From positions 682,001 to 746,000 of the forward strand of contig NZ_VUYQ01000002.1 in assembly GCF_008711155.1 (NCBI RefSeq): DNA of 64,000 bases. The letters are read 5' to 3'. Shown here piece after piece: positions 1 to 64,000 of the stretch. The DNA comes from Dechloromonas sp. CZR5. GTDB lineage: Bacteria; Pseudomonadota; Gammaproteobacteria; Burkholderiales; Rhodocyclaceae. Both the position numbers and the translations under genes were made by a program. The notes under the pieces were generated by a model. The model saw only the letters and a list, made by a program, of their open reading frames with translations. It did no database searches and had not been told where the DNA came from. Position 1 is the first letter of the stretch. Each line of letters starts with the position of its first letter.

Positions 1-2
1 AC

Positions 3-1418
3 ACGGTGGCAGGCACCGAAGGTCTGGACGAGGCTACCCAAACCAAGGTTAACTTCTTCACGCGCCAATACATCGATGCCCTGTCGCCGTCCAATTTCGC
101 ACTGACCAACCCGGAAGTCTTCCGCGAAACCGTCAAGTCGCACGGCCAGAACCTGATCAAGGGCCTCAACAACCTGCTGCACGACGTCGAGGCCGGCGAC
201 GGCCAGCTGCGCATCCGCATGACCGACACCTCGGCCTTCGAAATGGGCAAGAACGTCGCCACGACGCCGGGCAAGGTGATCTTCCAGAACGAACTGTTCC
301 AGCTCATCCAGTACGATCCGAAGACCCCGGACCAGTACAAGAAGCCGTTCCTGATCGTCCCGCCGTGGATCAACAAGTACTACATCCTCGACCTGCGCGA
401 GAAGAACTCGATGGTCAACTGGGCGACCAGCCAGGGCCACACCACCTTCATCATGTCGTGGATCAACCCGGACGAGAAGCTGGCCCAGAAGTCCTTCGAG
501 AACTACCTGCTCGAAGGCTCGCTGGAAGCCATCAACCAGGTCTGTGCCCACACTGGCGAAGACAGCGTCAATCTCGCCGGCTACTGCCTGGGCGGCACGC
601 TGACCATGACCACGCTGGCCTACATGGCAGCCAAGAAGGACAAGCGCGCCAATTCCGCCACCTTCTTCACCACCATGCTCGACTTCTCCGAGCCGGGCGA
701 ACTGGGCGTCTTCCTCGATGAAGGTGCTGTCGCCGGTCTGGAAAAGAAGATGGCCGAACGCGGCTTCCTCGAGGGGTCGGAAATGGCCGGCACCTTCAAC
801 ATGCTGCGCGCCAACGACCTGATCTGGTCCTTCGTGGTCAACAACTACCTGATGGGCAAGGACCCGTTCCCGTTCGACCTGCTCTACTGGAACTCGGACT
901 CCACCCGCATGCCGGCCGCGATGCACAGCTTCTACCTGCGCAACATGTACCTCGGCAACAAGTTGAAGGATGCGGGCGGCATCACCTTGGGCGGTGTCAA
1001 GATCGACATCTCCAAGGTCAAGACGCCGTGCTATTTCATCTCCACGATCGAAGACCACATCGCGCCGTGGAAGAGCACCTACATGGGCGCCCGCCTGCCG
1101 AGCGGCAAGACCAAGTTTGTGCTGGGTGGCTCGGGCCACATCGCCGGCATCGTCAACCCGCCGGCGGCCAACAAGTACGGCTTCTGGACCAATGACGCCA
1201 CGGACGGCGACCTGCCGGAAAGCCCGGACGACTTCCTGGCTGGCGCCACGCAGAATGCCGGTTCGTGGTGGACTCACTGGGATCAGTGGGTGACCAGCCT
1301 GCCGGGCGGTTCTGCCAAGGTCAAGGCGCGTCAGCCGGCCGATGGCAAGCTGAAGGTCATCGAGGATGCCCCGGGCGCTTACGTCAAGTTCCGCCTGGAC
1401 GCCCAGAAGAAGAACTGA
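3..1418 (+). CDS. phaC: Class I poly(3-hydroxyalkanoate) synthase, 5' end missing
   Basis: This enzyme polymerises (R)-3-hydroxyacyl-CoA into polyhydroxyalkanoate on the surface of carbon-storage granules. The frame is open from the first bases of the window, so the N-terminus lies upstream; the GTG at 6 is probably internal. The lipase-like PhaC box G-Y-C-L-G-G carries the nucleophilic Cys (codon 585-587). The other triad members are visible as the Asp in TIEDHIAPW and the His in GSGHIAG. Placing the Cys near residue 319, as in the Cupriavidus enzyme, implies that about 125 residues are missing, giving a normal class I length near 595. The C-terminus is intact and followed by a strong terminator. 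A partner such as phaE or phaR is not expected for class I and none is seen. Confidence 0.95.
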   Translation, partial: TVAGTEGLDEATQTKVNFFTRQYIDALSPSNFALTNPEVFRETVKSHGQNLIKGLNNLLHDVEAGDGQLRIRMTDTSAFEMGKNVATTPGKVIFQNELFQLIQYDPKTPDQYKKPFLIVPPWINKYYILDLREKNSMVNWATSQGHTTFIMSWINPDEKLAQKSFENYLLEGSLEAINQVCAHTGEDSVNLAGYCLGGTLTMTTLAYMAAKKDKRANSATFFTTMLDFSEPGELGVFLDEGAVAGLEKKMAERGFLEGSEMAGTFNMLRANDLIWSFVVNNYLMGKDPFPFDLLYWNSDSTRMPAAMHSFYLRNMYLGNKLKDAGGITLGGVKIDISKVKTPCYFISTIEDHIAPWKSTYMGARLPSGKTKFVLGGSGHIAGIVNPPAANKYGFWTNDATDGDLPESPDDFLAGATQNAGSWWTHWDQWVTSLPGGSAKVKARQPADGKLKVIEDAPGAYVKFRLDAQKKN

Positions 1419-1442
1419 TCGCCCCGGCGATTCGTTTCAAGC

Positions 1443-1472
1443 AAAGGGAGGCTGCGGCCTCCCTTTCTTTTT
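1443..1472 (+). terminator. Rho-independent terminator after phaC
   Basis: A perfect 10-bp stem (AAAGGGAGGC with its complement), a 4-nt loop and the tract CTTTTT lie 25 nt after the phaC stop codon. It separates phaC from the next small gene. Confidence 0.9.
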
Positions 1473-1528
1473 GGCGAACTTCCGTTATGCCGCTTGTCCA
1501 ACGTACACAGCAAGCAAGGAGGTGCGCC

Positions 1529-1888
1529 ATGTTGATGAGCGAGTATCCCGTGGTTTCGGTTCATATCCCGATGGAACTGCGTGCGCTGGCGGGAGGTCAC
1601 GACGAAGTGATGGCGAGCGGCGAAACGGTGGGTGAGGTGCTCCGCGCCGTCGGTCATGCCTATCCTGATTTTGCGATGCGGGTGCTGTGTGCAGATGGCC
1701 AACTGGCCGACAGCCTGAAGGTCTACCTGGGCGGATGCATGCAGCCGAAGGATTTGATGGCGCCCGTTGAGCAGGAAGAAGTGCTCAGCATCATCGCGAC
1801 GGGTGAAGTGGCCTGCGCGGTTAGCCGCCCACAAACGGACGGGCGGGCAGTTTCGCCGCCTGAAACGCTGATTTCAATCGGCGATTGA
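1529..1888 (+). CDS. MoaD/ThiS-like small beta-grasp protein
   Basis: This 119-residue protein resembles the ubiquitin-like sulfur-carrier family: VSVHIPMELRALAGG at the N-terminus, then GETVGEVL and a central LADSLKVYLGG segment. The start at 1529 is set by an excellent ribosome-binding site (AAGGAGGT at 1516-1523). The family normally ends in Gly-Gly, which is adenylated and thiocarboxylated. Here the equivalent place reads LSIIATGEVAC and the chain runs on for about 20 residues to ISIGD, so sulfur-carrier chemistry is doubtful. No moeB, thiF or moaE gene is adjacent. A role in cofactor or sulfur transfer is therefore only a family-level guess. Confidence 0.65.
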   Translation: MLMSEYPVVSVHIPMELRALAGGHDEVMASGETVGEVLRAVGHAYPDFAMRVLCADGQLADSLKVYLGGCMQPKDLMAPVEQEEVLSIIATGEVACAVSRPQTDGRAVSPPETLISIGD

Positions 1889-1895
1889 TCAGCCA

Positions 1896-1915
1896 GGCCG
1901 GGGATGAACCCGGCC
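1896..1915. terminator. Stem-loop between convergent genes
   Basis: GGCCGGG pairs perfectly with CCCGGCC across a 6-nt loop in the 34-nt gap between the MoaD-like gene and ubiT, which converge here. There is no T-tract on either strand, so it is at best a weak bidirectional terminator. Confidence 0.4.
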
Positions 1916-1922
1916 CATCTCA

Positions 1923-2381
1923 TTAACTGCTGGCCAGCGGGAGGCGGGGCAGCTTCGGCCACTCGACGGCATCGAGCATGTTCTTCACGATCAGCCCGAG
2001 TTCGGTATCGCCGGTGATTTCCAGTTCCCGATTGAAGAACAGCGTATCCGGATCTTCCTGGCGAGCCAGCAGTTGCAGGAAAGCCGACAGGTTGGCGGCG
2101 AAAGCCAGGTCGGGTTCGCGTTCGGGCCGGAAAACCGGGCGGAACAAGCCGCTGCGGTAGGTGTAGGATGCTTCGCCGCCGGTATCCAGCACGCGAACAC
2201 GGAACAGCTTGTCTTCCAGCATCGCCAGTTCGCTTTCCGGCAACAGCTTCATTTTCAGCGCCGCGTTGAGCGCACCGACCAGGACCAACGCATGCGGCCA
2301 CTGCGGAAGCTTGTGGCCGAGGCTGGCGACGAAGTCGGGCAGCTTGAATTTGGGAATGGTGAAGTTGCCGTTCATGGTCAT
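1923..2381 (-). CDS. ubiT: Ubiquinone biosynthesis accessory factor UbiT (SCP2 domain)
   Basis: UbiT is the SCP2-fold lipid-binding partner of UbiU/UbiV in the oxygen-independent ubiquinone pathway; it is thought to present polyprenyl intermediates to the enzymes. The protein is 152 residues. A single SCP2-like domain spans most of it ([47 protein letters not shown]). The first ATG (2381-2379) overlaps the ubiV stop as ATGA; a second ATG six bases later (2375) has better Shine-Dalgarno spacing from GGGAG and may be the true start. It is the last gene of the ubiU-ubiV-ubiT operon. Confidence 0.88.
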
Positions 2382-3280
2382 GCTCCCAGGGTTGCGAGGG
2401 CTTGCGTATGGTGCTGGCGGATACCCGCGTCGCCGAACCAGTAACCGTCGACCTGGCCGCTGGTGCTCCAGTTCCGACTGTCGGCAACGACCGGCAGACC
2501 GTGTCGCGCGGTATCGAAGGCGGCGATGATGTCGTTCATATGCTGTTGCTGCGGGCTGAGGCGGACGATGTCGATGCCCATGGCGAGCATGTCGGGAATC
2601 TCGTGCAGCAGATTGTAGCTCTGCGCCGACATGGTCTGGATACCATTGATGGTCAGGAAATCCTGCCCCTCGCGGGTTTTCAGCGTCAGGCCCTCGGCGT
2701 GGTCGAGGCACTTGAACTGGCAGTCGTCCTTGTTCAGGTTGTAATGACGGGCCGTGAAGCAGCGGGCCGAGAAGGCGAGCGGAATTTTGCCAAAGGCGAA
2801 CACCTCGGTTTCGACGCCCGCAGGCCGGCTGCGGTGCAGGGTGTCGATCAAGGTTCGGGTGGCCTCGAGCGGCGGTACCCAGCGCTTCAGGCCATAGCGG
2901 GCGAAGGTGGCTAGGGTTTCCTCGTTGTAAATATTGAGGTGCGGTCCGGCGACAAAGTCCTTGCCGGCGGTCAGGTTGACCGCGCCCAGATCGTTGGCTT
3001 CGACCTTGCAGCCGGCTTCATCGACCAATCGGCGCAAGGCCTTCAGATCACTTTCCGATTCGAGCAGGGCCTGGGCGGAGACAACGACTTCCTTGCCGGC
3101 ATCGGTCAGATCGCGCGCCAGACCGATCCAGTCGGCGGTGCGCAATTGCTGACGGCGCGAGCAGACGACTTCGCCGACATAGACGATATCGATGGCCGGG
3201 TTCTGCGCCATGTCGGCGTAGAACTCCATGACTTCAGCCTTGGGCCAGAAATAGAGCAGGGGTCCGAGAGACAGTTTCAT
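2378..3280 (-). CDS. ubiV: O2-independent ubiquinone hydroxylation protein UbiV (U32 peptidase-like)
   Basis: UbiV forms a heterodimer with UbiU that hydroxylates the ubiquinone ring without molecular oxygen, using [4Fe-4S] clusters and prephenate as the known hydroxyl donor in the E. coli system. The protein is 300 residues and belongs to the U32 family. Four cysteines at about 40, 174, 187 and 191 (C-x12-C-x3-C after an N-terminal Cys) match the cluster ligands described for the E. coli protein (39, 180, 193, 197) in order and spacing. The ATG at 3280 begins [12 protein letters not shown] and removes a 43-residue non-homologous extension. It starts 10 nt after ubiU ends. Confidence 0.93.
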
Positions 3281-3290
3281 GCGTAATCCT

Positions 3291-4298
3291 TCAGCGCCAC
3301 GGCCGGTTATAGGCGCCCAGGGTTGCCTGGCTGCCTTCGGATACCTTGGCCAGTTCGGCCTGCCAAGCCGGCTTGACGTGGAAGCGCTCGGCGCTGTCGC
3401 GGGCTGCATCGAGGGCGGCGCGCAAGGTGCGGGTGACCTGAGCGACGTAGGTCGGGCTGCGCTGGCGGCCTTCGACCTTGATGGCGCGGACGCCGATCTT
3501 GATGATGTCGGGCAGGAGTTCCAGCACGTTCAGGCTGGTCGGCTCCTCGAGCGCGTAGTAGGTCTCGCCCTGCACCTCGAAGCGCCCCTTGCAGAGGGTG
3601 GGATAGCCGGCCGGTTCGTCATCGCCGAAACGGTCGATCAGGATGCCGTTGAGCCGCGTTTCCATGGTTCCCGGCTTCTTGTCCCATTTGACGTACTTGG
3701 CGGGAGAGCAGGCACCGACGGTATTCGGCGATTCACCGCAGGCGTAGGAAGAGAGCCAGCAGCGCCCCTCGTTCATGACGCACAGGCTGCCGAAGCCAAA
3801 TACCTCGATTTCGACCGTGGTGTTCTTGATGACGTGCTCGACCTGCGCCAGGGTCAGTACGCGCGGCAGCACGGCGCGGCGGATGCCGAATTCGCGCTGG
3901 CAGAAATTGATCGCCTCGTAGCTGGTGGCCGAACCCTGAACCGACAGGTGCAGGCGCTGTTGCGGGTGTTTGCGGGTGGCGTAATCGAGGAGGCCGATGT
4001 CGGCCAGGATGATCGCATCGACCCCCTGGTCGACGGCGCCATCGACGGCGGCATGCCAGTCGGCGGTGCGTCCGGCTTGCGGGAAGGTGTTGATCGCCAT
4101 CAGCACTTCGCGGCCCTTGGCATGGGCGTAGCGGATACCTTCCGCCATGGTCTTGGCGTCGAAGTTGAGGCCGGCGAAATTGCGGGCATTGGTATCGTTT
4201 TTGTAGCCGAGATAGACGGTGTCGGCGCCGTTGTCGACAGCGGCCTTGAGGGCGGGAAGGCTGCCGGCGGGACAGACGAGATCGGGCAGGGAGCTCAT
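3291..4298 (-). CDS. ubiU: O2-independent ubiquinone hydroxylation protein UbiU (U32 peptidase family)
   Basis: UbiU is the other half of the UbiUV hydroxylase. The protein is 335 residues and starts [18 protein letters not shown], like E. coli UbiU with a four-residue extension. Cysteines at 173, 180, 197 and 236 equal the E. coli cluster ligands 169, 176, 193 and 232 plus four, a strong positional match. The start at 4298 has a CGGAG ribosome-binding site; an upstream in-frame extension to 4397 would run through the promoter and is rejected. It is first in the leftward operon ubiU-ubiV-ubiT and sits just below an FNR-type site, as expected for a pathway used in anoxia. Confidence 0.94.
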
Positions 4299-4326
4299 GG
4301 GCAGACTCCGGAATATCAAGCGCCGG

Positions 4327-4367
4327 AGTATAGCCACACCAAATTGCATGCCATTGATCCTCATCAA
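4327..4367 (-). promoter_or_regulatory. FNR-type class II promoter for ubiUVT
   Basis: On the minus strand, TTGAT-N4-ATCAA (4367-4354) is a perfect match to the FNR/ANR consensus. It is followed after exactly 21 nt by TATACT (4332-4327), a good -10 element. This geometry puts the box centre near -41.5, the class II position. The inferred transcript would start near 4320, about 20 nt before the ubiU ATG. On the plus strand the same palindrome has CAGAAT (4389-4394) at 21 nt, so it could also influence the divergent sensor kinase gene, but that hexamer is weak. Confidence 0.85.
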
Positions 4368-4414
4368 ACACACGGGCGATGCGAAGATCAGAATCAAAAC
4401 AGGGGATAACTAAA

Positions 4415-6160
4415 ATGTGTGCACAATCTCGGCAAGCAATTGATGCGGATCCGGGGGCTGTTCTGGAGCCTGTCGCGCGACCAATGGTTGTGGGGGGCTT
4501 GCTGCTGCTGATTCTGGTTCTGGTACTGCCGAGCGTGCACCTGATGCTGGAATATTCGCGCCTCTCCGTCACCATGGCGAGCGAGGCTAAAGCCCAGGCC
4601 GAGTTGGCCTCCCGTTTCGCAGCCCAGGCGCCGAATGCTTGGCGTTGGGCGCCGGGAGAGTTGCTCGATGCGCTGGCCGATCGTCTCTACCCGGAGCATA
4701 GAACCGTGGTTGAGGATGCGTTTGGCTCAACCATCGCAACCCTGAGCGATCCGCCTTCCTGGCCGAGTGTTTCGGGCCGAGCGGCGATCAAGCTGGATCA
4801 GCATACCGTCGGCGTGTTGAAAGTCGAAAGCAGCTTGCGCGATGAAATCAACGATACCTTGTTCGCCTCGTTGATCAGTGCATTGGTCGCGTTGGCCATT
4901 ATGGTGCCGCTCTACAGCCGGCACTGGGCCAGCTTGCGCAAGGCCAACGCGGCGCTGGCGCAAAGCGAGATGCGGTTTCGCGATCTGGCGACGCTTTCGT
5001 CGGACTGGTTGTGGGAGCAGGATGCCGATCTTCGCTTCCGTGAGCTGTCCTCTGGATTTGACCGGGCAGGCATGAACGCTCAAAGCCTCAGGGGAAAGCG
5101 GCGCTGGGAGCTACCCATCCTGTTAGACGAGGCGGATTGGGCGGCGCACAAGGCGGTATTGGCGGCGCGCCGGCCATTTTCCGATTTCGAGTATCCCATC
5201 CGTGGAGACGACGGGTTCCTGCACTGGTATTCGGTGTCCGGCAGTCCTGTTTTTGACGAGGCGGGATGCTTTGTCGGCTATCGAGGAACGGGCCGGGAGA
5301 TCACGCGCGCCAAGGCTGCGGAAGCGGCGTTGCGCGAGCATAGCGGGCATCTGCAGGCCCTGGTCGATAGTCGTACGGCCGATCTCTTGCGGGCCAAGGA
5401 AGCGGCGGAGTCGGCCAACCGGGCGAAGTCGGAATTCCTGTCGAACATGTCGCATGAACTCAGGACGCCGATGCATGGCATCCTTTCATGCGCCCGCCTG
5501 GGGGCAGATCGGGTTGGCAAAATCGATGACGAACGTCTGCGCGGATATTTCCAGTTGATTCAGGATAGCGGGAAGCGCCTGCTTGTGCTGCTCAACGACC
5601 TGCTCGATCTCTCCAGGCTGGAGGCCGGTACGACCTTGGTGCAGCCGGTCGCGCTCGATCTCGCAGAACTTGTGCGCCGCGTGATTTCGGAGTTGCACGC
5701 GTTGTTCGAACTCCGCGGACAACGGATCGCGTTTTCCTGCGAAGGGGATGCGGCGATGCATGGCGATCCCGAACGTTTGACACAGGTTGTTCGCAATCTG
5801 TTGTCGAATGCCGGGAAATTCGCACCGCAGGGGAGTGTGGTGTCCGTTAACCTCCGGCCTGACAACATGGTCGTGGCCGGCGAGGAGGTGGCCGGCCTGA
5901 GATTGGCCGTCGAAGACCATGGATCAGGCATTCCGGCGGACGAACTGGAGAGCATTTTCGACAATTTCGCGCAAAGCTCGATAACAAGCAGCGGGGCCGG
6001 CGGTTCCGGTCTTGGGCTCGCGTTGTGTCGGGAAATTATTCGGTTACATTGCGGTATGATCTATGCCCAGAATCGCCAGAGTGGCGGGGCCTGCTTTACC
6101 GTGCAGCTACCCGTTCGTCATCCGGTCTCTGGGGAAGGAGAAAGACTGAGCAATGGATAA
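4415..6160 (+). CDS. Membrane PAS sensor histidine kinase
   Basis: This is a 581-residue kinase. It has a transmembrane segment at about 25-43, a periplasmic sensor region of about 100 residues, and a second membrane segment at about 149-167. A PAS domain follows (about 190-300, ending in [10 protein letters not shown]), then a short coiled linker. The dimerisation domain has the phospho-acceptor His347 in [10 protein letters not shown], and the HATPase domain has the N-box [16 protein letters not shown] and GGSGLGLAL. The ATG at 4415 follows AGGGG at a workable distance; an upstream in-frame ATG at 4379 lacks support. It overlaps the next gene by 8 nt, so the two are a cognate pair. The ligand is unknown. 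Confidence 0.9.
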
Positions 6161-7046
6161 GGAACGTGTCCTCGTTGTTGATGATGAACAATTGAACCTG
6201 TTCATCATCGAGGAATTTCTCGAGCAGGAAGATATCGAGCTCGAGATGCACAGCAATCCGGTGGATGCCTGGTCGAGCCTGAGCGCTCCCGACAGCAATT
6301 TTTCGCTGGTGGTGCTTGACCGCATGATGCCGGAACTCGATGGCATGGAATTGCTCCGCCGGATGAAGCGCGAAGCGCGTTTTGGCGACGTTCCGGTCAT
6401 CATGCAGACGGCGGCGTCGTCGCCCGATCAAGTGCGTGAAGGGCTCGAAGCAGGGGCTTATTACTATCTCACCAAGCCCTATGAGCCGGAAGCGCTGATT
6501 TCGATTGTCAGGGCCGCGCTGGAGGATCGCCGCGGTCGTCGCCAGCTGCGCAGTCGTGCGGCTCGCCTGGAGGAAGCGCAGGCGCTGATCCGGAATGTCG
6601 AATACAGCTTCGTGACGCTCGACGATATCGCCTCGCTGGTTCCGGTGTTGGCCGACATGTGTCCGGTTCCGGACGTCGTCGCGCCAGGCCTTTCCGACCT
6701 GATGGTCAATGCCGTGGAGCACGGCAATCTGGGCGTCAGCTATCAGGAAAAATCCCTGCTCAAGTGGGAGGGTGACTGGGAGGGGGAAATCCAGCGCCGT
6801 CTGGCCCTGCCGCAGTTCCTGGGGCGTTTTGCCACGGTGCGGGTGGAACGCGATGCCCGGTCTCTGACATTTACGATTACCGATCAGGGTGCCGGGTTCG
6901 TGTGGGACAAGTTCCTGAGCTTCGATCCCGATCGGGCCTTCGATCCCAATGGTCGCGGTATCGCAATGGCCCGGATGATGAGCTTTGCCTCGCTGGAGTA
7001 CCAGGGCAAGGGTAACGTGGTGGTTGCCCGGGTCAGCCTGGAGTGA
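6153..7046 (+). CDS. Response regulator with GHKL ATPase output domain
   Basis: This 297-residue protein has a receiver domain at 1-125 with acidic pocket D10/D11, phospho-acceptor D56 in VVLDRMMP, T86 and K108. A helical linker leads to a C-terminal ATP-binding domain of the anti-sigma/GHKL type (N-box [13 protein letters not shown] around N186, D244-[13 protein letters not shown] near 266). There is no DNA-binding domain, so output is probably protein phosphorylation or partner switching, as for RsbW-type kinases. It is translationally coupled to the upstream kinase. No sigma factor or anti-anti-sigma gene is adjacent, so the target must lie elsewhere. Confidence 0.88.
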
Positions 7047-7052
7047 ATTCGA

Positions 7053-8045
7053 TCAGCGGGTGACGAAAGTCGGTTTGAAGCCGAGTGCGGCGCGGATTTT
7101 GTCCGCGATCTTTTCGGCATCCCCGCGACTGGCGTAAGGCCCCAGTTGCAGGCGGTGAATGCCGCCGGCCGGGTGGATACGCATCGGCTCGACCAGCCAA
7201 TCCAGTTCGCGCATCAGATGGTTTCTGAGGTTTTCGGCATTGTCGGCGCTGGAAAAGGCGCCCAGTTGCAGATAAACCCCCTTGGCAAAACTCGTTTCGC
7301 CGCTCACTCCGGTCATCGTGGCGGCTTGTACCGGCTTTTCCTCCGCGATGCCCCGGGCAAACTGGGCGATGTCGTCGCTTTCGCCGGCGCTTGGGCGGGC
7401 TGGCGTGACCTGGGCGTAGGTCGTTCCGCTTGCTTCGCCCGGAATGATCGCCTCAACCTCGACCTGGCCGCTGCCGCCGTTGATCAGCCCGAGCTTGTAG
7501 GCAGCCGTGTAGGACAGATCGATGACCCGGTCGGCGTGGAACGGCCCCCGGTCGGTGACGCGCACGACGACCGATTTGCCGGTCTGGGTGCTGGTCACCC
7601 GGGCATAGGAAGGTAGGGCCAGCGTGGTGTGGGCGGCGGTCATGGCGAACATGTCGTAGGGCTCGCCGATGGAGGTCTTCTGGCCGTGAAATTTCTTGCC
7701 GTACCAGCTGGCAATGCCCCGCACCTTGTACGGCTTGACCGCGGTGTTGGGAACGTATTCCTTGCCGAGGACGACATAGGGCTTTGTCGCCGGCTTGTGC
7801 AGCGGTTCCCATTTGGGTTCGGCGTCCGGAATGTCTTCCAGTCCATCGGGAATCTCGTCGGCCGGGCCGTCATCCTTGTAGAAGCCGCCTCCCCGCTTGA
7901 GCACGGCGGTCGGCTTCTTCGTCGGGGTCGGTGTCTTGGTCGTCGGCACCCTGGGCGTGTCGGCGCCGGGTTCGCGCACCGGGCCGGAGCCACCGCAAGC
8001 GGCCATGAGCAATGCTGCGGCGAGCGGCGCGAGCAGGCGCTTCAT
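7053..8045 (-). CDS. rlpA: Septal ring lytic transglycosylase RlpA family lipoprotein
   Basis: RlpA-type lipoproteins cleave denuded peptidoglycan glycan strands, or bind them, at division sites. The 330-residue precursor has a lipoprotein signal with lipobox LMAAC near residue 17. A Pro/Thr/Lys-rich linker follows, then a double-psi beta-barrel (GIASWYGKKFHGQ through VRVTDRGPFHADRVIDLS) and a C-terminal SPOR domain (about 250-328) for glycan binding. It overlaps rodA by 4 nt and ends the mre-mrd operon. It converges on the response regulator gene with a 6-nt gap. Confidence 0.92.
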   Translation of the reverse strand: MKRLLAPLAAALLMAACGGSGPVREPGADTPRVPTTKTPTPTKKPTAVLKRGGGFYKDDGPADEIPDGLEDIPDAEPKWEPLHKPATKPYVVLGKEYVPNTAVKPYKVRGIASWYGKKFHGQKTSIGEPYDMFAMTAAHTTLALPSYARVTSTQTGKSVVVRVTDRGPFHADRVIDLSYTAAYKLGLINGGSGQVEVEAIIPGEASGTTYAQVTPARPSAGESDDIAQFARGIAEEKPVQAATMTGVSGETSFAKGVYLQLGAFSSADNAENLRNHLMRELDWLVEPMRIHPAGGIHRLQLGPYASRGDAEKIADKIRAALGFKPTFVTR

Positions 8046-9154
8046 TTTTTAACCAGCATCCGGTGCGTATGGATCGACATCAATATGCCAATCCCCAGGA
8101 ACAGGGTGACCAGCGCCGTGCCACCGTAGCTCATGAAGGGCAGCGGGACGCCGACTACGGGCAGGATGCCGCTGACCATGCCCATGTTGATGAAGGCATA
8201 GGTAAAGAAGCCGAGTGTGATGGCGCCGGCCAATAGTCGCGAAAAAGTGGTCGGTGCGGCCGAAGCGATCATCAGGCCGCGGCCGATGAGCAGGGTGTAC
8301 AGGAAGACCAGCGTGGCGTTGCCGATCAATCCCCATTCCTCGGAATAGACGGCAAAGATGAAGTCGGTATGTTTTTCCGGAATGAACTCGAGGTGGGTCT
8401 GGGTGCCGTTCAGGAAGCCTTTGCCGACGGCCCCTCCGGAACCGATGGCGATCGTCGCCTGGATGATATGGTAGCCGGAGCCGAGCGGGTCGGTCGTCGG
8501 GTCGATCAGGGTCAGGATGCGTTTCTGCTGGTAGTCGTGCAGCATGTTCCACAGCACGGGCGCGGCGGCGCCAGCCATGGCGATCAGGCCGACGATGATC
8601 TTCCATGGCAGGCCGGCGAAGAAGATCACATAGAAGCCGGCGGCACCGACGAGTAGCGCAGTGCCGAGGTCGGGCTGCTTGGCGACGAGGCCGAATGGCA
8701 CGAGAAGCAAGAGCGCGGCGACGCCATAGTGTTTGAGTTTCAGGGTGGCCTCGTACTTGTGGAAGTACCAGGCGAGCATCAGCGGCATGGCGATCTTCAT
8801 GATTTCCGAGGGCTGGACGCGTGTGAAGCCGACGGACAGCCAGCGCCGGGCGCCGTTGACCTTGATGCCGAAGAGGAAGACGGCAACCAGCAGGACAATG
8901 CCAACGATGTAGAGCGGAATCGCGAAGCTCATCAGTTTTTGTGGCGGAACACGGGAGATGACCCACATGACGACGAGGGCGATGCCCATGTTGGCGGCCT
9001 GCGACATCATGCGGTGCGTGCTGTCGTAGGTGGCGGAATACACCGTGCCCAGACCGACCGCCATGATGGCGGCGGTGATCAGCAGCAACGGGAAATCGAT
9101 ATGGGCGATAGCGTTGGCCCAGGCCCGACGCAAGGTTCCGGCGATGTCCATCAT
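8042..9154 (-). CDS. mrdB: Peptidoglycan glycosyltransferase RodA (SEDS)
   Basis: RodA is the SEDS-family glycan polymerase of the elongasome, working with PBP2. The 370-residue protein is almost entirely hydrophobic with about ten membrane segments. It carries family motifs such as ARRWLSVGFTRVQPSE near the middle, EKHTDFIFAVYSEEWG, and the C-terminal PLPFMSYGGT. It starts within the end of mrdA (4-nt overlap) and ends within rlpA's start (4-nt overlap), indicating translational coupling. Confidence 0.96.
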   Translation of the reverse strand: MMDIAGTLRRAWANAIAHIDFPLLLITAAIMAVGLGTVYSATYDSTHRMMSQAANMGIALVVMWVISRVPPQKLMSFAIPLYIVGIVLLVAVFLFGIKVNGARRWLSVGFTRVQPSEIMKIAMPLMLAWYFHKYEATLKLKHYGVAALLLLVPFGLVAKQPDLGTALLVGAAGFYVIFFAGLPWKIIVGLIAMAGAAAPVLWNMLHDYQQKRILTLIDPTTDPLGSGYHIIQATIAIGSGGAVGKGFLNGTQTHLEFIPEKHTDFIFAVYSEEWGLIGNATLVFLYTLLIGRGLMIASAAPTTFSRLLAGAITLGFFTYAFINMGMVSGILPVVGVPLPFMSYGGTALVTLFLGIGILMSIHTHRMLVKK

Positions 9155-11061
9155 TCGTCGTGCTCCTCCTCGATGGCGTCGCTGTCTTCCCTGGCGGCGC
9201 CGGCCGGCAGCTTGCCGAGCAGGTAGTAGTCAAGCACCATGCGGGCGATCGGTGCCGCCGACTGGGCGCCGAAACCGCCGTTTTCGACCAGGACGGCGAG
9301 GGCAATCTTCGGATTCTCGACCGGTGCGTAGGCGATGAACAGGGCGTGGTCGCGGAGGTTCTTCTTGACGGCCGATTCCTTGTACTGGGCACCTTTCAGC
9401 GAGAAGACCTGGGCCGTGCCGGTCTTGCCGCCGACGCTGTAGGGAACCCCGGCGAAAGCACGCGCGCCGGTACCTTCCTTGTTCACGCCAATCATGGCGC
9501 GGTGGATGACTTCCAGGTTCTTCTCTTTCCAGCCGAGATCGCGCAGCGGTTTGGGTTCGATCGGCCTTTTGTCGCCGGTCTTGGTGTCGACGATATTTTG
9601 TACCAGGTGCGGTCGGAACATCACGCCATTGTTGGCCAGCGTAGCCACCGCCTGTGCCAGCTGGATCGGCGTGTAGGCGTTATAGCCCTGGCCGATGCCG
9701 ATGGAGATCGTTTCGCCGGCGTACCATTTCTGCTGCTCCGGCTTCTTGAAGCGCTGCTTTTTCCATTCCTGCGAGGGAAGAACGCCCTTCGACTCCCCGG
9801 CATCGTCCTTGCCGAGGTCGATGCCGGTACGCTGGCCCAGCCCGATACTGCCCATGAACTTGGCGATGTTGTCGATCCCCATGTCGTTGGCCAGGACGTA
9901 ATAGTAGGTATCGCAGGAATGGACAATCGATTTGTACATGTCCACGACGCCGTGTCCGCCCTTCTTGTCGTCGCGGAAGGTGTGGTTGCCGAACGTGAAG
10001 AAGCCTGGGTCGCTAATGGCTTGCTGGGCCGTGCGTTTGCCCATCTCCAGCGCGGCCAGGGCCATGAAGGGCTTGAACGTCGATCCCGGTGGGTAGGCGC
10101 CGTTGATGGTACGGTTGACCATGGGCTTGTCTGGGTGGTCGTTCAGTTCCTTCCAGTTTTCCGGGGTGATGCCGTCGACGAATAGATTGGGGTCATAAGT
10201 CGGGGTGGACACCAGGGCCAGCACGCCGCCAGTGGCCGGATCAATGGCGACCAGGGCACCCTTGCGATCGCCAAAAGCCTTTTCGGTTATTTCCTGCAGC
10301 TTGATATCGAGCGTCAGCTGCAGGTTGTTGCCCGAAACTGGGGGGATGCGTTTCAGGCTGCGCAGGGCACGGCCGCCGGCATCGATCTCGACCTGCTCGT
10401 AACCGGTTTCACCGTGCAGTTCGAACTCGTAATGCTGCTCCAGTCCGGTCTTGCCGATATGATCGGTACCCTTGTAGTTGGCTTGCCGCTCGGCTTCCTC
10501 AATCCATTTCAGGTCGCGCTCGGTGATCCGGCCGATATAGCCGATGGCGTGCGAGGCGACGGCGCCGAGCGGGTACTGGCGGAACAGGCGGGCCTTGACC
10601 TCGACGCCGGGGAAACGGTAACGATGGGCCGAGAACTTGGCGACTTCGGCATCGCTCAAGCGGGTACGAATGGGGATGGATTCGAAATTCTTCGCCTCGT
10701 CGAGGAGGCGCTTGAAGCGTTTGCGGTCCTTGGGCTGGATATCGATCACTTCAGCCAGTGCATCGATGGTTTGCTCAAGGCTTCCCGCCTGCGATGGCGT
10801 GATTTCCAACGTGAAGGCGGAATAGTTGTGGGCCAGAACCACACCATTCCGGTCGGTGATGACACCCCGGTTGGGAACGATTGGGATCAGCGCAATCCGG
10901 TTGTCTTCGGCACGGGTCTGGTAGAAGTCGTGCTGGATTACCTGCAGCCAGACGAAGCGGCTGATCAGGATGCCAAAGCAGGCAAGGACGAAGACGGCCG
11001 CAAAGCCGAGACGGAAGCGGAAGCGGTCGAGATCGGCTTCCGGATTGTTGAAGTCACCCAC
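9151..11061 (-). CDS. mrdA: Penicillin-binding protein 2 (peptidoglycan transpeptidase)
   Basis: PBP2 is the class B transpeptidase that crosslinks lateral-wall peptidoglycan with RodA. The 636-residue protein has one N-terminal membrane anchor (about 20-42), a dimerisation/pedestal region, and the transpeptidase domain. The catalytic motif is S327-T-F-K330, the second motif S382-C-D384, and the third K546-T-G. Length and motif spacing are normal. It lies 12 nt downstream of mreD. Confidence 0.96.
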   Translation of the reverse strand: MGDFNNPEADLDRFRFRLGFAAVFVLACFGILISRFVWLQVIQHDFYQTRAEDNRIALIPIVPNRGVITDRNGVVLAHNYSAFTLEITPSQAGSLEQTIDALAEVIDIQPKDRKRFKRLLDEAKNFESIPIRTRLSDAEVAKFSAHRYRFPGVEVKARLFRQYPLGAVASHAIGYIGRITERDLKWIEEAERQANYKGTDHIGKTGLEQHYEFELHGETGYEQVEIDAGGRALRSLKRIPPVSGNNLQLTLDIKLQEITEKAFGDRKGALVAIDPATGGVLALVSTPTYDPNLFVDGITPENWKELNDHPDKPMVNRTINGAYPPGSTFKPFMALAALEMGKRTAQQAISDPGFFTFGNHTFRDDKKGGHGVVDMYKSIVHSCDTYYYVLANDMGIDNIAKFMGSIGLGQRTGIDLGKDDAGESKGVLPSQEWKKQRFKKPEQQKWYAGETISIGIGQGYNAYTPIQLAQAVATLANNGVMFRPHLVQNIVDTKTGDKRPIEPKPLRDLGWKEKNLEVIHRAMIGVNKEGTGARAFAGVPYSVGGKTGTAQVFSLKGAQYKESAVKKNLRDHALFIAYAPVENPKIALAVLVENGGFGAQSAAPIARMVLDYYLLGKLPAGAAREDSDAIEEEHDE

Positions 11062-11073
11062 GTGCGATCAGCC

Positions 11074-11595
11074 TTAGATCGGACGGTTGGGATCCTGCTC
11101 GACCGGACGGTATTGCGGCAGCAGCAGGACGAATGTAGCGGGAATCCACAGCAGGGTCGCCACAAAGGGGCCGATGAAGTAACCCCACCCTGGAAAATCG
11201 GCACCAACCGCCAGGCGCATCAGGGCCTGGATGATCTGCGTGCCGATGAGCAAGGGCATGATCTGGAGTGCCTGCTGGGCCAGCGGGAACCAGAGGATAC
11301 GCCGGGACAGCGACGAGGCGGTGTAGGCGAGCAGCACGTAGGCAAAACAGTGCTGGCCGAGGACGGCACCGTCGGCCACGTCCATCAGCAGGCCGAGAAC
11401 GAAACCCCAGCCCATGCCGACCCGGCGGAACTCGCGTACGCTCCAGAAGCACAGAACCAGTGCCACCCAGTCGGGCATGCCGGGCCAGTGCGCGGTGGGC
11501 AGGAAATTGAGTACGGCGGCGCCGATCAGGCTCAGGAAGATGAACCACGGGCGAACCGGCAGCAGGATGCGCGATGAGGAAAAGGTCGGTTGCAT
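11074..11595 (-). CDS. mreD: Rod shape-determining protein MreD
   Basis: MreD is a small integral membrane component of the elongasome. The 173-residue protein has about five hydrophobic segments and no soluble domain. The start MQPTFSSSRILLPVRPWF resembles other betaproteobacterial MreD proteins. Its ATG shares a base with the mreC stop codon. Confidence 0.92.
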   Translation of the reverse strand: MQPTFSSSRILLPVRPWFIFLSLIGAAVLNFLPTAHWPGMPDWVALVLCFWSVREFRRVGMGWGFVLGLLMDVADGAVLGQHCFAYVLLAYTASSLSRRILWFPLAQQALQIMPLLIGTQIIQALMRLAVGADFPGWGYFIGPFVATLLWIPATFVLLLPQYRPVEQDPNRPI

Positions 11596-12521
11596 CAGTT
11601 CTTGGGCATTCGTTTTTTCTTGACCCGCTGACCGTCATTGGCCGCAGCCCGGCTGCCACTTTCCGGCGGGCGCTCCGGCCTGGCCTGACGCTGCGCGAGG
11701 ATCATGACTTCACCGAAGTTTTCGACACCGGCGATCGGTACGCAGAAGATGCGGGCGAAGGAATAGGCACTGTCACGTTCGATGTTGACCACCTTGGCAA
11801 CCGGGAATCCGGGTAGATAAATGTCGTCGAGGCCCGATGTGACCAGCAGGTCGCCAACCTGGATGTCGGCGTTGGCCGGCATGTAGCGCAGTTCGAGCTG
11901 GCCGTTGCCGAGGCCGAAAACGACCGAACGCTGGCCGGTGCGCACGACCTGCACCGGGACGACCTGATCCTTGTCGGTGATCAGCGTGATCTCGGCCGAG
12001 AACGGGAAGACACGGGTGACTTGACCGACGACGCCGGCCTCGTCGATGGCCGGCAGGCCCGCCGCGATGTCGGCTTGTTGGCCTTTGTCGACAATCACCT
12101 TGCGCGAGAATGGGTCGCGGGCGGTGTACATGATCTGGGCGACCTGGCCGTTGGCCTTTTCGCGTTCCTTGACGTCGAGCAGCTTGCGCAAGCGGGTGTT
12201 TTCCACCTCCAGTTGCGCCAGGCGCTGCAGGTCAGGTGCCGTCGTCAGCTTGGCGTGCTTCAGTTCTTCGTTTTCAAGCTGCAGCGAACGCATGCCCTGC
12301 AGGTACTGTCCGGCGTAATCGACCAGGCTGCCCGGCGTCTGGGCCACGCGCTGTACCGGATCGACGATCAGGGCGATGCTCTGGCGCAGCAGTTCAAGGC
12401 TCTTGAAACGCAGGTCGACGACAAAGATCGCCAGCGAAACGGCGATGTAGAAAGTCAGAAGGGCCAGCGGTGCTGGCCCTCGCTTGAAGAACGGTGGTGG
12501 CGCGTGATCCATGCCGGCCAT
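11595..12521 (-). CDS. mreC: Rod shape-determining protein MreC
   Basis: MreC is the periplasmic scaffold that activates PBP2-RodA. The 308-residue protein has one membrane segment (about 18-37), a coiled coil (about 65-110, rich in LQLENEELK-type heptads) and the two-barrel MreC domain (YTARDPFSRKVIVDKGQ, ITDKDQVVPVQVVRTGQR). It ends in a basic, probably disordered tail. An alternative ATG at 12512 removes three residues; neither start has a strong ribosome-binding site. Confidence 0.93.
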   Translation of the reverse strand: MAGMDHAPPPFFKRGPAPLALLTFYIAVSLAIFVVDLRFKSLELLRQSIALIVDPVQRVAQTPGSLVDYAGQYLQGMRSLQLENEELKHAKLTTAPDLQRLAQLEVENTRLRKLLDVKEREKANGQVAQIMYTARDPFSRKVIVDKGQQADIAAGLPAIDEAGVVGQVTRVFPFSAEITLITDKDQVVPVQVVRTGQRSVVFGLGNGQLELRYMPANADIQVGDLLVTSGLDDIYLPGFPVAKVVNIERDSAYSFARIFCVPIAGVENFGEVMILAQRQARPERPPESGSRAAANDGQRVKKKRMPKN

Positions 12522-12551
12522 CGCTCACACTTGCCTTGCAGCGGTCAAGGG

Positions 12552-13595
<1,044 letters not shown>

Positions 13596-13699
13596 CTATA
13601 GCTCCGCGTTGGGGGGGTGCGGTAGGGAAAACTTTTATGATACCTTATAACGCTTTCCATTTTAAGACTTTGTGCACTGCAAAAAAGTCTTTGGCTCCC

Positions 13700-13987
13700 A
13701 TGTCGCTCACATTAGAACAGGTTAAGCGCATCGCCCATTTGGCTCGTATCGAGACCAACGATGCCGAGGCACTTTCCACACAGGGCCATCTCAATGGCAT
13801 CTTCCAGTTGATCGAGCAGATGCAGGCAGTGGATACCACTGGCGTCGAGCCGATGGCGCATGCTCAGGACCTTGGTCAGCGTCTGCGTGACGATGCGGTG
13901 AGCGAGCCCGACCGCCGCAAGGCCTACCAGGCCGTCGCACCGGAAACCGAGGCAGGCCTCTATCTTGTGCCGAAGGTGATCGAATGA
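13700..13987 (+). CDS. gatC: Asp-tRNA(Asn)/Glu-tRNA(Gln) amidotransferase subunit C
   Basis: GatC wraps around GatA and GatB to stabilise the amidotransferase that converts misacylated Glu-tRNA(Gln) or Asp-tRNA(Asn). The 95-residue protein starts [18 protein letters not shown], a standard GatC start, and contains [16 protein letters not shown]. An upstream in-frame ATG at 13637 would add 21 residues lying in the divergent promoter region and is rejected. It overlaps gatA by 4 nt. Confidence 0.95.
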
Positions 13988-15456
13988 TCCACGCCAGCCT
14001 GAAGGAGCTGTCGCAGGCCCTGGCTGCGAAGAAGATTTCCAGCGTCGAGCTGTCCACGCTGTTCCTCGATCGTATCCAGCGTCTGAATCCGGATATCAAC
14101 GCCTTCGTTACGGTCGACCGCGACAAGAGCCTGGCCATGGCCCGCGCTGCGGATGCCAGTATTGCTGCCGGTACGGCCGGCCCGCTGACCGGCATCCCGG
14201 TCGCCCAGAAGGACATCTTCTGCGCCGAAGGGTGGACGACGACCTGCGGCTCGAAGATGCTGGCCAATTTCGTGTCGCCCTACGATGCGACGGTGATCGC
14301 GAAAATGCATGGCGAAGCCGGACTGGTGTCGCTGGGCAAGACCAACATGGACGAATTTGCCATGGGTTCGTCGAACGAAACCTCGTTCTTCGGCCCGGTC
14401 AAGAATCCGTGGGATCGCGCCCGCGTGCCGGGCGGCTCGTCCGGCGGTTCGGCGGCAGCCGTCGCGGCCCGTCTGGCGCCGGCAGCAACCGGTACCGATA
14501 CCGGTGGTTCGATCCGCCAGCCTGCTGCCCTGTGCAACCTGACCGGCCTGAAGCCGACCTACGGTGTGGTTTCCCGCTACGGCATGATTGCCTTCGCCTC
14601 GTCGCTTGACCAGGGTGGCCCGATGGCGGCCAGCGCTGAGGACTGTGCGCTGCTGCTCAACACCATGGTCGGTTTTGATGAGCGCGATTCGACCTCGCTC
14701 GACCGCCCGACGGAGGACTACACCCGCGAATTGGGTGAAAAGGCCGGGGACAAGCCGTTGAATGGCCTGCGTATCGGCCTGCCCAGGGAATTCTTCGGCG
14801 AAGGCTGCGATGCCGAGGTGATGGCCGCCGTGCGCGCCGCCATCGCCGAATATGAAAAGCTTGGCGCCACCTGCGTCGAGGTGTCGCTGCCCAATTCCCA
14901 CCTGTCGGTGCCGGCCTACTACGTCATCGCACCGGCCGAGGCCAGCTCCAACCTGAGCCGCTTCGACGGCGTACGCTACGGTTATCGTGCGCCGGAATAC
15001 GGCAATCTCGACGACATGTACATGAAGAGCCGTGCCCAAGGCTTCGGCGCCGAGGTCAAGCGCCGCATCCTGATTGGTACCTACGTGCTGTCGCACGGTT
15101 ACTACGATGCTTATTATCTGCAGGCGCAGCGCATCCGCCGCCTGATCGCCAACGATTTTGTCGAAGCCTTCAAGTCCTGTGACGTGATCATGGGGCCGAC
15201 CTCGCCGTCGACGGCGTTCAAGCTGGGCGAAAAGGCAGCCGACCCAGTGCAGATGTATCTGTCGGATATCTACACGATTGCCGTCAATCTGGCCGGCCTG
15301 CCCGGTATGTCGATTCCTTGCGGTTTTGCCGGAGGCTTGCCGGTCGGGCTGCAGTTGATCGGCAACTACTTTGCCGAAAACCAGTTGCTCAACGTTGCCC
15401 ATCGCTACCAACAGGCAACCGACTGGCACGCCCGGCGGCCGGAAGCGATTGCCTGA
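13984..15456 (+). CDS. gatA: Asp-tRNA(Asn)/Glu-tRNA(Gln) amidotransferase subunit A
   Basis: GatA is the glutaminase subunit that supplies ammonia to GatB. The 490-residue protein carries the amidase-signature Ser-cisSer-Lys triad: Lys76 in VAQKDIF, a Ser in GGSSGGS at about 152-153, and Ser176 in DTGGSIRQP. The start is coupled to gatC (ATGA). The stop codon overlaps the start of a small lipoprotein gene (TGATG) that separates it from gatB. Confidence 0.97.
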
Positions 15457-15998
15457 TGCGCTACTGGCTGGCCCCGCTGGCCGTCGTGCTGCTGCTTGCC
15501 AGTTGCGCAACGCCGCCACCGGAGAGCGAGCAGCAGCCGGCTGAGCCTGCCGCGAGCAAGCCGCCGAGCAGTCGGCCGGCCAGCCAGCCAGGCCTGTCGG
15601 CTGAAGCCCAGCGGGCATTGGCCCGCCGCGGCATCAAGCAGCACGACACCTCGCCGGTCAGCGTGACCTCGCGTTGCTCGCATGTCGATGAAATCGGTAC
15701 GGCGACCAAGCTGAACCTGCAGGTCGATGACGGCGACGTACGCGATTTCCAGGCCAACGTGGCCATCAAGGGGCGTGGAGCCTGTCGTTTTGCATTGCCT
15801 GATTTTCGCCAGGAAACAGCGACACCTCAGGTTCTGCTGCGACACGCCAGGGACAGTAAGTGTACGGTTCGCATGTGGCGCGAACAGGGCGAAAAAATCA
15901 CCATCGCCTTCACCGGTTGCCACAAGTCGTGCGAAGGCAAGGCGTTCGATTATTTGTGGCCGATTCTCGTCGAGTCGAAAACCGGCCAATGTTCGTGA
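15456..15998 (+). CDS. Lipoprotein of unknown function embedded in the gatCAB operon
   Basis: This 180-residue precursor has a signal peptide with lipobox LLASC (about residues 14-18). A low-complexity Pro/Ser/Ala linker of about 40 residues follows, then a globular part of about 125 residues with five cysteines ([24 protein letters not shown]), which suggests disulfides in the periplasm. Its ATG overlaps the gatA stop codon (TGATG) and it ends 13 nt before gatB, so it is co-transcribed and probably co-translated with the amidotransferase genes. I do not recognise the family, and nothing links it functionally to tRNA amidation. Confidence 0.8.
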
Positions 15999-16011
15999 AA
16001 CGGATGAAGCT

Positions 16012-17466
16012 ATGAATCAGTGGGAAGTCGTCATCGGTATCGAAACACACGCACAACTGGCGACGGTTTCGAAGATATTTTCGGGTGCCTCGACGGCCTT
16101 CGGGGCCGAGCCGAATACCCAGGCCTGTGCGGTCGATCTGGCCTTGCCGGGCGTTCTGCCGGTGCTCAACAGGAAGGCGGTCGATTGCGCCATCCGCTTC
16201 GGCCTGTCCATCGGTGCGGAGGTGGCGCCGAAATCGGTATTTGCCCGCAAGAATTATTTCTACCCCGACCTGCCCAAGGGCTACCAGATCAGCCAGATGG
16301 ACCTGCCGGTCGTCGTGGGCGGTAGCCTGACCCTGCAGGTCGGCAGCGGCGACAAGGCCTACGAAAAGGTCGTCCGCCTGACCCGTGCCCACCTCGAGGA
16401 GGATGCCGGCAAATCCCTGCACGAGGATTTCCACGGCAAGTCCGGCATCGACCTGAACCGGGCCGGCACGCCGTTGCTGGAAATCGTCACCGAGCCCGAC
16501 ATGCGCTCGTCCGACGAGGCGGTCGCCTACGCCAAGGCGTTGCACGGCCTGGTGCGCTGGATCGGTATCTGCGACGGCAACATGCAGGAAGGTTCCTTCC
16601 GCTGCGATGCGAACGTCTCGGTACGTCCGAAGGGACAGGCTGAGTTCGGGACCCGCCGTGAAATCAAGAACCTGAACTCCTTCCGTTTTCTCAAGGAAGC
16701 CATCGACTACGAAGTCCATTGGCAAATCAACGAGATCGAGGAAGGCCGCAGGATCCAGCAAGCGACCGTGCTGTTCGACCCGGATACCGGAGAAACGCGC
16801 ACCATGCGGACCAAGGAAGATGCGCACGACTACCGCTACTTCCCCGACCCCGACCTGCTGCCGCTCATGATCGGTGCCGAATGGATCGAACGCATCAAGG
16901 GCGAGTTGCCCGAGTTGCCGGGCCAGAAGCGCGAACGCTTCACGAACGTCCTGGGCCTGTCGGCCTACGATGCAGCGACGCTGACAGCGAGTCAGGAGAT
17001 CGCCGCCTATTTCGAGGCCGTGGTTGCCGTGGCCGGCCAGGGTAACGCCAAGCCGTGCGCCAACTGGGTCATGGTCGACCTTGCTGCCCGCCTGAACAAG
17101 GAGGGCCTGGAGATGGCCGAATCGCCCGTCTCCGCCCAGCAACTTGGTGGATTGATCTTGCGCATTGCCGACAACACCATTTCCAACAACATCGCCAAGA
17201 AGGTTTTCGAGGCGCTGTGGAATGGCGAAGGCGCGACGGCTGACGAGGTCATCGACAAACAGGGCTTGAAACAGATCACCGACAGCGGTGCCATTGAGGC
17301 GCTGGTCGACGAGGTGCTTGCCGCCAACGCCGCCAATGTTGCTGAATTCAAGGCTGGCAAGGAAAAAGCTTTCAATGCGCTGGTGGGTCAGGTGATGAAG
17401 GCCGCCAAGGGCAAGGCCAACCCACAGCAGGTCAATGACCTGCTGAAGAAGAAACTGGCTGGCTGA
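16012..17466 (+). CDS. gatB: Asp-tRNA(Asn)/Glu-tRNA(Gln) amidotransferase subunit B
   Basis: GatB binds the misacylated tRNA and performs the ATP-dependent amidation. The 484-residue protein begins [16 protein letters not shown] and contains [16 protein letters not shown] and the [13 protein letters not shown] motif. A C-terminal helical tRNA-binding (YqeY-like) domain ends in [13 protein letters not shown]. The start at 16012 is chosen by homology; the frame is open far upstream. Its stop TGA abuts the stop of the convergent gene, forming TGATCA. Confidence 0.97.
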
Positions 17467-18117
17467 TCAGCGCAGCGGGGTGGCCGCGCTGCCTGACGGC
17501 GCGGCCGGTGGCCGACGGGCCAGTTCGAAATAGCGCTTGCGATCGGCGTCGTACTTGGACTTGATGGTGTCGAACTCTTTCTTCTTGAGTTCGACCAGTT
17601 CCTGCTGCAGCCTGAGCTCGTGCTCGACGGCACGCAAATCCTTGTCCAGCTCGGGGGGCATGGTTTTTTTCTTGTAGAACTCGGCTTCGTCGGCCAGTTT
17701 TTTACGTTTCTTCTGAGCGGTCGCAATGCGTTCGTTGGTTGCCTGAATGGTGAGGTTCACGTCGGCCTCGGCCTTTTTCTGGGCGAGATCGATGTCTTCC
17801 GGTGTCGAGTAGGTGTCCAGTAATGCCTGGTCACGTCGTCGTTGTTCGCGTCCCGCATCTTCCTGCTGCTTGCGCCGTTTGTTCTCCAGGATTTGCTCGG
17901 CTTTTTGTTCGGGAGTCAGCGGAGGGCCGACGTCCTTGACGACATTGCCGCCGCTGTCCAGAACACGGTAGGCGCGTCCGCGGCATTGCTCGGGCAGCGT
18001 ATCCCCACAGACGCGACGGCCGCTGGCGGAGTCTTGGCAGCAATAGAATTCACCCGACGCCTGGGCCGTCGAGACCAGGAGCAGTGCGAGAAATGGGAAG
18101 GCTGCCGTCTTACGCAT
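17467..18117 (-). CDS. Exported DUF4124-like coiled-coil protein
   Basis: This 216-residue protein has a cleavable signal peptide ([20 protein letters not shown]). A short Cys-containing region follows ([16 protein letters not shown]) that resembles the DUF4124 type. It is followed by a long, highly charged coiled coil rich in Lys, Arg, Gln and Glu. The start at 18117 is chosen because it begins the signal peptide; it overlaps the end of pyrE by 8 nt. No function is known. Family assignment beyond the N-terminal motif is tentative. Confidence 0.75.
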
Positions 18118-18751
18118 CGACCCCGTACTGCTCACGATAGCGGTTGACTGCTTCGCGGTGCGCAGAAAATTCGGCACGTTCCGCCAGGAAGACCATCAAA
18201 TCCTTCAGCCCGGCAACGGCAACCACCGGTATGCCGTAATCGCGTTGTACTTCCTGCACGGCCGAAAGTTCGCCCTGGCCGCGTTCCTGGCGATCGAGCG
18301 CGATCAGCACACCGGCTGGCGTAGCGCCGGCGGCACGGATCAGTTCGACCGATTCGCGTACCGAGGTGCCGGCGGAAATGACATCGTCCACTATCAGTAC
18401 GCGACCTTGAAGCGGGGCACCGACAATGCTGCCGCCTTCGCCGTGATCCTTCGCTTCCTTGCGGTTGTAGGCGAAGGGGAAATTGCGGCCGCGTTGGGCG
18501 AGTGCCATGGCGATCGTGGCGACCAGCGGGATGCCCTTGTAGGCAGGGCCGAACAGCATGTCGAATTGCACGCCGCCGGCTTCGGCGGCTTTGGCGTAGA
18601 ATTCGGCGAGTCGACCGAGCGAGTTGCCGTCATTGAAGAGTCCGGCGTTGAAGAAGTAGGGCGACATGCGCCCCGCCTTGGTCTTGAATTCGCCAAAGCG
18701 CAACACTTGGCATGCGAGCGCGAATTCGATGAAGTCCTGACGAAAATCCAT
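18110..18751 (-). CDS. pyrE: Orotate phosphoribosyltransferase
   Basis: PyrE makes orotidine 5'-monophosphate from orotate and PRPP in pyrimidine synthesis. The 213-residue protein has the PRPP-binding motif [13 protein letters not shown], the loop [11 protein letters not shown], and the N-terminal [17 protein letters not shown] typical of the proteobacterial enzyme. It is divergent from xthA with a 48-nt gap. Confidence 0.96.
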
Positions 18752-18799
18752 GGTTTCCTAATTGCAAACGACCCAAAAACACAGCCTAGTCTAAGCACA

Positions 18800-19579
18800 A
18801 TGTTACGCATCATATCCCTGAACCTCAATGGTATCCGCTCGGCGTGGAGCAAAAATGTACTGCCCTGGGTGGAGAGTCAAAAGCCCGACGTCATATGCTT
18901 GCAGGAATTGAAGGCTCAACTGCCGGATCTGACGAGTGAAATGCTGGCACCCGATGGTATGCACGCGTACTATCATTGTGCCGAGAAAAAGGGTTACAGC
19001 GGCGTCGGCATCTGGAGTCGGCGTGAACCGGACCGTGTTGTCGAGGGCTTCGATGGCGGTGAATTCGATGCCGAGGGGCGCTATATCCGGGCGGACTTCG
19101 GCAATCTGTCCGTGATTTCGCTCTACCTGCCTTCCGGATCATCATCGCCGGAGCGCCAGGAGGCCAAATTCCGCTTTCTCGACGTGTTTTTCCCGCACAT
19201 GCAGGCACTGCGTGCCGAAGGGCGCGAGATTGTTTTGTGCGGTGACTGGAATATCGCACATAAGGAAATCGACCTGAAAAACTGGAAGTCGAACCAGAAA
19301 AACTCGGGTTTTCTTCCCGAGGAGCGCGCCTGGTTGAGCAGGGTTTTCGATGAGCAGGGCTGGGTCGATGTCTACCGCCGCCTGCATCCCGATGCCACTG
19401 GTGAGGCTTATACGTGGTGGAGCAACCGCGGCCAGGCCTGGGCCAAGAACGTAGGCTGGCGGATCGATTACCAGATCGCCACCCCGGGAATCGCAGCAAG
19501 TGCCATGGCTGCCGGGGTGTACAAGGCCGAGCGTTTTTCCGATCATGCGCCTCTTAGCGTCGACTACGACGTCAAATAA
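18800..19579 (+). CDS. xthA: Exodeoxyribonuclease III / AP endonuclease
   Basis: This enzyme cuts DNA at abasic sites and degrades 3' ends in base excision repair. The 259-residue EEP-fold protein shows LNLNGIRSAW, the metal-binding Glu in CLQELKAQ, GDWNIAHKEIDLKN, RIDYQIAT and the catalytic SDHAPLSVDY. The frame is open upstream into pyrE antisense; the ATG at 18800 matches family starts. Confidence 0.95.
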   Translation: MLRIISLNLNGIRSAWSKNVLPWVESQKPDVICLQELKAQLPDLTSEMLAPDGMHAYYHCAEKKGYSGVGIWSRREPDRVVEGFDGGEFDAEGRYIRADFGNLSVISLYLPSGSSSPERQEAKFRFLDVFFPHMQALRAEGREIVLCGDWNIAHKEIDLKNWKSNQKNSGFLPEERAWLSRVFDEQGWVDVYRRLHPDATGEAYTWWSNRGQAWAKNVGWRIDYQIATPGIAASAMAAGVYKAERFSDHAPLSVDYDVK

Positions 19580-19663
19580 GTATCCAGTGTGAATTGCTTT
19601 CACAGCACGCTAGGGATACCCTTGAAATGCTCCGATCAACATGATTCACAACGAGGTTTGAAA

Positions 19664-19978
19664 ATGTCAGAACAACTCTCCGTAGCCAACAAGGAAAAAC
19701 TGGTCTCCGATCTGAAGGTCGTCATTTCCGATACCGAAGAACTGCTGCGTGCCACGGCTGGCGCTGCTGGCGAGAAGGTTGGTGAACTGCGCGAGCGTTT
19801 GGGCGTCCGCCTGCGCGACGCCAAGGAACGCGTGCTCGACCTGGAGGCTGCCGTTGTCGATAAGACCAAGGCCGCTGCACGCGCAACCGATGATTTCGTC
19901 CATGAGCAACCGTGGAAGGCAGTAGGCGTTGCGGCTGCCCTGGGCTTGGCTCTGGGCGTCCTGATCGGCCGTCGCTAA
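19664..19978 (+). CDS. yqjD: DUF883/ElaB-YqjD family membrane-anchored protein
   Basis: ElaB/YqjD proteins are inner-membrane, ribosome-associated proteins made in stationary phase. The 104-residue protein has a long charged helix (about 1-75) and a C-terminal membrane segment with the Gly-rich pattern GVAAALGLALGVLIGRR, which is the family hallmark. The ATG at 19664 follows AACGAGGTTTGAAA. It leads a four-gene run with the YqjE- and YqjK-like genes. Confidence 0.85.
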   Translation: MSEQLSVANKEKLVSDLKVVISDTEELLRATAGAAGEKVGELRERLGVRLRDAKERVLDLEAAVVDKTKAAARATDDFVHEQPWKAVGVAAALGLALGVLIGRR

Positions 19979-19982
19979 GCGA

Positions 19983-20390
19983 ATGACGCAATTCGCAGGG
20001 GGTGAAGAGGGCCGCGAGGGCCTTTTTGCCTCCTTGAAAAATCTCGTTGCGACGCTGCTCGCGATCGGGAAGACGCGCGCCGAACTTTTGGTCACCGAGC
20101 TGGAGGAGGAGAAATTCCGCCTCATATCGCTATGGGCGAGGGCAATCGGTGCGGCTTTCCTGCTTGCTCTGGGCGTCGTGATGCTGGTCTGCTGCATTGC
20201 ACTGGCTTTCTGGGAGCAGCGCGTCGTTGTCTTCGGTGTCTTTGCGGCACTTTTTGTCACCGGCGGCCTGTTGTTGGTCAGATCCCTGCAGCGTCAGGCG
20301 AGCCAGCCGAGCAAGATGTTCAAGGCCAGCCTGTCGGAGCTTGAAGCCGACATGGCCCAGTTGCGTCGTTATCGCGACCGCTCGGAATGA
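19983..20390 (+). CDS. yqjE: YqjE-like phage holin superfamily membrane protein
   Basis: This 135-residue protein has two strong membrane segments (about 56-80 and 84-103) between charged helices, as in the YqjE / phage holin 3-6 family. It starts 4 nt after yqjD and overlaps the next gene by 4 nt. The name describes the family; it is not evidence of phage origin. Confidence 0.82.
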   Translation: MTQFAGGEEGREGLFASLKNLVATLLAIGKTRAELLVTELEEEKFRLISLWARAIGAAFLLALGVVMLVCCIALAFWEQRVVVFGVFAALFVTGGLLLVRSLQRQASQPSKMFKASLSELEADMAQLRRYRDRSE

Positions 20391-20680
20391 ACCCCAAACT
20401 GCTCGAACTGGCGACCCGCCATGGTGCGTTGCAGGTGCGCATTGCCGAGCAGCGCCGCCAGTTGGCGCGTCATGCGGCGCCGCTGGAGGCCGCTCTGGCC
20501 AAAGGAGATGCCGTTCTCGACGGTGTTGATTGGCTCAAGCAGCATCCGGCTGCGGTCGGCGTCGCCGCTGCTGCGTTGGCGGTGGCGCGTCCGAAAAGGG
20601 CGTGGCGCTGGGCTCGGCAGGGCTTTTTCCTGTGGCGCGGCTGGCAGGCCGTCAAGAGTCGTCTGACAGGAGCGCGCTGA
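20387..20680 (+). CDS. YqjK-like protein
   Basis: A 97-residue basic protein. It has an N-terminal helix (LATRHGALQVRIAEQRRQLARH) and a moderately hydrophobic C-terminal stretch (WLKQHPAAVGVAAAALAVARPKR). This agrees with the YqjK-like family usually found after yqjD-yqjE. Translation is coupled to yqjE (ATGA overlap). Confidence 0.7.
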   Translation: MNPKLLELATRHGALQVRIAEQRRQLARHAAPLEAALAKGDAVLDGVDWLKQHPAAVGVAAAALAVARPKRAWRWARQGFFLWRGWQAVKSRLTGAR

Positions 20681-20682
20681 AC

Positions 20683-20991
20683 ATGGCAGGTGGTGGGGGC
20701 AAAGAGGCTGCGCTACCGGGCTGGTGGCGCCAGATGGTTTCGTCGCAGCGGCGCGAAGCCGGCCGTATTCTGGCTGAACTGATGGAAACGCGCGGCATCA
20801 TGCCTTTGTTGATGAAGGCACGTAATGGGCAATCTTGGAGTGCGGTCGAAAAAGCCCAATTGCTCGCCCATCTACGCCGCATGGCGCACCTGTCGCCCTA
20901 TTTGATCGCCTTGTTGCTGCCAGGTTCGGTGCTGTTGCTGCCGATCTATGCCTGGTGGCTGGACCGGCGTCGCCTCAGGCGGGGTGACTAG
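20683..20991 (+). CDS. Small membrane protein of unknown function in the yqjDE cluster
   Basis: A 102-residue protein starting 2 nt after the YqjK-like gene. The first 65 residues are a charged helical region (WWRQMVSSQRREAGRILAEL). A hydrophobic segment LIALLLPGSVLLLPIYAWW and an Arg-rich tail follow. The LLPGS-LLLP pattern faintly recalls LETM1-type membrane proteins, but this is not enough to assign the family. Its 3' end overlaps the convergent MFS gene by 17 nt. Confidence 0.72.
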   Translation: MAGGGGKEAALPGWWRQMVSSQRREAGRILAELMETRGIMPLLMKARNGQSWSAVEKAQLLAHLRRMAHLSPYLIALLLPGSVLLLPIYAWWLDRRRLRRGD

Positions 20992-22243
20992 CCTCTGGCG
21001 CCGTTTCGTTCCACGGCGCCACTTTCAATAGCAGCACCATGCCCGGCACGGCGAGGGCCGAACACAGCCAGAAGAAGTTGAACCAGCCCAGTTGTTCAAC
21101 GAGCCAGCCAGCCGAGGCGTTGATGAAGGTGCGCGGTACGGCGGCCAGGCTGGTGAAGAGCGCCATCTGCGTTGCCGTGTAGGCAGGATGCGTGGCGCGG
21201 GCGATGAAGGCGACGAAGGCTGCGGTCCCCAGGCCGACGCCGAGGGCTTCGAGGCCGATGACGAAGGCAAGCGCCACGCGCTCGCTGGCTCCGATGCTGC
21301 CGTAATGCCCTTGGGCGGCGAGCCAGGCGAAGCCGAAAATGGAAACCAGCTGGACCACGCCGAACAACCATAGCGCCCGGTTGATGCCCAGTTTGACCAT
21401 CCACAGGCCGCCGAGCAAGGCACCGATGACTGCCGGCCACAGGCCGGCGTGCTTGGCGATCAGGCCGATGTCGGTCTTGGTGTAGCCCATATCGAGATAG
21501 AACGGGGTGGCCAGCGCCGTGCACAGGCTGTCGCCGAGCTTGTACAGAAAGATGAAGCCGAGGACCAGGGCGGCACCGCGCCAGCCCTGGCGGCCCATGA
21601 ATTCGTGGAATGGTTCGGTGACCGCCTGACGCAAGGTTTTCGGTGCGCCCTTGATACTGGGTTCGCTGACCAGCCAGGCCATGGCCATCCCGGGCAGCAT
21701 GAAGGCGCCGGTAATCCAGAACACCTCGTTCCACGGCAGGCGGTCGGCCAGGATCAGCGACAGCGAGCCGGGAATCAGGCCGGCAATGCGGTAGGCATTC
21801 ACATGCACGGCATTGCCGAGGCCAAGTTCGTTATCGCTCAGGATTTCGCGGCGGAAAGCATCGACGGCGATGTCCTGGGTGGCCGAGAGCAGCGACAGCA
21901 GTGTGGCCAGCCACAGGATGGGCCAGATGTTTTCCCTGGGGTTCAGGCCGCCGAGTGAGCCGATGGCGAACAGCAGACCGACCTGGGTGAGCAGCATCCA
22001 GCCGCGCCGGCGGCCGAAGCCGGGTAGGCTGAAGCGGTCGAGCAGCGGTGCCCACAGGAATTTCCAGGTGTAGGGGAACTGGATGAGGGCGAAGAAACCG
22101 ATGGTCTTCAGGTCGACGCCCTCGCTACGCAGCCAGGCCGGCAGCAGGTTGAGCAGCAGGTAGAGCGGCAGGCCCGACGAGAATCCGGTGAAGATGCAGA
22201 TCAGCATCTTCCGCGTGAGCAGGGCCGCGAGCCAGGCCGGCAT
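20975..22243 (-). CDS. AmpG-type MFS transporter (muropeptide permease family)
   Basis: AmpG proteins import anhydromuropeptides for peptidoglycan recycling. The 422-residue protein has about 12 hydrophobic segments and AmpG-like signatures: GFSSGLPLYLLLNLLPAWLR at the N-terminus, FLWAPLLDR, SATQDIAVDAFRREIL and the AYRIAGLIPG segment. The ATG at 22243 overlaps the metW stop by one base. The exact substrate cannot be read from the sequence; co-orientation with metX-metW looks incidental. Confidence 0.85.
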   Translation of the reverse strand: MPAWLAALLTRKMLICIFTGFSSGLPLYLLLNLLPAWLRSEGVDLKTIGFFALIQFPYTWKFLWAPLLDRFSLPGFGRRRGWMLLTQVGLLFAIGSLGGLNPRENIWPILWLATLLSLLSATQDIAVDAFRREILSDNELGLGNAVHVNAYRIAGLIPGSLSLILADRLPWNEVFWITGAFMLPGMAMAWLVSEPSIKGAPKTLRQAVTEPFHEFMGRQGWRGAALVLGFIFLYKLGDSLCTALATPFYLDMGYTKTDIGLIAKHAGLWPAVIGALLGGLWMVKLGINRALWLFGVVQLVSIFGFAWLAAQGHYGSIGASERVALAFVIGLEALGVGLGTAAFVAFIARATHPAYTATQMALFTSLAAVPRTFINASAGWLVEQLGWFNFFWLCSALAVPGMVLLLKVAPWNETAPEASHPA

Positions 22244-22854
22244 CAGCGGGCTTGCGTCAGGCGATAGACCGCCAGGCTGCCGAGGAAATTCAGTTCGCGC
22301 TCGTCGGCGTTCTCGACCATGTTGCCGCCCTCGTCGAGGACATGGCGCTCGCGGATGATGAGGCCCATCCGCGTGCACAGCGCCTCGAAGTCGAGCAGCG
22401 TGAAAAAGCGGACATTGGGCGAGTCGTACCACTGGTAGGGCAGGTCTTCCGAGACCGGCATGCGGCCGTCGAGGACCGAGCGCAGGTTCTTCCAGTAGGC
22501 GAAATTGGGGAAGGAAACGACGGCTTCACGGCCGACACGCAGCATTTCGCGCAGGACGCCCTCGGTATGGCGCACCGTCTGCAGGGTGCGCGACAGCACG
22601 ACATGGTCGAAGGACTGGTCGGCGAATTCGTCGAGGCCCTTTTCCAGGTTGCCTTGCAGTACATTGATGCCATTCGTGATGGCGGCAAGGATGTTGGCGT
22701 CGTCGATCTCGACACCGACGCCACGCACGCCGCGGGTATCGATCAGGTGCTTGAGAAGCGTGCCGTCGCCGCAGCCGAGGTCGAGCACACGGTGGCCGGG
22801 TTCGATCCAGGCGGAAATGATGTCGAAGTCGGGGCGTCCCAGCGTGTGTGTCAT
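22243..22854 (-). CDS. metW: Methionine biosynthesis protein MetW
   Basis: MetW is a class I methyltransferase-fold protein that accompanies MetX in many proteobacteria and is needed for full homoserine acyltransferase activity. The 203-residue protein has the SAM-binding motif [12 protein letters not shown], and [17 protein letters not shown] in motif II. It overlaps metX by 4 nt, so it shares the SAM-II-controlled transcript. Confidence 0.93.
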
Positions 22855-23981
22855 AGCTTGATGTTCCGCAGGTAGGCAGCGACGACGCCATGGTAGTGGG
22901 CATCGTCCATCAGGAAGGAATCGTGGCCGAAGTTGAGGTCGATCTCGGCGTACGACACGTTGCGGTTGCAGGCGAGCAGGGCGGCGACGATTTCCTTCGA
23001 GCGGGCCGGTGTGAAGCGCCAGTCGGTGGTGAAGGAAGCGATCAGGAAGCCGGTATTCGGATTGCTGCGGGCCATGGCCTTGGTCAGGTCGCCGCCGTCT
23101 AGGCGGGCCGGATCGAAGTAGTCGAGCGCCTTGGTCATCAGCAGGTAGGTGTTGGCGTCGAAATAGCCGGCGAATTTGTCGCCCTGGTAACGCAGGTAGG
23201 ACTCGACTTCGAACTCGACGTCGAAATCGAAGCCGAAGGAGCCGTTGCGCAGTTCGCGGCCGAATTTCTCACCCATCTGATCGTCGGACAGATAGGTGAT
23301 ATGGCCAAGCATGCGTGCCAGACGCAGACCGCGCACCGGGCGGGTATTGTGCTCGTAATAGTTGCCGCCGTGGAAATCGGGGTCGGTCAGGATGGCCTGG
23401 CGGGCGACGTCGTTGAAGGCGATGTTTTGCGCCGACAGTTTGGGGGCTGAGGCGATGATGATGGCGTTGCGGACGCGTTCCGGCTGGCTGATGGTCCAAC
23501 GCATGGCCTGCATGCCGCCCAGACTGCCGCCGATGATGGCCGCCCAGGCGTCGATGCCGAGGCGATCGGCCAGGCGGGCCTGGGCTTCGACCCAGTCGCT
23601 GACGGCGACGATGGGGAAATCAGCACCCCACGGCTTGCCGGTGGCCGGGTTGATCGATGACGGGCCGGTCGAGCCATGGCAGCCGCCCGGGTTGTTCAGG
23701 CCGACGATGAAGAACTTGTCGGTGTCGAGCGGCCGGCCGGGGCCGATGATGTTGTCCCACCAGCCGATATTGTTGGGCGCGTCGGCGTAATGGCCGGCGA
23801 CATGGTGGTGGCCGGACAGGGCGTGGCAGACGAGAATGGCGTTCGACTTGGCGGTGTTGAGGGTACCGTAGGTCTCGTAGACCAGATCGTAGGCCGGCAG
23901 AACCCCGCCGCTGCGCAAGTGGAGCGGCTGGTCGAAGTGGGCGCGTTGCGATGTGACGACGCCGACGGATTGTCCTGGCAT
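22851..23981 (-). CDS. metX: Homoserine O-acyltransferase MetX (probably succinyltransferase)
   Basis: MetX acylates homoserine, the committed step of methionine synthesis. The 376-residue alpha/beta-hydrolase shows the nucleophile elbow [10 protein letters not shown], the triad His in FGHDSFLMD, and [11 protein letters not shown] and [12 protein letters not shown] near the oxyanion region. The ATG at 23981 begins [12 protein letters not shown]; upstream in-frame residues belong to the leader. Proteobacterial MetX proteins paired with MetW often use succinyl-CoA, so the acyl donor is inferred. The leader carries a SAM-II riboswitch and a terminator. Confidence 0.94.
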
Positions 23982-23991
23982 GCTGTTCCTG

Positions 23992-24030
23992 AAAACAAAA
24001 AACCCAGTTGGCCGAAAACGCGAACTGGGT
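23992..24030 (-). terminator. Intrinsic terminator in the metX leader
   Basis: On the minus strand, ACCCAGTT pairs with AACTGGGT around a 13-nt loop, and TTTTTTGTTTTC follows directly. It lies 3 nt after the SAM-II aptamer and 10 nt before the metX start codon. It is therefore placed as the expression platform of the riboswitch. The AGGA ribosome-binding site follows the T-tract. Confidence 0.82.
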
Positions 24031-24033
24031 GTT

Positions 24034-24086
24034 CCCGTTTTAGCTGAATTTATAAGCGCCCGCAATCAGAGCTCAAATCGGCGCGG
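24034..24086 (-). promoter_or_regulatory. SAM-II (SAM-alpha) riboswitch aptamer for metX
   Basis: Read on the minus strand, the element has the SAM-II layout: a P1 stem GCGCC/GGCGC, the conserved loop start CGATTTGA, and after P1 the strand TATAAATTCAGCTAAAACGGG. TATAAAT-N2-AGCTAAAA is nearly identical to the conserved 3' strand of known SAM-II aptamers. A CUC in the hairpin loop can pair with the terminal GGG to make the pseudoknot. The aptamer binds S-adenosylmethionine and lowers metX expression. Position between a promoter and an intrinsic terminator supports the call. Confidence 0.9.
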
Positions 24087-24111
24087 CCGAACTCGCGTCC
24101 AGCGTTCTTGG

Positions 24112-24140
24112 ACGATACCGACGGTGCATCGAAATGTCAA
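24112..24140 (-). promoter_or_regulatory. Sigma70-type promoter of metX
   Basis: TTGACA (24140-24135), a 17-nt spacer and TATCGT (24117-24112) on the minus strand give a consensus -35 and a 4/6 -10. Transcription would start near 24105, about 20 nt before the SAM-II aptamer. Confidence 0.75.
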
Positions 24141-24221
24141 TGAAACGAGGCGCTTAAGGCGTTTCGAATAGTCAAGTTTTGTTAGAATTCCTCGCTTAAA
24201 TCCTTGGAAAGAATCTGGCTC

Positions 24222-24827
24222 ATGTTGGATCAACGAAGGCATCAGCGCATTCGCTTCGGTACGCCACAGACGATCAGTATCGGTTTTGGCGGGCAGGCAG
24301 GTAAGGGGGTGATCGAGAATCTCTCCCTGTCAGGATTGATGCTGCGGACGCCGATGCCGCTTGAGATTGCCCACAACATAGGGTGCGAGTTCAGCGTTTT
24401 CGATTCACCCGTGATTGATGTCCCGGCGGTGGTGGTCAGCCGCGTGTGTGATCTCTACGGGGTGCGTTTCCAGCAGGGGCCGATCAGCCAGATCGTGATC
24501 GAGGACGCGATCAATGCGGCGCTGGCCAGCGGCAAGGCTTCCATCCTGTCTGTCCACGAGTTGGGCAGGTGCAAGACGATGCGGATTACCGGCGGATTAT
24601 CCGCTGTCTTGCGCAGCGATTTCATGCATGCCCTGACCCGGATGGGGGTCGATGAAATCGACTTGGAGGGTGTGACAGCAGTGGAGCAGGCAGGCCTGGC
24701 GCTGTGCCTGGTCGCCACCAAACGTCACGGCGTAACCTTGGGCGCGCAATCAGTCTGTTTTGCCGAGGCTTGGGCACAGGCGATGGCTGCACCCGGCAGT
24801 ATCGAGCGATTGGAAGTCGACGGGTAA
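24222..24827 (+). CDS. PilZ domain protein with STAS-like C-terminal domain
   Basis: This 201-residue protein has a PilZ c-di-GMP-binding domain at 1-100, with R5-R-H-Q-R9 and the second motif NLSLSGLML (33-41), where Asn replaces the usual Asp. The C-terminal half (about 105-201) looks like a STAS/anti-anti-sigma fold: alternating strands and helices with the segment EIDLEGVTAVEQAGLALCLVAT in the phospho-loop position. The conserved acceptor Ser of true anti-sigma antagonists is not obvious. The ATG at 24222 is preferred to a TTG at 24204. It converges on a GGDEF gene, which fits c-di-GMP signalling. Confidence 0.75.
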   Translation: MLDQRRHQRIRFGTPQTISIGFGGQAGKGVIENLSLSGLMLRTPMPLEIAHNIGCEFSVFDSPVIDVPAVVVSRVCDLYGVRFQQGPISQIVIEDAINAALASGKASILSVHELGRCKTMRITGGLSAVLRSDFMHALTRMGVDEIDLEGVTAVEQAGLALCLVATKRHGVTLGAQSVCFAEAWAQAMAAPGSIERLEVDG

Positions 24828-24869
24828 GCGAACCTCGCGGGGCGCAGTAGCCTGCACCTCGTTCTCTGA

Positions 24870-24886
24870 CCTGCCGCTGCGGCAGG
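24870..24886. terminator. Short stem-loop between convergent genes
   Basis: CCTGCCG and CGGCAGG pair around a 3-nt loop in the 69-nt gap between the PilZ gene and the GGDEF gene. There is no T-tract, so termination is only a possibility. Confidence 0.3.
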
Positions 24887-24896
24887 GACGTTTCGG

Positions 24897-26987
24897 TCAG
24901 GCGGAGCGCATGACCGCGCCTTCGAACCAGACATCGAACGGCTCGTTGGGGGCGATCGCCTTGCCCTGCGCATAGTCGATTCCCAGGTCGCGCAATTGAT
25001 CCAGCGTTTCCAGATCGTCGACGTCTTCGGCGATCGAGCGTATATGCTGGTCGGCCGTGATTTCCTGTACCGCCCGCAGGAGAGCCGTGGAGGCGCGGCT
25101 GCCGCCCAGGTCGCGGGTCAGGCTACGGCTGAGTTTCACGTAACCGGGGTAGATGCTGCGCAGGTGACTGAAAGAGGAGAGTCCGCCACCAAAGTCTTCA
25201 AGACCGATCTGGCAGCGCAGACTCTTCATTTGACGGGAGAATTCGATGGCCTGGCTGGTCTGGTGGGTCAGGATGTCTTCGGAGAATACAAAGCACAGCC
25301 GGTCTCCGGACAGATTGTGGGTTGTCAGGCTATGCGCAATGTAATCGATGGTTTCGCGGCTGCTGATCGAGCTGCGGGACAAGGGTACCAGGCAGTACAG
25401 CGAACGCTGTTGCAGCCTTGCCCGCGCAAGGGCGGCGACGGCGCAGTCGATCAGGCGTCGATCGATGGCGGGCGCCAGGTCGTAGCGTTCGGCTGCATCG
25501 ATCAATGCGGCCAGGGTCACTGGAGGTTGTCCGGGCTCGTTGAGGCGGGCCGTCAGAGCAACGGTATGGCCGCCCATGGAAACCTGCAGGGAACGCAGGG
25601 GAATGGCTTCGATCAGCAGGCGATCTTCGGACAGGGCAATGGCGATCCGGCTTGCCCAATTGCTGTTTTCCTGCCGGCGATCCTGTGCTTGGACAACCTC
25701 CTGCTCGCAAACCCGGTTGCGGCCGCTTTCCTTGGCCCGGTGGCAGGCGGCATCGCCTGCAGCGAGGATCTCGTTGATATTCCGGACCTTGCGGGTGACT
25801 GTCGTGACGCCGATGCTGGCTCCGATGGCGAAGACCTTGTCCTGCCAGATGAAACGGTAGGCAGAAGCCAGTCCGCACAGATCCTCGGCGACCTGCCGTG
25901 CCCGGGCGCCCGTGCAGTTGGCCAGAATGATGCTGAATTCGTCGCCGCCGAGCCGGGCGAGCGTATCGTCCTCGCGCAGGCGCCCCTGGAACAGCAGGGC
26001 AATCTGGCGCAACAATTCGTCGCCGGCGAGATAGCCGCAGGTGTCGTTCACCTGTTTGAAGCGGTCCAGGTCGGCGAAGATGACCGAGAACTCCTCGTCG
26101 CCGGCCTGAACGCTGGCCAGTGCCTTTTCCAGGCGGTGTTCGAATTCGCGCCGGTTGAGCAGGCCGGTTAGCGCGTCATGACGGGCCTGGAAGGCGAGTT
26201 GCGCGGTCGCCTCCTCGATACGCGCCTGCATTGACAGGTGGACTTCCTCGATGCGCGAGGCCATCTGGTTGAAGCCGTTTTCAAGGACGCCGAGTTCGCC
26301 GCTGGAGGTGGTGGGAACGCGCGTTTCCAGCTTGCCCGACGACATGCCGTTGACGGCCTGGACCAGGCGCATGACCGGACGGGCCAGATTGTCGGCCATG
26401 GTAATGGCGAGCGCAGCCAGCACCAGCATGCCGAAAAGGACGATCATCAGCCCGCGCATGACCAGTTCGCGTTGCTTGTCGGCGAGTTCCGTCTTGTCGA
26501 GTTCGACAAAAATATAGCCGATGATCTCGGGCGTCGAAGATTTCCCGGTGTTCGATGGCGGGTCGAAGAACAGGTCGGTATCGGTGGTCGAGCGCTTGAC
26601 CGGGGCACCGAACGCGATCCAGTGGTCGGTTTCGGCAACCAGCCGGGGTTCGCCCAGGGCATTGCGGAGTTCCTCGGCCGACAGGGATACCCGCCCGCTG
26701 ACGGCGATGGTCCGGCCCTTCTGATTGACGACAACGGCGGCCTTGACTCCCGACTCCTGGACGGTGGCCTGGGCGAGTCCGTGCAGGCTCTCGACCTGCC
26801 CGGCAATGATCCCGTATTCACTGATCGGCGCCAGATAGCGGACGGTCGCCAGCCCCTTGAGGCGAAGCTCACCTTCGAGGGTGCTGATGCCGCTCAGGGT
26901 GAAATAGGCGACCAGCGCGACGGCGATCAGCGCGCTCGGGAGCAAGGTCAGGAAAAGCAATCGATGACGCAGGGTCAGGTGGTTCAT
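24897..26987 (-). CDS. Membrane diguanylate cyclase with degenerate EAL domain
   Basis: This 696-residue protein has a membrane segment at about 10-32, a periplasmic domain to about 175, a second membrane segment (about 178-198), HAMP (about 198-250) and a coiled linker. The GGDEF domain (about 265-430) has an intact G347-G-D-E-F351 active site and an intact inhibitory site R338-x-x-D341. It should therefore make c-di-GMP with product feedback. The C-terminal EAL-like domain has lost its catalytic set: no E-A-L triplet (VALTARLN at the place), LEDFGGGLSS for DDFGTGYSS, KLSRSL for the KLD motif, AEDVDD for AEGVE. It probably binds or senses rather than hydrolyses. It overlaps the upstream periplasmic binding-protein gene by 4 nt. 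Confidence 0.9.
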   Translation of the reverse strand: MNHLTLRHRLLFLTLLPSALIAVALVAYFTLSGISTLEGELRLKGLATVRYLAPISEYGIIAGQVESLHGLAQATVQESGVKAAVVVNQKGRTIAVSGRVSLSAEELRNALGEPRLVAETDHWIAFGAPVKRSTTDTDLFFDPPSNTGKSSTPEIIGYIFVELDKTELADKQRELVMRGLMIVLFGMLVLAALAITMADNLARPVMRLVQAVNGMSSGKLETRVPTTSSGELGVLENGFNQMASRIEEVHLSMQARIEEATAQLAFQARHDALTGLLNRREFEHRLEKALASVQAGDEEFSVIFADLDRFKQVNDTCGYLAGDELLRQIALLFQGRLREDDTLARLGGDEFSIILANCTGARARQVAEDLCGLASAYRFIWQDKVFAIGASIGVTTVTRKVRNINEILAAGDAACHRAKESGRNRVCEQEVVQAQDRRQENSNWASRIAIALSEDRLLIEAIPLRSLQVSMGGHTVALTARLNEPGQPPVTLAALIDAAERYDLAPAIDRRLIDCAVAALARARLQQRSLYCLVPLSRSSISSRETIDYIAHSLTTHNLSGDRLCFVFSEDILTHQTSQAIEFSRQMKSLRCQIGLEDFGGGLSSFSHLRSIYPGYVKLSRSLTRDLGGSRASTALLRAVQEITADQHIRSIAEDVDDLETLDQLRDLGIDYAQGKAIAPNEPFDVWFEGAVMRSA

Positions 26988-27880
26988 CGCGACTCCCTGT
27001 CGGCGTTCATGGCACGCCGGATGGCAGCTTCGTCGGGGATTTTCAGACCGAGCGACTGTGCAACATTGGCATTGATCGCTACGGCGAACTGGTTCGGCCC
27101 GCTCGGGGGCGGGAGATTGCTTCCGTTGGTGAGGATCAAGTCCGCGGTCTGACGAGCAATTTGCGTCGGCGTGGTGTGCAGTGCGGCCAGCGCGCCCGCG
27201 GTGACGAAGGCAGGCGAATAACCGATCACCGGGCGTTGCTGGCGGAAGGCGGTAATCAGTATGGCCTTGATGTTGTTGCGTCGATAGATGGTGTTGTCCG
27301 GTATGGCAACCAATGCAGCAGAACGTTCCAGGATTGAATTGAGTGCCGGGAGCAAGGCACGGTCAGTATCCGCATCTTCGACATCGAGGTTGAGCCCGGC
27401 GGTACCGAAGGCTTGCCTGAACTGGGGGAGCATCGCGCGGCTTTCGGTACTGACCAGCATCCCGAAGCGTTTCTGGTCCGGGAATAGGTGGCGAAGAAAG
27501 GCAGCCTGGCGGGCTGCCGGTTGATCGAGGAATATCGCCGTGATGCGGCCGGGCCGCCGATTTTCAGCCAGAATCCGTTCGTAGCTTTGACGAGGCAGTA
27601 GGGTGGCGACGATCGGCGGGCTGTCGCTGCGACCAAGCGCTTTACGCAAGGCATCGCTGCCGGCGGTGACGACAATATCGGACGGTGGGGGCAGGCCGGA
27701 ATCAGCCTGGGTTGTTGAATTGATGTTCCAGGTCGAGCCGCTCAGTGCATCGTCGAGGATGTTGGCAAATTCCCCATAGGCGCCGCCGCTTTCGCTAAGA
27801 ATGAGCGCAATGCTGCCACCCCAGGCTTGGGTGGACAAGGAAAGCAGGAAAAAGAGGAAAAATGACGCCAGCTTGCGCAT
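26984..27880 (-). CDS. Periplasmic ABC-type substrate-binding protein (uncharacterised)
   Basis: This 298-residue exported protein starts with a signal peptide (MRKLASFFLFFLLSLSTQAWG). Its two-lobed periplasmic-binding fold resembles the ABC_sub_bind family (SIALILSESGGAYGEF, VVTAGSDALRKAL, RFGMLVSTESRAMLPQF, RPVIGYSPAFVTAGALAAL). The ATG at 27880 gives the signal peptide; an upstream start at 27931 would precede it. No permease or ATPase gene is adjacent. Instead it is coupled by a 4-nt overlap to the diguanylate cyclase, suggesting it feeds ligand information to that protein's periplasmic domain. The ligand is unknown. Confidence 0.8.
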   Translation of the reverse strand: MRKLASFFLFFLLSLSTQAWGGSIALILSESGGAYGEFANILDDALSGSTWNINSTTQADSGLPPPSDIVVTAGSDALRKALGRSDSPPIVATLLPRQSYERILAENRRPGRITAIFLDQPAARQAAFLRHLFPDQKRFGMLVSTESRAMLPQFRQAFGTAGLNLDVEDADTDRALLPALNSILERSAALVAIPDNTIYRRNNIKAILITAFRQQRPVIGYSPAFVTAGALAALHTTPTQIARQTADLILTNGSNLPPPSGPNQFAVAINANVAQSLGLKIPDEAAIRRAMNADRESR

Positions 27881-27932
27881 TTGTAAAATATCGCATGCCC
27901 GGTATGCCAAAGCAATGAGGGATTTCGGCAAG

Positions 27933-28523
27933 TCAGCGATTATTTAACAGTTCGCCCAGTTGTTTCGTGACTTCAGGAACGGGCGTCGAGAAGGCAAATT
28001 TCTTGATGAACTCACCCTGGGGGCCAAGCAGGATCATGCCGGCGGAGTGATCGACGGCATAGCGGCCGGGATCGCCACCGGGTTCGCGGACCTTGGCGTA
28101 GCGAATCTTGAAATTGTCGGCAGCGCGGCGAACCAGGGCGGGAGAACCGGTCAGGCCGAGAATGCGCGGATCGAAAAATTCGGTGTAGGTCTTCAGGACC
28201 TGGCCGCTATCGCGTTCCGGGTCGACGGAGATGAAAATCGCCTGAAAGCGGTCGGCTTGCTTGCCCAGCTGCTTCAGGATTTCGGCCATTTCGACCAGCG
28301 TGGTCGGGCAGACATCGGGGCAATAGGTGTAGCCGAACGAGATCAGCTGGAAGCGGCCGCGAAAGTCCTCGCTGGAGACGCTGCGACCATTTGGGTCCTG
28401 TAGCAGGTAGCGCGGGTTGATGCCGTTGTTTTCGCCGCGCAGCAGCTCCAGGCTATGGTTGGCCTGGGCCGTCGCCGGGCCGGCTACCAGCAGCGCGAGG
28501 CAAAGGATACCCAGACGGATCAT
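27933..28523 (-). CDS. SCO1/SenC family copper chaperone
   Basis: SCO proteins deliver copper to the CuA site of cytochrome c oxidase or act as thiol reductases. The 196-residue exported protein has a signal peptide (about 1-20), the copper-binding C68-P-D-V-C72 motif and the ligand His159 in YAVDHSAG. Its ATG overlaps the stop of the upstream small exported protein (ATGA), so the two form an operon. Confidence 0.92.
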   Translation of the reverse strand: MIRLGILCLALLVAGPATAQANHSLELLRGENNGINPRYLLQDPNGRSVSSEDFRGRFQLISFGYTYCPDVCPTTLVEMAEILKQLGKQADRFQAIFISVDPERDSGQVLKTYTEFFDPRILGLTGSPALVRRAADNFKIRYAKVREPGGDPGRYAVDHSAGMILLGPQGEFIKKFAFSTPVPEVTKQLGELLNNR

Positions 28524-28858
28524 TGGGCTTTCGGAAAGGCAGCCTGCAGGCGTTTTTCGCCGGCGGCGATCCGGCTGGCCAGCGTGGCGCCATCCGGGCA
28601 CGGGGTCTTGCCCTTGCCTTGCTCGAGGTAGGCGGCATTGGTGGCATTTTCGAACGTCTCGCCAATGTCGCGTGTTTTGGGCGCGGTCGTGACGATGGCG
28701 TTGCGGGCACGGGTGACCAGGGCCGGCTGCTGGCAGGCGAGGGCGATACCGTTCAGTTGGCCGAGTTCGGTAACGGCGGCCGAGCCTTGATCGGCGGCAT
28801 GCCCCGGGATGCACGGGAGAGCCAGGGACAGGAACAGCAGCGGGGCAACGATCTTCAT
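28520..28858 (-). CDS. Small exported protein upstream of the SCO gene
   Basis: A 112-residue protein with a clear signal peptide (MKIVAPLLFLSLALPCIPGHA). The mature part is helical with two cysteines (LACQQP and TPCPDG). GGAGATAA ahead of the ATG is a good ribosome-binding site. The family is not recognised; coupling to the SCO gene hints at a respiratory or metal-related periplasmic role, which is inference. Confidence 0.75.
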   Translation of the reverse strand: MKIVAPLLFLSLALPCIPGHAADQGSAAVTELGQLNGIALACQQPALVTRARNAIVTTAPKTRDIGETFENATNAAYLEQGKGKTPCPDGATLASRIAAGEKRLQAAFPKAQ

Positions 28859-28885
28859 GGGTTATCTCCTCAAGTCTGGTCGCCG

Positions 28886-28891
28886 ATTATA
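28886..28891 (-). promoter_or_regulatory. Possible -10 element for the SCO operon
   Basis: A perfect TATAAT on the minus strand lies 27 nt before the start of the small exported protein. The region 17-18 nt upstream (AAGGTC) is not a recognisable -35, so this is only a candidate. Confidence 0.4.
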
Positions 28892-28915
28892 GGCGCTCGG
28901 CCGAGGCCGACCTTT

Positions 28916-29707
28916 TCACAGATCAAAAATGTCGAGCAGCGCGGGGAGTCCTTCGCTGATGGCGACCGGTCCGGGGGTCAGGATGACGGCCGACTTGATC
29001 TCGTGCATCCGGCCGTCGCGAACCGCCGGGATGTTTTCCCAACCCGGGCGGGCAGCAACCCGTTCGGGGCGGAAATGCTTGCCGCACCACGAGCCGACGA
29101 TGATGTCCGGGGCTGCGGCGACCACCTGTTCCGATGTCGGCCGGCGATCCTTGGCCAGCGGGGAGCGGGCCTGTTCGGCAAAGACATCCTCGCCGCCGGC
29201 GATGTCGATCAGCTCGGAGGCCCAGCGGATACCGCTGATCAGCGGTTCATCCCATTCCTCGAAATAGACGCGCGGCTTGCGCCCTGTCCGTGCCAGGCGT
29301 TCGGCGGCGATGTGTCGGGTTTTCGCAATCTCGGCTTCCAGTTCGGCGACGATGGCCAGCGCCCTGGCCTCGGCGCCGACCAGACGGCCGACGGTTTCGA
29401 TCATGGCCAGAATGTCGTCAACGCTGCGCATGTTGAGGGCGTAGACCGGAATGCCGGCCTTGATCAGATCGCGCGAAATCTCGCTCTGCAGGTCCGAGAA
29501 GGTGAGCACCAGATCGGGCTGGGTAGCGAGGATCTTCTCGACGTCGCCGCTGGTGAAGGCGAAGACCTTGGGCTTTTCCTTGCGTGCTTGCGGCGGTCGG
29601 ACGGTGTAGCCGGAGATGCCGACGATGCGGTCCTGCTCGCCGAGGGCGTAGAGGACTTCGACCGTTTCGGTGGTCAGGCAGACGATGCGTTGGGGCAGGC
29701 GGGGCAT
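28916..29707 (-). CDS. BtuF-like cobalamin-binding protein lacking a signal peptide
   Basis: This 263-residue protein has the helical-backbone periplasmic-binding fold of the BtuF/FhuD class (RIVCLTTETVEVLYALGEQDRIVGIS, PDLVLTFSDLQSEI, YFEEWDEPLISGIRWASELIDIAGG). It starts directly with the fold (MPRLPQRIVCL) and shows no signal peptide or membrane segment, so as read it would remain cytoplasmic. It follows btuF by 3 nt and ends the bluB-cbiB-cobD-btuF unit, which supports a corrinoid-related role. An exported version would need a missed upstream start, but that sequence is inside btuF. Confidence 0.82.
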   Translation of the reverse strand: MPRLPQRIVCLTTETVEVLYALGEQDRIVGISGYTVRPPQARKEKPKVFAFTSGDVEKILATQPDLVLTFSDLQSEISRDLIKAGIPVYALNMRSVDDILAMIETVGRLVGAEARALAIVAELEAEIAKTRHIAAERLARTGRKPRVYFEEWDEPLISGIRWASELIDIAGGEDVFAEQARSPLAKDRRPTSEQVVAAAPDIIVGSWCGKHFRPERVAARPGWENIPAVRDGRMHEIKSAVILTPGPVAISEGLPALLDIFDL

Positions 29708-29710
29708 TTT

Positions 29711-30601
29711 TTACTTGGTGGGGCGATGGCTTCTTGCGACATCGAGATGCGCGCAAAGTTTCTCGGCGCCCTCGAGAATGCGTGGCGTGTGCCGCTGCAT
29801 GATGTCGGGGTTGATGTGGAACAGGTTGTTGCGTTTGACGGCGGTCATCTTGGTCCATTTGTCCCAGTCGTGCAGCCATTCCGGCTTGGAGTCGCCCATG
29901 CCGGTGGCGACGATGGCTTCCGGGTCGGCTTCGAGTACCGCCTCAATGCTGACGGTCGGCGCCATCTTGCCGAGATGGCCGAAGACGTTTTCCCCTCCGC
30001 ACAACTTGATGGCATCGCTGATGATCTGCTGGCCGCCGACGGTCATCAGCGGCGTTTTCCATATCTGGTAGAAAACGCGAACCTTGGGCTTGTTGGCATT
30101 GGCTTTGCGCAAACCATCCAGTCTTTGGCGAAAACTTTCGGCCGCCGGTTTGGCGACGCCCTCGGTGCCGGCCAGCTGGCCGAGGCGTTCGAGCTGGTCG
30201 GCGACGTTGTCCATCCTGTTCGGCTGCGACACATAGACGGTCAGGCCAAGCGCCTTCAGTTTATTGATCTGTGGCATGTTATTGCCGCTTTCCCAGGCCA
30301 GTACGAGATCGGGTTTCAGGGCGGCGACGGCTTCGAGATCGATGCGCGAATAGCCGCCGACGCGGGCTACTTTCTTGGCTTCCGGCGGATAGTCGCTGTA
30401 ATCGACGGTGCCCACCAACTTGTCCCCGGCGCCCGCCGCATAGAGGCTTTCGGCAATATGCGGGGCGAGGGCGACGATGCGCCTGGCGGGGGTCTTGAGA
30501 CGGATTTCCTGGCCGGTATCGTCCTTGAAGGCCAGGTCGGCGTGAGCCAGGCCAGCCAGGGCAAGGCCCGAGAGCAAGATCGCAAACCGGTTGGTTCTCA
30601 T
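29711..30601 (-). CDS. btuF: Periplasmic cobalamin-binding protein BtuF
   Basis: BtuF captures corrinoid in the periplasm for the BtuCD importer. The 296-residue precursor has a signal peptide ([21 protein letters not shown]) and the class III binding fold (RIVALAPHIAESLYAAGAGDKLVGTVDYSDYP, VGGYSRIDLEAV, LKPDLVLAW). The ATG overlaps the cobD stop (ATGA). A haemin-binding homologue is possible from sequence alone, but the cobalamin riboswitch upstream of the unit favours B12. No btuC or btuD lies in the window. Confidence 0.85.
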   Translation of the reverse strand: MRTNRFAILLSGLALAGLAHADLAFKDDTGQEIRLKTPARRIVALAPHIAESLYAAGAGDKLVGTVDYSDYPPEAKKVARVGGYSRIDLEAVAALKPDLVLAWESGNNMPQINKLKALGLTVYVSQPNRMDNVADQLERLGQLAGTEGVAKPAAESFRQRLDGLRKANANKPKVRVFYQIWKTPLMTVGGQQIISDAIKLCGGENVFGHLGKMAPTVSIEAVLEADPEAIVATGMGDSKPEWLHDWDKWTKMTAVKRNNLFHINPDIMQRHTPRILEGAEKLCAHLDVARSHRPTK

Positions 30602-31590
30602 GCGGGGTTCCATTCGTTCAGGGCATCGGAGAGCCGCTGCCATTCGGCGGCATTGCCGGGCAGGCCGAAGCGCAGCAGGGGATGCTGGTCGAAGCGGCGG
30701 GTCAGGATGGCGCGGCGGGCAAGGTGCTCGTGGAGTTCGCCGACGCGGGCCGAATTGAGGGTGGCGAACAATGACGTGGCCTTGACTTCGCCGAGCTGTG
30801 ACAGCAATCCCTGCAGGCGGGTAGCCTCTGCCTCCAGGCGGCTGCGGGTGGCGTTCTGCCATGCCGTATCGAGCAGCGCCAAGCGGGCTACCTCACGGGA
30901 TGGGCCGGGGATCGTCCAGGGCCCCATGGCCTCCTGCATGCGGTGCAGCAACTCGGGGGCGGCGAACACGAAGCCGACCCGCGCCCCGGCCAGGCCGAAG
31001 AACTTGCCGAGCGAGCGGAAGACGACGAGATTGGGCGCCTCGTCGGTGCCGGCCAGCGGGGTCAGGCTCAGTTCGGGCGTGGCATCGATGAACGCTTCGT
31101 CGACGATCAGCCAGCCGCCGCGTTTTTTCAGCTGCCGGGCGGCGTCGATCACCGCCTCGTACGGGTGACGGTCGGCGGTCGGGTTGTTCGGGTTGCACAA
31201 CAGGATGTAGGGCGTGATCGCCGCCAGCGCACGCGGCAGGGTGGCATTCTGCAGGAAGCGGATCTTGTGGCCGGCCTGCTGCCAGGCATGCGGATGCTCG
31301 GCATAGATGGGCGCGATGCAGGCCACCGCCGCCTTGGGGAGCAGGCTCGGGAGGCACTGGATGCCGGCCTGGGAGCCGGCGACCGGCAGCAGGTTGGAAT
31401 TGCCGTAATAGGCTGCCGCTGCCGACTCCAGGCCGTCGCCGGCTTCCGGCAGGCGTTGCCAGACCGATGTCGGCAACGCCGGGACCGGCCAGGCCTCCGG
31501 ATTGATGCCGGTGGACAGGTCCAGCCAGCGGTCGAGCGGGATATCGTAGTGCGCTGCGGCTGCGCGCAGGCGGCCACCGTGTTCAAGCAT
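30598..31590 (-). CDS. cobD: L-threonine-O-3-phosphate decarboxylase (CobD/CobC type)
   Basis: This PLP enzyme makes (R)-1-amino-2-propanol O-phosphate, the linker between corrin ring and nucleotide loop. The 330-residue aminotransferase-fold protein shows HGGRLRAAA at the N-terminus, [18 protein letters not shown] and the PLP-binding Lys in [15 protein letters not shown]. The ATG at 31590 is preferred; a TTG at 31602 adds four residues. It overlaps cbiB by 8 nt, matching their consecutive steps. Pseudomonas nomenclature calls it cobC, which must not be confused with the phosphatase cobC at 41.7 kb. Confidence 0.88.
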
Positions 31591-32494
31591 GCAGGAATCC
31601 AATCACGAAAAGGACGGCCAGCCAGAGCCACTGGCTGTGCCGGATCAGGGCGATCGCCCGGTCGAGGTCGGCTGCCACCGGCGCGGGGCCGCAGCCGAGC
31701 GGCGGACGGATTTCTTCCTGCCCGTGGTAGATCGCGGCGCCGCCGAGCCGAACGCCCAGACTGCCGGCTCCGGCCGACATCACCGGGCCGGCATTGGGGC
31801 TTTCCCAGTTGCCGGCCTGGGTGCGCCAGCATTGCACCGCCTGCCGCGTCTGCCCGAGCAGGGCATAGGTCAGCGCCGTCAGGCGGGCGGGCAACCAGTT
31901 CAGTGCGTCGTCGAGGCGGGCGGCCGGGCGGCCGAACAGGTTAAAGCGCTCGGTCCGGTAGCCCCACATGGCGTCCAGCGTATTGGCCAGACGGAAAAGC
32001 AGAGCGCCGGGGCCGCCGAGCAGGGCGAACCAGAACAGGGCGCCGAAAATGGCGTCGTTGCCATTCTCCAGTACCGATTCCATGCCGGCCTTGGCAACGC
32101 CGGATTCGTTGAGCTGCGCCGTGTCCCGCGACACCATCCAGCCGACGCGTTGGCGGGCCTCGTCGAGCCGCCCTTCGCGCAACGGCCGGGCGACGGCTTC
32201 GGCGTGTTCGGCCAGGCTGCGCGAACCGAGGGCGAAATAGAGCAGTGCGACATCGATGGCGAACGGGGCGAAGGGCCGCAAGGCGAACGCCAGGGCGACG
32301 AAGGGAAGCACGACCAGCGTCCAGGCCAGCAGGCCGGCCGGCAGGTTGCGCCGGTTGAGGAGCTTTTCGACGCGCCCGGCCAGGTTGCCGAAGCCGATCA
32401 GCGGATGAAAGCGGCGCGGCTCGCCGAGCAGACGGTCGAGTACTGCCGCTGCCAGCGCGGCGGCCGGCATGGCGAGCGCACCATCCGGCATCAT
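31583..32494 (-). CDS. cbiB: Adenosylcobinamide-phosphate synthase CbiB
   Basis: CbiB joins aminopropanol phosphate to adenosylcobyric acid at the inner membrane. The 303-residue protein has several membrane segments and family motifs ([63 protein letters not shown] split across the centre, [19 protein letters not shown]). It begins with ATGATG; the first ATG overlaps the bluB stop as ATGA. Confidence 0.93.
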
Positions 32495-33237
32495 TTCGGG
32501 AAAATGCCCCGTTGCTGGATATCGTCCTGCATGGTTTCGAGCGTGCTGGTCAGGGATTCGCGGCGGCTGGCGTCGGCCTGGCCCCACTGATCGTAATAGA
32601 GCAGGTCGGCGATGGGCAGGCGGGGCAGCCAGCCGGCCTTTTCCAGTTCCGGCTTGTCGTGGAAATGGCTGACGTAGCCGATGCACAGGTAGGCGATGGG
32701 TACGATGTCGGCCGGTATGCCCAGCGCCACTTGCAGTTCCGGCTGGTTGAAGATGCTCACCCAGCCGACGCCGAGGCCTTCGGCGCGGGCCGCCAGCCAC
32801 AGGTTCTGCACGGCGCACACACTGCTGTACAGGTCCATCGTCTTGATATGGGTGCGGCCGACGACGACCGGGCCGGTGCGCTCGCGATCACAGGTGATGC
32901 ACAGGTTGACCGGCGCCTCGACGATGCCTTCCAGTTTGAGCTTGCTGTAGGTTTCGCGCTTGCCTTCCGGGAACATCATGGTCGCTTCGGCATGGGCCTT
33001 GGCGAAGACGTCGCGCACCCGCTGCTTGACCTCGGGCGAACGGACGAGCAGGAAGTTCCACGGCTGCATGAAGCCGACCGAGGGCGCGTGGTGCGCGGCC
33101 AGCATGACGCGGGCGAGCACTTCGTCCGGCACCGGGTCGGGCAGGAACTGGCCGCGTACGTCGCGGCGGTTGAAGATGGTGCGATAGACGGCGGCGCGCT
33201 CGGCCTCCGAAAAGGCATGATCGATCGGATTTTCCAT
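32491..33237 (-). CDS. bluB: 5,6-dimethylbenzimidazole synthase BluB
   Basis: BluB fragments reduced flavin mononucleotide with oxygen to make the lower ligand of cobalamin. The 248-residue nitroreductase-fold protein shows [29 protein letters not shown] and [14 protein letters not shown], characteristic of BluB. It is first behind a cobalamin riboswitch. Its presence means the strain makes DMB by the aerobic route; the bza genes of the anaerobic route are not seen here. Confidence 0.95.
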
Positions 33238-33288
33238 GAATTCCCCTTGTGGAAAAACGATGGCTGCCTGTCCATGCAGCCCGGTTTC

Positions 33289-33452
33289 GTCTCCCGGCCG
33301 GTCTTCTGACTTGGATTCACCCGTTGCCGCGCCTTCCCGGTAAAAACCAGTGGCCGCCTGCGGCGAACGTCCTCCTTACAGCGTTGGGCACGTGGCGGAA
33401 TCGCACCGCCTTCCCGATTCTCCGCCTGCATGAACAAGCGGCACCGAGAGAC
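33289..33452 (-). promoter_or_regulatory. Cobalamin riboswitch controlling bluB-cbiB-cobD-btuF
   Basis: On the minus strand the leader shows the full cobalamin-element order: an outer P1 stem (GTCTCTCGG with CCGGGAGAC, one G-U pair), a GGTGCGATTCCGCC hairpin, the core CTGTAAGGAGGACG, GCCACTG, GGGAAGGCG, and the B12 box AAGTCAGAAGACCGGCC. It ends 51 nt before the bluB ATG. Adenosylcobalamin binding should lower expression of the leftward cobalamin unit. Confidence 0.95.
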
Positions 33453-33502
33453 CTGAAGTGCGAAGGATAACAGGTGGAGGCGGGGTAGCGCGACGGGCAG
33501 TC

Positions 33503-34363
33503 TTACGACAGCTCGAGGGCGAGGAAGGCGGTGCCGGGAACGGGGTTGTCGCTGACCGGCGGTGCCGGCACGAAACCGAGCGTTTCATACAACTGCCGTG
33601 CGGCGGCGAATTCGGGCAGCACGTCGAGACACATCGTCGAGTAAGCCGCCTGCCGGGCTTCCCGGATCATCCGTTCGACCAGCATCCGGCCGATGTGCCG
33701 ACCACGGGCGGAAGGGCGGACATAGACCCGCTTCAACTCGCAGCGCAGGCCATCCACCCGGCGCAGCGCGGCACAACCGACGACTGCGCCATCGAGCCAG
33801 GCGAGGAGGATGCGGCCATCCGGTTCGGCGTATTTTCCGGGCAAATCCGCGAATTCCGCTTCGTAGTTCTGGTAAGCCAGGCTGACCGTCGGGCTGGCGA
33901 CATATTCCCGAAAAATGGCGATTACCGCCTCGAGGTCGGCCGGTATGCCGGCCGGGCGGATCGAAAAGCCCTGCTGCAGCAAGTTCAGTGCGGCCAGCGC
34001 CTGCGCGCCGCGCTCGACCGGAACGAAGAGATGATCATGGAAGGCGCCGGCGATCACGTTGCAGCTGATGTCAGCCTCCCCCAGCGCACCGGCGAAGGCT
34101 GCGGTCAGGCCGACCGCGTGGAGATCCGAATGAACCCTCAGGGTGATCCATGCCGCGCGAAACAGCACGGCCAGCCCGGCTGCGATAGCCTGGTCTTCAG
34201 GCAGGACCAGCGTGATTCCTTCGCTTTCGGCAATCGTCGCCACGGGCTTGAGCCCGGCGGTGTCGCTGCCGTGCGGAACGACGCAGTAGGCATAGGTGCC
34301 GGCATGAAGCACGGGTTCCATCGAATGGATCAAGGTGGCAAGGTTCGAGATGCGCGTTGTCAT
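33503..34363 (-). CDS. ACT domain-GNAT acetyltransferase fusion
   Basis: This 286-residue protein joins two domains. Residues about 1-130 resemble the tandem-ACT type that recognises amino acids (YAYCVVP, EGITLVLPEDQA, WITLRVHSDLHAVGLTAAFAGALGEADI split by short loops, HDHLFVPVERGAQAL). Residues about 134-286 are a GNAT N-acetyltransferase with the acetyl-CoA-binding motif VYVRPSARGRHIG and a C-terminal LYETLGF. An amino-acid-gated acetyltransferase is a reasonable inference; the substrate is unknown. It is read toward the bluB riboswitch with a 50-nt gap and no visible terminator. Confidence 0.85.
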   Translation of the reverse strand: MTTRISNLATLIHSMEPVLHAGTYAYCVVPHGSDTAGLKPVATIAESEGITLVLPEDQAIAAGLAVLFRAAWITLRVHSDLHAVGLTAAFAGALGEADISCNVIAGAFHDHLFVPVERGAQALAALNLLQQGFSIRPAGIPADLEAVIAIFREYVASPTVSLAYQNYEAEFADLPGKYAEPDGRILLAWLDGAVVGCAALRRVDGLRCELKRVYVRPSARGRHIGRMLVERMIREARQAAYSTMCLDVLPEFAAARQLYETLGFVPAPPVSDNPVPGTAFLALELS

Positions 34364-34522
34364 GATGCTCGGTTTGTGGATGGGGCGGCCTGAGCGGGGC
34401 GGTGCGCCGCCAGCGATCCGGGAATTCTATCGCCATGCTGCGGTACCCGTGCTTTATCGCGCATCGCCGGTCCAGCCCGCTTCATTTCCGCGATAATCCA
34501 TGTTTTGTCTCTTCGCCTCGCC

Positions 34523-35986
34523 ATGCTCCGTTCTGCCCTGATGGTCCAGGGGACCACCTCCGATGCCGGCAAGTCCACGCTGGTTGCCGCCCTGTGTCGC
34601 ATTCTCCAGCGCCGTGGCGTGCGTGTGGCGCCGTTCAAGCCGCAGAACATGGCGCTCAATTCGGCGGTGACCGTCGATGGCGGCGAGATCGGGCGGGCGC
34701 AGGCATTGCAGGCGCTGGCCTGCGGCCTGGCGCCGCATACCGATTTCAACCCGGTGCTGCTCAAGCCCACTACCGACAAGAAGGCGCAGGTGGTCATTCA
34801 CGGCAAGGTGGCCGCCGATCTCAATGCGCGCGACTATCAGGAATACAAGCCACGGGCGATGCAGGCGGTACTCGAATCCTGGGGGCGGCTGACGGCCGCC
34901 TATGACTGCGTGCTGGTCGAGGGCGCCGGTTCGCCGGCCGAGATCAACCTGCGGGCCCGCGACATCGCCAACATGGGCTTTGCCGAGGCGGTTGATTGCC
35001 CGGTCATCATCGTCGCCGACATCGACCGGGGCGGCGTCTTCGCGCACCTGGTCGGCACGCTCGAACTGCTGTCGCCGTCCGAGCAGAACCGGGTGGTCGG
35101 TTTCGTCATCAATCGTTTTCGCGGCGATATCAGCCTGCTCGAATCTGGCCTGAGCTGGCTGGAGGAGCGTACCGGCAAGCCGGTGCTCGGCGTGCTGCCC
35201 TACCTGCACGGGCTGATGCTCGACGCCGAGGATGCCATCGCCACGGCGGCCATCGGCGACAAGCGCGAGGCGAAACTGAAGGTCGTTGCGCCGGCTTATC
35301 CGCGCACCTCGAACCACAACGATCTCGACCCGCTGCGCCTGCACCCGGAAGTCGATTTCCGCTGGATTGGGCCGGGCGAGACACCGCCGGCGGCCGACCT
35401 GATCGTGCTGCCCGGCTCCAAGGCGGTGCGCGCCGATCTCGACTGGTTGCGCGGGCAGGGCTGGGACGGTGCGATCCGCAAGCATCTGCGCTACGGCGGC
35501 AAGGTCATCGGCCTGTGCGGTGGCTACCAGATGCTCGGCCGGATGATCCACGACCCGCTCGGCCTGGAGGGGCAGGCTGGCAGCACGCCGGGCCTCGGCG
35601 TGCTTGATGTTGAAACCTGGCTGGAAAGCGAGAAGCAGCTGCGCAATGTGAGCGGTCGCCTGGCCTTGCCCGGGAATCCGGCAATGACCGGCTACGAAAT
35701 CCATCTTGGCGTGACGCGCGGCGCGGGATTGTCCGCAGCGGCGGTTGAACTGGCCGACGGCCGGCAGGACGGCGCCATTTCCGGTGACGGTCAGGTGCTC
35801 GGCACCTACTGCCATGGTGTCTTCGACCATCCGCAAGCGCTGACGGCGCTGCTTGCCTGGGCCGGGATGACCGAAACCCGGTCGGTCGATTTTGCGGCCC
35901 GGCGCGAGGCCGATCTGGATCGGCTGGCCGATTCGGTCGAAGCGGCGCTGGATTGGCCGAAGCTGGCGGCCTTTCTGCCGCGTTGA
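34523..35986 (+). CDS. cobQ: Cobyric acid synthase (adenosylcobyric acid amidotransferase)
   Basis: CobQ/CbiP amidates four side chains of the corrin ring with glutamine and ATP. The 487-residue protein has an N-terminal dethiobiotin-synthetase-like ATPase ([30 protein letters not shown]) and a C-terminal glutaminase-like domain with the Cys in [10 protein letters not shown] and the His in YCHGVFDHP. The ATG at 34523 is preferred to a TTG 18 nt upstream. No riboswitch is visible ahead of it. Confidence 0.95.
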
Positions 35987-35999
35987 GCCATGCTGCCGT

Positions 36000-37349
36000 T
36001 CAGGCGGCGGGCGTATCGTGCTTGATGCGCTTGAGCGCAACCTGCTTCTGGATATTGCGGAAGTCCATCTCGCGGCCGTGCAGGGCGTACAGCTTGCGCG
36101 TGGTGCCGAAGGTTTTCTTGGCGTCGTCGGCTTCCATCAGGGTTTCGGCCTGATGGTCGGCCAGCTCGTGGTCGCTTAGCGTCAGTGCGGCGCGCAGGAT
36201 GTCCAGGCGCGAGGTCGATTCGAGTGTCGCCGACATCAGCGCCGGGCGCAGGCCGGCAAAACGCGGCTTGCCGCGTCCCGGCGAGCTGATTGCCAGCAGC
36301 GCGGCGTAGCTGGCCTGCAGATCGAGTGTCAGGTTCTGCAGGTCCGACTCTTTCAGGCCGACCAGCGTTTTTTCCGCCGATATCAGGTCGTTGGCGTTGA
36401 CCTGGCTGCGCGCCAGGGACAGCCGGTCTTCCGGCTGCACGGCGCCGGGCATGGTGTCGTTGGCGATCACGTCGGCCATCGCGGCGCGCGCCGTTTCGTC
36501 GTCGCCGTTCAGCGTGGCGGCTTCGGCGAGCAGGCGCTTGCGCAGGTAGTTGCGCGGGGTTTTCTTGGCCACCTCGTCGAGTACGCGCTGCGCTTCTTCC
36601 GCTTCGCCCTGCGCCATGCAGATGTTGGCCTTGAGATCGGCGGCGTCGAAGAAGGTCGGCGTGCTGCTGACCACACGCTCGATCTCCTCGCGCGCCTCGC
36701 TGAGCCGTTCCTGCTTGTGCAGGCTGCGTGCCACGCCGGCACGGGCCCAGGGAAATTCGTAGTTGTTGAGGATCGTGCGATAGGTTTCTTCGGCGGTCTT
36801 GGCGTCGCCACTCGCCATTTCCGTTTCCGCCTGCTGGCGGAGTATCTCGAAACGATAGGGACGGCCGGCTTCACTGTCGCGCTTCTTGGCGAGCAGGGCC
36901 AGCGCCTCGGCGTACTCCTGCTTTCGCTTCGCCTGGTAGTAGTCCTTGAAGAACTCCTTTTTGGCGACGATGCGGTCCAGGCGCAAGAGCAGTTTGTCGG
37001 GCGAGAAAGGCTTGATGATGTAGTCGTCCGGTACCAGTTCGACGGCCGAAACGACCTGTTCGTAGGATTGCTCGCCGGTCACCATCATGAAGATGTTTTC
37101 GTCGGCGAGCAGGTTGAAGCGACGCAGTTCTTCCAGCAATTGCTGGCCGGAGCGGCCTTCGCCCAGCATGTAGTCGCACAGGATGACGTCCGGCGCATTG
37201 TTGCGGATGCGGTAGAGCGCGTCCTGATAGTTGGCGGCGAACTCGACAGAAAAGACACCGATGCTCTGAGCGACCGTGCGCAGCGCATCGCGGGCCGTCG
37301 GCATGTCGTCGACGACCAGGAAGCGTTTCTTGGCGTACATGCTGTTCAT
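36000..37349 (-). CDS. Response regulator with TPR output domain
   Basis: This 449-residue protein has a receiver domain (1-125; D14/D15, phospho-acceptor D59 in VILCDYMLGEG, K113 in YIIKPFS). About 300 residues of helical TPR-type repeats follow (for example AEETYRTILNNYEFPWARAGVARSL and AQRVLDEVAKKTP). There is no DNA-binding or enzymatic domain, so output is probably a protein-protein interaction controlled by phosphorylation. The ATG at 37349 overlaps the upstream kinase stop (ATGA); ATG 37340 is an alternative. Confidence 0.86.
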   Translation of the reverse strand: MNSMYAKKRFLVVDDMPTARDALRTVAQSIGVFSVEFAANYQDALYRIRNNAPDVILCDYMLGEGRSGQQLLEELRRFNLLADENIFMMVTGEQSYEQVVSAVELVPDDYIIKPFSPDKLLLRLDRIVAKKEFFKDYYQAKRKQEYAEALALLAKKRDSEAGRPYRFEILRQQAETEMASGDAKTAEETYRTILNNYEFPWARAGVARSLHKQERLSEAREEIERVVSSTPTFFDAADLKANICMAQGEAEEAQRVLDEVAKKTPRNYLRKRLLAEAATLNGDDETARAAMADVIANDTMPGAVQPEDRLSLARSQVNANDLISAEKTLVGLKESDLQNLTLDLQASYAALLAISSPGRGKPRFAGLRPALMSATLESTSRLDILRAALTLSDHELADHQAETLMEADDAKKTFGTTRKLYALHGREMDFRNIQKQVALKRIKHDTPAA

Positions 37350-37954
37350 GGCAGCCACAGGGCAAAGCGGGCGCCACCGAGCGGACCGCCGTTGTCGAGA
37401 TGCAGGTGGCCATGCTTTCCGTGGCGAGTGTGCAGCGCAGCCAGCGTTTCGGCCAGCTTGAGGCCGGTACCGCCGGCCGGCGGCAGTTCCGCATAGCCGG
37501 GGCCGTCGTCTTCAACGCGCAGCAGCAACCCGCCATCGTCCGTTGAAGCACTGAGGCGGACGCAGGTCTTGGCAAACCGCCCGGCATTCTGGACGGCATT
37601 GTTGAGAATGTCGGTCAGCAGGTCACGGTCGAGCGGCCATTCGTCGAATGCCTGGCAGTCAACTTCCAGGCCGATCTGCGCGGTCGCGAGGTGATGACGC
37701 TGGGCCAGGGCGACCTCGTCGCAAAGATCGCAGACCACGGTCGGAACGATGGCCAATGCCTGGTCGTGGCGCCCGAGTCGATAGGCGATCAGCGTGCGGG
37801 ACAGGCGCTGGGCAGCAGCTTCGATGGCATAGCGTGCTTCGCCGAGGTCGATGCCGTATCGGGTTTCCGCTTCGATCAGGGTCGATTCGGCCTGGAACAG
37901 CTGGTTTTTTGCGTCGTGAATGCCTGACGCCAGGATGTCGAGCAGCTTCTGCAT
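37346..37954 (-). CDS. Minimal cytoplasmic histidine kinase partner of the REC-TPR protein
   Basis: This 202-residue protein has no sensor or membrane region. A short helical N-terminus carries a probable phospho-acceptor His13 in GIHDAKNQLFQAE, an H-box close to the HD-x-K/R-N type. The C-terminal ATPase domain has an N-box (DILNNAVQNAG), G1 (DDGPGY) and G2 (GGTGLKLAE). It overlaps the REC-TPR gene by 4 nt, so the two are an operon. Input probably comes from another protein. The pair lies between cobQ and cobU but shares no recognised link with cobalamin. Confidence 0.84.
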   Translation of the reverse strand: MQKLLDILASGIHDAKNQLFQAESTLIEAETRYGIDLGEARYAIEAAAQRLSRTLIAYRLGRHDQALAIVPTVVCDLCDEVALAQRHHLATAQIGLEVDCQAFDEWPLDRDLLTDILNNAVQNAGRFAKTCVRLSASTDDGGLLLRVEDDGPGYAELPPAGGTGLKLAETLAALHTRHGKHGHLHLDNGGPLGGARFALWLP

Positions 37955-38004
37955 GTCGTTATATCGCCGGTGGCGCTAGTCCCTTTGCGCGCAAGCATAC
38001 GCCG

Positions 38005-38033
38005 GCCGGCAGGGGATGGGAACCGCTGCCGGC
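38005..38033. terminator. Stem-loop downstream of cobU
   Basis: GCCGGCAG and CTGCCGGC pair around a 13-nt loop in the 110-nt gap after the cobU stop codon. No T-tract follows, so a terminator role is uncertain. Confidence 0.3.
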
Positions 38034-38064
38034 AGTCGGCTGACCGGCGGTGCGGAAGGCAGTA

Positions 38065-38616
38065 TCAGCGGGGTTTCAGCTGCAACGGCAGGCCGGCAGC
38101 GACCAGCGTTACCTGGTCGCAGACGGCGGCGACGCGCTGGTTGAGGCGCCCCTGTTCGTCGGCGAACAGTCGCGAAACAGGATGCATCGGCACGACGCCC
38201 CAGCCCACTTCATTGGAAACCAGGATGATGCGGCCCGGCAATTGCGGCAGCATGTCGACCAGGGCGCCGGTCTGGGCGCGGAACAGCGGGCAATCGACAG
38301 CCTCACCGGCCTCGGCCTGGGTTGCTGCCTGCCCGGCGAAGAGCAGGTTGGACAGCCACAGCGTCAGGCAATCGACCAGGATGCAGGTATCCGGTGCGGC
38401 CAATTCGCGCAGGCGCTCGGTCAGGTGCAGCGTTTCCTCGACGCAGCCCCACTCGGCCGGGCGCCGTTCGCGGTGGTGGGCCACCCGGCGGGCCATTTCG
38501 CCATCCAGTGCTTGCGCGGTGGCAAGGTAGATGACCTTGAGTCCGGATTCTTGGGCGCGTTTTTCGGCGAGCAGGCTTTTGCCCGAACGCGCGCCGCCGA
38601 GGATCAGTTCTTTCAT
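38065..38616 (-). CDS. cobU: Adenosylcobinamide kinase / adenosylcobinamide-phosphate guanylyltransferase
   Basis: CobU (CobP) phosphorylates adenosylcobinamide and activates it as the GDP derivative for CobS. The 183-residue protein has the P-loop GGARSGKS right at the N-terminus, the His region VAHHRERRPAEW (guanylylated His), DCLTLWLSNLL and the VSNEVGWGVVP motif. The ATG at 38616 is preferred over an extension to 38652. It is divergent from the cobT riboswitch unit. Confidence 0.94.
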   Translation of the reverse strand: MKELILGGARSGKSLLAEKRAQESGLKVIYLATAQALDGEMARRVAHHRERRPAEWGCVEETLHLTERLRELAAPDTCILVDCLTLWLSNLLFAGQAATQAEAGEAVDCPLFRAQTGALVDMLPQLPGRIILVSNEVGWGVVPMHPVSRLFADEQGRLNQRVAAVCDQVTLVAAGLPLQLKPR

Positions 38617-38667
38617 GGCCGGCATTGTGGGTGAAGGCGGGCAGGGCGGCAACCGCTATAATCCGGC

Positions 38668-38828
38668 TTCCGACATTACGGAACCCGGTGCGAGCACAGC
38701 TCAATTCCGGGGCGGGCCCGCCGCTGTAACCGGGGACTGCCGTTGCATGACGTCACTACGAGGGGAAACAGACCCTCCGGGAAGACGCAACGGACAGGAC
38801 GATCCGGAAGCCAGAAGACCTGTCGGAA
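38668..38828 (+). promoter_or_regulatory. Cobalamin riboswitch controlling cobT-cobS
   Basis: A perfect 8-bp outer stem (TTCCGACA 38668-38675 with TGTCGGAA 38821-38828) encloses the element. Inside are GGAACCCGGTGCGA, a GGGCGGGCCCGCC hairpin with CGCTGTAACCGGGGA, CCGGGAAGACG, and the B12 box GCCAGAAGACCTGTC. A TATAAT at 38656-38661 just upstream could be the -10, although no good -35 is visible. It lies 87 nt before cobT. Confidence 0.95.
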
Positions 38829-38859
38829 CGAGAAGTAGGAAGCCTGTGGACAGGGCTTC

Positions 38860-38905
38860 GCGGTGGCGTTTGGACAACGTCGCTGCGAGGCCCTTTTTGC
38901 TTTTT
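38860..38905 (+). terminator. Terminator-like expression platform of the cobT riboswitch
   Basis: An 11-bp stem with three G-U pairs (GCGGTGGCGTT at 38860-38870 with AACGTCGCTGC at 38876-38886) is followed by CCCTTTTTGCTTTTT. The last T-run merges with the TGGAG ribosome-binding site of cobT. A preceding hairpin GAAGCC..GGCTTC (38840-38859) could be its competitor. This arrangement suits transcription termination, ribosome-binding-site masking, or both. Confidence 0.6.
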
Positions 38906-38915
38906 GGAGAATCGG

Positions 38916-39977
38916 ATGCATTCGTTTGACCACCTGTTCAACATCGTCGCCCCGAACCGCGACATCGACACCGCGCTGCAGCACAAGATCGACCGCAAGA
39001 CCAAGCCGCTCGGCGCACTCGGCCTGCTCGAAAAAGCGGCCAAAAAAATCGGCCTGATCCAGCAGACGCTGACCCCCAGCCTCAAGAACCCGCAGATGCT
39101 GGTTTTCGCCGGCGACCATGGCGCCGCCAAGGCCGGCGTGTCGGCCTATCCGCAGGACGTCACCTGGCAGATGGTCGAGAACTTCCTGGCCGGCGGCGCG
39201 GCGATCAACGTGTTCGCCCGCCAGAACGGCTTCGGCCTGTCGGTGGTCGATACCGGCGTGGCGCACGACTTCGGCGGCGAGCGCGAAGGGTTGATCGACC
39301 TCAAGATCGCACCGGGCACCGCCAATTACATCGAACAGCCGGCAATGACCGTCGCCCGGTGCGCCCAGGCCATCGAGCAGGGTGCCGGCATTGTCCTCGG
39401 ACTGGCGGCAGCCGGCTGCAATGTCGTCGCCTTTGGCGAAATGGGCATCGGCAACACCGCCTCTGCCTCGCTGCTCACCCACTGCCTGACCGGCCTGCCG
39501 CTCGCCGAATGCGTTGGGCGCGGTACCGGGCTGGACGATGCCGGTCTCGCCCGCAAGCAGGACCTGCTCGAACAGGCCCTGCAGCGCTACCGCAACGGGG
39601 GCGGCAACAACGATCCGTTCGCCGTGCTCGCCGAGTTCGGCGGTTTCGAGATCGCTACCATGGTCGGCGCCATGCTGGCCGCCGCAGAAGCGAAGATGGT
39701 GCTGCTCATCGACGGCTTCATCGTCGGCTCCGCCGCGCTCGTCGCCTCGCGCCTGGCCCCGGCCCTGCTCGACTACTGCGTCTTCTGCCACCGCTCGGCC
39801 GAAGCCGGCCACCGTACGCAACTGCTCGCCATGGGTGCCGAACCGCTGCTCGACCTCGGCCTGCGCCTCGGCGAAGGCACCGGTGCTGCGCTGGCCTACC
39901 CGCTGGTTCAGTCGGCCGTGAATTTCCTCAATGACATGGCCAGCTTTGAATCGGCCGGCGTGTCGGACAAGGAATAA
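38916..39977 (+). CDS. cobT: Nicotinate-nucleotide--dimethylbenzimidazole phosphoribosyltransferase
   Basis: CobT activates DMB to alpha-ribazole phosphate. The 353-residue protein shows [42 protein letters not shown] and the catalytic Glu in [11 protein letters not shown]. The ATG at 38916 has TGGAG 7 nt upstream; a TTG at 38904 is rejected. With bluB it supplies the lower-ligand nucleotide. Confidence 0.96.
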
Positions 39978-39978
39978 G

Positions 39979-40000
39979 CCGCTTGCCCGAAGGCAAGCGG
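39979..40000 (+). other. Perfect intercistronic hairpin between cobT and cobS
   Basis: CCGCTTGCC and GGCAAGCGG form a perfect 9-bp stem with a CGAA tetraloop, starting 1 nt after the cobT stop and ending 17 nt before the cobS ATG. There is no T-tract. It could protect the cobT mRNA 3' end, mark processing or tune cobS translation. Confidence 0.6.
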
Positions 40001-40017
40001 GAATCGAAGGCTGCAAG

Positions 40018-40788
40018 ATGATCCGTCGCGAACTGGAATACTTCTTCGGCGCCGTCCGCTTCTTCACGCGGCTGCCGGTGCCCGGCTGGGTCGTGCATTC
40101 GGCCGAGGCGCTCAACCACTCGGCCCGCTACTTCCCGGCTGTCGGCCTGCTGGTCGGTGGCATCGGCGCGCTGATCTATTGGCTGGCCCTGCACCTGTGG
40201 CCGCAGCCTGTCGCCGTCCTGCTGTCGATGGTAGCCACCGTCTATGCCACCGGCGCCTTCCACGAGGACGGTCTGTCGGACACCGCCGACGGCCTCGGCG
40301 GCGGCTGGGAGAAACAGCGCATCCTCGACATCATGAAGGACTCGCGCGTCGGCAGCTACGGCGTCGTCGCGCTGGTGATCGCGCTGCTCGGCAAGTTCGT
40401 GCTGCTCTCCTCGCTCGACCCGGCGCTGGCCCCCGTCGCCCTGCTCACCGGCCACGCCGTCTCCCGCTTCTGCGCCACTACACTGTTGGTCACGATGGAC
40501 TACGTCCGTGAAGACGCGCTCAGCAAGGCCAAGCCGCTGGCGACACGGATGTCGGGCGGCAACCTGCTCGTCGCGCTGTGTTTCGCCGCAGCCCCGCTGG
40601 TGTTGCTGCCGTGGTGGAAAGCGCTGGCCGCGGTCGTACTGGCTGCGGTGGCGACGCTATGGCTGGCCGGGAAATTCCGGCGTTGGCTGGGCGGTTATAC
40701 CGGGGATTGTCTGGGGGCAGTGCAGCAGGTGGCGGAGATCGGTTTTTATCTGGGGTTTGTGGTCAATCTGGCTGTTTTTGTGATTTAA
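40018..40788 (+). CDS. cobS: Adenosylcobinamide-GDP ribazoletransferase (cobalamin synthase)
   Basis: CobS joins adenosylcobinamide-GDP and alpha-ribazole (phosphate) in the inner membrane. The 256-residue protein has several membrane segments and the family motif FHEDGLSDTADGLGGG, plus RFFTRLPVP near the N-terminus. The start at 40018 is chosen by homology; the frame is open upstream. Its end marks the boundary with an AT-richer segment. Confidence 0.94.
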   Translation: MIRRELEYFFGAVRFFTRLPVPGWVVHSAEALNHSARYFPAVGLLVGGIGALIYWLALHLWPQPVAVLLSMVATVYATGAFHEDGLSDTADGLGGGWEKQRILDIMKDSRVGSYGVVALVIALLGKFVLLSSLDPALAPVALLTGHAVSRFCATTLLVTMDYVREDALSKAKPLATRMSGGNLLVALCFAAAPLVLLPWWKALAAVVLAAVATLWLAGKFRRWLGGYTGDCLGAVQQVAEIGFYLGFVVNLAVFVI

Positions 40789-40968
40789 CTCGGCCAATTT
40801 CCTAACCGTCCTCTGGGTACGCCTCAACGTTGAAGTTTCAATGGTCTCCTATGCTTCAACTTCGTTGCGAAGTGTGGAATTCGGAATGCATAATCGATAT
40901 GCCAATGTGCGTTCGTCTGGTCCTATAAGTAACGAATAGGTCCTTTACTCCACAAGGAGGGTTTTGCA
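40789..40968. other. AT-richer spacer at an apparent insertion boundary
   Basis: This 180-nt spacer is clearly richer in A and T than the flanking cob genes. It contains an imperfect inverted pair (GTTGAAG near 40830 and CTTCAAC near 40855). I see no transposase, direct repeat or tRNA end, nor a convincing promoter. Confidence 0.5.
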
Positions 40969-41607
40969 GTGCAATCTATTTTCAAAAATAACGAATTTGC
41001 AAATGTGCAAAGATTATTCGTCATTGCAATAGCTTTTCTAGTTAGTGCATGCGGTACGACTTTCAATTCAAGGGGGCAAGTCTATGACGGCCAGAATCAA
41101 GTTACCGCTGTCTACGTTTACTCATTTCTTGACCTCCGCGAGGGAGCTCTTGGCGGGCAGTTTCTTGCGGAAGTTAGACGCCAGTTGCCTGACGCACTAT
41201 TGAAGGAAGGGATTCGGACTAAGCAACTTTGGTTCAACGACTCACCATTGAGAACTCAGTTTTCTTTAGAAGACAAAGGTCCAAACCAAGCAAACACGAG
41301 TACCCGAGTTCCAGTTGATGAAGTTGTAATGGCAACCCGCGAAGACGAACGTTCATTTGGTGCTACGCACCGCCTGATAGTGTTTCCTGCTTCGGTAATG
41401 ATGTCCAACACGGGCTCAAATTTTGACATTCGGTGGACGTTGATTGATTCTCAAACAGATAAGATCAGTTGGTCCACTGCGTCCTTTAGTTCTCATGCCA
41501 AGTGGTTTCTTGGTGACGAAAATCCAACCGGGCGGGCCACCGAGTTTGTAAATGGCCTTGTGGCTGAGTTGCGCAAGGCGCGTGTAATCTCGAATCGTGG
41601 GGCGTGA
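40969..41607 (+). CDS. Foreign-looking lipoprotein of unknown function
   Basis: A 212-residue precursor with a GTG start supported by AAGGAGG 8 nt upstream. The signal peptide ends in lipobox LVSAC (about residue 28). The mature part has a beta-rich look (AVYVYSFLDLREGALGGQF, HRLIVFPASVMMS, FDIRWTLIDSQTDKISWS). Its codon and base use (many A/T third positions) differ sharply from the neighbours, and it separates cobS from cobC. This suggests horizontal acquisition. No homologue is recognised. Confidence 0.75.
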   Translation: MQSIFKNNEFANVQRLFVIAIAFLVSACGTTFNSRGQVYDGQNQVTAVYVYSFLDLREGALGGQFLAEVRRQLPDALLKEGIRTKQLWFNDSPLRTQFSLEDKGPNQANTSTRVPVDEVVMATREDERSFGATHRLIVFPASVMMSNTGSNFDIRWTLIDSQTDKISWSTASFSSHAKWFLGDENPTGRATEFVNGLVAELRKARVISNRGA

Positions 41608-41706
41608 TCAAGCGGTACGATGGTTTGCATTTTGGGGAGCACCGGATTTGCGGAGTGCCAGTACTTTCCATATGTGCGGTGAAGCAGTATTCCTAGCCAA
41701 GTTCAG

Positions 41707-42219
41707 ATGAAACTATATCTAGTCCGCCATCCGAAGCCGGAGCTGGAGCCAGGCATCTGCTACGGTCGGCACGATTGTGCGGCAGAGAATCTTGTCTCTG
41801 CGGCTGGTGTATTGTTGGCTGGATTGCCGCATGGTTTGCCAGTCTGGACAAGTCCCTTAATCCGTTGCCGTGCCCTGGCAGAGTGTCTTCATTCCCATCC
41901 CGTCATCGACGACCGCCTCGTCGAGATGCATTTCGGCGACTGGGAGGGCCAGCGCTGGGACGACATTCCGCGTGCCGAACTCGATGCCTGGGCGGCGGAT
42001 GTGGCAGGGTATGCGCCACCGGGCGGGGAGTCGCCGCGGGAGTTGCAGCGGCGGGCGCTCGATTTCGTCGCCTCGCTGGATGTGCCGGAGGCGGTGATCA
42101 TCACCCATGCCGGGGTGATCCGTACCTTGCTGGCGCATTGGCGGGGGTTGCCGCCGGAGCGGTGGACGGAGCTAAACTTTGCCTACGGGTCGTGCACGGT
42201 GGTCGACGTGCCGCGCTGA
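41707..42219 (+). CDS. cobC: Alpha-ribazole phosphatase (histidine phosphatase family)
   Basis: CobC removes the phosphate from alpha-ribazole 5'-phosphate or adenosylcobalamin phosphate. The 170-residue protein has the phospho-His motif LVRHPKPE, EMHFGDWEGQRWDD and the second His in IITHAGVIR. The assignment as CobC rests on the cob context. The first 170-200 nt are AT-richer and use rarer codons than the rest, so the gene may be a mosaic whose 5' part came with the neighbouring insertion. Confidence 0.85.
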   Translation: MKLYLVRHPKPELEPGICYGRHDCAAENLVSAAGVLLAGLPHGLPVWTSPLIRCRALAECLHSHPVIDDRLVEMHFGDWEGQRWDDIPRAELDAWAADVAGYAPPGGESPRELQRRALDFVASLDVPEAVIITHAGVIRTLLAHWRGLPPERWTELNFAYGSCTVVDVPR

Positions 42220-42255
42220 CGGTGGCGCGGATCGGCGGGGCCGGTAGCGGGTAGA

Positions 42256-43359
42256 ATGCCGGCCATGGAAAATTTCAATCCCTTGCGCGACGCGATCCCG
42301 GTGGGCGAAGTCCGCCGGGTGCTGGTCATCAAGCTGCGTCACCATGGCGACGTGCTGGTCAGTTCGCCGGTGTTCTCGGCACTCAAGGCGCATGCGCCGC
42401 AGGCCGAGATCGACGCGCTGGTCTATGCCGATACGGCTGAGATGGTGACGCTGCATCCGGCCATCGCGCAGGTGCATACCATCGACCGCAAGTGGAAGCA
42501 GCTGGGCGCGATGGGTCAGCTCAAGGCCGAGCTGGCGCTGTACAACGCGCTGAAGGCGCGGGGTTACGACCTGATCATCCATCTCACCGAACATTGGCGC
42601 GGCGCCTGGCTGTGCCGGCTGTTGAAGCCGCGCTGGGCGGTCGGTCCGGCGGTGAAGGGGCGGCCGAAGCGCTGGAAACAGAGCTTCACGCACCTCCAGA
42701 CCATGCACAACCCACTGCGCCACATGGCGGAGACCAATCTCGATGCGCTGCGCCGGCTTGGCATCCAACCGGGTCCGGACGAGCGGCGCCTGACGCTGGT
42801 GCCGGGGGCGGCGGCCGAGGCAGCGGTGGCGGCGCATCTGGCCGGCTTTGGTTTGCGCGGCAAGGATTTCATTCACGTGCATCCCGCCTCGCGCTGGTTC
42901 TTCAAGTGCTGGCCGGTCGAGCGCATGGCGGCGCTGGTTGAGCGACTGCAGGCGGCGGGCCACGCGGTGGTGCTGACGGCGGCGCCGAGCAACGACGAAA
43001 AGAAAATGCTGGAGGCCATACAGGCGCGCTTGGCCAAGCCGGCCTTCAGCCTGTCCGGCCAGTTGTCGCTGAAGGAACTGGCGGCGCTGACCCAGGCGGC
43101 GAAACTGTTCATCGGCGTCGATTCCGCTCCCATGCATATCGCGGCGGCGGTCGGCACGCCGACCGTGGCGCTGTTCGGGCCGTCCGGCGACAAGCAGTGG
43201 GGGCCGTGGAGCGCCAATAGCCGCGTCGTGGCCAGCCAGTCTCATCCGTGTCGCCCCTGCGGCCACGACGGTTGCGGCGGCGGCAAGGTCAGCGACTGCC
43301 TGACCTCGATCGCTGTCGACGACGTGATGGCGGCCGCACAGGAATTCCTCGGCGCGTGA
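42256..43359 (+). CDS. GT9 heptosyltransferase, RfaQ (heptosyltransferase III) type
   Basis: This enzyme transfers heptose or a similar sugar to the LPS inner core on the cytoplasmic face of the inner membrane. The 367-residue GT-B protein shows VLVIKLRHHGDVLVSSPVFSAL at the N-terminus, HVHPASRWFFKCWP, and the C-terminal donor site FIGVDSAPMHIAAAVGTPTVALFGPSG. A Cys-rich tail follows. ATG 42265 is an alternative start. It opens the LPS cluster and overlaps the next gene by 4 nt. Confidence 0.9.
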   Translation: MPAMENFNPLRDAIPVGEVRRVLVIKLRHHGDVLVSSPVFSALKAHAPQAEIDALVYADTAEMVTLHPAIAQVHTIDRKWKQLGAMGQLKAELALYNALKARGYDLIIHLTEHWRGAWLCRLLKPRWAVGPAVKGRPKRWKQSFTHLQTMHNPLRHMAETNLDALRRLGIQPGPDERRLTLVPGAAAEAAVAAHLAGFGLRGKDFIHVHPASRWFFKCWPVERMAALVERLQAAGHAVVLTAAPSNDEKKMLEAIQARLAKPAFSLSGQLSLKELAALTQAAKLFIGVDSAPMHIAAAVGTPTVALFGPSGDKQWGPWSANSRVVASQSHPCRPCGHDGCGGGKVSDCLTSIAVDDVMAAAQEFLGA

Positions 43360-44498
43360 AGATCGCCATCATTCGCCAGCGCTACAACCCGTTCGGCGGG
43401 GCCGAGCGCTTCGTCGAGCGCGCGCTTGGGGCGCTGGCCGGCGAGGGGGCGGAGGTCACGCTCATTACCCGCAACTGGGACGGCGCGCCGCGTGAGGGTT
43501 TCCGGCAGATCACCTGCGATCCGGCCTATTCGCGGCTGCTTGGTGGTCGGGCGGCGCGCGACCGCAGTTTTGCCGCAGCGGCGCAGGCCGAGATGGCCAA
43601 GGGTGGTTTCGATATTACCCAGTCGCACGAACGCATCCCCGGCTGCATGATCTTCCGGGCCGGCGACGGTGTGCATGCCGCCTGGCTCGACCATCGCGCC
43701 CGCATTCTCGGCCCCGTGCAGCGGGCGACGCAGCGGTGGTCGCCGTATCACCGCTACGTGCTGGGGGCCGAAAAGGGGATGTTCGCCGATCCGGCCCTGC
43801 AGGCGGTGATCTGCAACTCGCAGATGGTGGCCGACGAGATCGAACGTTACTACGGCGTGGCACGCAGCAAGTTGAAGGTCATCTACAACGGCGTTGATAC
43901 GGAGGTGTTCCATCCGGGACTGGCCGATGAGCATCGGCGCGCGATGCGCTCCGGCAATGGCATTCCCGACGAGGCGCCACTGCTGCTCTTCGTCGGCAGC
44001 GGCTTCGAGCGCAAGGGTGTGCCGCAGTTGCTGCGGGCGGCAGCGCGCATGCAGCGGACCGATGCGCGCATCGTCATTGTCGGCGCCGACCGCAAGCTGA
44101 AGGCGATGCGGAAGCTGTCCGAACTGCTTCGGTTGGACCGGCGGGTGCTGTTCACCGGACCGCTCAAGGATGTCCGCCCGTGGTACGGCGCAGCCGACGG
44201 TTTCGTGCTGCCGACGCTCTACGACCCGTGTCCCAATGCGGCGCTGGAGGCTTTTGCCTGCGGCCTGCCGGTGGTGACCTCGACGACCTGCGGGGCGCAG
44301 GAGTGGGTACACGCCGGCGAGAATGGCTGGGTGGTCGATGCGGTCGATATCACTGCGCTGGCTGGCCGGCTGGACGATCTGGCCGGATTGGCCGGGAATG
44401 GGGAAGCGCGGTCAGCGGCACGGGCCGTGGCCGAACCGCTGACCCTGCCGGCGATGGCCGACCGGTTGCTGGCGCTCTACCGTGCGCTGGGCCGTTGA
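43356..44498 (+). CDS. GT4 glycosyltransferase, WaaG-like
   Basis: This is a GT-B glycosyltransferase probably acting on the LPS core. The 380-residue protein starts at a GTG that overlaps the previous stop (GTGA), giving KIAIIRQRYNPFGGAERFV. It contains VICNSQMVADEIERYYGV and VIYNGVDTEVFHPG, and the donor-site motif LPTLYDPCPNAALEAFACGLPVV (E-x7-E type), as in WaaG. Which sugar it transfers cannot be read from sequence. Confidence 0.88.
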   Translation: MKIAIIRQRYNPFGGAERFVERALGALAGEGAEVTLITRNWDGAPREGFRQITCDPAYSRLLGGRAARDRSFAAAAQAEMAKGGFDITQSHERIPGCMIFRAGDGVHAAWLDHRARILGPVQRATQRWSPYHRYVLGAEKGMFADPALQAVICNSQMVADEIERYYGVARSKLKVIYNGVDTEVFHPGLADEHRRAMRSGNGIPDEAPLLLFVGSGFERKGVPQLLRAAARMQRTDARIVIVGADRKLKAMRKLSELLRLDRRVLFTGPLKDVRPWYGAADGFVLPTLYDPCPNAALEAFACGLPVVTSTTCGAQEWVHAGENGWVVDAVDITALAGRLDDLAGLAGNGEARSAARAVAEPLTLPAMADRLLALYRALGR

Positions 44499-44547
44499 CG
44501 CGGCCAAGGTATAATCTCCGGTTCTACTTTTCGCTTCAAGGATTTGC

Positions 44548-46305
44548 ATGTCTGCTGACATGACCAGCCGCGAGCTGTACCTCCGGCTGCTGACCTATGT
44601 CCGCCCCTACTGGAAGGCCTTCCTTGCCGCGCTGGCGTGCATGGGGCTTTCCTCGCTGGCGGAACCGGTCTTTCCGGCGATCATGAAATCGCTGCTCGAC
44701 GACGGTTTTTCCAAGGCCAACGGCCCGTGGGACTGGCTGTTCTACCCGCTGGCGATCATGGGCATCTTCCTTGTCCGGGCCATCTTCGGTTTCCTTGGCG
44801 ATTACCTGATGAGCTGGGTGTCGAGCAACGTCGTGGCCGAGTTGCGCCAGGCCATGTTCGCCCGCATGGTGCGCCTGCCGACCCGCTACTACAGCGACAA
44901 CCTGTCCGGTCGCCTGATGTCGCGCATCGCCTACGACGTGACCGGCGTCGCCGGGGCGGCGACCAATGCGCTGACCTCGCTGATCAAGGATTCGCTGTCC
45001 ATCATTGGCCTGCTGATCTGGCTGCTTTGGCTGAACTGGCAATTGACCCTGATTACCTTGAGTGTCGTGCCCTTCATCGCCATCGTCGTGCGGGTCTTCA
45101 GCAAGCGCTTGCGCAGCGTGGCGCGCGGCCAGCAGGAGTCGATGGGCAAGATCACGCAGGTGCTGCAGGAGACCATCGAGGGGCACAAGGTGGTAAAGAT
45201 TTTCGGCGGCCAGAAGTACGAGGAAGACCGCTTCTACAAGTCGGTGCGCGAGCAGCGCCGCCTGGCCATGCGGGCGACCATGGCATCGGCCGCGCAGTCG
45301 CCGCTGGTCCAGTTCTTCGCGGCGACCGGCGTGGCGGTCATCATGGGCGTTGCCCTCAAGCAGGCATCGAATGACCAGACGACGGTCGGCAGCTTTGTCT
45401 CCTTCGTCACTGCGATGCTGATGATCATGGCGCCGCTGAAGCGGGTCACCGACGTCAATGCGCCGATCCAGCGCGGTCTGGCGGCGGCGGAAAGCGTTTT
45501 CTCGCTGATTGACGAGGATGCCGAGCCGGACAACGGCAAGGAAGACCTTGGCCGTGCCCAGGGTCTGGTCGAATTCGACAAGGTGACCTTCACCTACCCG
45601 GGCGCCGAGCGCCCGGCGCTGGAGGGGGTGTCGTTGACCCTGCGCCCCGGCGAATGCGTGGCGCTGGTCGGCCCGTCGGGCAGCGGCAAGACCACGGCGG
45701 CCAACCTGCTGCCGCGCTTCTATGCGCTCGATTCCGGCGAGATCCGCGTCGACGGCCATGCCCTGCCCAACATCCGCCTGAACAGCCTGCGCGCCAACAT
45801 CGCGCTGGTCAGCCAGGACGTCGTGCTGTTCAACGACACCATCGGCGCCAACATCGCCTATGGCGGGAAGCGCGACGCGACCCCCGAAGAAATCCGCGCC
45901 GCGGCCAAGGCGGCGCATGCGCTGGAATTCATCGAAGCCTTGCCCGATGGCTTGAACACGATGATCGGCGAGAACGGCGTCAAGCTGTCCGGTGGCCAGC
46001 GGCAGCGTCTGGCCATCGCTCGCGCCATCCTCAAGGACGCACCGATCCTGATCCTCGACGAGGCGACGTCGGCGCTCGACACCGAATCCGAGCGCCATGT
46101 GCAGGCCGCCCTCGACGAGCTGATGAAGGGGCGCAGCACGCTGGTCATCGCCCACCGCCTGTCGACCATCGAACGTGCCGACCGCATCATCGCGCTGGCC
46201 CACGGCCACAAGCAGGAAGAGGGCTCGCACGCCGAACTGCTTGCCCACGACGGTCTGTACGCCCGCCTGTATCGCATGCAGAAGGCGGAAGAGGTCGCTG
46301 TCTGA
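44548..46305 (+). CDS. msbA: Lipid A export ATP-binding/permease protein MsbA
   Basis: MsbA flips lipid A-core across the inner membrane. The 585-residue half-transporter has six membrane segments (about 20-300) and a nucleotide-binding domain with Walker A GPSGSGKTT, signature LSGGQRQRLAIARA, Walker B ILILDEATSALD and the H-loop VIAHRLST. TATAAT at 44510-44515 upstream may be a -10, without a good -35. It overlaps the next gene by 1 nt (TGATG). Confidence 0.94.
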   Translation: MSADMTSRELYLRLLTYVRPYWKAFLAALACMGLSSLAEPVFPAIMKSLLDDGFSKANGPWDWLFYPLAIMGIFLVRAIFGFLGDYLMSWVSSNVVAELRQAMFARMVRLPTRYYSDNLSGRLMSRIAYDVTGVAGAATNALTSLIKDSLSIIGLLIWLLWLNWQLTLITLSVVPFIAIVVRVFSKRLRSVARGQQESMGKITQVLQETIEGHKVVKIFGGQKYEEDRFYKSVREQRRLAMRATMASAAQSPLVQFFAATGVAVIMGVALKQASNDQTTVGSFVSFVTAMLMIMAPLKRVTDVNAPIQRGLAAAESVFSLIDEDAEPDNGKEDLGRAQGLVEFDKVTFTYPGAERPALEGVSLTLRPGECVALVGPSGSGKTTAANLLPRFYALDSGEIRVDGHALPNIRLNSLRANIALVSQDVVLFNDTIGANIAYGGKRDATPEEIRAAAKAAHALEFIEALPDGLNTMIGENGVKLSGGQRQRLAIARAILKDAPILILDEATSALDTESERHVQAALDELMKGRSTLVIAHRLSTIERADRIIALAHGHKQEEGSHAELLAHDGLYARLYRMQKAEEVAV

Positions 46306-47390
46306 TGCGCATCCTGCATACCGAGTCGTCGAAGGGCTGGGGCGGCCAGGAAAACCGGACGATGAACGAACTGGTCACCATGCGCGACCGGGGCCACACG
46401 CTGGCCGTCGTCGGCCGGCCCGGAGCGCGCATCCTGGATCGCGCTCAGGAAGCGGGATTCGAGACTTTCGTCGTTGACATGCGCGGCGCCATCGACCTGC
46501 CGGCAATCGTCCGTCTGCGCTCGGTGATCAAGCACTTCAACGCCGATGTCGTGAATACCCACAGCGGCCGTGATACCCAGCTGGCCGGCATGGCCGCCCG
46601 GACGATGATCAATCGCCCGGCCATCGTCCGCACCCGCCACCTGGCACTGCCCATCACGTCGAAATTCACCTACAGCGTGCTGCCCGATCATGTCGTGACG
46701 GTCAGCAAGTTCGTCGAGAACTATCTGGTCGAGGCCGGCGTGCCGCGCGACGGCATCACCACCATCCCGACTGGGGTCGATTTCTCGCGCTACGACCGCG
46801 CCACCGTGCAGGGCAATCTGCGCGAGGAACTGGGTCTGCCGGCCGAGACGCTGCTCGTCGGCACCGTCGCTATCCTGCGCGCCAAGAAGGGTCACGCCGA
46901 CATTCTCGATGCGGCGCCGGAAGTGCTGAAACGCTTTCCGAATGCCCATTTCGTTTTTGCCGGCGACGGCCCGCAGACCGACAACCTGAAGGCACGCATT
47001 GCAGTCGACGGGCTGGAAGAACGCATTCACCTGCTCGGCCTGCGTCGCGACGTCACCAACGTGCTCGCCTCGCTCGATGTCTTCGTCTTGCCGACGCATC
47101 AGGAAGCCCTCGGCACCGCCTTCATTGAGGCCGGTGCGATGGGCCTGCCGGCGGTGGCGACCCATGTTGACGGGGTGCCGGAAGTGATCCTCGAAGGCAA
47201 GACGGGCTATCTTGTTCCTCCCCATGACGGCAAGGCATTGATCGAGCCGATCAGCCGACTGCTCGCTGACCCGGTGCTGCGTCAATCGATGGGTGCCAAT
47301 GCCACCGAGTTCGTGCGCCGCAAGTTCTCCCGCGAAGTGATGGCGGAGGGCATGGAAGCCTTGTACGAACGCCTGCTGGAGGCGCAATGA
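46305..47390 (+). CDS. GT4 glycosyltransferase (LPS cluster)
   Basis: A 361-residue GT-B protein starting MRILHTESSKGWGGQENRT. Motifs are VVTVSKFVENYLVEAGV, TIPTGVDFSRYD and the donor-site LPTHQEALGTAFIEAGAMGLPAV with E-x7-E. It is coupled to msbA and, by a 4-nt overlap, to the polysaccharide deacetylase. The acceptor is probably the LPS core or an attached glycan. Confidence 0.87.
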   Translation: MRILHTESSKGWGGQENRTMNELVTMRDRGHTLAVVGRPGARILDRAQEAGFETFVVDMRGAIDLPAIVRLRSVIKHFNADVVNTHSGRDTQLAGMAARTMINRPAIVRTRHLALPITSKFTYSVLPDHVVTVSKFVENYLVEAGVPRDGITTIPTGVDFSRYDRATVQGNLREELGLPAETLLVGTVAILRAKKGHADILDAAPEVLKRFPNAHFVFAGDGPQTDNLKARIAVDGLEERIHLLGLRRDVTNVLASLDVFVLPTHQEALGTAFIEAGAMGLPAVATHVDGVPEVILEGKTGYLVPPHDGKALIEPISRLLADPVLRQSMGANATEFVRRKFSREVMAEGMEALYERLLEAQ

Positions 47391-48217
47391 GTTTCGGGCA
47401 GCCGCTGCCCGTGCTGATGTATCACCACATCAGTCCGAAACCCGGGCTGGTGACCTGCTCGCCGGAGCACTTCCGCGCCCACATGCAGTGGCTGGCGGAG
47501 AATGGCTGGAAGACCCTGTCTACGGACGAATTCACGCAGATTCTGGCGACCGGCAAGGTGCCGAAGAAAAGCGTGCTGATCACCTTCGACGATGGCTACC
47601 TCGACAACTGGGTCTATGCCCATCCGGTGCTCAAGGAATTCGGCCAGCGCGCCACCTTGTTCCTGATTACCGGCTGGATGGGGGAGGGCGAGGTTCGTCC
47701 GCATGTCGGCCAGCCCAGCGTGCCGGATGTGCCAACCCATGCCCAGGCAATGGCCGCCGCCGCCGATGGCAAGCTGGATGAGGCTTTCCTGCGCTGGTCG
47801 GAGGTTCTGGCCATGCGTGATGCCGGTACTTTCGATTTCCATTCGCACACCCACACCCATACCCGCTGGGATCGCCAGATCGCCGATCAGGCCGAGCGCG
47901 ACCAGGCGCTGGCCGACGATCTCGCCGCTTCACGCGCCACGCTGAAAACGCGGCTTGGCAGCGATAGCCCCCATCTGTGCTGGCCGCAGGGCTACTACGA
48001 CGCCGCCTACCAGCGCGTGGCGCGGGCCGCCGGTTTCACTCATTTGTACACCACCGAGCATGGCGTCGTGCGCCGCGAAGTCGATCCGGGGCGCATCCCG
48101 CGTCTGGTCATCAAGGACAAGCCGGCCAAATGGTTCGGGGGGCGCATGGGGCTCTACGGACGGCCGCTGCTGTCGGCGCTCTACCTCGGGTTGAAGTCGG
48201 GCGGGAAGGGTCGCTGA
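47387..48217 (+). CDS. Polysaccharide deacetylase (NodB homology)
   Basis: This 276-residue protein has the NodB deacetylase fold: VLMYHHIS near the N-terminus, the metal-binding TFDDGYLDN, FHSHTHTH supplying the His pair, and WPQGYYD further on. No signal peptide is visible, so it would act in the cytoplasm on a lipid-linked or nucleotide-linked sugar. Both ends overlap neighbours, so it belongs to the LPS transcript. Removal of an N-acetyl group from an LPS sugar is a sensible inference. Confidence 0.88.
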   Translation: MSFGQPLPVLMYHHISPKPGLVTCSPEHFRAHMQWLAENGWKTLSTDEFTQILATGKVPKKSVLITFDDGYLDNWVYAHPVLKEFGQRATLFLITGWMGEGEVRPHVGQPSVPDVPTHAQAMAAAADGKLDEAFLRWSEVLAMRDAGTFDFHSHTHTHTRWDRQIADQAERDQALADDLAASRATLKTRLGSDSPHLCWPQGYYDAAYQRVARAAGFTHLYTTEHGVVRREVDPGRIPRLVIKDKPAKWFGGRMGLYGRPLLSALYLGLKSGGKGR

Positions 48218-49365
48218 TGCGTCTGCGCTTGCGCGAACCGCTGCTGTATCGCTGGCTGCGCCTGAAGCGGGCGCTCGACCGTCGCCCACGTCCAGCCAGT
48301 GAATTGGGCACGCCGGCCATCCGGCGCATCCTGGCCATTTCCTGCACGGCGCTGGGTGACACGCTGCTGTCCACGCCGGGCTTGCGGGCACTGCGCCAGA
48401 CCTACCCGCAAGCGCAGATTACGCTACTCGTGCATCCGTCGTTGCAACAGCTCTTCACCGGTCTGGCCGACGTGGACGAGTTGATTCCTTACGACGGCAA
48501 ATGGCGGGGCTTTCGCCGCGTCGCCAGCCAACTCACGGGATTTGATCTGGCGGTCATCCTGCATGGCAACGAACCGCAGGCGACGCCGCTGGCCTACCTG
48601 TCCGGTGCCCGTCACATTTTCAAACTGCCCAACAACAACCGCTGGAACTTCCTGCTCAGCAACCATGAGCCGGTGTTTGGCTGGGATGATCTCGGGCATG
48701 GCATCGATCAACGTCTGGCGGTCGCCAAGCTGGCGGGTGCTGGTGGCGAATTTGACCGCCACATGACCGTACCGGCTCATGCCGAAGGCCGGGTGGCGCT
48801 GGATAAGGCGCTGGCCGAGCGCGGCTGGCAGGATTCGATCATCGTCGCCTTCCAGCCTGGCGCCTCGACGATGAGCCGGCGCTGGCCGCGCTCGCGCTTC
48901 ATTGCGGCGGCTGCCGAGATGGTCAAGGCGCGGCCGGACCTGCGTTTCGTGGTGACCGGTTCGCCGGCCGAAGCGGCGCTGTGCCAGGAGGTCGCCGCCG
49001 GTATCGAAGCCGCCGCACCGCTTGCCGGCGGAACGCGGGCCTGGGCTTCGGCCGGGCAGTTGCCGCTGATCGCCTTGCCCGACTTGCTGCGCCGCGCCAG
49101 CCTGCTGGTGACCGGCGATACCGGGCCGATGCATCTGGCGGTAACGGTCGATACGCCGGTTGTTGCGCTGTTCGCGGTCTCCGATCCGGCGCGCTCCGGC
49201 CCCGGCTACGATCTCGACAAGCACGTGATCATCCGCAAGTGGCGGACTTGCAATCCTTGCTACTCGAAGAACTGCCCCTACGCCGAGCCGATCTGCATGG
49301 ACAATATCGCAGTCGATGAAGTGGTAGCGGCGGTCGATGCCATCCTCAGCCGGGGGCGGCCATGA
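48217..49365 (+). CDS. GT9 heptosyltransferase family protein
   Basis: A 382-residue GT-B enzyme with a basic N-terminal extension (MRLRLREPLLYRWLRLKRAL) before the GT9 start ILAISCTALGDTLLSTPGLRAL. The nucleotide-sugar site is FQPGASTMSRRWP, and the C-terminal site is LLVTGDTGPMHLAVTVDTPVVALF. A Cys cluster (TCNPCYSKNCPYAEPICMD) near the C-terminus is typical of several LPS heptosyltransferases. It overlaps both neighbours by 1-4 nt. Confidence 0.88.
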   Translation: MRLRLREPLLYRWLRLKRALDRRPRPASELGTPAIRRILAISCTALGDTLLSTPGLRALRQTYPQAQITLLVHPSLQQLFTGLADVDELIPYDGKWRGFRRVASQLTGFDLAVILHGNEPQATPLAYLSGARHIFKLPNNNRWNFLLSNHEPVFGWDDLGHGIDQRLAVAKLAGAGGEFDRHMTVPAHAEGRVALDKALAERGWQDSIIVAFQPGASTMSRRWPRSRFIAAAAEMVKARPDLRFVVTGSPAEAALCQEVAAGIEAAAPLAGGTRAWASAGQLPLIALPDLLRRASLLVTGDTGPMHLAVTVDTPVVALFAVSDPARSGPGYDLDKHVIIRKWRTCNPCYSKNCPYAEPICMDNIAVDEVVAAVDAILSRGRP

Positions 49366-50558
49366 GCACACCGAAACGTGTTCTGTTGCTCGACACCGGC
49401 AACGAGTGGGGCGGTGGCACCAACAGCATGTTCGAGTTGCTGAAGCGCATCGATCGGTCGCGCTTCGATGTGACCTGCTGCTTCTACAAGGACTACAAGA
49501 AAGGCCAGAGTGGCCGTCTGCTGTCCGAGGAACTGGCCGATATCGGCATTCCGCTGATCCTGTTGCCAATCCGCAAGCAACCACTATGGGCCAAGCTGGC
49601 CAAGGAAGTGGCGCGTGGTCTGCTGTCGTGGTCCGGCCGGCTGAAGAAACGGGCGGTGCTGGCCATCGAGATGCAATGGCGCATCAAGCCGCGTGTCGCT
49701 GCCTTGAAACTGCTGCTGGAAGAGAGGGCTTACGACCTGCTGTACATGAACAACCAGCCGTCGTCGAACCTCGAAGGCTATCTCGCCGCCGAGGCGGTCG
49801 GCCTGCCGGTCGTCCAGCACTGCCGCATCGAACCGACCCTGCAGGCCAACGAGGCAGCAGTGGTCAATCGCACCGCGACACGCATCATCTGCGTGTCGCA
49901 AGGCGTGGCCGACGTGCTGGCAGCCCAGCGTGTCGCGGAGAATCGGCTGCGCGTGGTCTACAACGCCATCGACAGCCGTATCGCGCTGCCGCCGCCGGTC
50001 GAACTGCCTCCGACGGCCAAAGAACTGGTCATCGGGACGGTCGGCCAGCTGACGGCGCGCAAGGGTGTCACGCACCTGCTGCAGGCCGTGGCCAACCTGA
50101 AGGCCGAAGGGCTGGCGGTGACCTGCCTGATTCTCGGCGAAGGGCCGCAGCGGGCGGAGCTGGAAAGTGCGGTGAGCCGTCTTGGGCTGGTCGATCAGGT
50201 CAGTTTTGTTGGTTTCCAGTCGGCGCCGCTGGCCTGGGTGCAGGCGATGGATGTCTGCGTCCTGTGTTCGAGCAAGGAAGGCTTGCCGCGTGTGGTGCTC
50301 GAAGCGATGCTGGCGAGCAAACCGGTGGTCGGTTCCGATGTGACCGGCACCCGCGAACTGGTGGTGCACGAGGAAACCGGCCTGCTCTATGCCTATGGCG
50401 ATGTGGCGGCGCTGACGGCGTCGCTGCGCCGACTGTTGAACGATGCCGATCTGCGCGGCAATATGGGTGATGCCGGGCGCCGGCGGGTGGCCGAACGCTA
50501 TTCGATCGAAGCCTATGTCGCCGGTGTCATGCAGGTGCTTGACGAGGCGGTGCCGTGA
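49362..50558 (+). CDS. GT4 glycosyltransferase (LPS cluster)
   Basis: A 398-residue GT-B protein. It begins KRVLLLDTGNEWGGGTNSMFELL and contains IICVSQGVADVLAAQRV and VVYNAIDSR. The donor-site segment is LCSSKEGLPRVVLEAMLASKPVVGSDV. It is coupled at both ends (ATGA, GTGA). The sugar and acceptor are unknown. Confidence 0.87.
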   Translation: MSTPKRVLLLDTGNEWGGGTNSMFELLKRIDRSRFDVTCCFYKDYKKGQSGRLLSEELADIGIPLILLPIRKQPLWAKLAKEVARGLLSWSGRLKKRAVLAIEMQWRIKPRVAALKLLLEERAYDLLYMNNQPSSNLEGYLAAEAVGLPVVQHCRIEPTLQANEAAVVNRTATRIICVSQGVADVLAAQRVAENRLRVVYNAIDSRIALPPPVELPPTAKELVIGTVGQLTARKGVTHLLQAVANLKAEGLAVTCLILGEGPQRAELESAVSRLGLVDQVSFVGFQSAPLAWVQAMDVCVLCSSKEGLPRVVLEAMLASKPVVGSDVTGTRELVVHEETGLLYAYGDVAALTASLRRLLNDADLRGNMGDAGRRRVAERYSIEAYVAGVMQVLDEAVP

Positions 50559-51700
50559 TCTACCTGCTGCTGACCTGGTTGCTGGCACCGCTACTGTGGC
50601 TGCGGGCAGCATTGCGTAGCGCGAAGCGGACGAATCGCATCCTGGTCATCCAGACCGCCAAGATCGGTGATTTCGTGGCGACGACGCCGGTTTTCCGGGC
50701 CTTGCGCAGCCGCCTTCCCGGGACCCAAATCGTTGCCCTGTTGCACCCGGTGAATGTGCCGCTGGCGCGTCAGCTGGATAGCATCGACCGCATCGTGACC
50801 TTGCCCAAGCATGGCTTCAAGGGCTGGGCTGGCAAGCGCTGGCTGCTCGACCAGCTGGCCGAGGGCTACGATGGTGTGTTGATTCTGAGCCCCAACCTAA
50901 CCAACCTGTTGGTATCGTTCTGGGCGGGCGTGCCGCAGCGTGTCTCGGTGCTGGCCGACCGTCGGCAGGGTAGTGCCTGTCTCGCCTGGCCTTTCCTGAC
51001 CCATGGGGAACCGCACCGGGCCGGGCAGATGTTCCGCGAAACGGCCCTGCGGGCTTTGGGCGGGCTGGATATCCGTGTGGATGAACAGCTCCTTGCACTG
51101 CCCAACGAAACTCAGGGCGCCGTGAGTGGACAGACGAAATTCGCCGCGCTCCAACCGCTCCTGCACCGACCGGTGGTGGGCTTCGGATTGGGGGCTGGCA
51201 ATCGCATGAAGGCGCTCGACAAGGCGCAAGTTGAAGCGCTGGCCAGCCAGATCGTCAGTCGCACGGCGGCGACACTGGTCCTGGTTGGCACCGATGCCGA
51301 CAAGGCGGCGGCCGAAGTCCTCCGCGTCAGCCTGCCGCCAGATCGTGTCGTCGATACCACCGGACAATGGGCGCTCGACGAATTGCCCATCCTGCTGGGC
51401 GCCCTTGATTGCTTCGTCGGCGTCGATTCCGGCGCTACCTACATGGCCGACGCGCTCGGCGTGCCGGTCGTCGATTTCATGGGGCCGGCCGACCACCAAG
51501 ACCAGCAGCCGATCGGTCGCCAGGCGGTGGTGATCCGCAGCGCCGAGCCCTGTGCTCCCTGTTCGCATGCCTTCGATGCCCCTTATGCCTGCCATCTGGG
51601 AACGCGGGCTTGCATTGCCAACTTGCCCATTCCGACCGTTGTCGAATCGGTCGAGGCGATCCTGGCTTCCCAATATTCCGTTGCCGAGTGTCGACAATGA
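50555..51700 (+). CDS. GT9 heptosyltransferase family protein
   Basis: A 381-residue protein starting at GTG within the previous stop (GTGA). A hydrophobic N-terminus (YLLLTWLLAPLLWLRAAL) could tether it to the membrane before the GT9 start ILVIQTAKIGDFVATTPVFRAL. The C-terminal donor site is FVGVDSGATYMADALGVPVVDFMGP, with a Cys motif SAEPCAPCSHAFDAPYAC. It overlaps the next GT4 gene by 4 nt. Confidence 0.86.
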   Translation: MIYLLLTWLLAPLLWLRAALRSAKRTNRILVIQTAKIGDFVATTPVFRALRSRLPGTQIVALLHPVNVPLARQLDSIDRIVTLPKHGFKGWAGKRWLLDQLAEGYDGVLILSPNLTNLLVSFWAGVPQRVSVLADRRQGSACLAWPFLTHGEPHRAGQMFRETALRALGGLDIRVDEQLLALPNETQGAVSGQTKFAALQPLLHRPVVGFGLGAGNRMKALDKAQVEALASQIVSRTAATLVLVGTDADKAAAEVLRVSLPPDRVVDTTGQWALDELPILLGALDCFVGVDSGATYMADALGVPVVDFMGPADHQDQQPIGRQAVVIRSAEPCAPCSHAFDAPYACHLGTRACIANLPIPTVVESVEAILASQYSVAECRQ

Positions 51701-52836
51701 AACTTGCCGTCTTCAAGGATTATGGCGTCGGGCGTTACTTCGCCCAGCTCTTCGATTCGATTCCCGATACGACCTTTTTTCTGTCGGAAAAGAACAAGTC
51801 CGGCCTCAACATCACGCCGCACCGGGTGCATCTGCTGACCAAGAAGCAGCAACTGCGCGATTACCTGAAGGCGCCGTTCAAGGCCTGGCGCCGCCTGAAG
51901 GAAAACGACAACGACAAGAAACGCGATTTCTTCTATCAGGAAGTCGAGCGTTCGGCGGCCAGCGGCGAGTTCGATGTCGCGCTCACCGGTTCCGACCGCT
52001 CCTTGCATACGCTGGCTTCGCTGAAGGCAAAAGGGCACAAGTTCAAGCTGGTGTACTGGATTCCCTTCACCATTCCTTTCGTCGACATGTTCGACCCGCG
52101 CTCGCTGGCCATTCGCCAAGCGGCGTTTCCGCACGTCGACCTGTTCGTGGCGATTACCGATACCTGCCGCCGCGTGCTGTTGCTGGAAGGCATTCCCGAG
52201 GAAAAGATCGTCCACGTTTATCCGGGGGTCGATACCGAAATCTTCCAGCCCCGTCCACAAGCGAAACAGGATGATGTTTTCCGCATCCTGTTCGTCGGCA
52301 AGCTGGTGAGCTGGAAGGGCTGCTATACCTTGCTCTATGCAGCGAAGGAACTCCTGTCGGAAATTCCCAACCTGGAGCTGACTTTCGTCGGCCAGGGGGC
52401 GCAGCGCGAAGGCCTGGAGCAAGCGGCCGAACTGCTGGGCATCAAGGACAGGGTGAAATTCACCGGTTTCCTGAAATACGATGCCCTGCCCGATATCTAT
52501 GCCCAGTCCGACGCCTTTGTGCTGCCGGCACTACCGGCGATCAACCTGGCCGAACAGTTCGGTTTCGTCGTTGCCGAGGCGATGGCTTGCGGGTTGCCGA
52601 CGGTGGTGTCGCGCGTGGGAGGGCTGCCCGAGGTGGTCGGCGAGCGTGACGAACTGATTTTTACGCCCGGCGATTTCCGGGATCTGGCGGCCAAGCTGCG
52701 GGCGATCCACGCCTCAAAAGCGTTGGCTGCCGAACTGGGGCAGCATTGCCTGACGCATGCGCGAACCCACTACGATGCCAGGCTGAATGGATTGGCACTG
52801 AAAGCGGTGCTTGAAAAGATGGAGCGGGGGCAATGA
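51697..52836 (+). CDS. GT4 glycosyltransferase (LPS cluster)
   Basis: A 379-residue GT-B protein starting MKLAVFKDYGVGRYFAQLF. Motifs include VAITDTCRRVLLLEGIPEEKI and VYPGVDTEIFQP. The donor site is LPALPAINLAEQFGFVVAEAMACGLPTVV. The N-terminal half differs from the other two post-msbA GT4 enzymes, so it is unlikely to be a recent duplicate. Overlaps of 4 nt couple it to both neighbours. Confidence 0.87.
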   Translation: MKLAVFKDYGVGRYFAQLFDSIPDTTFFLSEKNKSGLNITPHRVHLLTKKQQLRDYLKAPFKAWRRLKENDNDKKRDFFYQEVERSAASGEFDVALTGSDRSLHTLASLKAKGHKFKLVYWIPFTIPFVDMFDPRSLAIRQAAFPHVDLFVAITDTCRRVLLLEGIPEEKIVHVYPGVDTEIFQPRPQAKQDDVFRILFVGKLVSWKGCYTLLYAAKELLSEIPNLELTFVGQGAQREGLEQAAELLGIKDRVKFTGFLKYDALPDIYAQSDAFVLPALPAINLAEQFGFVVAEAMACGLPTVVSRVGGLPEVVGERDELIFTPGDFRDLAAKLRAIHASKALAAELGQHCLTHARTHYDARLNGLALKAVLEKMERGQ

Positions 52837-54149
52837 ACGACGCAGCGCTGACGGGCAAGCCGGACCGGCTGGTGCAACTGACCCTGGGCCTGTGGTGGGT
52901 GCTTCTTTTCATCCAGCCTTTCGAAAAATTCGTGGCCGTAAAGTACCTGATGATGGTCGGCCTGCTGATCGCAGCGCTCCCGCTTGCCCTACGCGCCGAA
53001 GTACGCCAGCGCCTGAGCAGTCGCAACATCGTCCTGGGCCTGGCACTGGCTATTGTCGTCTGGTGCGTCGCCGTGTCGGCGGCCAGCCCCTATCCCGCCG
53101 ACAGTCTGCATGCCTTGCCGCGCGACCTGCTGCTGCAGGCAGAGTTGCTGCTGGTCGGCAGCTTGCTGGTGACCGGCCCGAAACAGGCGCGAACAGCCTT
53201 GTGGATGATCATGGCCGGCTTCGCCGCGGTCAGTTTGCTGTCCGCCGTCGAGGTTGCCTCGTATCTGCGAGATCATGCTTTGAGCGAAGGGCAGATTCCC
53301 CGTTCCCACAAGTCCTTTTGGGGCGGTTACGCGACGATGGCCAGTTTTTGCCTGCCGCTGATCATCGCTTTTGCGGTATCGACTGCCAGCGGCATTCGGC
53401 AGCGCGTACTGCTCGGCGTTCTCTGCCTGCTCGGTGTGGTGCTGACCGGCCTGTACGGTTCGCGCAGCCCGCTGTTGGTGGTTGCTATCGCGGTCATTGT
53501 GCTGTTCGGGCTGCTGCGTGCCTGGAAGGCGCTCGCTGTCGCCTTCCTGCTCATGGCCTTGGGTGTCGGCTGGGTGGCTACGCAGAGCAATCTCGGCTAC
53601 CTCGAAAAATACCGCTCACTCGCCGAGGCCGATACCTATGTCACCAACCAGGGCTTGAGCCTGCGCCTCGACGTATGGTCCGGCGTGATCGAACTGATCG
53701 AGGCACGGCCGGTGCTTGGTTATGGCTATGGCTGGAAGAAGCTGGCCTGGGCGATCAACGATGGTGGCTATGCTGAGCGCTGGAAAGCCACGGACCCGGG
53801 CAAGTCGGCTTATTTCCTCGGCGAAGAGACAGCTGCCAGCTACGGCAAGGTCAATCCGCACAACTATTTCCTGCAGGTCGCCTTCGAGATCGGTATTCCC
53901 GGCTTGCTGCTGGTGCTCGCCTTCTGGCTGGCCGTCTTCTGGCAGGGACTGAAAGGAATCGTGCGCGGACCGCTCGAACATCAGCGTTTGCGGGTGGTGA
54001 TCCTGACGACCTTGCTCGCCTACCTGCTGAGCAATTTTGCCAACGGCTTCTGGGTCGGTGGGCTGGCCAATATGGCTTGCGCGCTGGTCGGTATCCTGAT
54101 TGGCCTGACGTTGAGCGAACAATCTGCCGCTGCCGGGGAGAGCAAATGA
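52833..54149 (+). CDS. O-antigen ligase / Wzy-type membrane protein
   Basis: A 438-residue protein with 10-12 membrane segments. A large periplasmic loop around residues 240-350 carries LRLDVWSGVIELIEARPVLGYGYG and NPHNYFLQVAFEIGIPGLLL, the O-antigen ligase (Wzy_C) signature with a conserved His in HNYFLQ. WaaL ligase acting on lipid A-core is the likeliest role; a Wzy polymerase is the alternative. It is embedded in the LPS transcript. Confidence 0.85.
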   Translation: MNDAALTGKPDRLVQLTLGLWWVLLFIQPFEKFVAVKYLMMVGLLIAALPLALRAEVRQRLSSRNIVLGLALAIVVWCVAVSAASPYPADSLHALPRDLLLQAELLLVGSLLVTGPKQARTALWMIMAGFAAVSLLSAVEVASYLRDHALSEGQIPRSHKSFWGGYATMASFCLPLIIAFAVSTASGIRQRVLLGVLCLLGVVLTGLYGSRSPLLVVAIAVIVLFGLLRAWKALAVAFLLMALGVGWVATQSNLGYLEKYRSLAEADTYVTNQGLSLRLDVWSGVIELIEARPVLGYGYGWKKLAWAINDGGYAERWKATDPGKSAYFLGEETAASYGKVNPHNYFLQVAFEIGIPGLLLVLAFWLAVFWQGLKGIVRGPLEHQRLRVVILTTLLAYLLSNFANGFWVGGLANMACALVGILIGLTLSEQSAAAGESK

Positions 54150-55105
54150 ATATTCTGGTCATCCGCCGCGACAACATCGGCGATCTGGTGTGTACGACGC
54201 CGATGCTGGCGGCCCTGCGCAAGGCCATGCCCGATGCGTGGATCGGTGTGCTGGTCAATCAATACAACGTCGCAGTGATGCGCGGCAATCCGGATGTGAA
54301 CGACGTATTTGCCTATCGCAAGGCCAAGCATCGCGGTCCGGGCGAGAGCAAGCTGGCGATCTGGCTGGAGACGGCCGGGCTGTTGTGGAAGCTGCGTCGC
54401 AAGGGCATCGATGTGGCCATCGTCGCCTCGCCGGGGGGCGACCGCTACGCCAAGCTGGTCGGCGCCCGACGGATTATCGCCGACAAGCCGGGGGCGCCTT
54501 TCCATGAGGTCGAGGCGGTCGGCAAGCTGCTGGCCCCGCTGGGTATCGAACCAGCGCTCGGTCCATTACAGCTGACGCCGGTGGCAGACGTGGTTGCTGC
54601 CATGCGTCCGAAACTGGCCGAACTGGCCGGTCGGAAAATCTGGGCCATTCATCTGAGTGCCCGAGAGAAGAGTCGGCGCTGGCCGGCCGAGAAATACATC
54701 GAGCTCATCGAGCGCCTGGCCTCGCCGGAACGCGGGTTCGCGTTGTTCTGGTCGCCCGGGCCGGCCGATCATCCGGCGCACCCGGGGGATGACGAAAAGG
54801 CGGCACAGGTACTGGCCGCCTGCCACGACAAGGGAGCGGTGCCGGTGGTGACGGAACGTCTGGAAGAGCTCGTCGCCGCGCTCTCGCTGTGCGACGGCTT
54901 CGTCGGTGCCGATGGCGGTGCCATGCATCTGGCGGCCGCGCTCAACCTGAAGACAGCGGCGCTGTTCGAGAATTCCGAAGCCAAGCGCACCCGCTGGTAC
55001 CCGTGGGGCGCCCGGCATGTGCTTTTGCAGCCAACGACCTTCGCCGTGGCCGATATCAGCGTCGATCAGGTCGAGTCGGCGGTACGGGAACTCGAAGGCG
55101 CCTAG
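54146..55105 (+). CDS. GT9 heptosyltransferase family protein, last in LPS cluster
   Basis: A 319-residue GT9 enzyme: ILVIRRDNIGDLVCTTPMLAALRKA, IHLSAREKSRRWPAEKY, and the C-terminal site CDGFVGADGGAMHLAAALNLKTAALF. Its start overlaps the ligase gene (ATGA). Its TAG stop shares the palindrome CTAG with the stop of the convergent polA. Confidence 0.88.
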   Translation: MNILVIRRDNIGDLVCTTPMLAALRKAMPDAWIGVLVNQYNVAVMRGNPDVNDVFAYRKAKHRGPGESKLAIWLETAGLLWKLRRKGIDVAIVASPGGDRYAKLVGARRIIADKPGAPFHEVEAVGKLLAPLGIEPALGPLQLTPVADVVAAMRPKLAELAGRKIWAIHLSAREKSRRWPAEKYIELIERLASPERGFALFWSPGPADHPAHPGDDEKAAQVLAACHDKGAVPVVTERLEELVAALSLCDGFVGADGGAMHLAAALNLKTAALFENSEAKRTRWYPWGARHVLLQPTTFAVADISVDQVESAVRELEGA

Positions 55106-57822
55106 TGCGCTGCCTCCCAGTTCGGTCCGACACCGACCTCGACGACCAGCGGCACCTTTAGTTCGGCAACCTGGCTCATCAGCTTGGGCAGGTGGGTACG
55201 AACGTCTATCAATTCGACATCCGGCACTTCGAGCAACAGTTCGTCGTGCACCTGCAGCACCAGCCTTGATTGCATGCCGGTTTTTTCCAGCCAGTTCTGT
55301 ACCGCAACCATCGCCAGCTTGATCAGGTCGGCCGCGGTACCCTGCATCGGTGCGTTGATCGCTGCGCGCTCGGCGCCCTGGCGGCGCATCGCCTGGCTGG
55401 AGCGGATTTCCGGGAACCATAGGCGGCGGCCGAAGGCGGTTTCGACGTAGCCCTTGTCGCGTGCCGTCTGACGGGCTTCTTCCATGTACTGGGCGACGCC
55501 GGGATAGCGGGCGAAGTAGCGGTCGATGTAGGTCTGCGCCGCGCTGCGTTCCAGTCCGAGCTGGCGGGCGAGGCCGAAGGCGCTCATGCCGTAGATCAGG
55601 CCGAAGTTGATGCTCTTGGCGACGCGACGCTGGTCGGGGCCGACTTCGAGCGGCGTGACGCCGAAGATCTCGGCAGCCGTCGCCCGGTGCACGTCCTCGC
55701 CGTGAGCGAAAGCGTCGCGCAAGCGCTCGTCGCCCGACAGGTGGGCCATGATGCGCAGTTCGATCTGCGAATAGTCAGCCGAGACGATGCTGCTGCCGGC
55801 CGGCGCGATGAAGGCGGTGCGGATGCGCCGGCCCTCCTCGGTACGTACCGGGATGTTCTGAAGGTTGGGGTCGCTGGAGGCGAGGCGCCCGGTTACTACG
55901 GCCGCTTGCGAGAAGTGAGTATGCACTCTTCCGGTCTGCGCATTGAGCATGCGCGGCAGCTTGTCGGTGTAGGTGCCTTTCAGCTTGGACAGGCTGCGGT
56001 GTTCGAGCAGCAGCCTGGGCAGCGGGTAATCGAGCGCCAGTTCGGTGAGCACTTCCTCGTCGGTCGAGGGGCCGCCGGTCGCGGTCTTCTTCTTGACCGG
56101 CAGGCCGAGCTTGTTGAACAGGATGTCACCCAGCTGCTTGGGCGAGGCCAGGTTGAAGGGCTGGCCGGCCAGTTCGTAGGCCTGGGTTTCCAGCGCCATG
56201 ATCTTCTGGCCCATCTCGTGGCTTTGCCGCGACAGCAGGTCGGGATCGATCAGGATACCGTTACGCTCGATCTGCCAGATGACCTGGCGGGCCGGCATCT
56301 CGATGTCGTGGTAGATGCGGCTGAGGCCCGGTTCGCTGGCGAATTGCGGATGCAGCGCCTCATGGACGCGCAGCGTCACGTCGGCATCCTCGGCGGCGTA
56401 GGTCGCGGCGCGTTCGATGTCGACCTGATCGAAGGTGATCTGCTTGGCACCCTTGCCGCACAGGTCTTCGTAGGCGATGGTTTCCAGACCGAGGTGGCGG
56501 CTGCACAGCTGGCCGAGGTCGTGGCCCTTGTCGGACTCGATGACGTAGCTTTGCAGCATGGTGTCGTGGGCAATGCCGGCCAGCGTGATGCCGTGGTTGG
56601 CGAAGACGTGCTGGTCGTACTTGGCGTTCTGCAGGACTTTCTTGCGCTCGGCTGATTCAAGCCAGGGCTTCAGTTTTTCGAGAACCTTGTCGCGCGGCAA
56701 CTGGTCGGCGACGCCGGGGGCGGTGTGGGCGAGCGGAATGTAGCAGGCTTCGCCGGGCTTTACCGACAGCGAAATGCCGACAATGCGCGCCTCGAACGAG
56801 TCGAGGCTGTTGGTTTCGGTGTCGAGGGCGGTCAGCGGAGCGACTTCAATTTTCGCCAGCCATGCGTCGAACTGCGCCCAGGTCAGCACCGTGTCGTAAT
56901 GAACGGCGATCTTTTCGGCCGGGGGCGGGGCGTCCGCGATGCCGACCGTTTGCGCAGGGACGCCGGCGGCTGCCCCGGGACCGTCGATCTCGGTCAGCCA
57001 GGTACGGAACTGGTAGCGGGTGTACAGTTCGCGCAACATCGCGGTGTCGGGCGGGGTCGCCGTCAGCGTGGCGGGGGCCGGCAGGTCGGGCAGGTCGCAG
57101 ACGACCGTGACCAGCTTCTTGCCCAGCGGCAGGAAGCCGAGATGGTCGCGCAGGTTCTGACCGACCACGCCGCCGATGTCGGCCGCATTGGCCACGATGT
57201 TGTCCAGCGATCCGAACTGGGTCAGCCATTTGACGGCCGTCTTCGGGCCGCATTTCTGCACGCCGGGCACGCCGTCGACCGTGTCGCCGACCAGTGCCAG
57301 GTAGTCGATGATGCGCTTCGGCGGTACGCCGAACTTGGCCTCGACGCCGGCTTCATCCAGCAATTCGTTGCTCATCGTGTTGAACCAGCGGATCTTTGGG
57401 CTCACCAACTGGGTCAAATCCTTGTCACCGGTCGAGATCAGGGTCTCGATGTCCGCCGCGGCGGCCTGGGTGGCCAGTGTGCCGATCACGTCGTCGGCCT
57501 CGACGCCGTCGATGGTCAGCACCGGCCAGCCCGCGGCGCGGATGGCGGCATTGATCGGCTCGATCTGGGCGCGCAGGTCGTCGGGCATCGGCGGACGGTG
57601 CGCCTTGTACTCGGGATACCAGTCGTCGCGGAAGGTCTTGCCCTTGGGGTCGAAGACAACGGCCTTGTAGTCCGCCTTGTAGTCGCTTTCCAGACGACGT
57701 AGCATGTTCAGGACGCCGTAGATGGCGCCTGTCGGCTCGCCGGCCTTGTTGCGTAGGTCGGGCAGGGCGTGGAAAGCTCGATAGAGATAGGACGAACCGT
57801 CCACCAACAACAAGAGAGGCAT
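55102..57822 (-). CDS. polA: DNA polymerase I
   Basis: PolA fills gaps in repair and Okazaki maturation. The 906-residue protein has all three domains. The 5' nuclease (about 1-300) shows VFDPKGKTFRDDWYPEYKAHR and LVGDTVDGVPG. The 3'-5' exonuclease (about 310-490) has an intact LDTETNSLD acid pair, so it should proofread. The polymerase domain has motif A SADYSQIELRIMAHLSGD, motif B RRVAKSINFGLIYGMSAFG and motif C VHDELLLEVP. Its ATG is only 3 nt from the GTG proposed for the divergent LOG gene. Confidence 0.98.
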   Translation of the reverse strand: MPLLLLVDGSSYLYRAFHALPDLRNKAGEPTGAIYGVLNMLRRLESDYKADYKAVVFDPKGKTFRDDWYPEYKAHRPPMPDDLRAQIEPINAAIRAAGWPVLTIDGVEADDVIGTLATQAAAADIETLISTGDKDLTQLVSPKIRWFNTMSNELLDEAGVEAKFGVPPKRIIDYLALVGDTVDGVPGVQKCGPKTAVKWLTQFGSLDNIVANAADIGGVVGQNLRDHLGFLPLGKKLVTVVCDLPDLPAPATLTATPPDTAMLRELYTRYQFRTWLTEIDGPGAAAGVPAQTVGIADAPPPAEKIAVHYDTVLTWAQFDAWLAKIEVAPLTALDTETNSLDSFEARIVGISLSVKPGEACYIPLAHTAPGVADQLPRDKVLEKLKPWLESAERKKVLQNAKYDQHVFANHGITLAGIAHDTMLQSYVIESDKGHDLGQLCSRHLGLETIAYEDLCGKGAKQITFDQVDIERAATYAAEDADVTLRVHEALHPQFASEPGLSRIYHDIEMPARQVIWQIERNGILIDPDLLSRQSHEMGQKIMALETQAYELAGQPFNLASPKQLGDILFNKLGLPVKKKTATGGPSTDEEVLTELALDYPLPRLLLEHRSLSKLKGTYTDKLPRMLNAQTGRVHTHFSQAAVVTGRLASSDPNLQNIPVRTEEGRRIRTAFIAPAGSSIVSADYSQIELRIMAHLSGDERLRDAFAHGEDVHRATAAEIFGVTPLEVGPDQRRVAKSINFGLIYGMSAFGLARQLGLERSAAQTYIDRYFARYPGVAQYMEEARQTARDKGYVETAFGRRLWFPEIRSSQAMRRQGAERAAINAPMQGTAADLIKLAMVAVQNWLEKTGMQSRLVLQVHDELLLEVPDVELIDVRTHLPKLMSQVAELKVPLVVEVGVGPNWEAAH

Positions 57823-57825
57823 AAA

Positions 57826-58554
57826 GTGACCGAGAGCGATAAGCTGGTGATGGGTGTGGAGACCGAGGCCCTGTTGAAAAATACGACGGCCCGTGAATCC
57901 TGGCGGATTTTTGGCATTATGTCAGAGTTCGTCGAGGCGACCGAACGTCTGGCGGCGATCAAGCCGGCCGTGACCCTGTTCGGTTCGGCACGTGTCCGCC
58001 CCGAGTCGAAGTACTACATGCTGACCGAGCAATTGTCCCGTCTGTTGTCGGATTCCGGCTTCTCGGTCATCTCCGGCGGTGGGCCGGGCATCATGGAAGC
58101 GGCCAACAAGGGGGCCTTCTTCGGCAAGTCGCCGTCGGTCGGTCTCAACATCCAGTTGCCGCATGAGCAGAAGTCCAATCCTTATCAGGACATCTCGCAG
58201 ACTTTCCGCCACTTCTTCGCCCGCAAGTACATGTTCGTCCGCTTCGCCAGCGCCTATGTGGTGATGCCGGGCGGCTTCGGCACGCTCGACGAATTGATGG
58301 AGGCGCTGACGCTGATCCAGACCGGCAAGGCGCGCAAGATTCCGTTGATTCTGGTCTGTTCCGAGTTCTGGGGCGGCATGATCGATTGGTTCAAGGACAA
58401 ATTGGTCGCCGAGGGCATGGTCGATGCCGAGGACATGAACCTGATCCAGCTGATCGATGAGCCGGAGAAGGTTGTCGAGGCGATCTTCAAGCATTACGAG
58501 GCCCGACCCTTCGGCCCGCTGCCCAACGAACACGAGATGCTGCTCAACCTGTAA
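57826..58554 (+). CDS. LOG family protein (nucleotide 5'-monophosphate nucleosidase type)
   Basis: LOG/TIGR00730 proteins hydrolyse the N-glycosidic bond of nucleoside monophosphates. The 242-residue protein has the Rossmann signature SGGGPGIMEAANKGA and the catalytic PGGFGTLDE. The start is uncertain: GTG 57826 has GAGAGG at good spacing, while ATG 57850 is 24 nt downstream. With GTG the intergenic gap to the divergent polA is 3 nt, so its promoter must lie within polA coding sequence. Confidence 0.87.
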   Translation: MTESDKLVMGVETEALLKNTTARESWRIFGIMSEFVEATERLAAIKPAVTLFGSARVRPESKYYMLTEQLSRLLSDSGFSVISGGGPGIMEAANKGAFFGKSPSVGLNIQLPHEQKSNPYQDISQTFRHFFARKYMFVRFASAYVVMPGGFGTLDELMEALTLIQTGKARKIPLILVCSEFWGGMIDWFKDKLVAEGMVDAEDMNLIQLIDEPEKVVEAIFKHYEARPFGPLPNEHEMLLNL

Positions 58555-58584
58555 AATCGAAGCATTGCCATCGAGGAATTCATC

Positions 58585-58914
58585 ATGCGCCGTCTTCTCC
58601 CCATCCTGCTGCTTGCCGCATTGCCTGTCTGGGCGCAGAAGGGCGACCTCCAGCCGCTGCCCGCCGTTCCGCCTCCGCCGCCCGGCATGGAAGCCTTTGA
58701 CGAAGCCCTCGAGCCGCAGGTCACCATCGTCAAGAAAGAAACGGAAACCCGCGAGGAATTCCGTATCAAGGGCAAGCTGTACATGGTCAAGGTCACCCCG
58801 TCCGTCGGCAAACCCTACTACCTGGTCGATCGCCAGGGCGACGGCGTACTGGTGGATGTCGGCCCCGACCAGCATCCGACCAGACCGCCGATGTGGGTTA
58901 TTCATAGCTGGTAA
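58585..58914 (+). CDS. DUF2782 exported protein
   Basis: A 109-residue protein with a signal peptide (MRRLLPILLLAALPVWAQ) and a Pro-rich linker. The compact domain contains EEFRIKGKLYMVKVTPSVGKPYYLVD and ends in MWVIHSW, the DUF2782 pattern common next to thrB and polA in betaproteobacteria. Its function is unknown. The next gene begins 3 nt after it. Confidence 0.85.
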   Translation: MRRLLPILLLAALPVWAQKGDLQPLPAVPPPPPGMEAFDEALEPQVTIVKKETETREEFRIKGKLYMVKVTPSVGKPYYLVDRQGDGVLVDVGPDQHPTRPPMWVIHSW

Positions 58915-58917
58915 GTC

Positions 58918-59844
58918 TTGTCCGTCTATACAACGGTCGGGCGGACCGAACTCGCCGCCTGGCTCCAGCCGCTCGGGCTGGGTGAATTGATCGACCACGC
59001 TGGCATCGCTGCCGGCATGCAGAACTCGAATTATTTCGTGACGACCGCGCGCGGTCGATTCGTGCTCACCTTGTTCGAACACCTCGAACCGGCAGCCCTC
59101 GATTTTTACCTTGCCCTGCAAGACCGCCTGGCTAGCAGCGGCCTGCCCTGTCCCCGGCCGGTGGCGGACAACCAGGGCCGACGCTGGCGCCTGCTGGCCG
59201 GCAAGCCTGCAGCCCTGCTGACCTGTTTGCCGGGTGCGGCAGTCGAGCAGGTGAGCGTCGAGCAATGCCGGGTGGTCGGCGCCTTGCTGGCGCGTCTGCA
59301 CCTGGCCGCCGCCGAGATGCCCGATTCCCTGCCCAATCCCTGCGGTGCGGCCTGGCGTCGACACGTGGGCGAAAGCCTGCTGCCGCTCGTCGACGCGGAA
59401 GAGCGCCTCATGCTGGCCGATGAACTGGCCTTCCAGTCGGCGCAGGATTGGTCGGCGCTGCCGCGTGGCGTGATCCATGCCGACCTTTTCCGCGACAATG
59501 TGTTGTGGGATGCCTCCGGGCAGCTGAGCGGCGTGCTGGATTTCTACTTTGCCGGCGAGGATGCCTGGCTGTTCGATCTGGCGGTTGTTGCCAACGACTG
59601 GTGCGCCGACGATGCGGCGCTGGTCGCTCTGGTCGAAGGTTATGCCGGCGTTCGTCCGCTGCTGGAGGCGGAACGGCAAGCCTGGCCGGCCATGCGGCGG
59701 GCGGCCGCGCTGCGCTTCTGGCTGCTGCGTCTGGAGGTGCGGCACCGACCGCGCCAGGGCGACGTGGTAACGATCAAGAATCCTGACGATTTTCGTCGGC
59801 TTTTGACGTCTTTTCGCCTTGCTCCGGCCGCGCTCCCCCGTTAG
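58918..59844 (+). CDS. thrB: Homoserine kinase (ThrB, APH-fold type)
   Basis: ThrB phosphorylates homoserine for threonine synthesis. The 308-residue protein belongs to the aminoglycoside-phosphotransferase-like type found in many proteobacteria: catalytic loop GVIHADLFRDNVLWD and metal-binding GVLDFYFAGEDAWLFDLA. The start is TTG at 58918, giving SVYTTV, the standard family N-terminus; no nearby ATG would give it. Homoserine is shared with the metX branch in this window. Confidence 0.92.
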   Translation: MSVYTTVGRTELAAWLQPLGLGELIDHAGIAAGMQNSNYFVTTARGRFVLTLFEHLEPAALDFYLALQDRLASSGLPCPRPVADNQGRRWRLLAGKPAALLTCLPGAAVEQVSVEQCRVVGALLARLHLAAAEMPDSLPNPCGAAWRRHVGESLLPLVDAEERLMLADELAFQSAQDWSALPRGVIHADLFRDNVLWDASGQLSGVLDFYFAGEDAWLFDLAVVANDWCADDAALVALVEGYAGVRPLLEAERQAWPAMRRAAALRFWLLRLEVRHRPRQGDVVTIKNPDDFRRLLTSFRLAPAALPR

Positions 59845-59853
59845 CATCCGCGC

Positions 59854-60600
59854 ATGAACGAAACTCCTGCATTTCCGATGGCGCCTGCCCCGTTTACCGG
59901 TGACAGCCGCGAGGTCGATCCCGGCGCCTGCTTCGACTGGCTGCGCCAGGGCTGGGCCATGTTCTTGGTCAATCCCGGCATCTGGATCGGCACCACCGTC
60001 TTGTTGCTGGTCATCCTGATGGCCATTTCCATCGTTCCCCTGTTCGGGCAGATCGCCGCTCACCTGCTGGTGCCGCTGTTCGGGGCCGGCATGTTCCGTA
60101 TCTGCCGCCGTATCGCCGACAACAACGAGCCCGAGATCGCCGATCTGTTCGCCGGTTTCCGGCATGGTGCGGGGGATCTGGTCATGGTCGGCGTCTTCTT
60201 TGCGGCGGGCATTTTCGGCATTGCCTTCATCGCCTTCCTGCTCGTCAGCGGCGGTGTGCTGGGTGGCGTAATCACCGGCAAGGTGGCGGGTTTCGGCATT
60301 GCCCTCGGCGGCGTGATGCTGGCCGGTCTGCTCGTGCTCATACTGTCGATTCCGGTGATCATGGCTACCTGGTATGCCCCGGTGCTGGTGCTTTTCCACG
60401 ACATGAAGCCCCTGGATGCCATGAAGGCCAGCTTTACGGCTGGCGCCAGGAACTGGTTACCGATGTGCATCTTCGGCGTATTCCTGGTTGTCGCCCTGTT
60501 TTTCGCCATGTTGCCGGTCGGCATGGGCTTGTTGCTGCTGTTGCCGGTGTTCTCCGGCGCGGTCTACGCGTCCTATCGCGACATTTTCATGGGTAGCTGA
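59854..60600 (+). CDS. BPSS1780-type membrane protein, copy 1
   Basis: A 248-residue protein with about six membrane segments. A cytoplasmic N-terminus (VDPGACFDWLRQGWAMFLVNPGIWI) precedes them, and the C-terminal SGAVYASYRDIFMGS is shared in pattern with the next gene. The family is common beside thrB in betaproteobacteria and has no assigned function. It is separated from copy 2 by 2 nt. Confidence 0.8.
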   Translation: MNETPAFPMAPAPFTGDSREVDPGACFDWLRQGWAMFLVNPGIWIGTTVLLLVILMAISIVPLFGQIAAHLLVPLFGAGMFRICRRIADNNEPEIADLFAGFRHGAGDLVMVGVFFAAGIFGIAFIAFLLVSGGVLGGVITGKVAGFGIALGGVMLAGLLVLILSIPVIMATWYAPVLVLFHDMKPLDAMKASFTAGARNWLPMCIFGVFLVVALFFAMLPVGMGLLLLLPVFSGAVYASYRDIFMGS

Positions 60601-60602
60601 CA

Positions 60603-61376
60603 GTGAGGGCTCAAACACTTCCACCGGCCGCCGGCTGGCAATGGCTCATGGGCGGGTTCGCCATCTTCCGGCGCAACCCCGTCATGCTCGGCATGCTGGT
60701 CGTCACCTACTGGTTCACCGTGCTGTTCCTGAATGTCGTGCCTGTCGTCGGCGTGCTGATGGCGTCGCTCGCCATTCCCGGCCTGTCGGTCGGCCTGATG
60801 CAGGCCGCGCGCAATCTGGAACGCGGCCAGCCGATCGGCCTGCAGACCTTGTTCGGCAGCTTGAAGGACAACGGACGCACGCTCGTCGCGCTCGGTGCGC
60901 TCTACCTGTGCGCTACGCTCGGCGTGCTCGGCCTGTCGTCCTTGCTCGACGGCGGCGAACTGATGCAGTTCATGCTTGCCAGCAACCGCGCAGAACGTGC
61001 GGCAGTCGAGGATTCCGACTTTTTGCTGTCGGCCATGTTCGTCATGATGCTGATGGTTCCCGTACTCATGGCCTGGTGGTTCGCGCCGGTGCTCGCTGCC
61101 TGGCATCGCCTCAGCGTGGGTCGGGCGCTGTTTTTCAGCTTCATGGCCTGCTGGATGAACTGGCGGCCCTTCCTGACCTACGGAATCGCTCTGCTCGTCG
61201 TGGTCGGCGTCCTGCCTGGCCTGCTGCTCGGCATCCTGCTTCTGCTCATGCCCGGCGCGGCCAATCTGGCAACGGCCATCCTGACGCTGCCGATGGTACT
61301 GGTTGTCGCACCGACCGTTTTCGCCAGCTTCTATGCCAGCTACCGCGACATCTTCGGTATCTCCGAAATTGTCTGA
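60603..61376 (+). CDS. BPSS1780-type membrane protein, copy 2
   Basis: A 257-residue paralogue of the preceding protein: GWQWLMGGFAIFRRNPVMLGML at the start, about six membrane segments, and a C-terminal FASFYASYRDIFGI that mirrors copy 1. It starts with GTG at 60603. The two copies have diverged widely outside these ends, so the duplication is old. Its 3' end overlaps nadD by 8 nt if the TTG start of nadD is right. Confidence 0.8.
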   Translation: MRAQTLPPAAGWQWLMGGFAIFRRNPVMLGMLVVTYWFTVLFLNVVPVVGVLMASLAIPGLSVGLMQAARNLERGQPIGLQTLFGSLKDNGRTLVALGALYLCATLGVLGLSSLLDGGELMQFMLASNRAERAAVEDSDFLLSAMFVMMLMVPVLMAWWFAPVLAAWHRLSVGRALFFSFMACWMNWRPFLTYGIALLVVVGVLPGLLLGILLLLMPGAANLATAILTLPMVLVVAPTVFASFYASYRDIFGISEIV

Positions 61377-62022
61377 GCCTCTGGGCCTGTTCGGGGGGAC
61401 TTTCGACCCCGTCCATTACGGCCACCTGCGCCTGGCCGAAGAGGCCATCGCCCATCTGGCACTGGGGGGCGTGCGCTGGATTCCGGCCGGCCAACCGCCG
61501 CATCGCGGCACGCCGCAGGTGACGGCCAGCCAGCGTCTGGCCATGGTGCGTTGCGCCACGGCCGGCAATCCGCGCTTTTCGGTCGATGCCGGCGAAGTCG
61601 AAGCGGCCGCGCCGAGTTACACCGTGCATACCCTGGAGCGCCTGCGGGCAGAACTTGGCGAGCAACAGCAACTGGTGCTGCTGGTTGGTGCCGATGCTTT
61701 CGCCGGATTGGCGACCTGGCACCGCTGGCGCGACATTTTCGGGCTGGCCCATGTCGCGGTCTCGCACCGGCCGGGTTTTCCGGTCGAAACCGCCAGCCTG
61801 CCGCACGAACTGGCAACCGAATTCAACGATCGTCGGCTGACCGATGTCGGTGCGCTGCGGGCGTCGCCAGCCGGCGGCATCGCCACCTTCGCGATGACGC
61901 AACTGGCCATTTCGGCGACCCAGATCCGCAAATTGCTGGCCAACGGACTTTCCGCCCGTTATTTGCTGCCGGACGACGTTCTCGACTATATTCAACTTCA
62001 TTCTCTCTACAGAAACGCCTGA
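61369..62022 (+). CDS. nadD: Nicotinate-nucleotide adenylyltransferase
   Basis: NadD makes deamido-NAD from nicotinate mononucleotide. The protein has the nucleotidyl-transferase motif LGLFGGTFDPVHYGHL and the C-terminal ISATQIRK. The TTG at 61369 gives a 217-residue protein beginning SEPLGLFGGTFDP, the usual length; an ATG at 61303 would add 22 atypical residues inside the upstream gene. The stop overlaps the rsfS start (TGATG). Confidence 0.9.
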   Translation: MSEPLGLFGGTFDPVHYGHLRLAEEAIAHLALGGVRWIPAGQPPHRGTPQVTASQRLAMVRCATAGNPRFSVDAGEVEAAAPSYTVHTLERLRAELGEQQQLVLLVGADAFAGLATWHRWRDIFGLAHVAVSHRPGFPVETASLPHELATEFNDRRLTDVGALRASPAGGIATFAMTQLAISATQIRKLLANGLSARYLLPDDVLDYIQLHSLYRNA

Positions 62023-62390
62023 TGGACATCCGCAAGCTGCAAAAAATCGTCGTCAACGCCCTCGAAGACATCAAGGGCAAGGATATTGAAGTCATCAACA
62101 CCACCAAGCTGACCTCGCTGTTCGATCGCCTGGTCATCGCCACCGGCGACTCCAACCGCCAGGTCAAGGCCTTGGCGCGTAACGTCCAGGACAAGGTGCG
62201 CGAAGCCGGTGGGGAGATTGTCTCGGTCGAAGGCGAAGATGCCGGCGAATGGGTACTGGTCGACATCGGCGACGTCGTCGTCCATGTCATGCAACCCATG
62301 GTCCGCCAGTATTACAACCTTGAAGAACTGTGGCAGGTCACCCCGGCCCAGCGTCGCAAGCAGCAGGCGGAGCAGGCCGCCGGCGAATGA
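62022..62390 (+). CDS. rsfS: Ribosomal silencing factor RsfS
   Basis: RsfS binds ribosomal protein L14 and blocks subunit joining in starvation. The 122-residue protein shows the family core: [40 protein letters not shown] and [10 protein letters not shown]. It is coupled to nadD and overlaps rlmH by 4 nt, the conserved order in proteobacteria. Confidence 0.95.
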
Positions 62391-62857
62391 AGCTGGCCAT
62401 TCTCGCCGTGGGCCATCGCCAGCCTGCCTGGGTCAGCGAAGGTTGCACCGAGTACCTCAAGCGCATGCCGCGCGAACTGCCGGCCAGCGTGAGCGAAATC
62501 AAGCCCGAGCCGCGCGGTTCGAAGACCCGCGAACAACTGCTGACAGCCGAAAAATCGCGTATCCGCGAAGCCTTGCCGGGCAGCTGCCGCATTGTCGTCC
62601 TGGATGAGAAAGGCGACGACCTGACCACCCTGAAACTGGCCAGGCGCCTCGAAGGCTGGATGCAGGACGGGCGCGACGTCGCCCTGCTCATTGGCGGCGC
62701 CGATGGTCTGGACGAGGAATTCAAGCAGCAGGCCGACGACCGGCTGCGCCTGTCGAGCTTGACGCTGCCGCACGGCATGGCCCGCCTGCTCTTGTGCGAA
62801 CAGCTTTATCGCGCTGTCAGCGTCCTGAAGAACCATCCGTATCACAGGGAGGGATGA
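62387..62857 (+). CDS. rlmH: 23S rRNA (pseudouridine1915-N3)-methyltransferase RlmH
   Basis: RlmH methylates pseudouridine 1915 in helix 69 of 23S rRNA. The 156-residue SPOUT protein shows the SAM-binding knot segments [13 protein letters not shown] and [19 protein letters not shown] and ends NHPYHREG, as in other RlmH proteins. The start overlaps rsfS (ATGA). Confidence 0.96.
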
Positions 62858-63462
62858 TGCGCCTCTACCTTGCTTCACGTAGCCCCCGCCGCCGCGAACT
62901 GCTGCACCAGATCGGCATCGATTTCGATACCGTCGTCTTCCGCGACGGCATGCGGGCCGATCTCGAAACCGACGAAACGCCCTTGTTCAACGAAGACCCC
63001 GTGGTGTACGTCGAACGCATTGCCCGCGCCAAGGCGATGCACGGCCTGAAAATCGTTCAGGAGCGCCGTTTGCCGATGCGTCCGGTACTGGCGGCCGACA
63101 CCACCCTCGAGTTTCGCGGCGAGATCATCGGCAAGCCTGCGGACATGGCCGATGCCAGCCAGATCCTGCGTAGCCTGTCCGGACATACGCACCGGGTCCT
63201 GACCGGGGTGGCGATCAATCATATGGGGCACACGGAATACGTGCTGTCGAGCAGCGAGGTCCGGTTCCGGGAAATCGACGACGAGGAAATCCGTCATTAC
63301 GTGATGAGCGGCGAGCCGATGGACAAGGCCGGTGCCTACGGTATTCAGGGCCGGGCCGGCATGTTCGTCGAGCACCTGTCCGGCAGTTACACCGGGGTCA
63401 TGGGATTGCCGGTGTGCGAAACCGGCGAACTGCTCAAGAAGCTCGGATTCCGGCCGCTCTGA
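62854..63462 (+). CDS. maf: Maf family nucleoside triphosphate pyrophosphatase
   Basis: Maf proteins hydrolyse dTTP, UTP or modified nucleotides. The 202-residue protein has [10 protein letters not shown] at the N-terminus, the catalytic Asp in [17 protein letters not shown] and [10 protein letters not shown] YhdE-like dTTP/UTP specificity is likely but not provable. The first ATG overlaps the rlmH stop; a second ATG directly after (62857) has better spacing from GGGAGGG. Confidence 0.92.
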
Positions 63463-63490
63463 TTTCGCCGGTCGCGTGACTGGGGCGGTT

Positions 63491-63531
63491 TTGATCCACG
63501 TTAAACCGCCTGCTTAAAGCCGGAGTAATAT
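63491..63531 (+). promoter_or_regulatory. Possible FNR-like class II promoter upstream of the DUF3079 gene
   Basis: TTGAT-CCAC-GTTAA (63491-63504) matches the FNR palindrome in 8 of 10 positions. It is followed after exactly 21 nt by TAATAT (63526-63531), the same geometry as the ubiU promoter. A TATACT overlaps three bases further on. The imperfect half-site keeps confidence low. Confidence 0.4.
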
Positions 63532-63578
63532 ACTCAACTAATATCCGGTGTCGGCCGGAGTGACGTTGAGGTCGCAAA

Positions 63579-63872
63579 ATGACCACCAAGCCCGGTTTCT
63601 TCAAGTCCGCCGAAATGGCGAAAAAGTTTCCCCTGAATCCGAAACACCCGGAGCGGACCTGCTGGGGGTGCGACAAATATTGCCCGGCGAATGCCCTGCA
63701 GTGCGGCAACGGCTCCGGCCGTACCCAGCACCCCGCCGAGCTGCTCGGCGAGGACTGGTATCAATGGGGCGATTGGGGCATCGTCGACGACAACGCGCCG
63801 ATGGAAAAGGACGAGCACCTGAGCCAGGAGCAGGCGCGAGACGCCAAACACGATGGTACGGATCATGCCTGA
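63579..63872 (+). CDS. DUF3079 family small Cys-containing protein
   Basis: A 97-residue soluble protein. It has an N-terminal basic segment (FFKSAEMAKKFPLNPKHPERTC), a C-W-G-C-D-K-Y-C cluster and a further Cys, then HPAELLGEDWYQWGDWGI and an acidic tail. The Cys pattern is compatible with metal or cluster binding. It overlaps the next PAS gene by 8 nt. The family is uncharacterised. Confidence 0.8.
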   Translation: MTTKPGFFKSAEMAKKFPLNPKHPERTCWGCDKYCPANALQCGNGSGRTQHPAELLGEDWYQWGDWGIVDDNAPMEKDEHLSQEQARDAKHDGTDHA

Positions 63873-64000
63873 AAACCCGCAACGCAGCGCCGCGCTTCCC
63901 GAATCGATACTTGAGCAAGCCGCCGACGCGCTGATCTATTCCAATCGCCAGGGCATCATCGAGCGTTGGAACAAGGCGGCCTCGGCCCTGTTTGGCTACG
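63865..64000 (+). CDS. PAS domain protein, 3' end beyond the window
   Basis: The first 45 residues are visible from the ATG at 63865: a short leader followed by a PAS start (LEQAADALIYSNRQGIIERWNKAASALFGY). The overlap with the DUF3079 stop means the two are translationally coupled. Whether the complete protein is a PAS-only sensor, kinase or cyclase cannot be judged. Confidence 0.75.
   Translation, partial: MPENPQRSAALPESILEQAADALIYSNRQGIIERWNKAASALFGY

Follow-up and report, generated by a model that had tools for sequence, protein, structure and literature searches.

The leader of metX in the window, by which we mean the whole 64,000-nucleotide stretch of Dechloromonas sp. CZR5 DNA analysed here, carries a SAM-II riboswitch that very likely switches metX-metW off at the level of transcription. 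The computation finds an aptamer, a terminator and a conserved, covarying helix that competes with it; SAM would bind the aptamer, and binding would shift termination. The element ahead of metX is real. Each of its parts named in a first-pass annotation of the same DNA is confirmed at the coordinates reported below, and the SAM-II aptamer, promoter, terminator, metX and beta-proteobacterial host of that annotation are all upheld. Together these features provide a concrete, testable antiterminator model for transcriptional SAM-II riboswitches.

Architecture of the metX leader

Inspection of the sequence places the leader and the start of metX on the minus strand at 24140-23979. In order it runs through promoter, short hairpin, SAM-II aptamer (24084-24034), terminator, uridine tract and the putative ribosome-binding site AGGAAC to metX. 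The promoter had been annotated as TTGACA-17-TATCGT and is indeed found there on the minus strand, with the -35 hexamer TTGACA at 24135..24140 and the -10 hexamer TATCGT at 24112..24117 separated by a 17-nt spacer. Among five leaders compared, the window's own included, all five have TTGAC[AT] and TAT[CT]GT. By itself the promoter pattern is not significant, since two were found in 5 kb against 1.0 expected. The leader transcript would start near 24105.

A short 5' hairpin (24086..24103, minus strand) lies between the promoter and the aptamer, is present at every nascent length folded and perhaps protects the 5' end. By eye, related leaders keep an inverted repeat at this position (24086-24103) with other bases. 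At the distal end of the leader the putative ribosome-binding site AGGAAC (23985..23990, minus strand), recognised from its sequence, begins 1 nt past the uridine tract. The fold of the leader as a whole is not unusually stable (z -1.40; 17 of 200 shuffles equally good).

The gene that follows, metX (22851..23981, minus strand, start codon at 23981), is of the homoserine O-succinyltransferase type (NF047916.1, 664.1 bits, cut-off 560) and is overlapped by metW (22243..22854, minus strand; TIGR02081.1, 248.9 bits, cut-off 189.5). The Dechloromonas agitata metX (locus L136) is 92.3% identical in the best aligned piece. A PilZ-domain gene at 24216-24827 on the plus strand is divergent from metX, and the intergenic region is common to it and the metX promoter. 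The reading frame is open upstream of metX from a TTG at 24065, and the leader was considered as an N-terminal extension of MetX. This was rejected, as alignment to the protein families starts at residues 4-5 of the ATG form. It is also ruled out by the spacing of aptamer and start codon, which is 42, 43 and 56 nt in the window's leader and two same-genus leaders; the two differ from the window by 1 and 14 nt, which does not preserve the frame.

Assignment of the aptamer to the SAM-II class

The aptamer (24034..24084, minus strand) comprises P1, L1 and the P2 pseudoknot and carries UAUAAAU..AGCUAAAA. Its P1 5' strand GCGCC (24080..24084) pairs with GGCGC at 24056-24060, and GAUUUG (24074..24079) supplies the L1 third strand, a role assigned on the basis of passages of PMC6061858. 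P2 joins GAUUGC (24062..24067) to GCUAAAACGGG (24034..24044), which includes the SAM-binding GCUAAA. The conserved strands of SAM-II are found in the window as L1 GAUUU (24079-24075), UUGC (24065-24062) and GCUAAA (24044-24039). All three are kept across alignment A1, which holds 47 diverse aptamers, 36 of them chosen by a pattern that demands most of each strand, and they are kept also in the 11 rows that no pattern chose. H-type pseudoknot pairing in A1 extends to 100% of cells in P1, 85.8% in P2 and 91.3% overall, against 32.4-51.7% in slid controls, values that are partly so by construction given the 36 of 47 pattern-chosen rows; in the window's own row, columns 23/55 are A.A and unpaired.

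RF00521 (SAM_alpha) matches the region 23900-24220 at 24.1 bits (E 0.0016), below its gathering score of 36, and the only other Rfam match there at E 10 or better belongs to a microRNA family and falls far short of that family's cut-off. Over the whole window the Rfam gathering threshold returns only two cobalamin riboswitches, at 33279-33463 (minus strand, 115.6 bits) and 38654-38841 (plus strand, 73.8 bits), and does not list the metX leader. The leader is nevertheless the top match of RF00521 in the 4.29-Mb genome (E 0.005; next match 16 bits), in a search at E <= 10 in which 14 of 14 control genomes also match, none above the cut-off. No second convincing RF00521 copy was found in the genome at E <= 10, the next match (L002) having a coding appearance. 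An nhmmer search with the A1 profile from which the window's row had been removed recovered 24084-24034 at E 6.5e-14, the next match in the window being at E 0.42.

A covariance score below threshold had been named in the first-pass annotation as evidence against a SAM-II riboswitch, and the score does fall short formally (24.1 against 36 bits), but of the 121 genomes searched in the GTDB family only 21 have a match above that same cut-off. Here the Rfam cut-off of 36 is taken as a search threshold and not as a structural criterion; under the strict Rfam rule the leader would not be listed as a member. Homology below the cut-off is drawn from the genome-wide and family searches with RF00521, from A1 and from the A1 profile. 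The metX leader is a genuine if ordinary member of the SAM-II class, of a kind that is often under the Rfam cut-off, and its aptamer would bind SAM.

Terminator and competing antiterminator

The terminator consists of a 5' arm ACCCAGUU (24023..24030) and a 3' arm AACUGGGU (24002..24009) around what is by coordinates a 12-nt loop, with UUUUUGUUUU after the stem and a uridine tract at 23992..24001, all on the minus strand. The stem begins 3 nt after the aptamer, as annotated. A ready-made scan found no terminator in the leader, that scan permitting loops of 3-8 only, while a custom scan gave the window's terminator a score of 23.6, equalled by 0.2% of shuffled leaders. The sample for comparison was made up of 91 leaders from the window's own genome and the family's RF00521 matches, together with at least 118 named loci from a pattern scan; weaker family rows were omitted and L088 was dropped, its core motif being absent. 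A score of 20 or more was reached by 167 of 208 leaders and by 1% of shuffles. Lifting the score threshold raised the count to 180 of 208, but 31% of shuffles then scored too, and 28 of the 208 leaders have no terminator.

Forty of the 208 form alignment A4 (distinct metX leaders, terminator 7-10 nt after GCUAAA, segment <= 70 nt), and here 97.2% of terminator cells are paired, with 36 double changes against 10.6 expected. The first-pass annotation had remarked on a classic terminator in place of simple masking of the ribosome-binding site. The surprise was misplaced, terminators being usual for this class: Corbino 2005, in the part relevant here, describes many SAM-II elements with intrinsic terminators, usually with a near-consensus promoter a few nucleotides before P1.

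Overlapping this hairpin is an antiterminator whose 5' strand, GCUAAAACG-G-GAAC (24031..24044, minus strand), includes the SAM-binding strand of the aptamer and whose 3' strand, GUUC-G-CGUUUU(C)GGC (24011..24025, minus strand), overlaps the terminator 5' arm and loop. Both strands are backed by covariation and by minimum-energy folds of the nascent chain, which omit the pseudoknot and SAM. In these folds the antiterminator persists up to a transcript end at 23998 and the terminator takes over from a transcript end at 23995; at several nascent lengths a near-equal alternative replaces P1 in the minimum-energy fold. The fold of the window's leader has -14.5 kcal/mol against -7.2 for shuffles, 0 of 40 of which were as good. 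Simple duplex energy, on the other hand, does not set the window's own pairing apart (20 of 100 shuffles as good).

The pairing is conserved while its bases change. The window's leader and its nearest relatives pair AAAACG with CGUUU(U) and GAAC with GUUC, whereas many other leaders have AAAGCG with CGC and GGGC with GUCC. For the duplex and permutation tests the 28 terminator-less leaders and five more were left out of the 208, and the remaining 175 were reduced to 135 non-redundant leaders. In these the SAM-binding strand pairs downstream with a mean probability of 0.65, compared with 0.41 for shuffles, and when the downstream parts were permuted among leaders the observed pairing was reached 0 times in 2000. 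In the 40 leaders of A4 the antiterminator pairs in 80.8% of its cells and shows double changes in 14, against 4.2 +/- 1.7, although some of these represent one inherited event, the five A-U pairs coming from the window's leader and the four leaders closest to it. A control in which the partner is slid by +1 column still yields 15 double-change cells, with only 43.1% of cells paired. In a separate test of two antiterminator positions, from which 34 of the 135 leaders were dropped as the [AG]GC anchor was absent, covariation was absent at one position, which is nearly invariant.

An extended duplex between the P2 strand and the uridine tract was also considered as the switch and rejected: it is the minimum of the full-length fold, but it forms only alongside the terminator and so cannot prevent it.

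Distribution of SAM-II-like RNAs

At E <= 0.3, RF00521 has a match in 86 of the 121 family genomes, and in 2 of 14 control genomes, none of the latter above the cut-off; the standard cut-off thus misses most of the family, leaving 100 of 121 genomes without a match above it. Two further models, each of which detects both subtypes, extend the picture. R1 is a covariance model that includes the window's row and also detects the metK type treated in a later section; at E <= 0.001 it has matches in 221 of 300 order, 135 of 274 class and 37 of 249 phylum genomes (either subtype, rough E-values; the class and phylum draws include a few genomes of the window's own order). R2, built from 16 elements of the sister subtype (type II) and also detecting the metX type, matches at E <= 1e-4 in 118 of 121 family genomes and in 105 of 105 good-quality ones (either subtype, rough E-values). 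Hosts from the pattern scan include, among the matches listed, Bordetella, Variovorax, Nitrosospira, Thauera, Halomonas, Thalassospira and Bradyrhizobium, with the proviso that titles of metagenome bins can err.

The passages of Corbino 2005 bearing on this point report a few SAM-II elements outside the alpha-proteobacteria and list Bordetella bronchiseptica. The first-pass annotation had implied rarity, and had offered wider distribution or transfer as the explanation. Rarity was overrated, as SAM-II-like RNAs are common in the family and the order, and of the two explanations it is wider distribution that these counts bear out. The patchy distribution expected of horizontal transfer was not seen in the either-subtype counts for family and order. 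With SAM-II-like RNAs in nearly every genome of the family and widespread in the order, an isolated transfer into this genome is not needed and was rejected; within the clade the counts point to vertical spread.

As to gene context, the 91 family leaders precede metX in 50 cases, metH in 19 and metZ in 13 (82 of 91), with none of the three downstream in nine, one of which (L072) is cut off by a contig end.

A model for SAM-dependent termination

By computation the leader combines a terminator with a mutually exclusive antiterminator that uses aptamer bases, the combination that characterises a transcriptional OFF riboswitch. According to the model, when SAM is low the nascent GCUAAAACG-GAAC would pair with GUUC-CGUUUU-GGC, and this antiterminator would sequester the terminator 5' arm and allow polymerase to read into metX. 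When SAM is high, GCUAAA would be fixed in the P2 pseudoknot and the antiterminator blocked; ACCCAGUU would then be free to fold with AACUGGGU at the uridine tract, and transcription would stop. An antiterminator of this form was not found for SAM-II in the literature searched, which was covered largely at the level of listings or passages. At the metZ gene of S. meliloti high SAM is reported to lower the metZ mRNA and raise the leader RNA RZ, a result that in the portion of PMC9373788 concerned supports SAM-dependent termination at that gene.

Control might instead be mainly translational, with SAM binding, the stabilised pseudoknot and the hairpin barring ribosomes from the ribosome-binding site, and the terminator secondary. 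The site does lie directly after the uridine tract, the full-length fold extends the stem into that tract, and translational SAM-II riboswitches are on record in the extracts available for the Sargasso metX riboswitch and S. meliloti metA. However, the ribosome-binding site is mostly unpaired in the predicted folds, and the terminator both covaries strongly and reaches the strict score in four-fifths of leaders (167/208), and we consider this alternative unlikely.

It is very improbable that the leader belongs to a distinct beta-proteobacterial RNA class with another ligand. Such a class has a candidate in the 'metXZ' element, which Leyn 2014 (PMC4239095), in the sections concerned, called new, described as a pseudoknot with a terminator and placed before metZ in Nitrosospira multiformis and three Methylophilales, with SAM_alpha reported only in Rhizobiales and Rhodobacterales; the want of any match above the Rfam cut-off in most family genomes would fit this view. 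Against it, the SAM_alpha cut-off is passed in some genomes of the family (21/121), the window retains the L1, UUGC and GCUAAA strands, and the topology described by Leyn 2014 in those sections (a pseudoknot of regions 1/4 and 2/6 with the terminator after it) is that of SAM-II. The placement before metZ in Nitrosospira and Methylophilales is moreover reproduced by SAM-II matches in Nitrosospira sp. Nsp14 (L117) and Novimethylophilus (L102). Compared by description and placement, the metXZ element is very probably SAM-II, and the separately named element would very probably be merged into that class.

That the aptamer is a relic in a constitutive attenuator, the terminator fixing the level of read-through, is hardly credible, for although the predicted terminator and antiterminator form without ligand, both the window and the 11 non-pattern rows of A1 retain the strands of the ligand pocket, and the antiterminator uses the same strand as that pocket.

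Related elements

Several observations made during the scans concern other RNAs. RF02424 (Bp2_287, a predicted Burkholderia sRNA) was found at five of the eight SAM-II loci that were scanned (L211 and L218-L221), each time on the strand opposite the leader and at 25-35 bits, below its cut-off of 70. These antisense matches make it probable that RF02424 models a SAM-II leader in the wrong orientation. When the printed RF02424 consensus is reverse-complemented by eye, the SAM-II strands are visible.

SAM-II elements with a terminator and without metX, metH or metZ downstream were found at L047, L073 (on a contig shared with L178), L081, L084, L098 and L283/L321 (L283 being without metK), and are preceded by a conserved block, AGYGCTGA with hairpins; L324 and L325 may belong with them. 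The combined pattern of this block and SAM-II occurs in 8 of 121 family genomes. These elements may be stand-alone RNAs of about 200 nt. At L015, L043, L211, L218-L221, L226-L230 and L285, a SAM-II with a terminator has another SAM-II-like element about 100 nt downstream of it. These tandem arrays front small variable ORFs in the loci examined, and five pairs occur in one class-level genome (G656). Terminator-first tandems, including 44 double SAM-II arrangements, are known from passages of PMC6061858 and PMC9481103.

A SAM-II-like leader of metK in the same genome

Outside the window, at C2:51976-52041 (plus strand) of the same genome, a SAM-II-like RNA precedes metK; it was found with both R1, which has two matches in this genome, and R2 (L217, L236, L286). 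Its core reads CGCCGAGUUAA..GACAACUUGC..GGGCG..ACAAAU..GCUAAAGCGUC, followed by GCUC, a hairpin and GGAGC before the start codon, with L1 as GAGUUAA where the metX type has GAUUUGA. In SAM-II numbering the altered L1 base is what we take to be the base of the third strand that should contact the uridine paired with the adenine of SAM. It is possible that GCUC pairs with the ribosome-binding site GGAGC as an anti-Shine-Dalgarno sequence. With the altered L1 base and this pairing, the metK leader may answer to another range of SAM or to another ligand.

The type is not confined to this genome. Among the 21 strongest family loci of R2, 18 have metK downstream, as do 14 of 20 further hand-picked R2 loci. 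A third model, R3, at E <= 1e-11 (rough E-values) finds the type in 49 of 250 genomes drawn from the order and in 3 of 185 drawn from the class, and of 32 R3 loci inspected 24 precede metK; the two class-level loci outside the order do not. No description of the metK leader was found in the literature searched. According to the relevant portion of Leyn 2014 (PMC4239095), metK has no known methionine regulator in beta-proteobacteria, and a search for one failed. Tentatively, and with some doubt, we propose that beta-proteobacteria have divided a single pseudoknot fold between two SAM devices per cell, an antiterminator type at metX, metZ and metH and a second type at metK. If this is true, the metK leader would be the missing metK regulator that Leyn 2014 sought, and the variant would bring the clade's SAM synthesis under control of the same kind.

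Comparison with known systems

The metX leader shares with SAM-II as defined by RF00521 (the metA motif of Corbino 2005) its topology, conserved strands, gene context, upstream promoter and downstream terminator; it differs in having a P1 of 5 bp (GCGCC/GGCGC), a short P2 and a hairpin between the promoter and P1. The core pseudoknot and ligand contacts are also the same as in SAM-V and in the SAM-II/SAM-V or SAM-II/SAM-II tandems, as far as these are set out in the passages drawn from PMC6061858 and PMC9481103. The difference is that the window has one element, and its ribosome-binding site lies outside the aptamer. In the account given in PMC4239095, as far as it concerns this element, metXZ agrees with the present leader in genes, clade, pseudoknot pairing scheme and a terminator directly after; the difference lies in the antiterminator, assigned by Leyn 2014 to the GC-rich regions 3 and 4 and here to the SAM-binding P2 strand. 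The S. meliloti metZ riboswitch, on the portion of PMC9373788 relevant here, likewise joins SAM-II to a terminator, in an alpha-proteobacterium.
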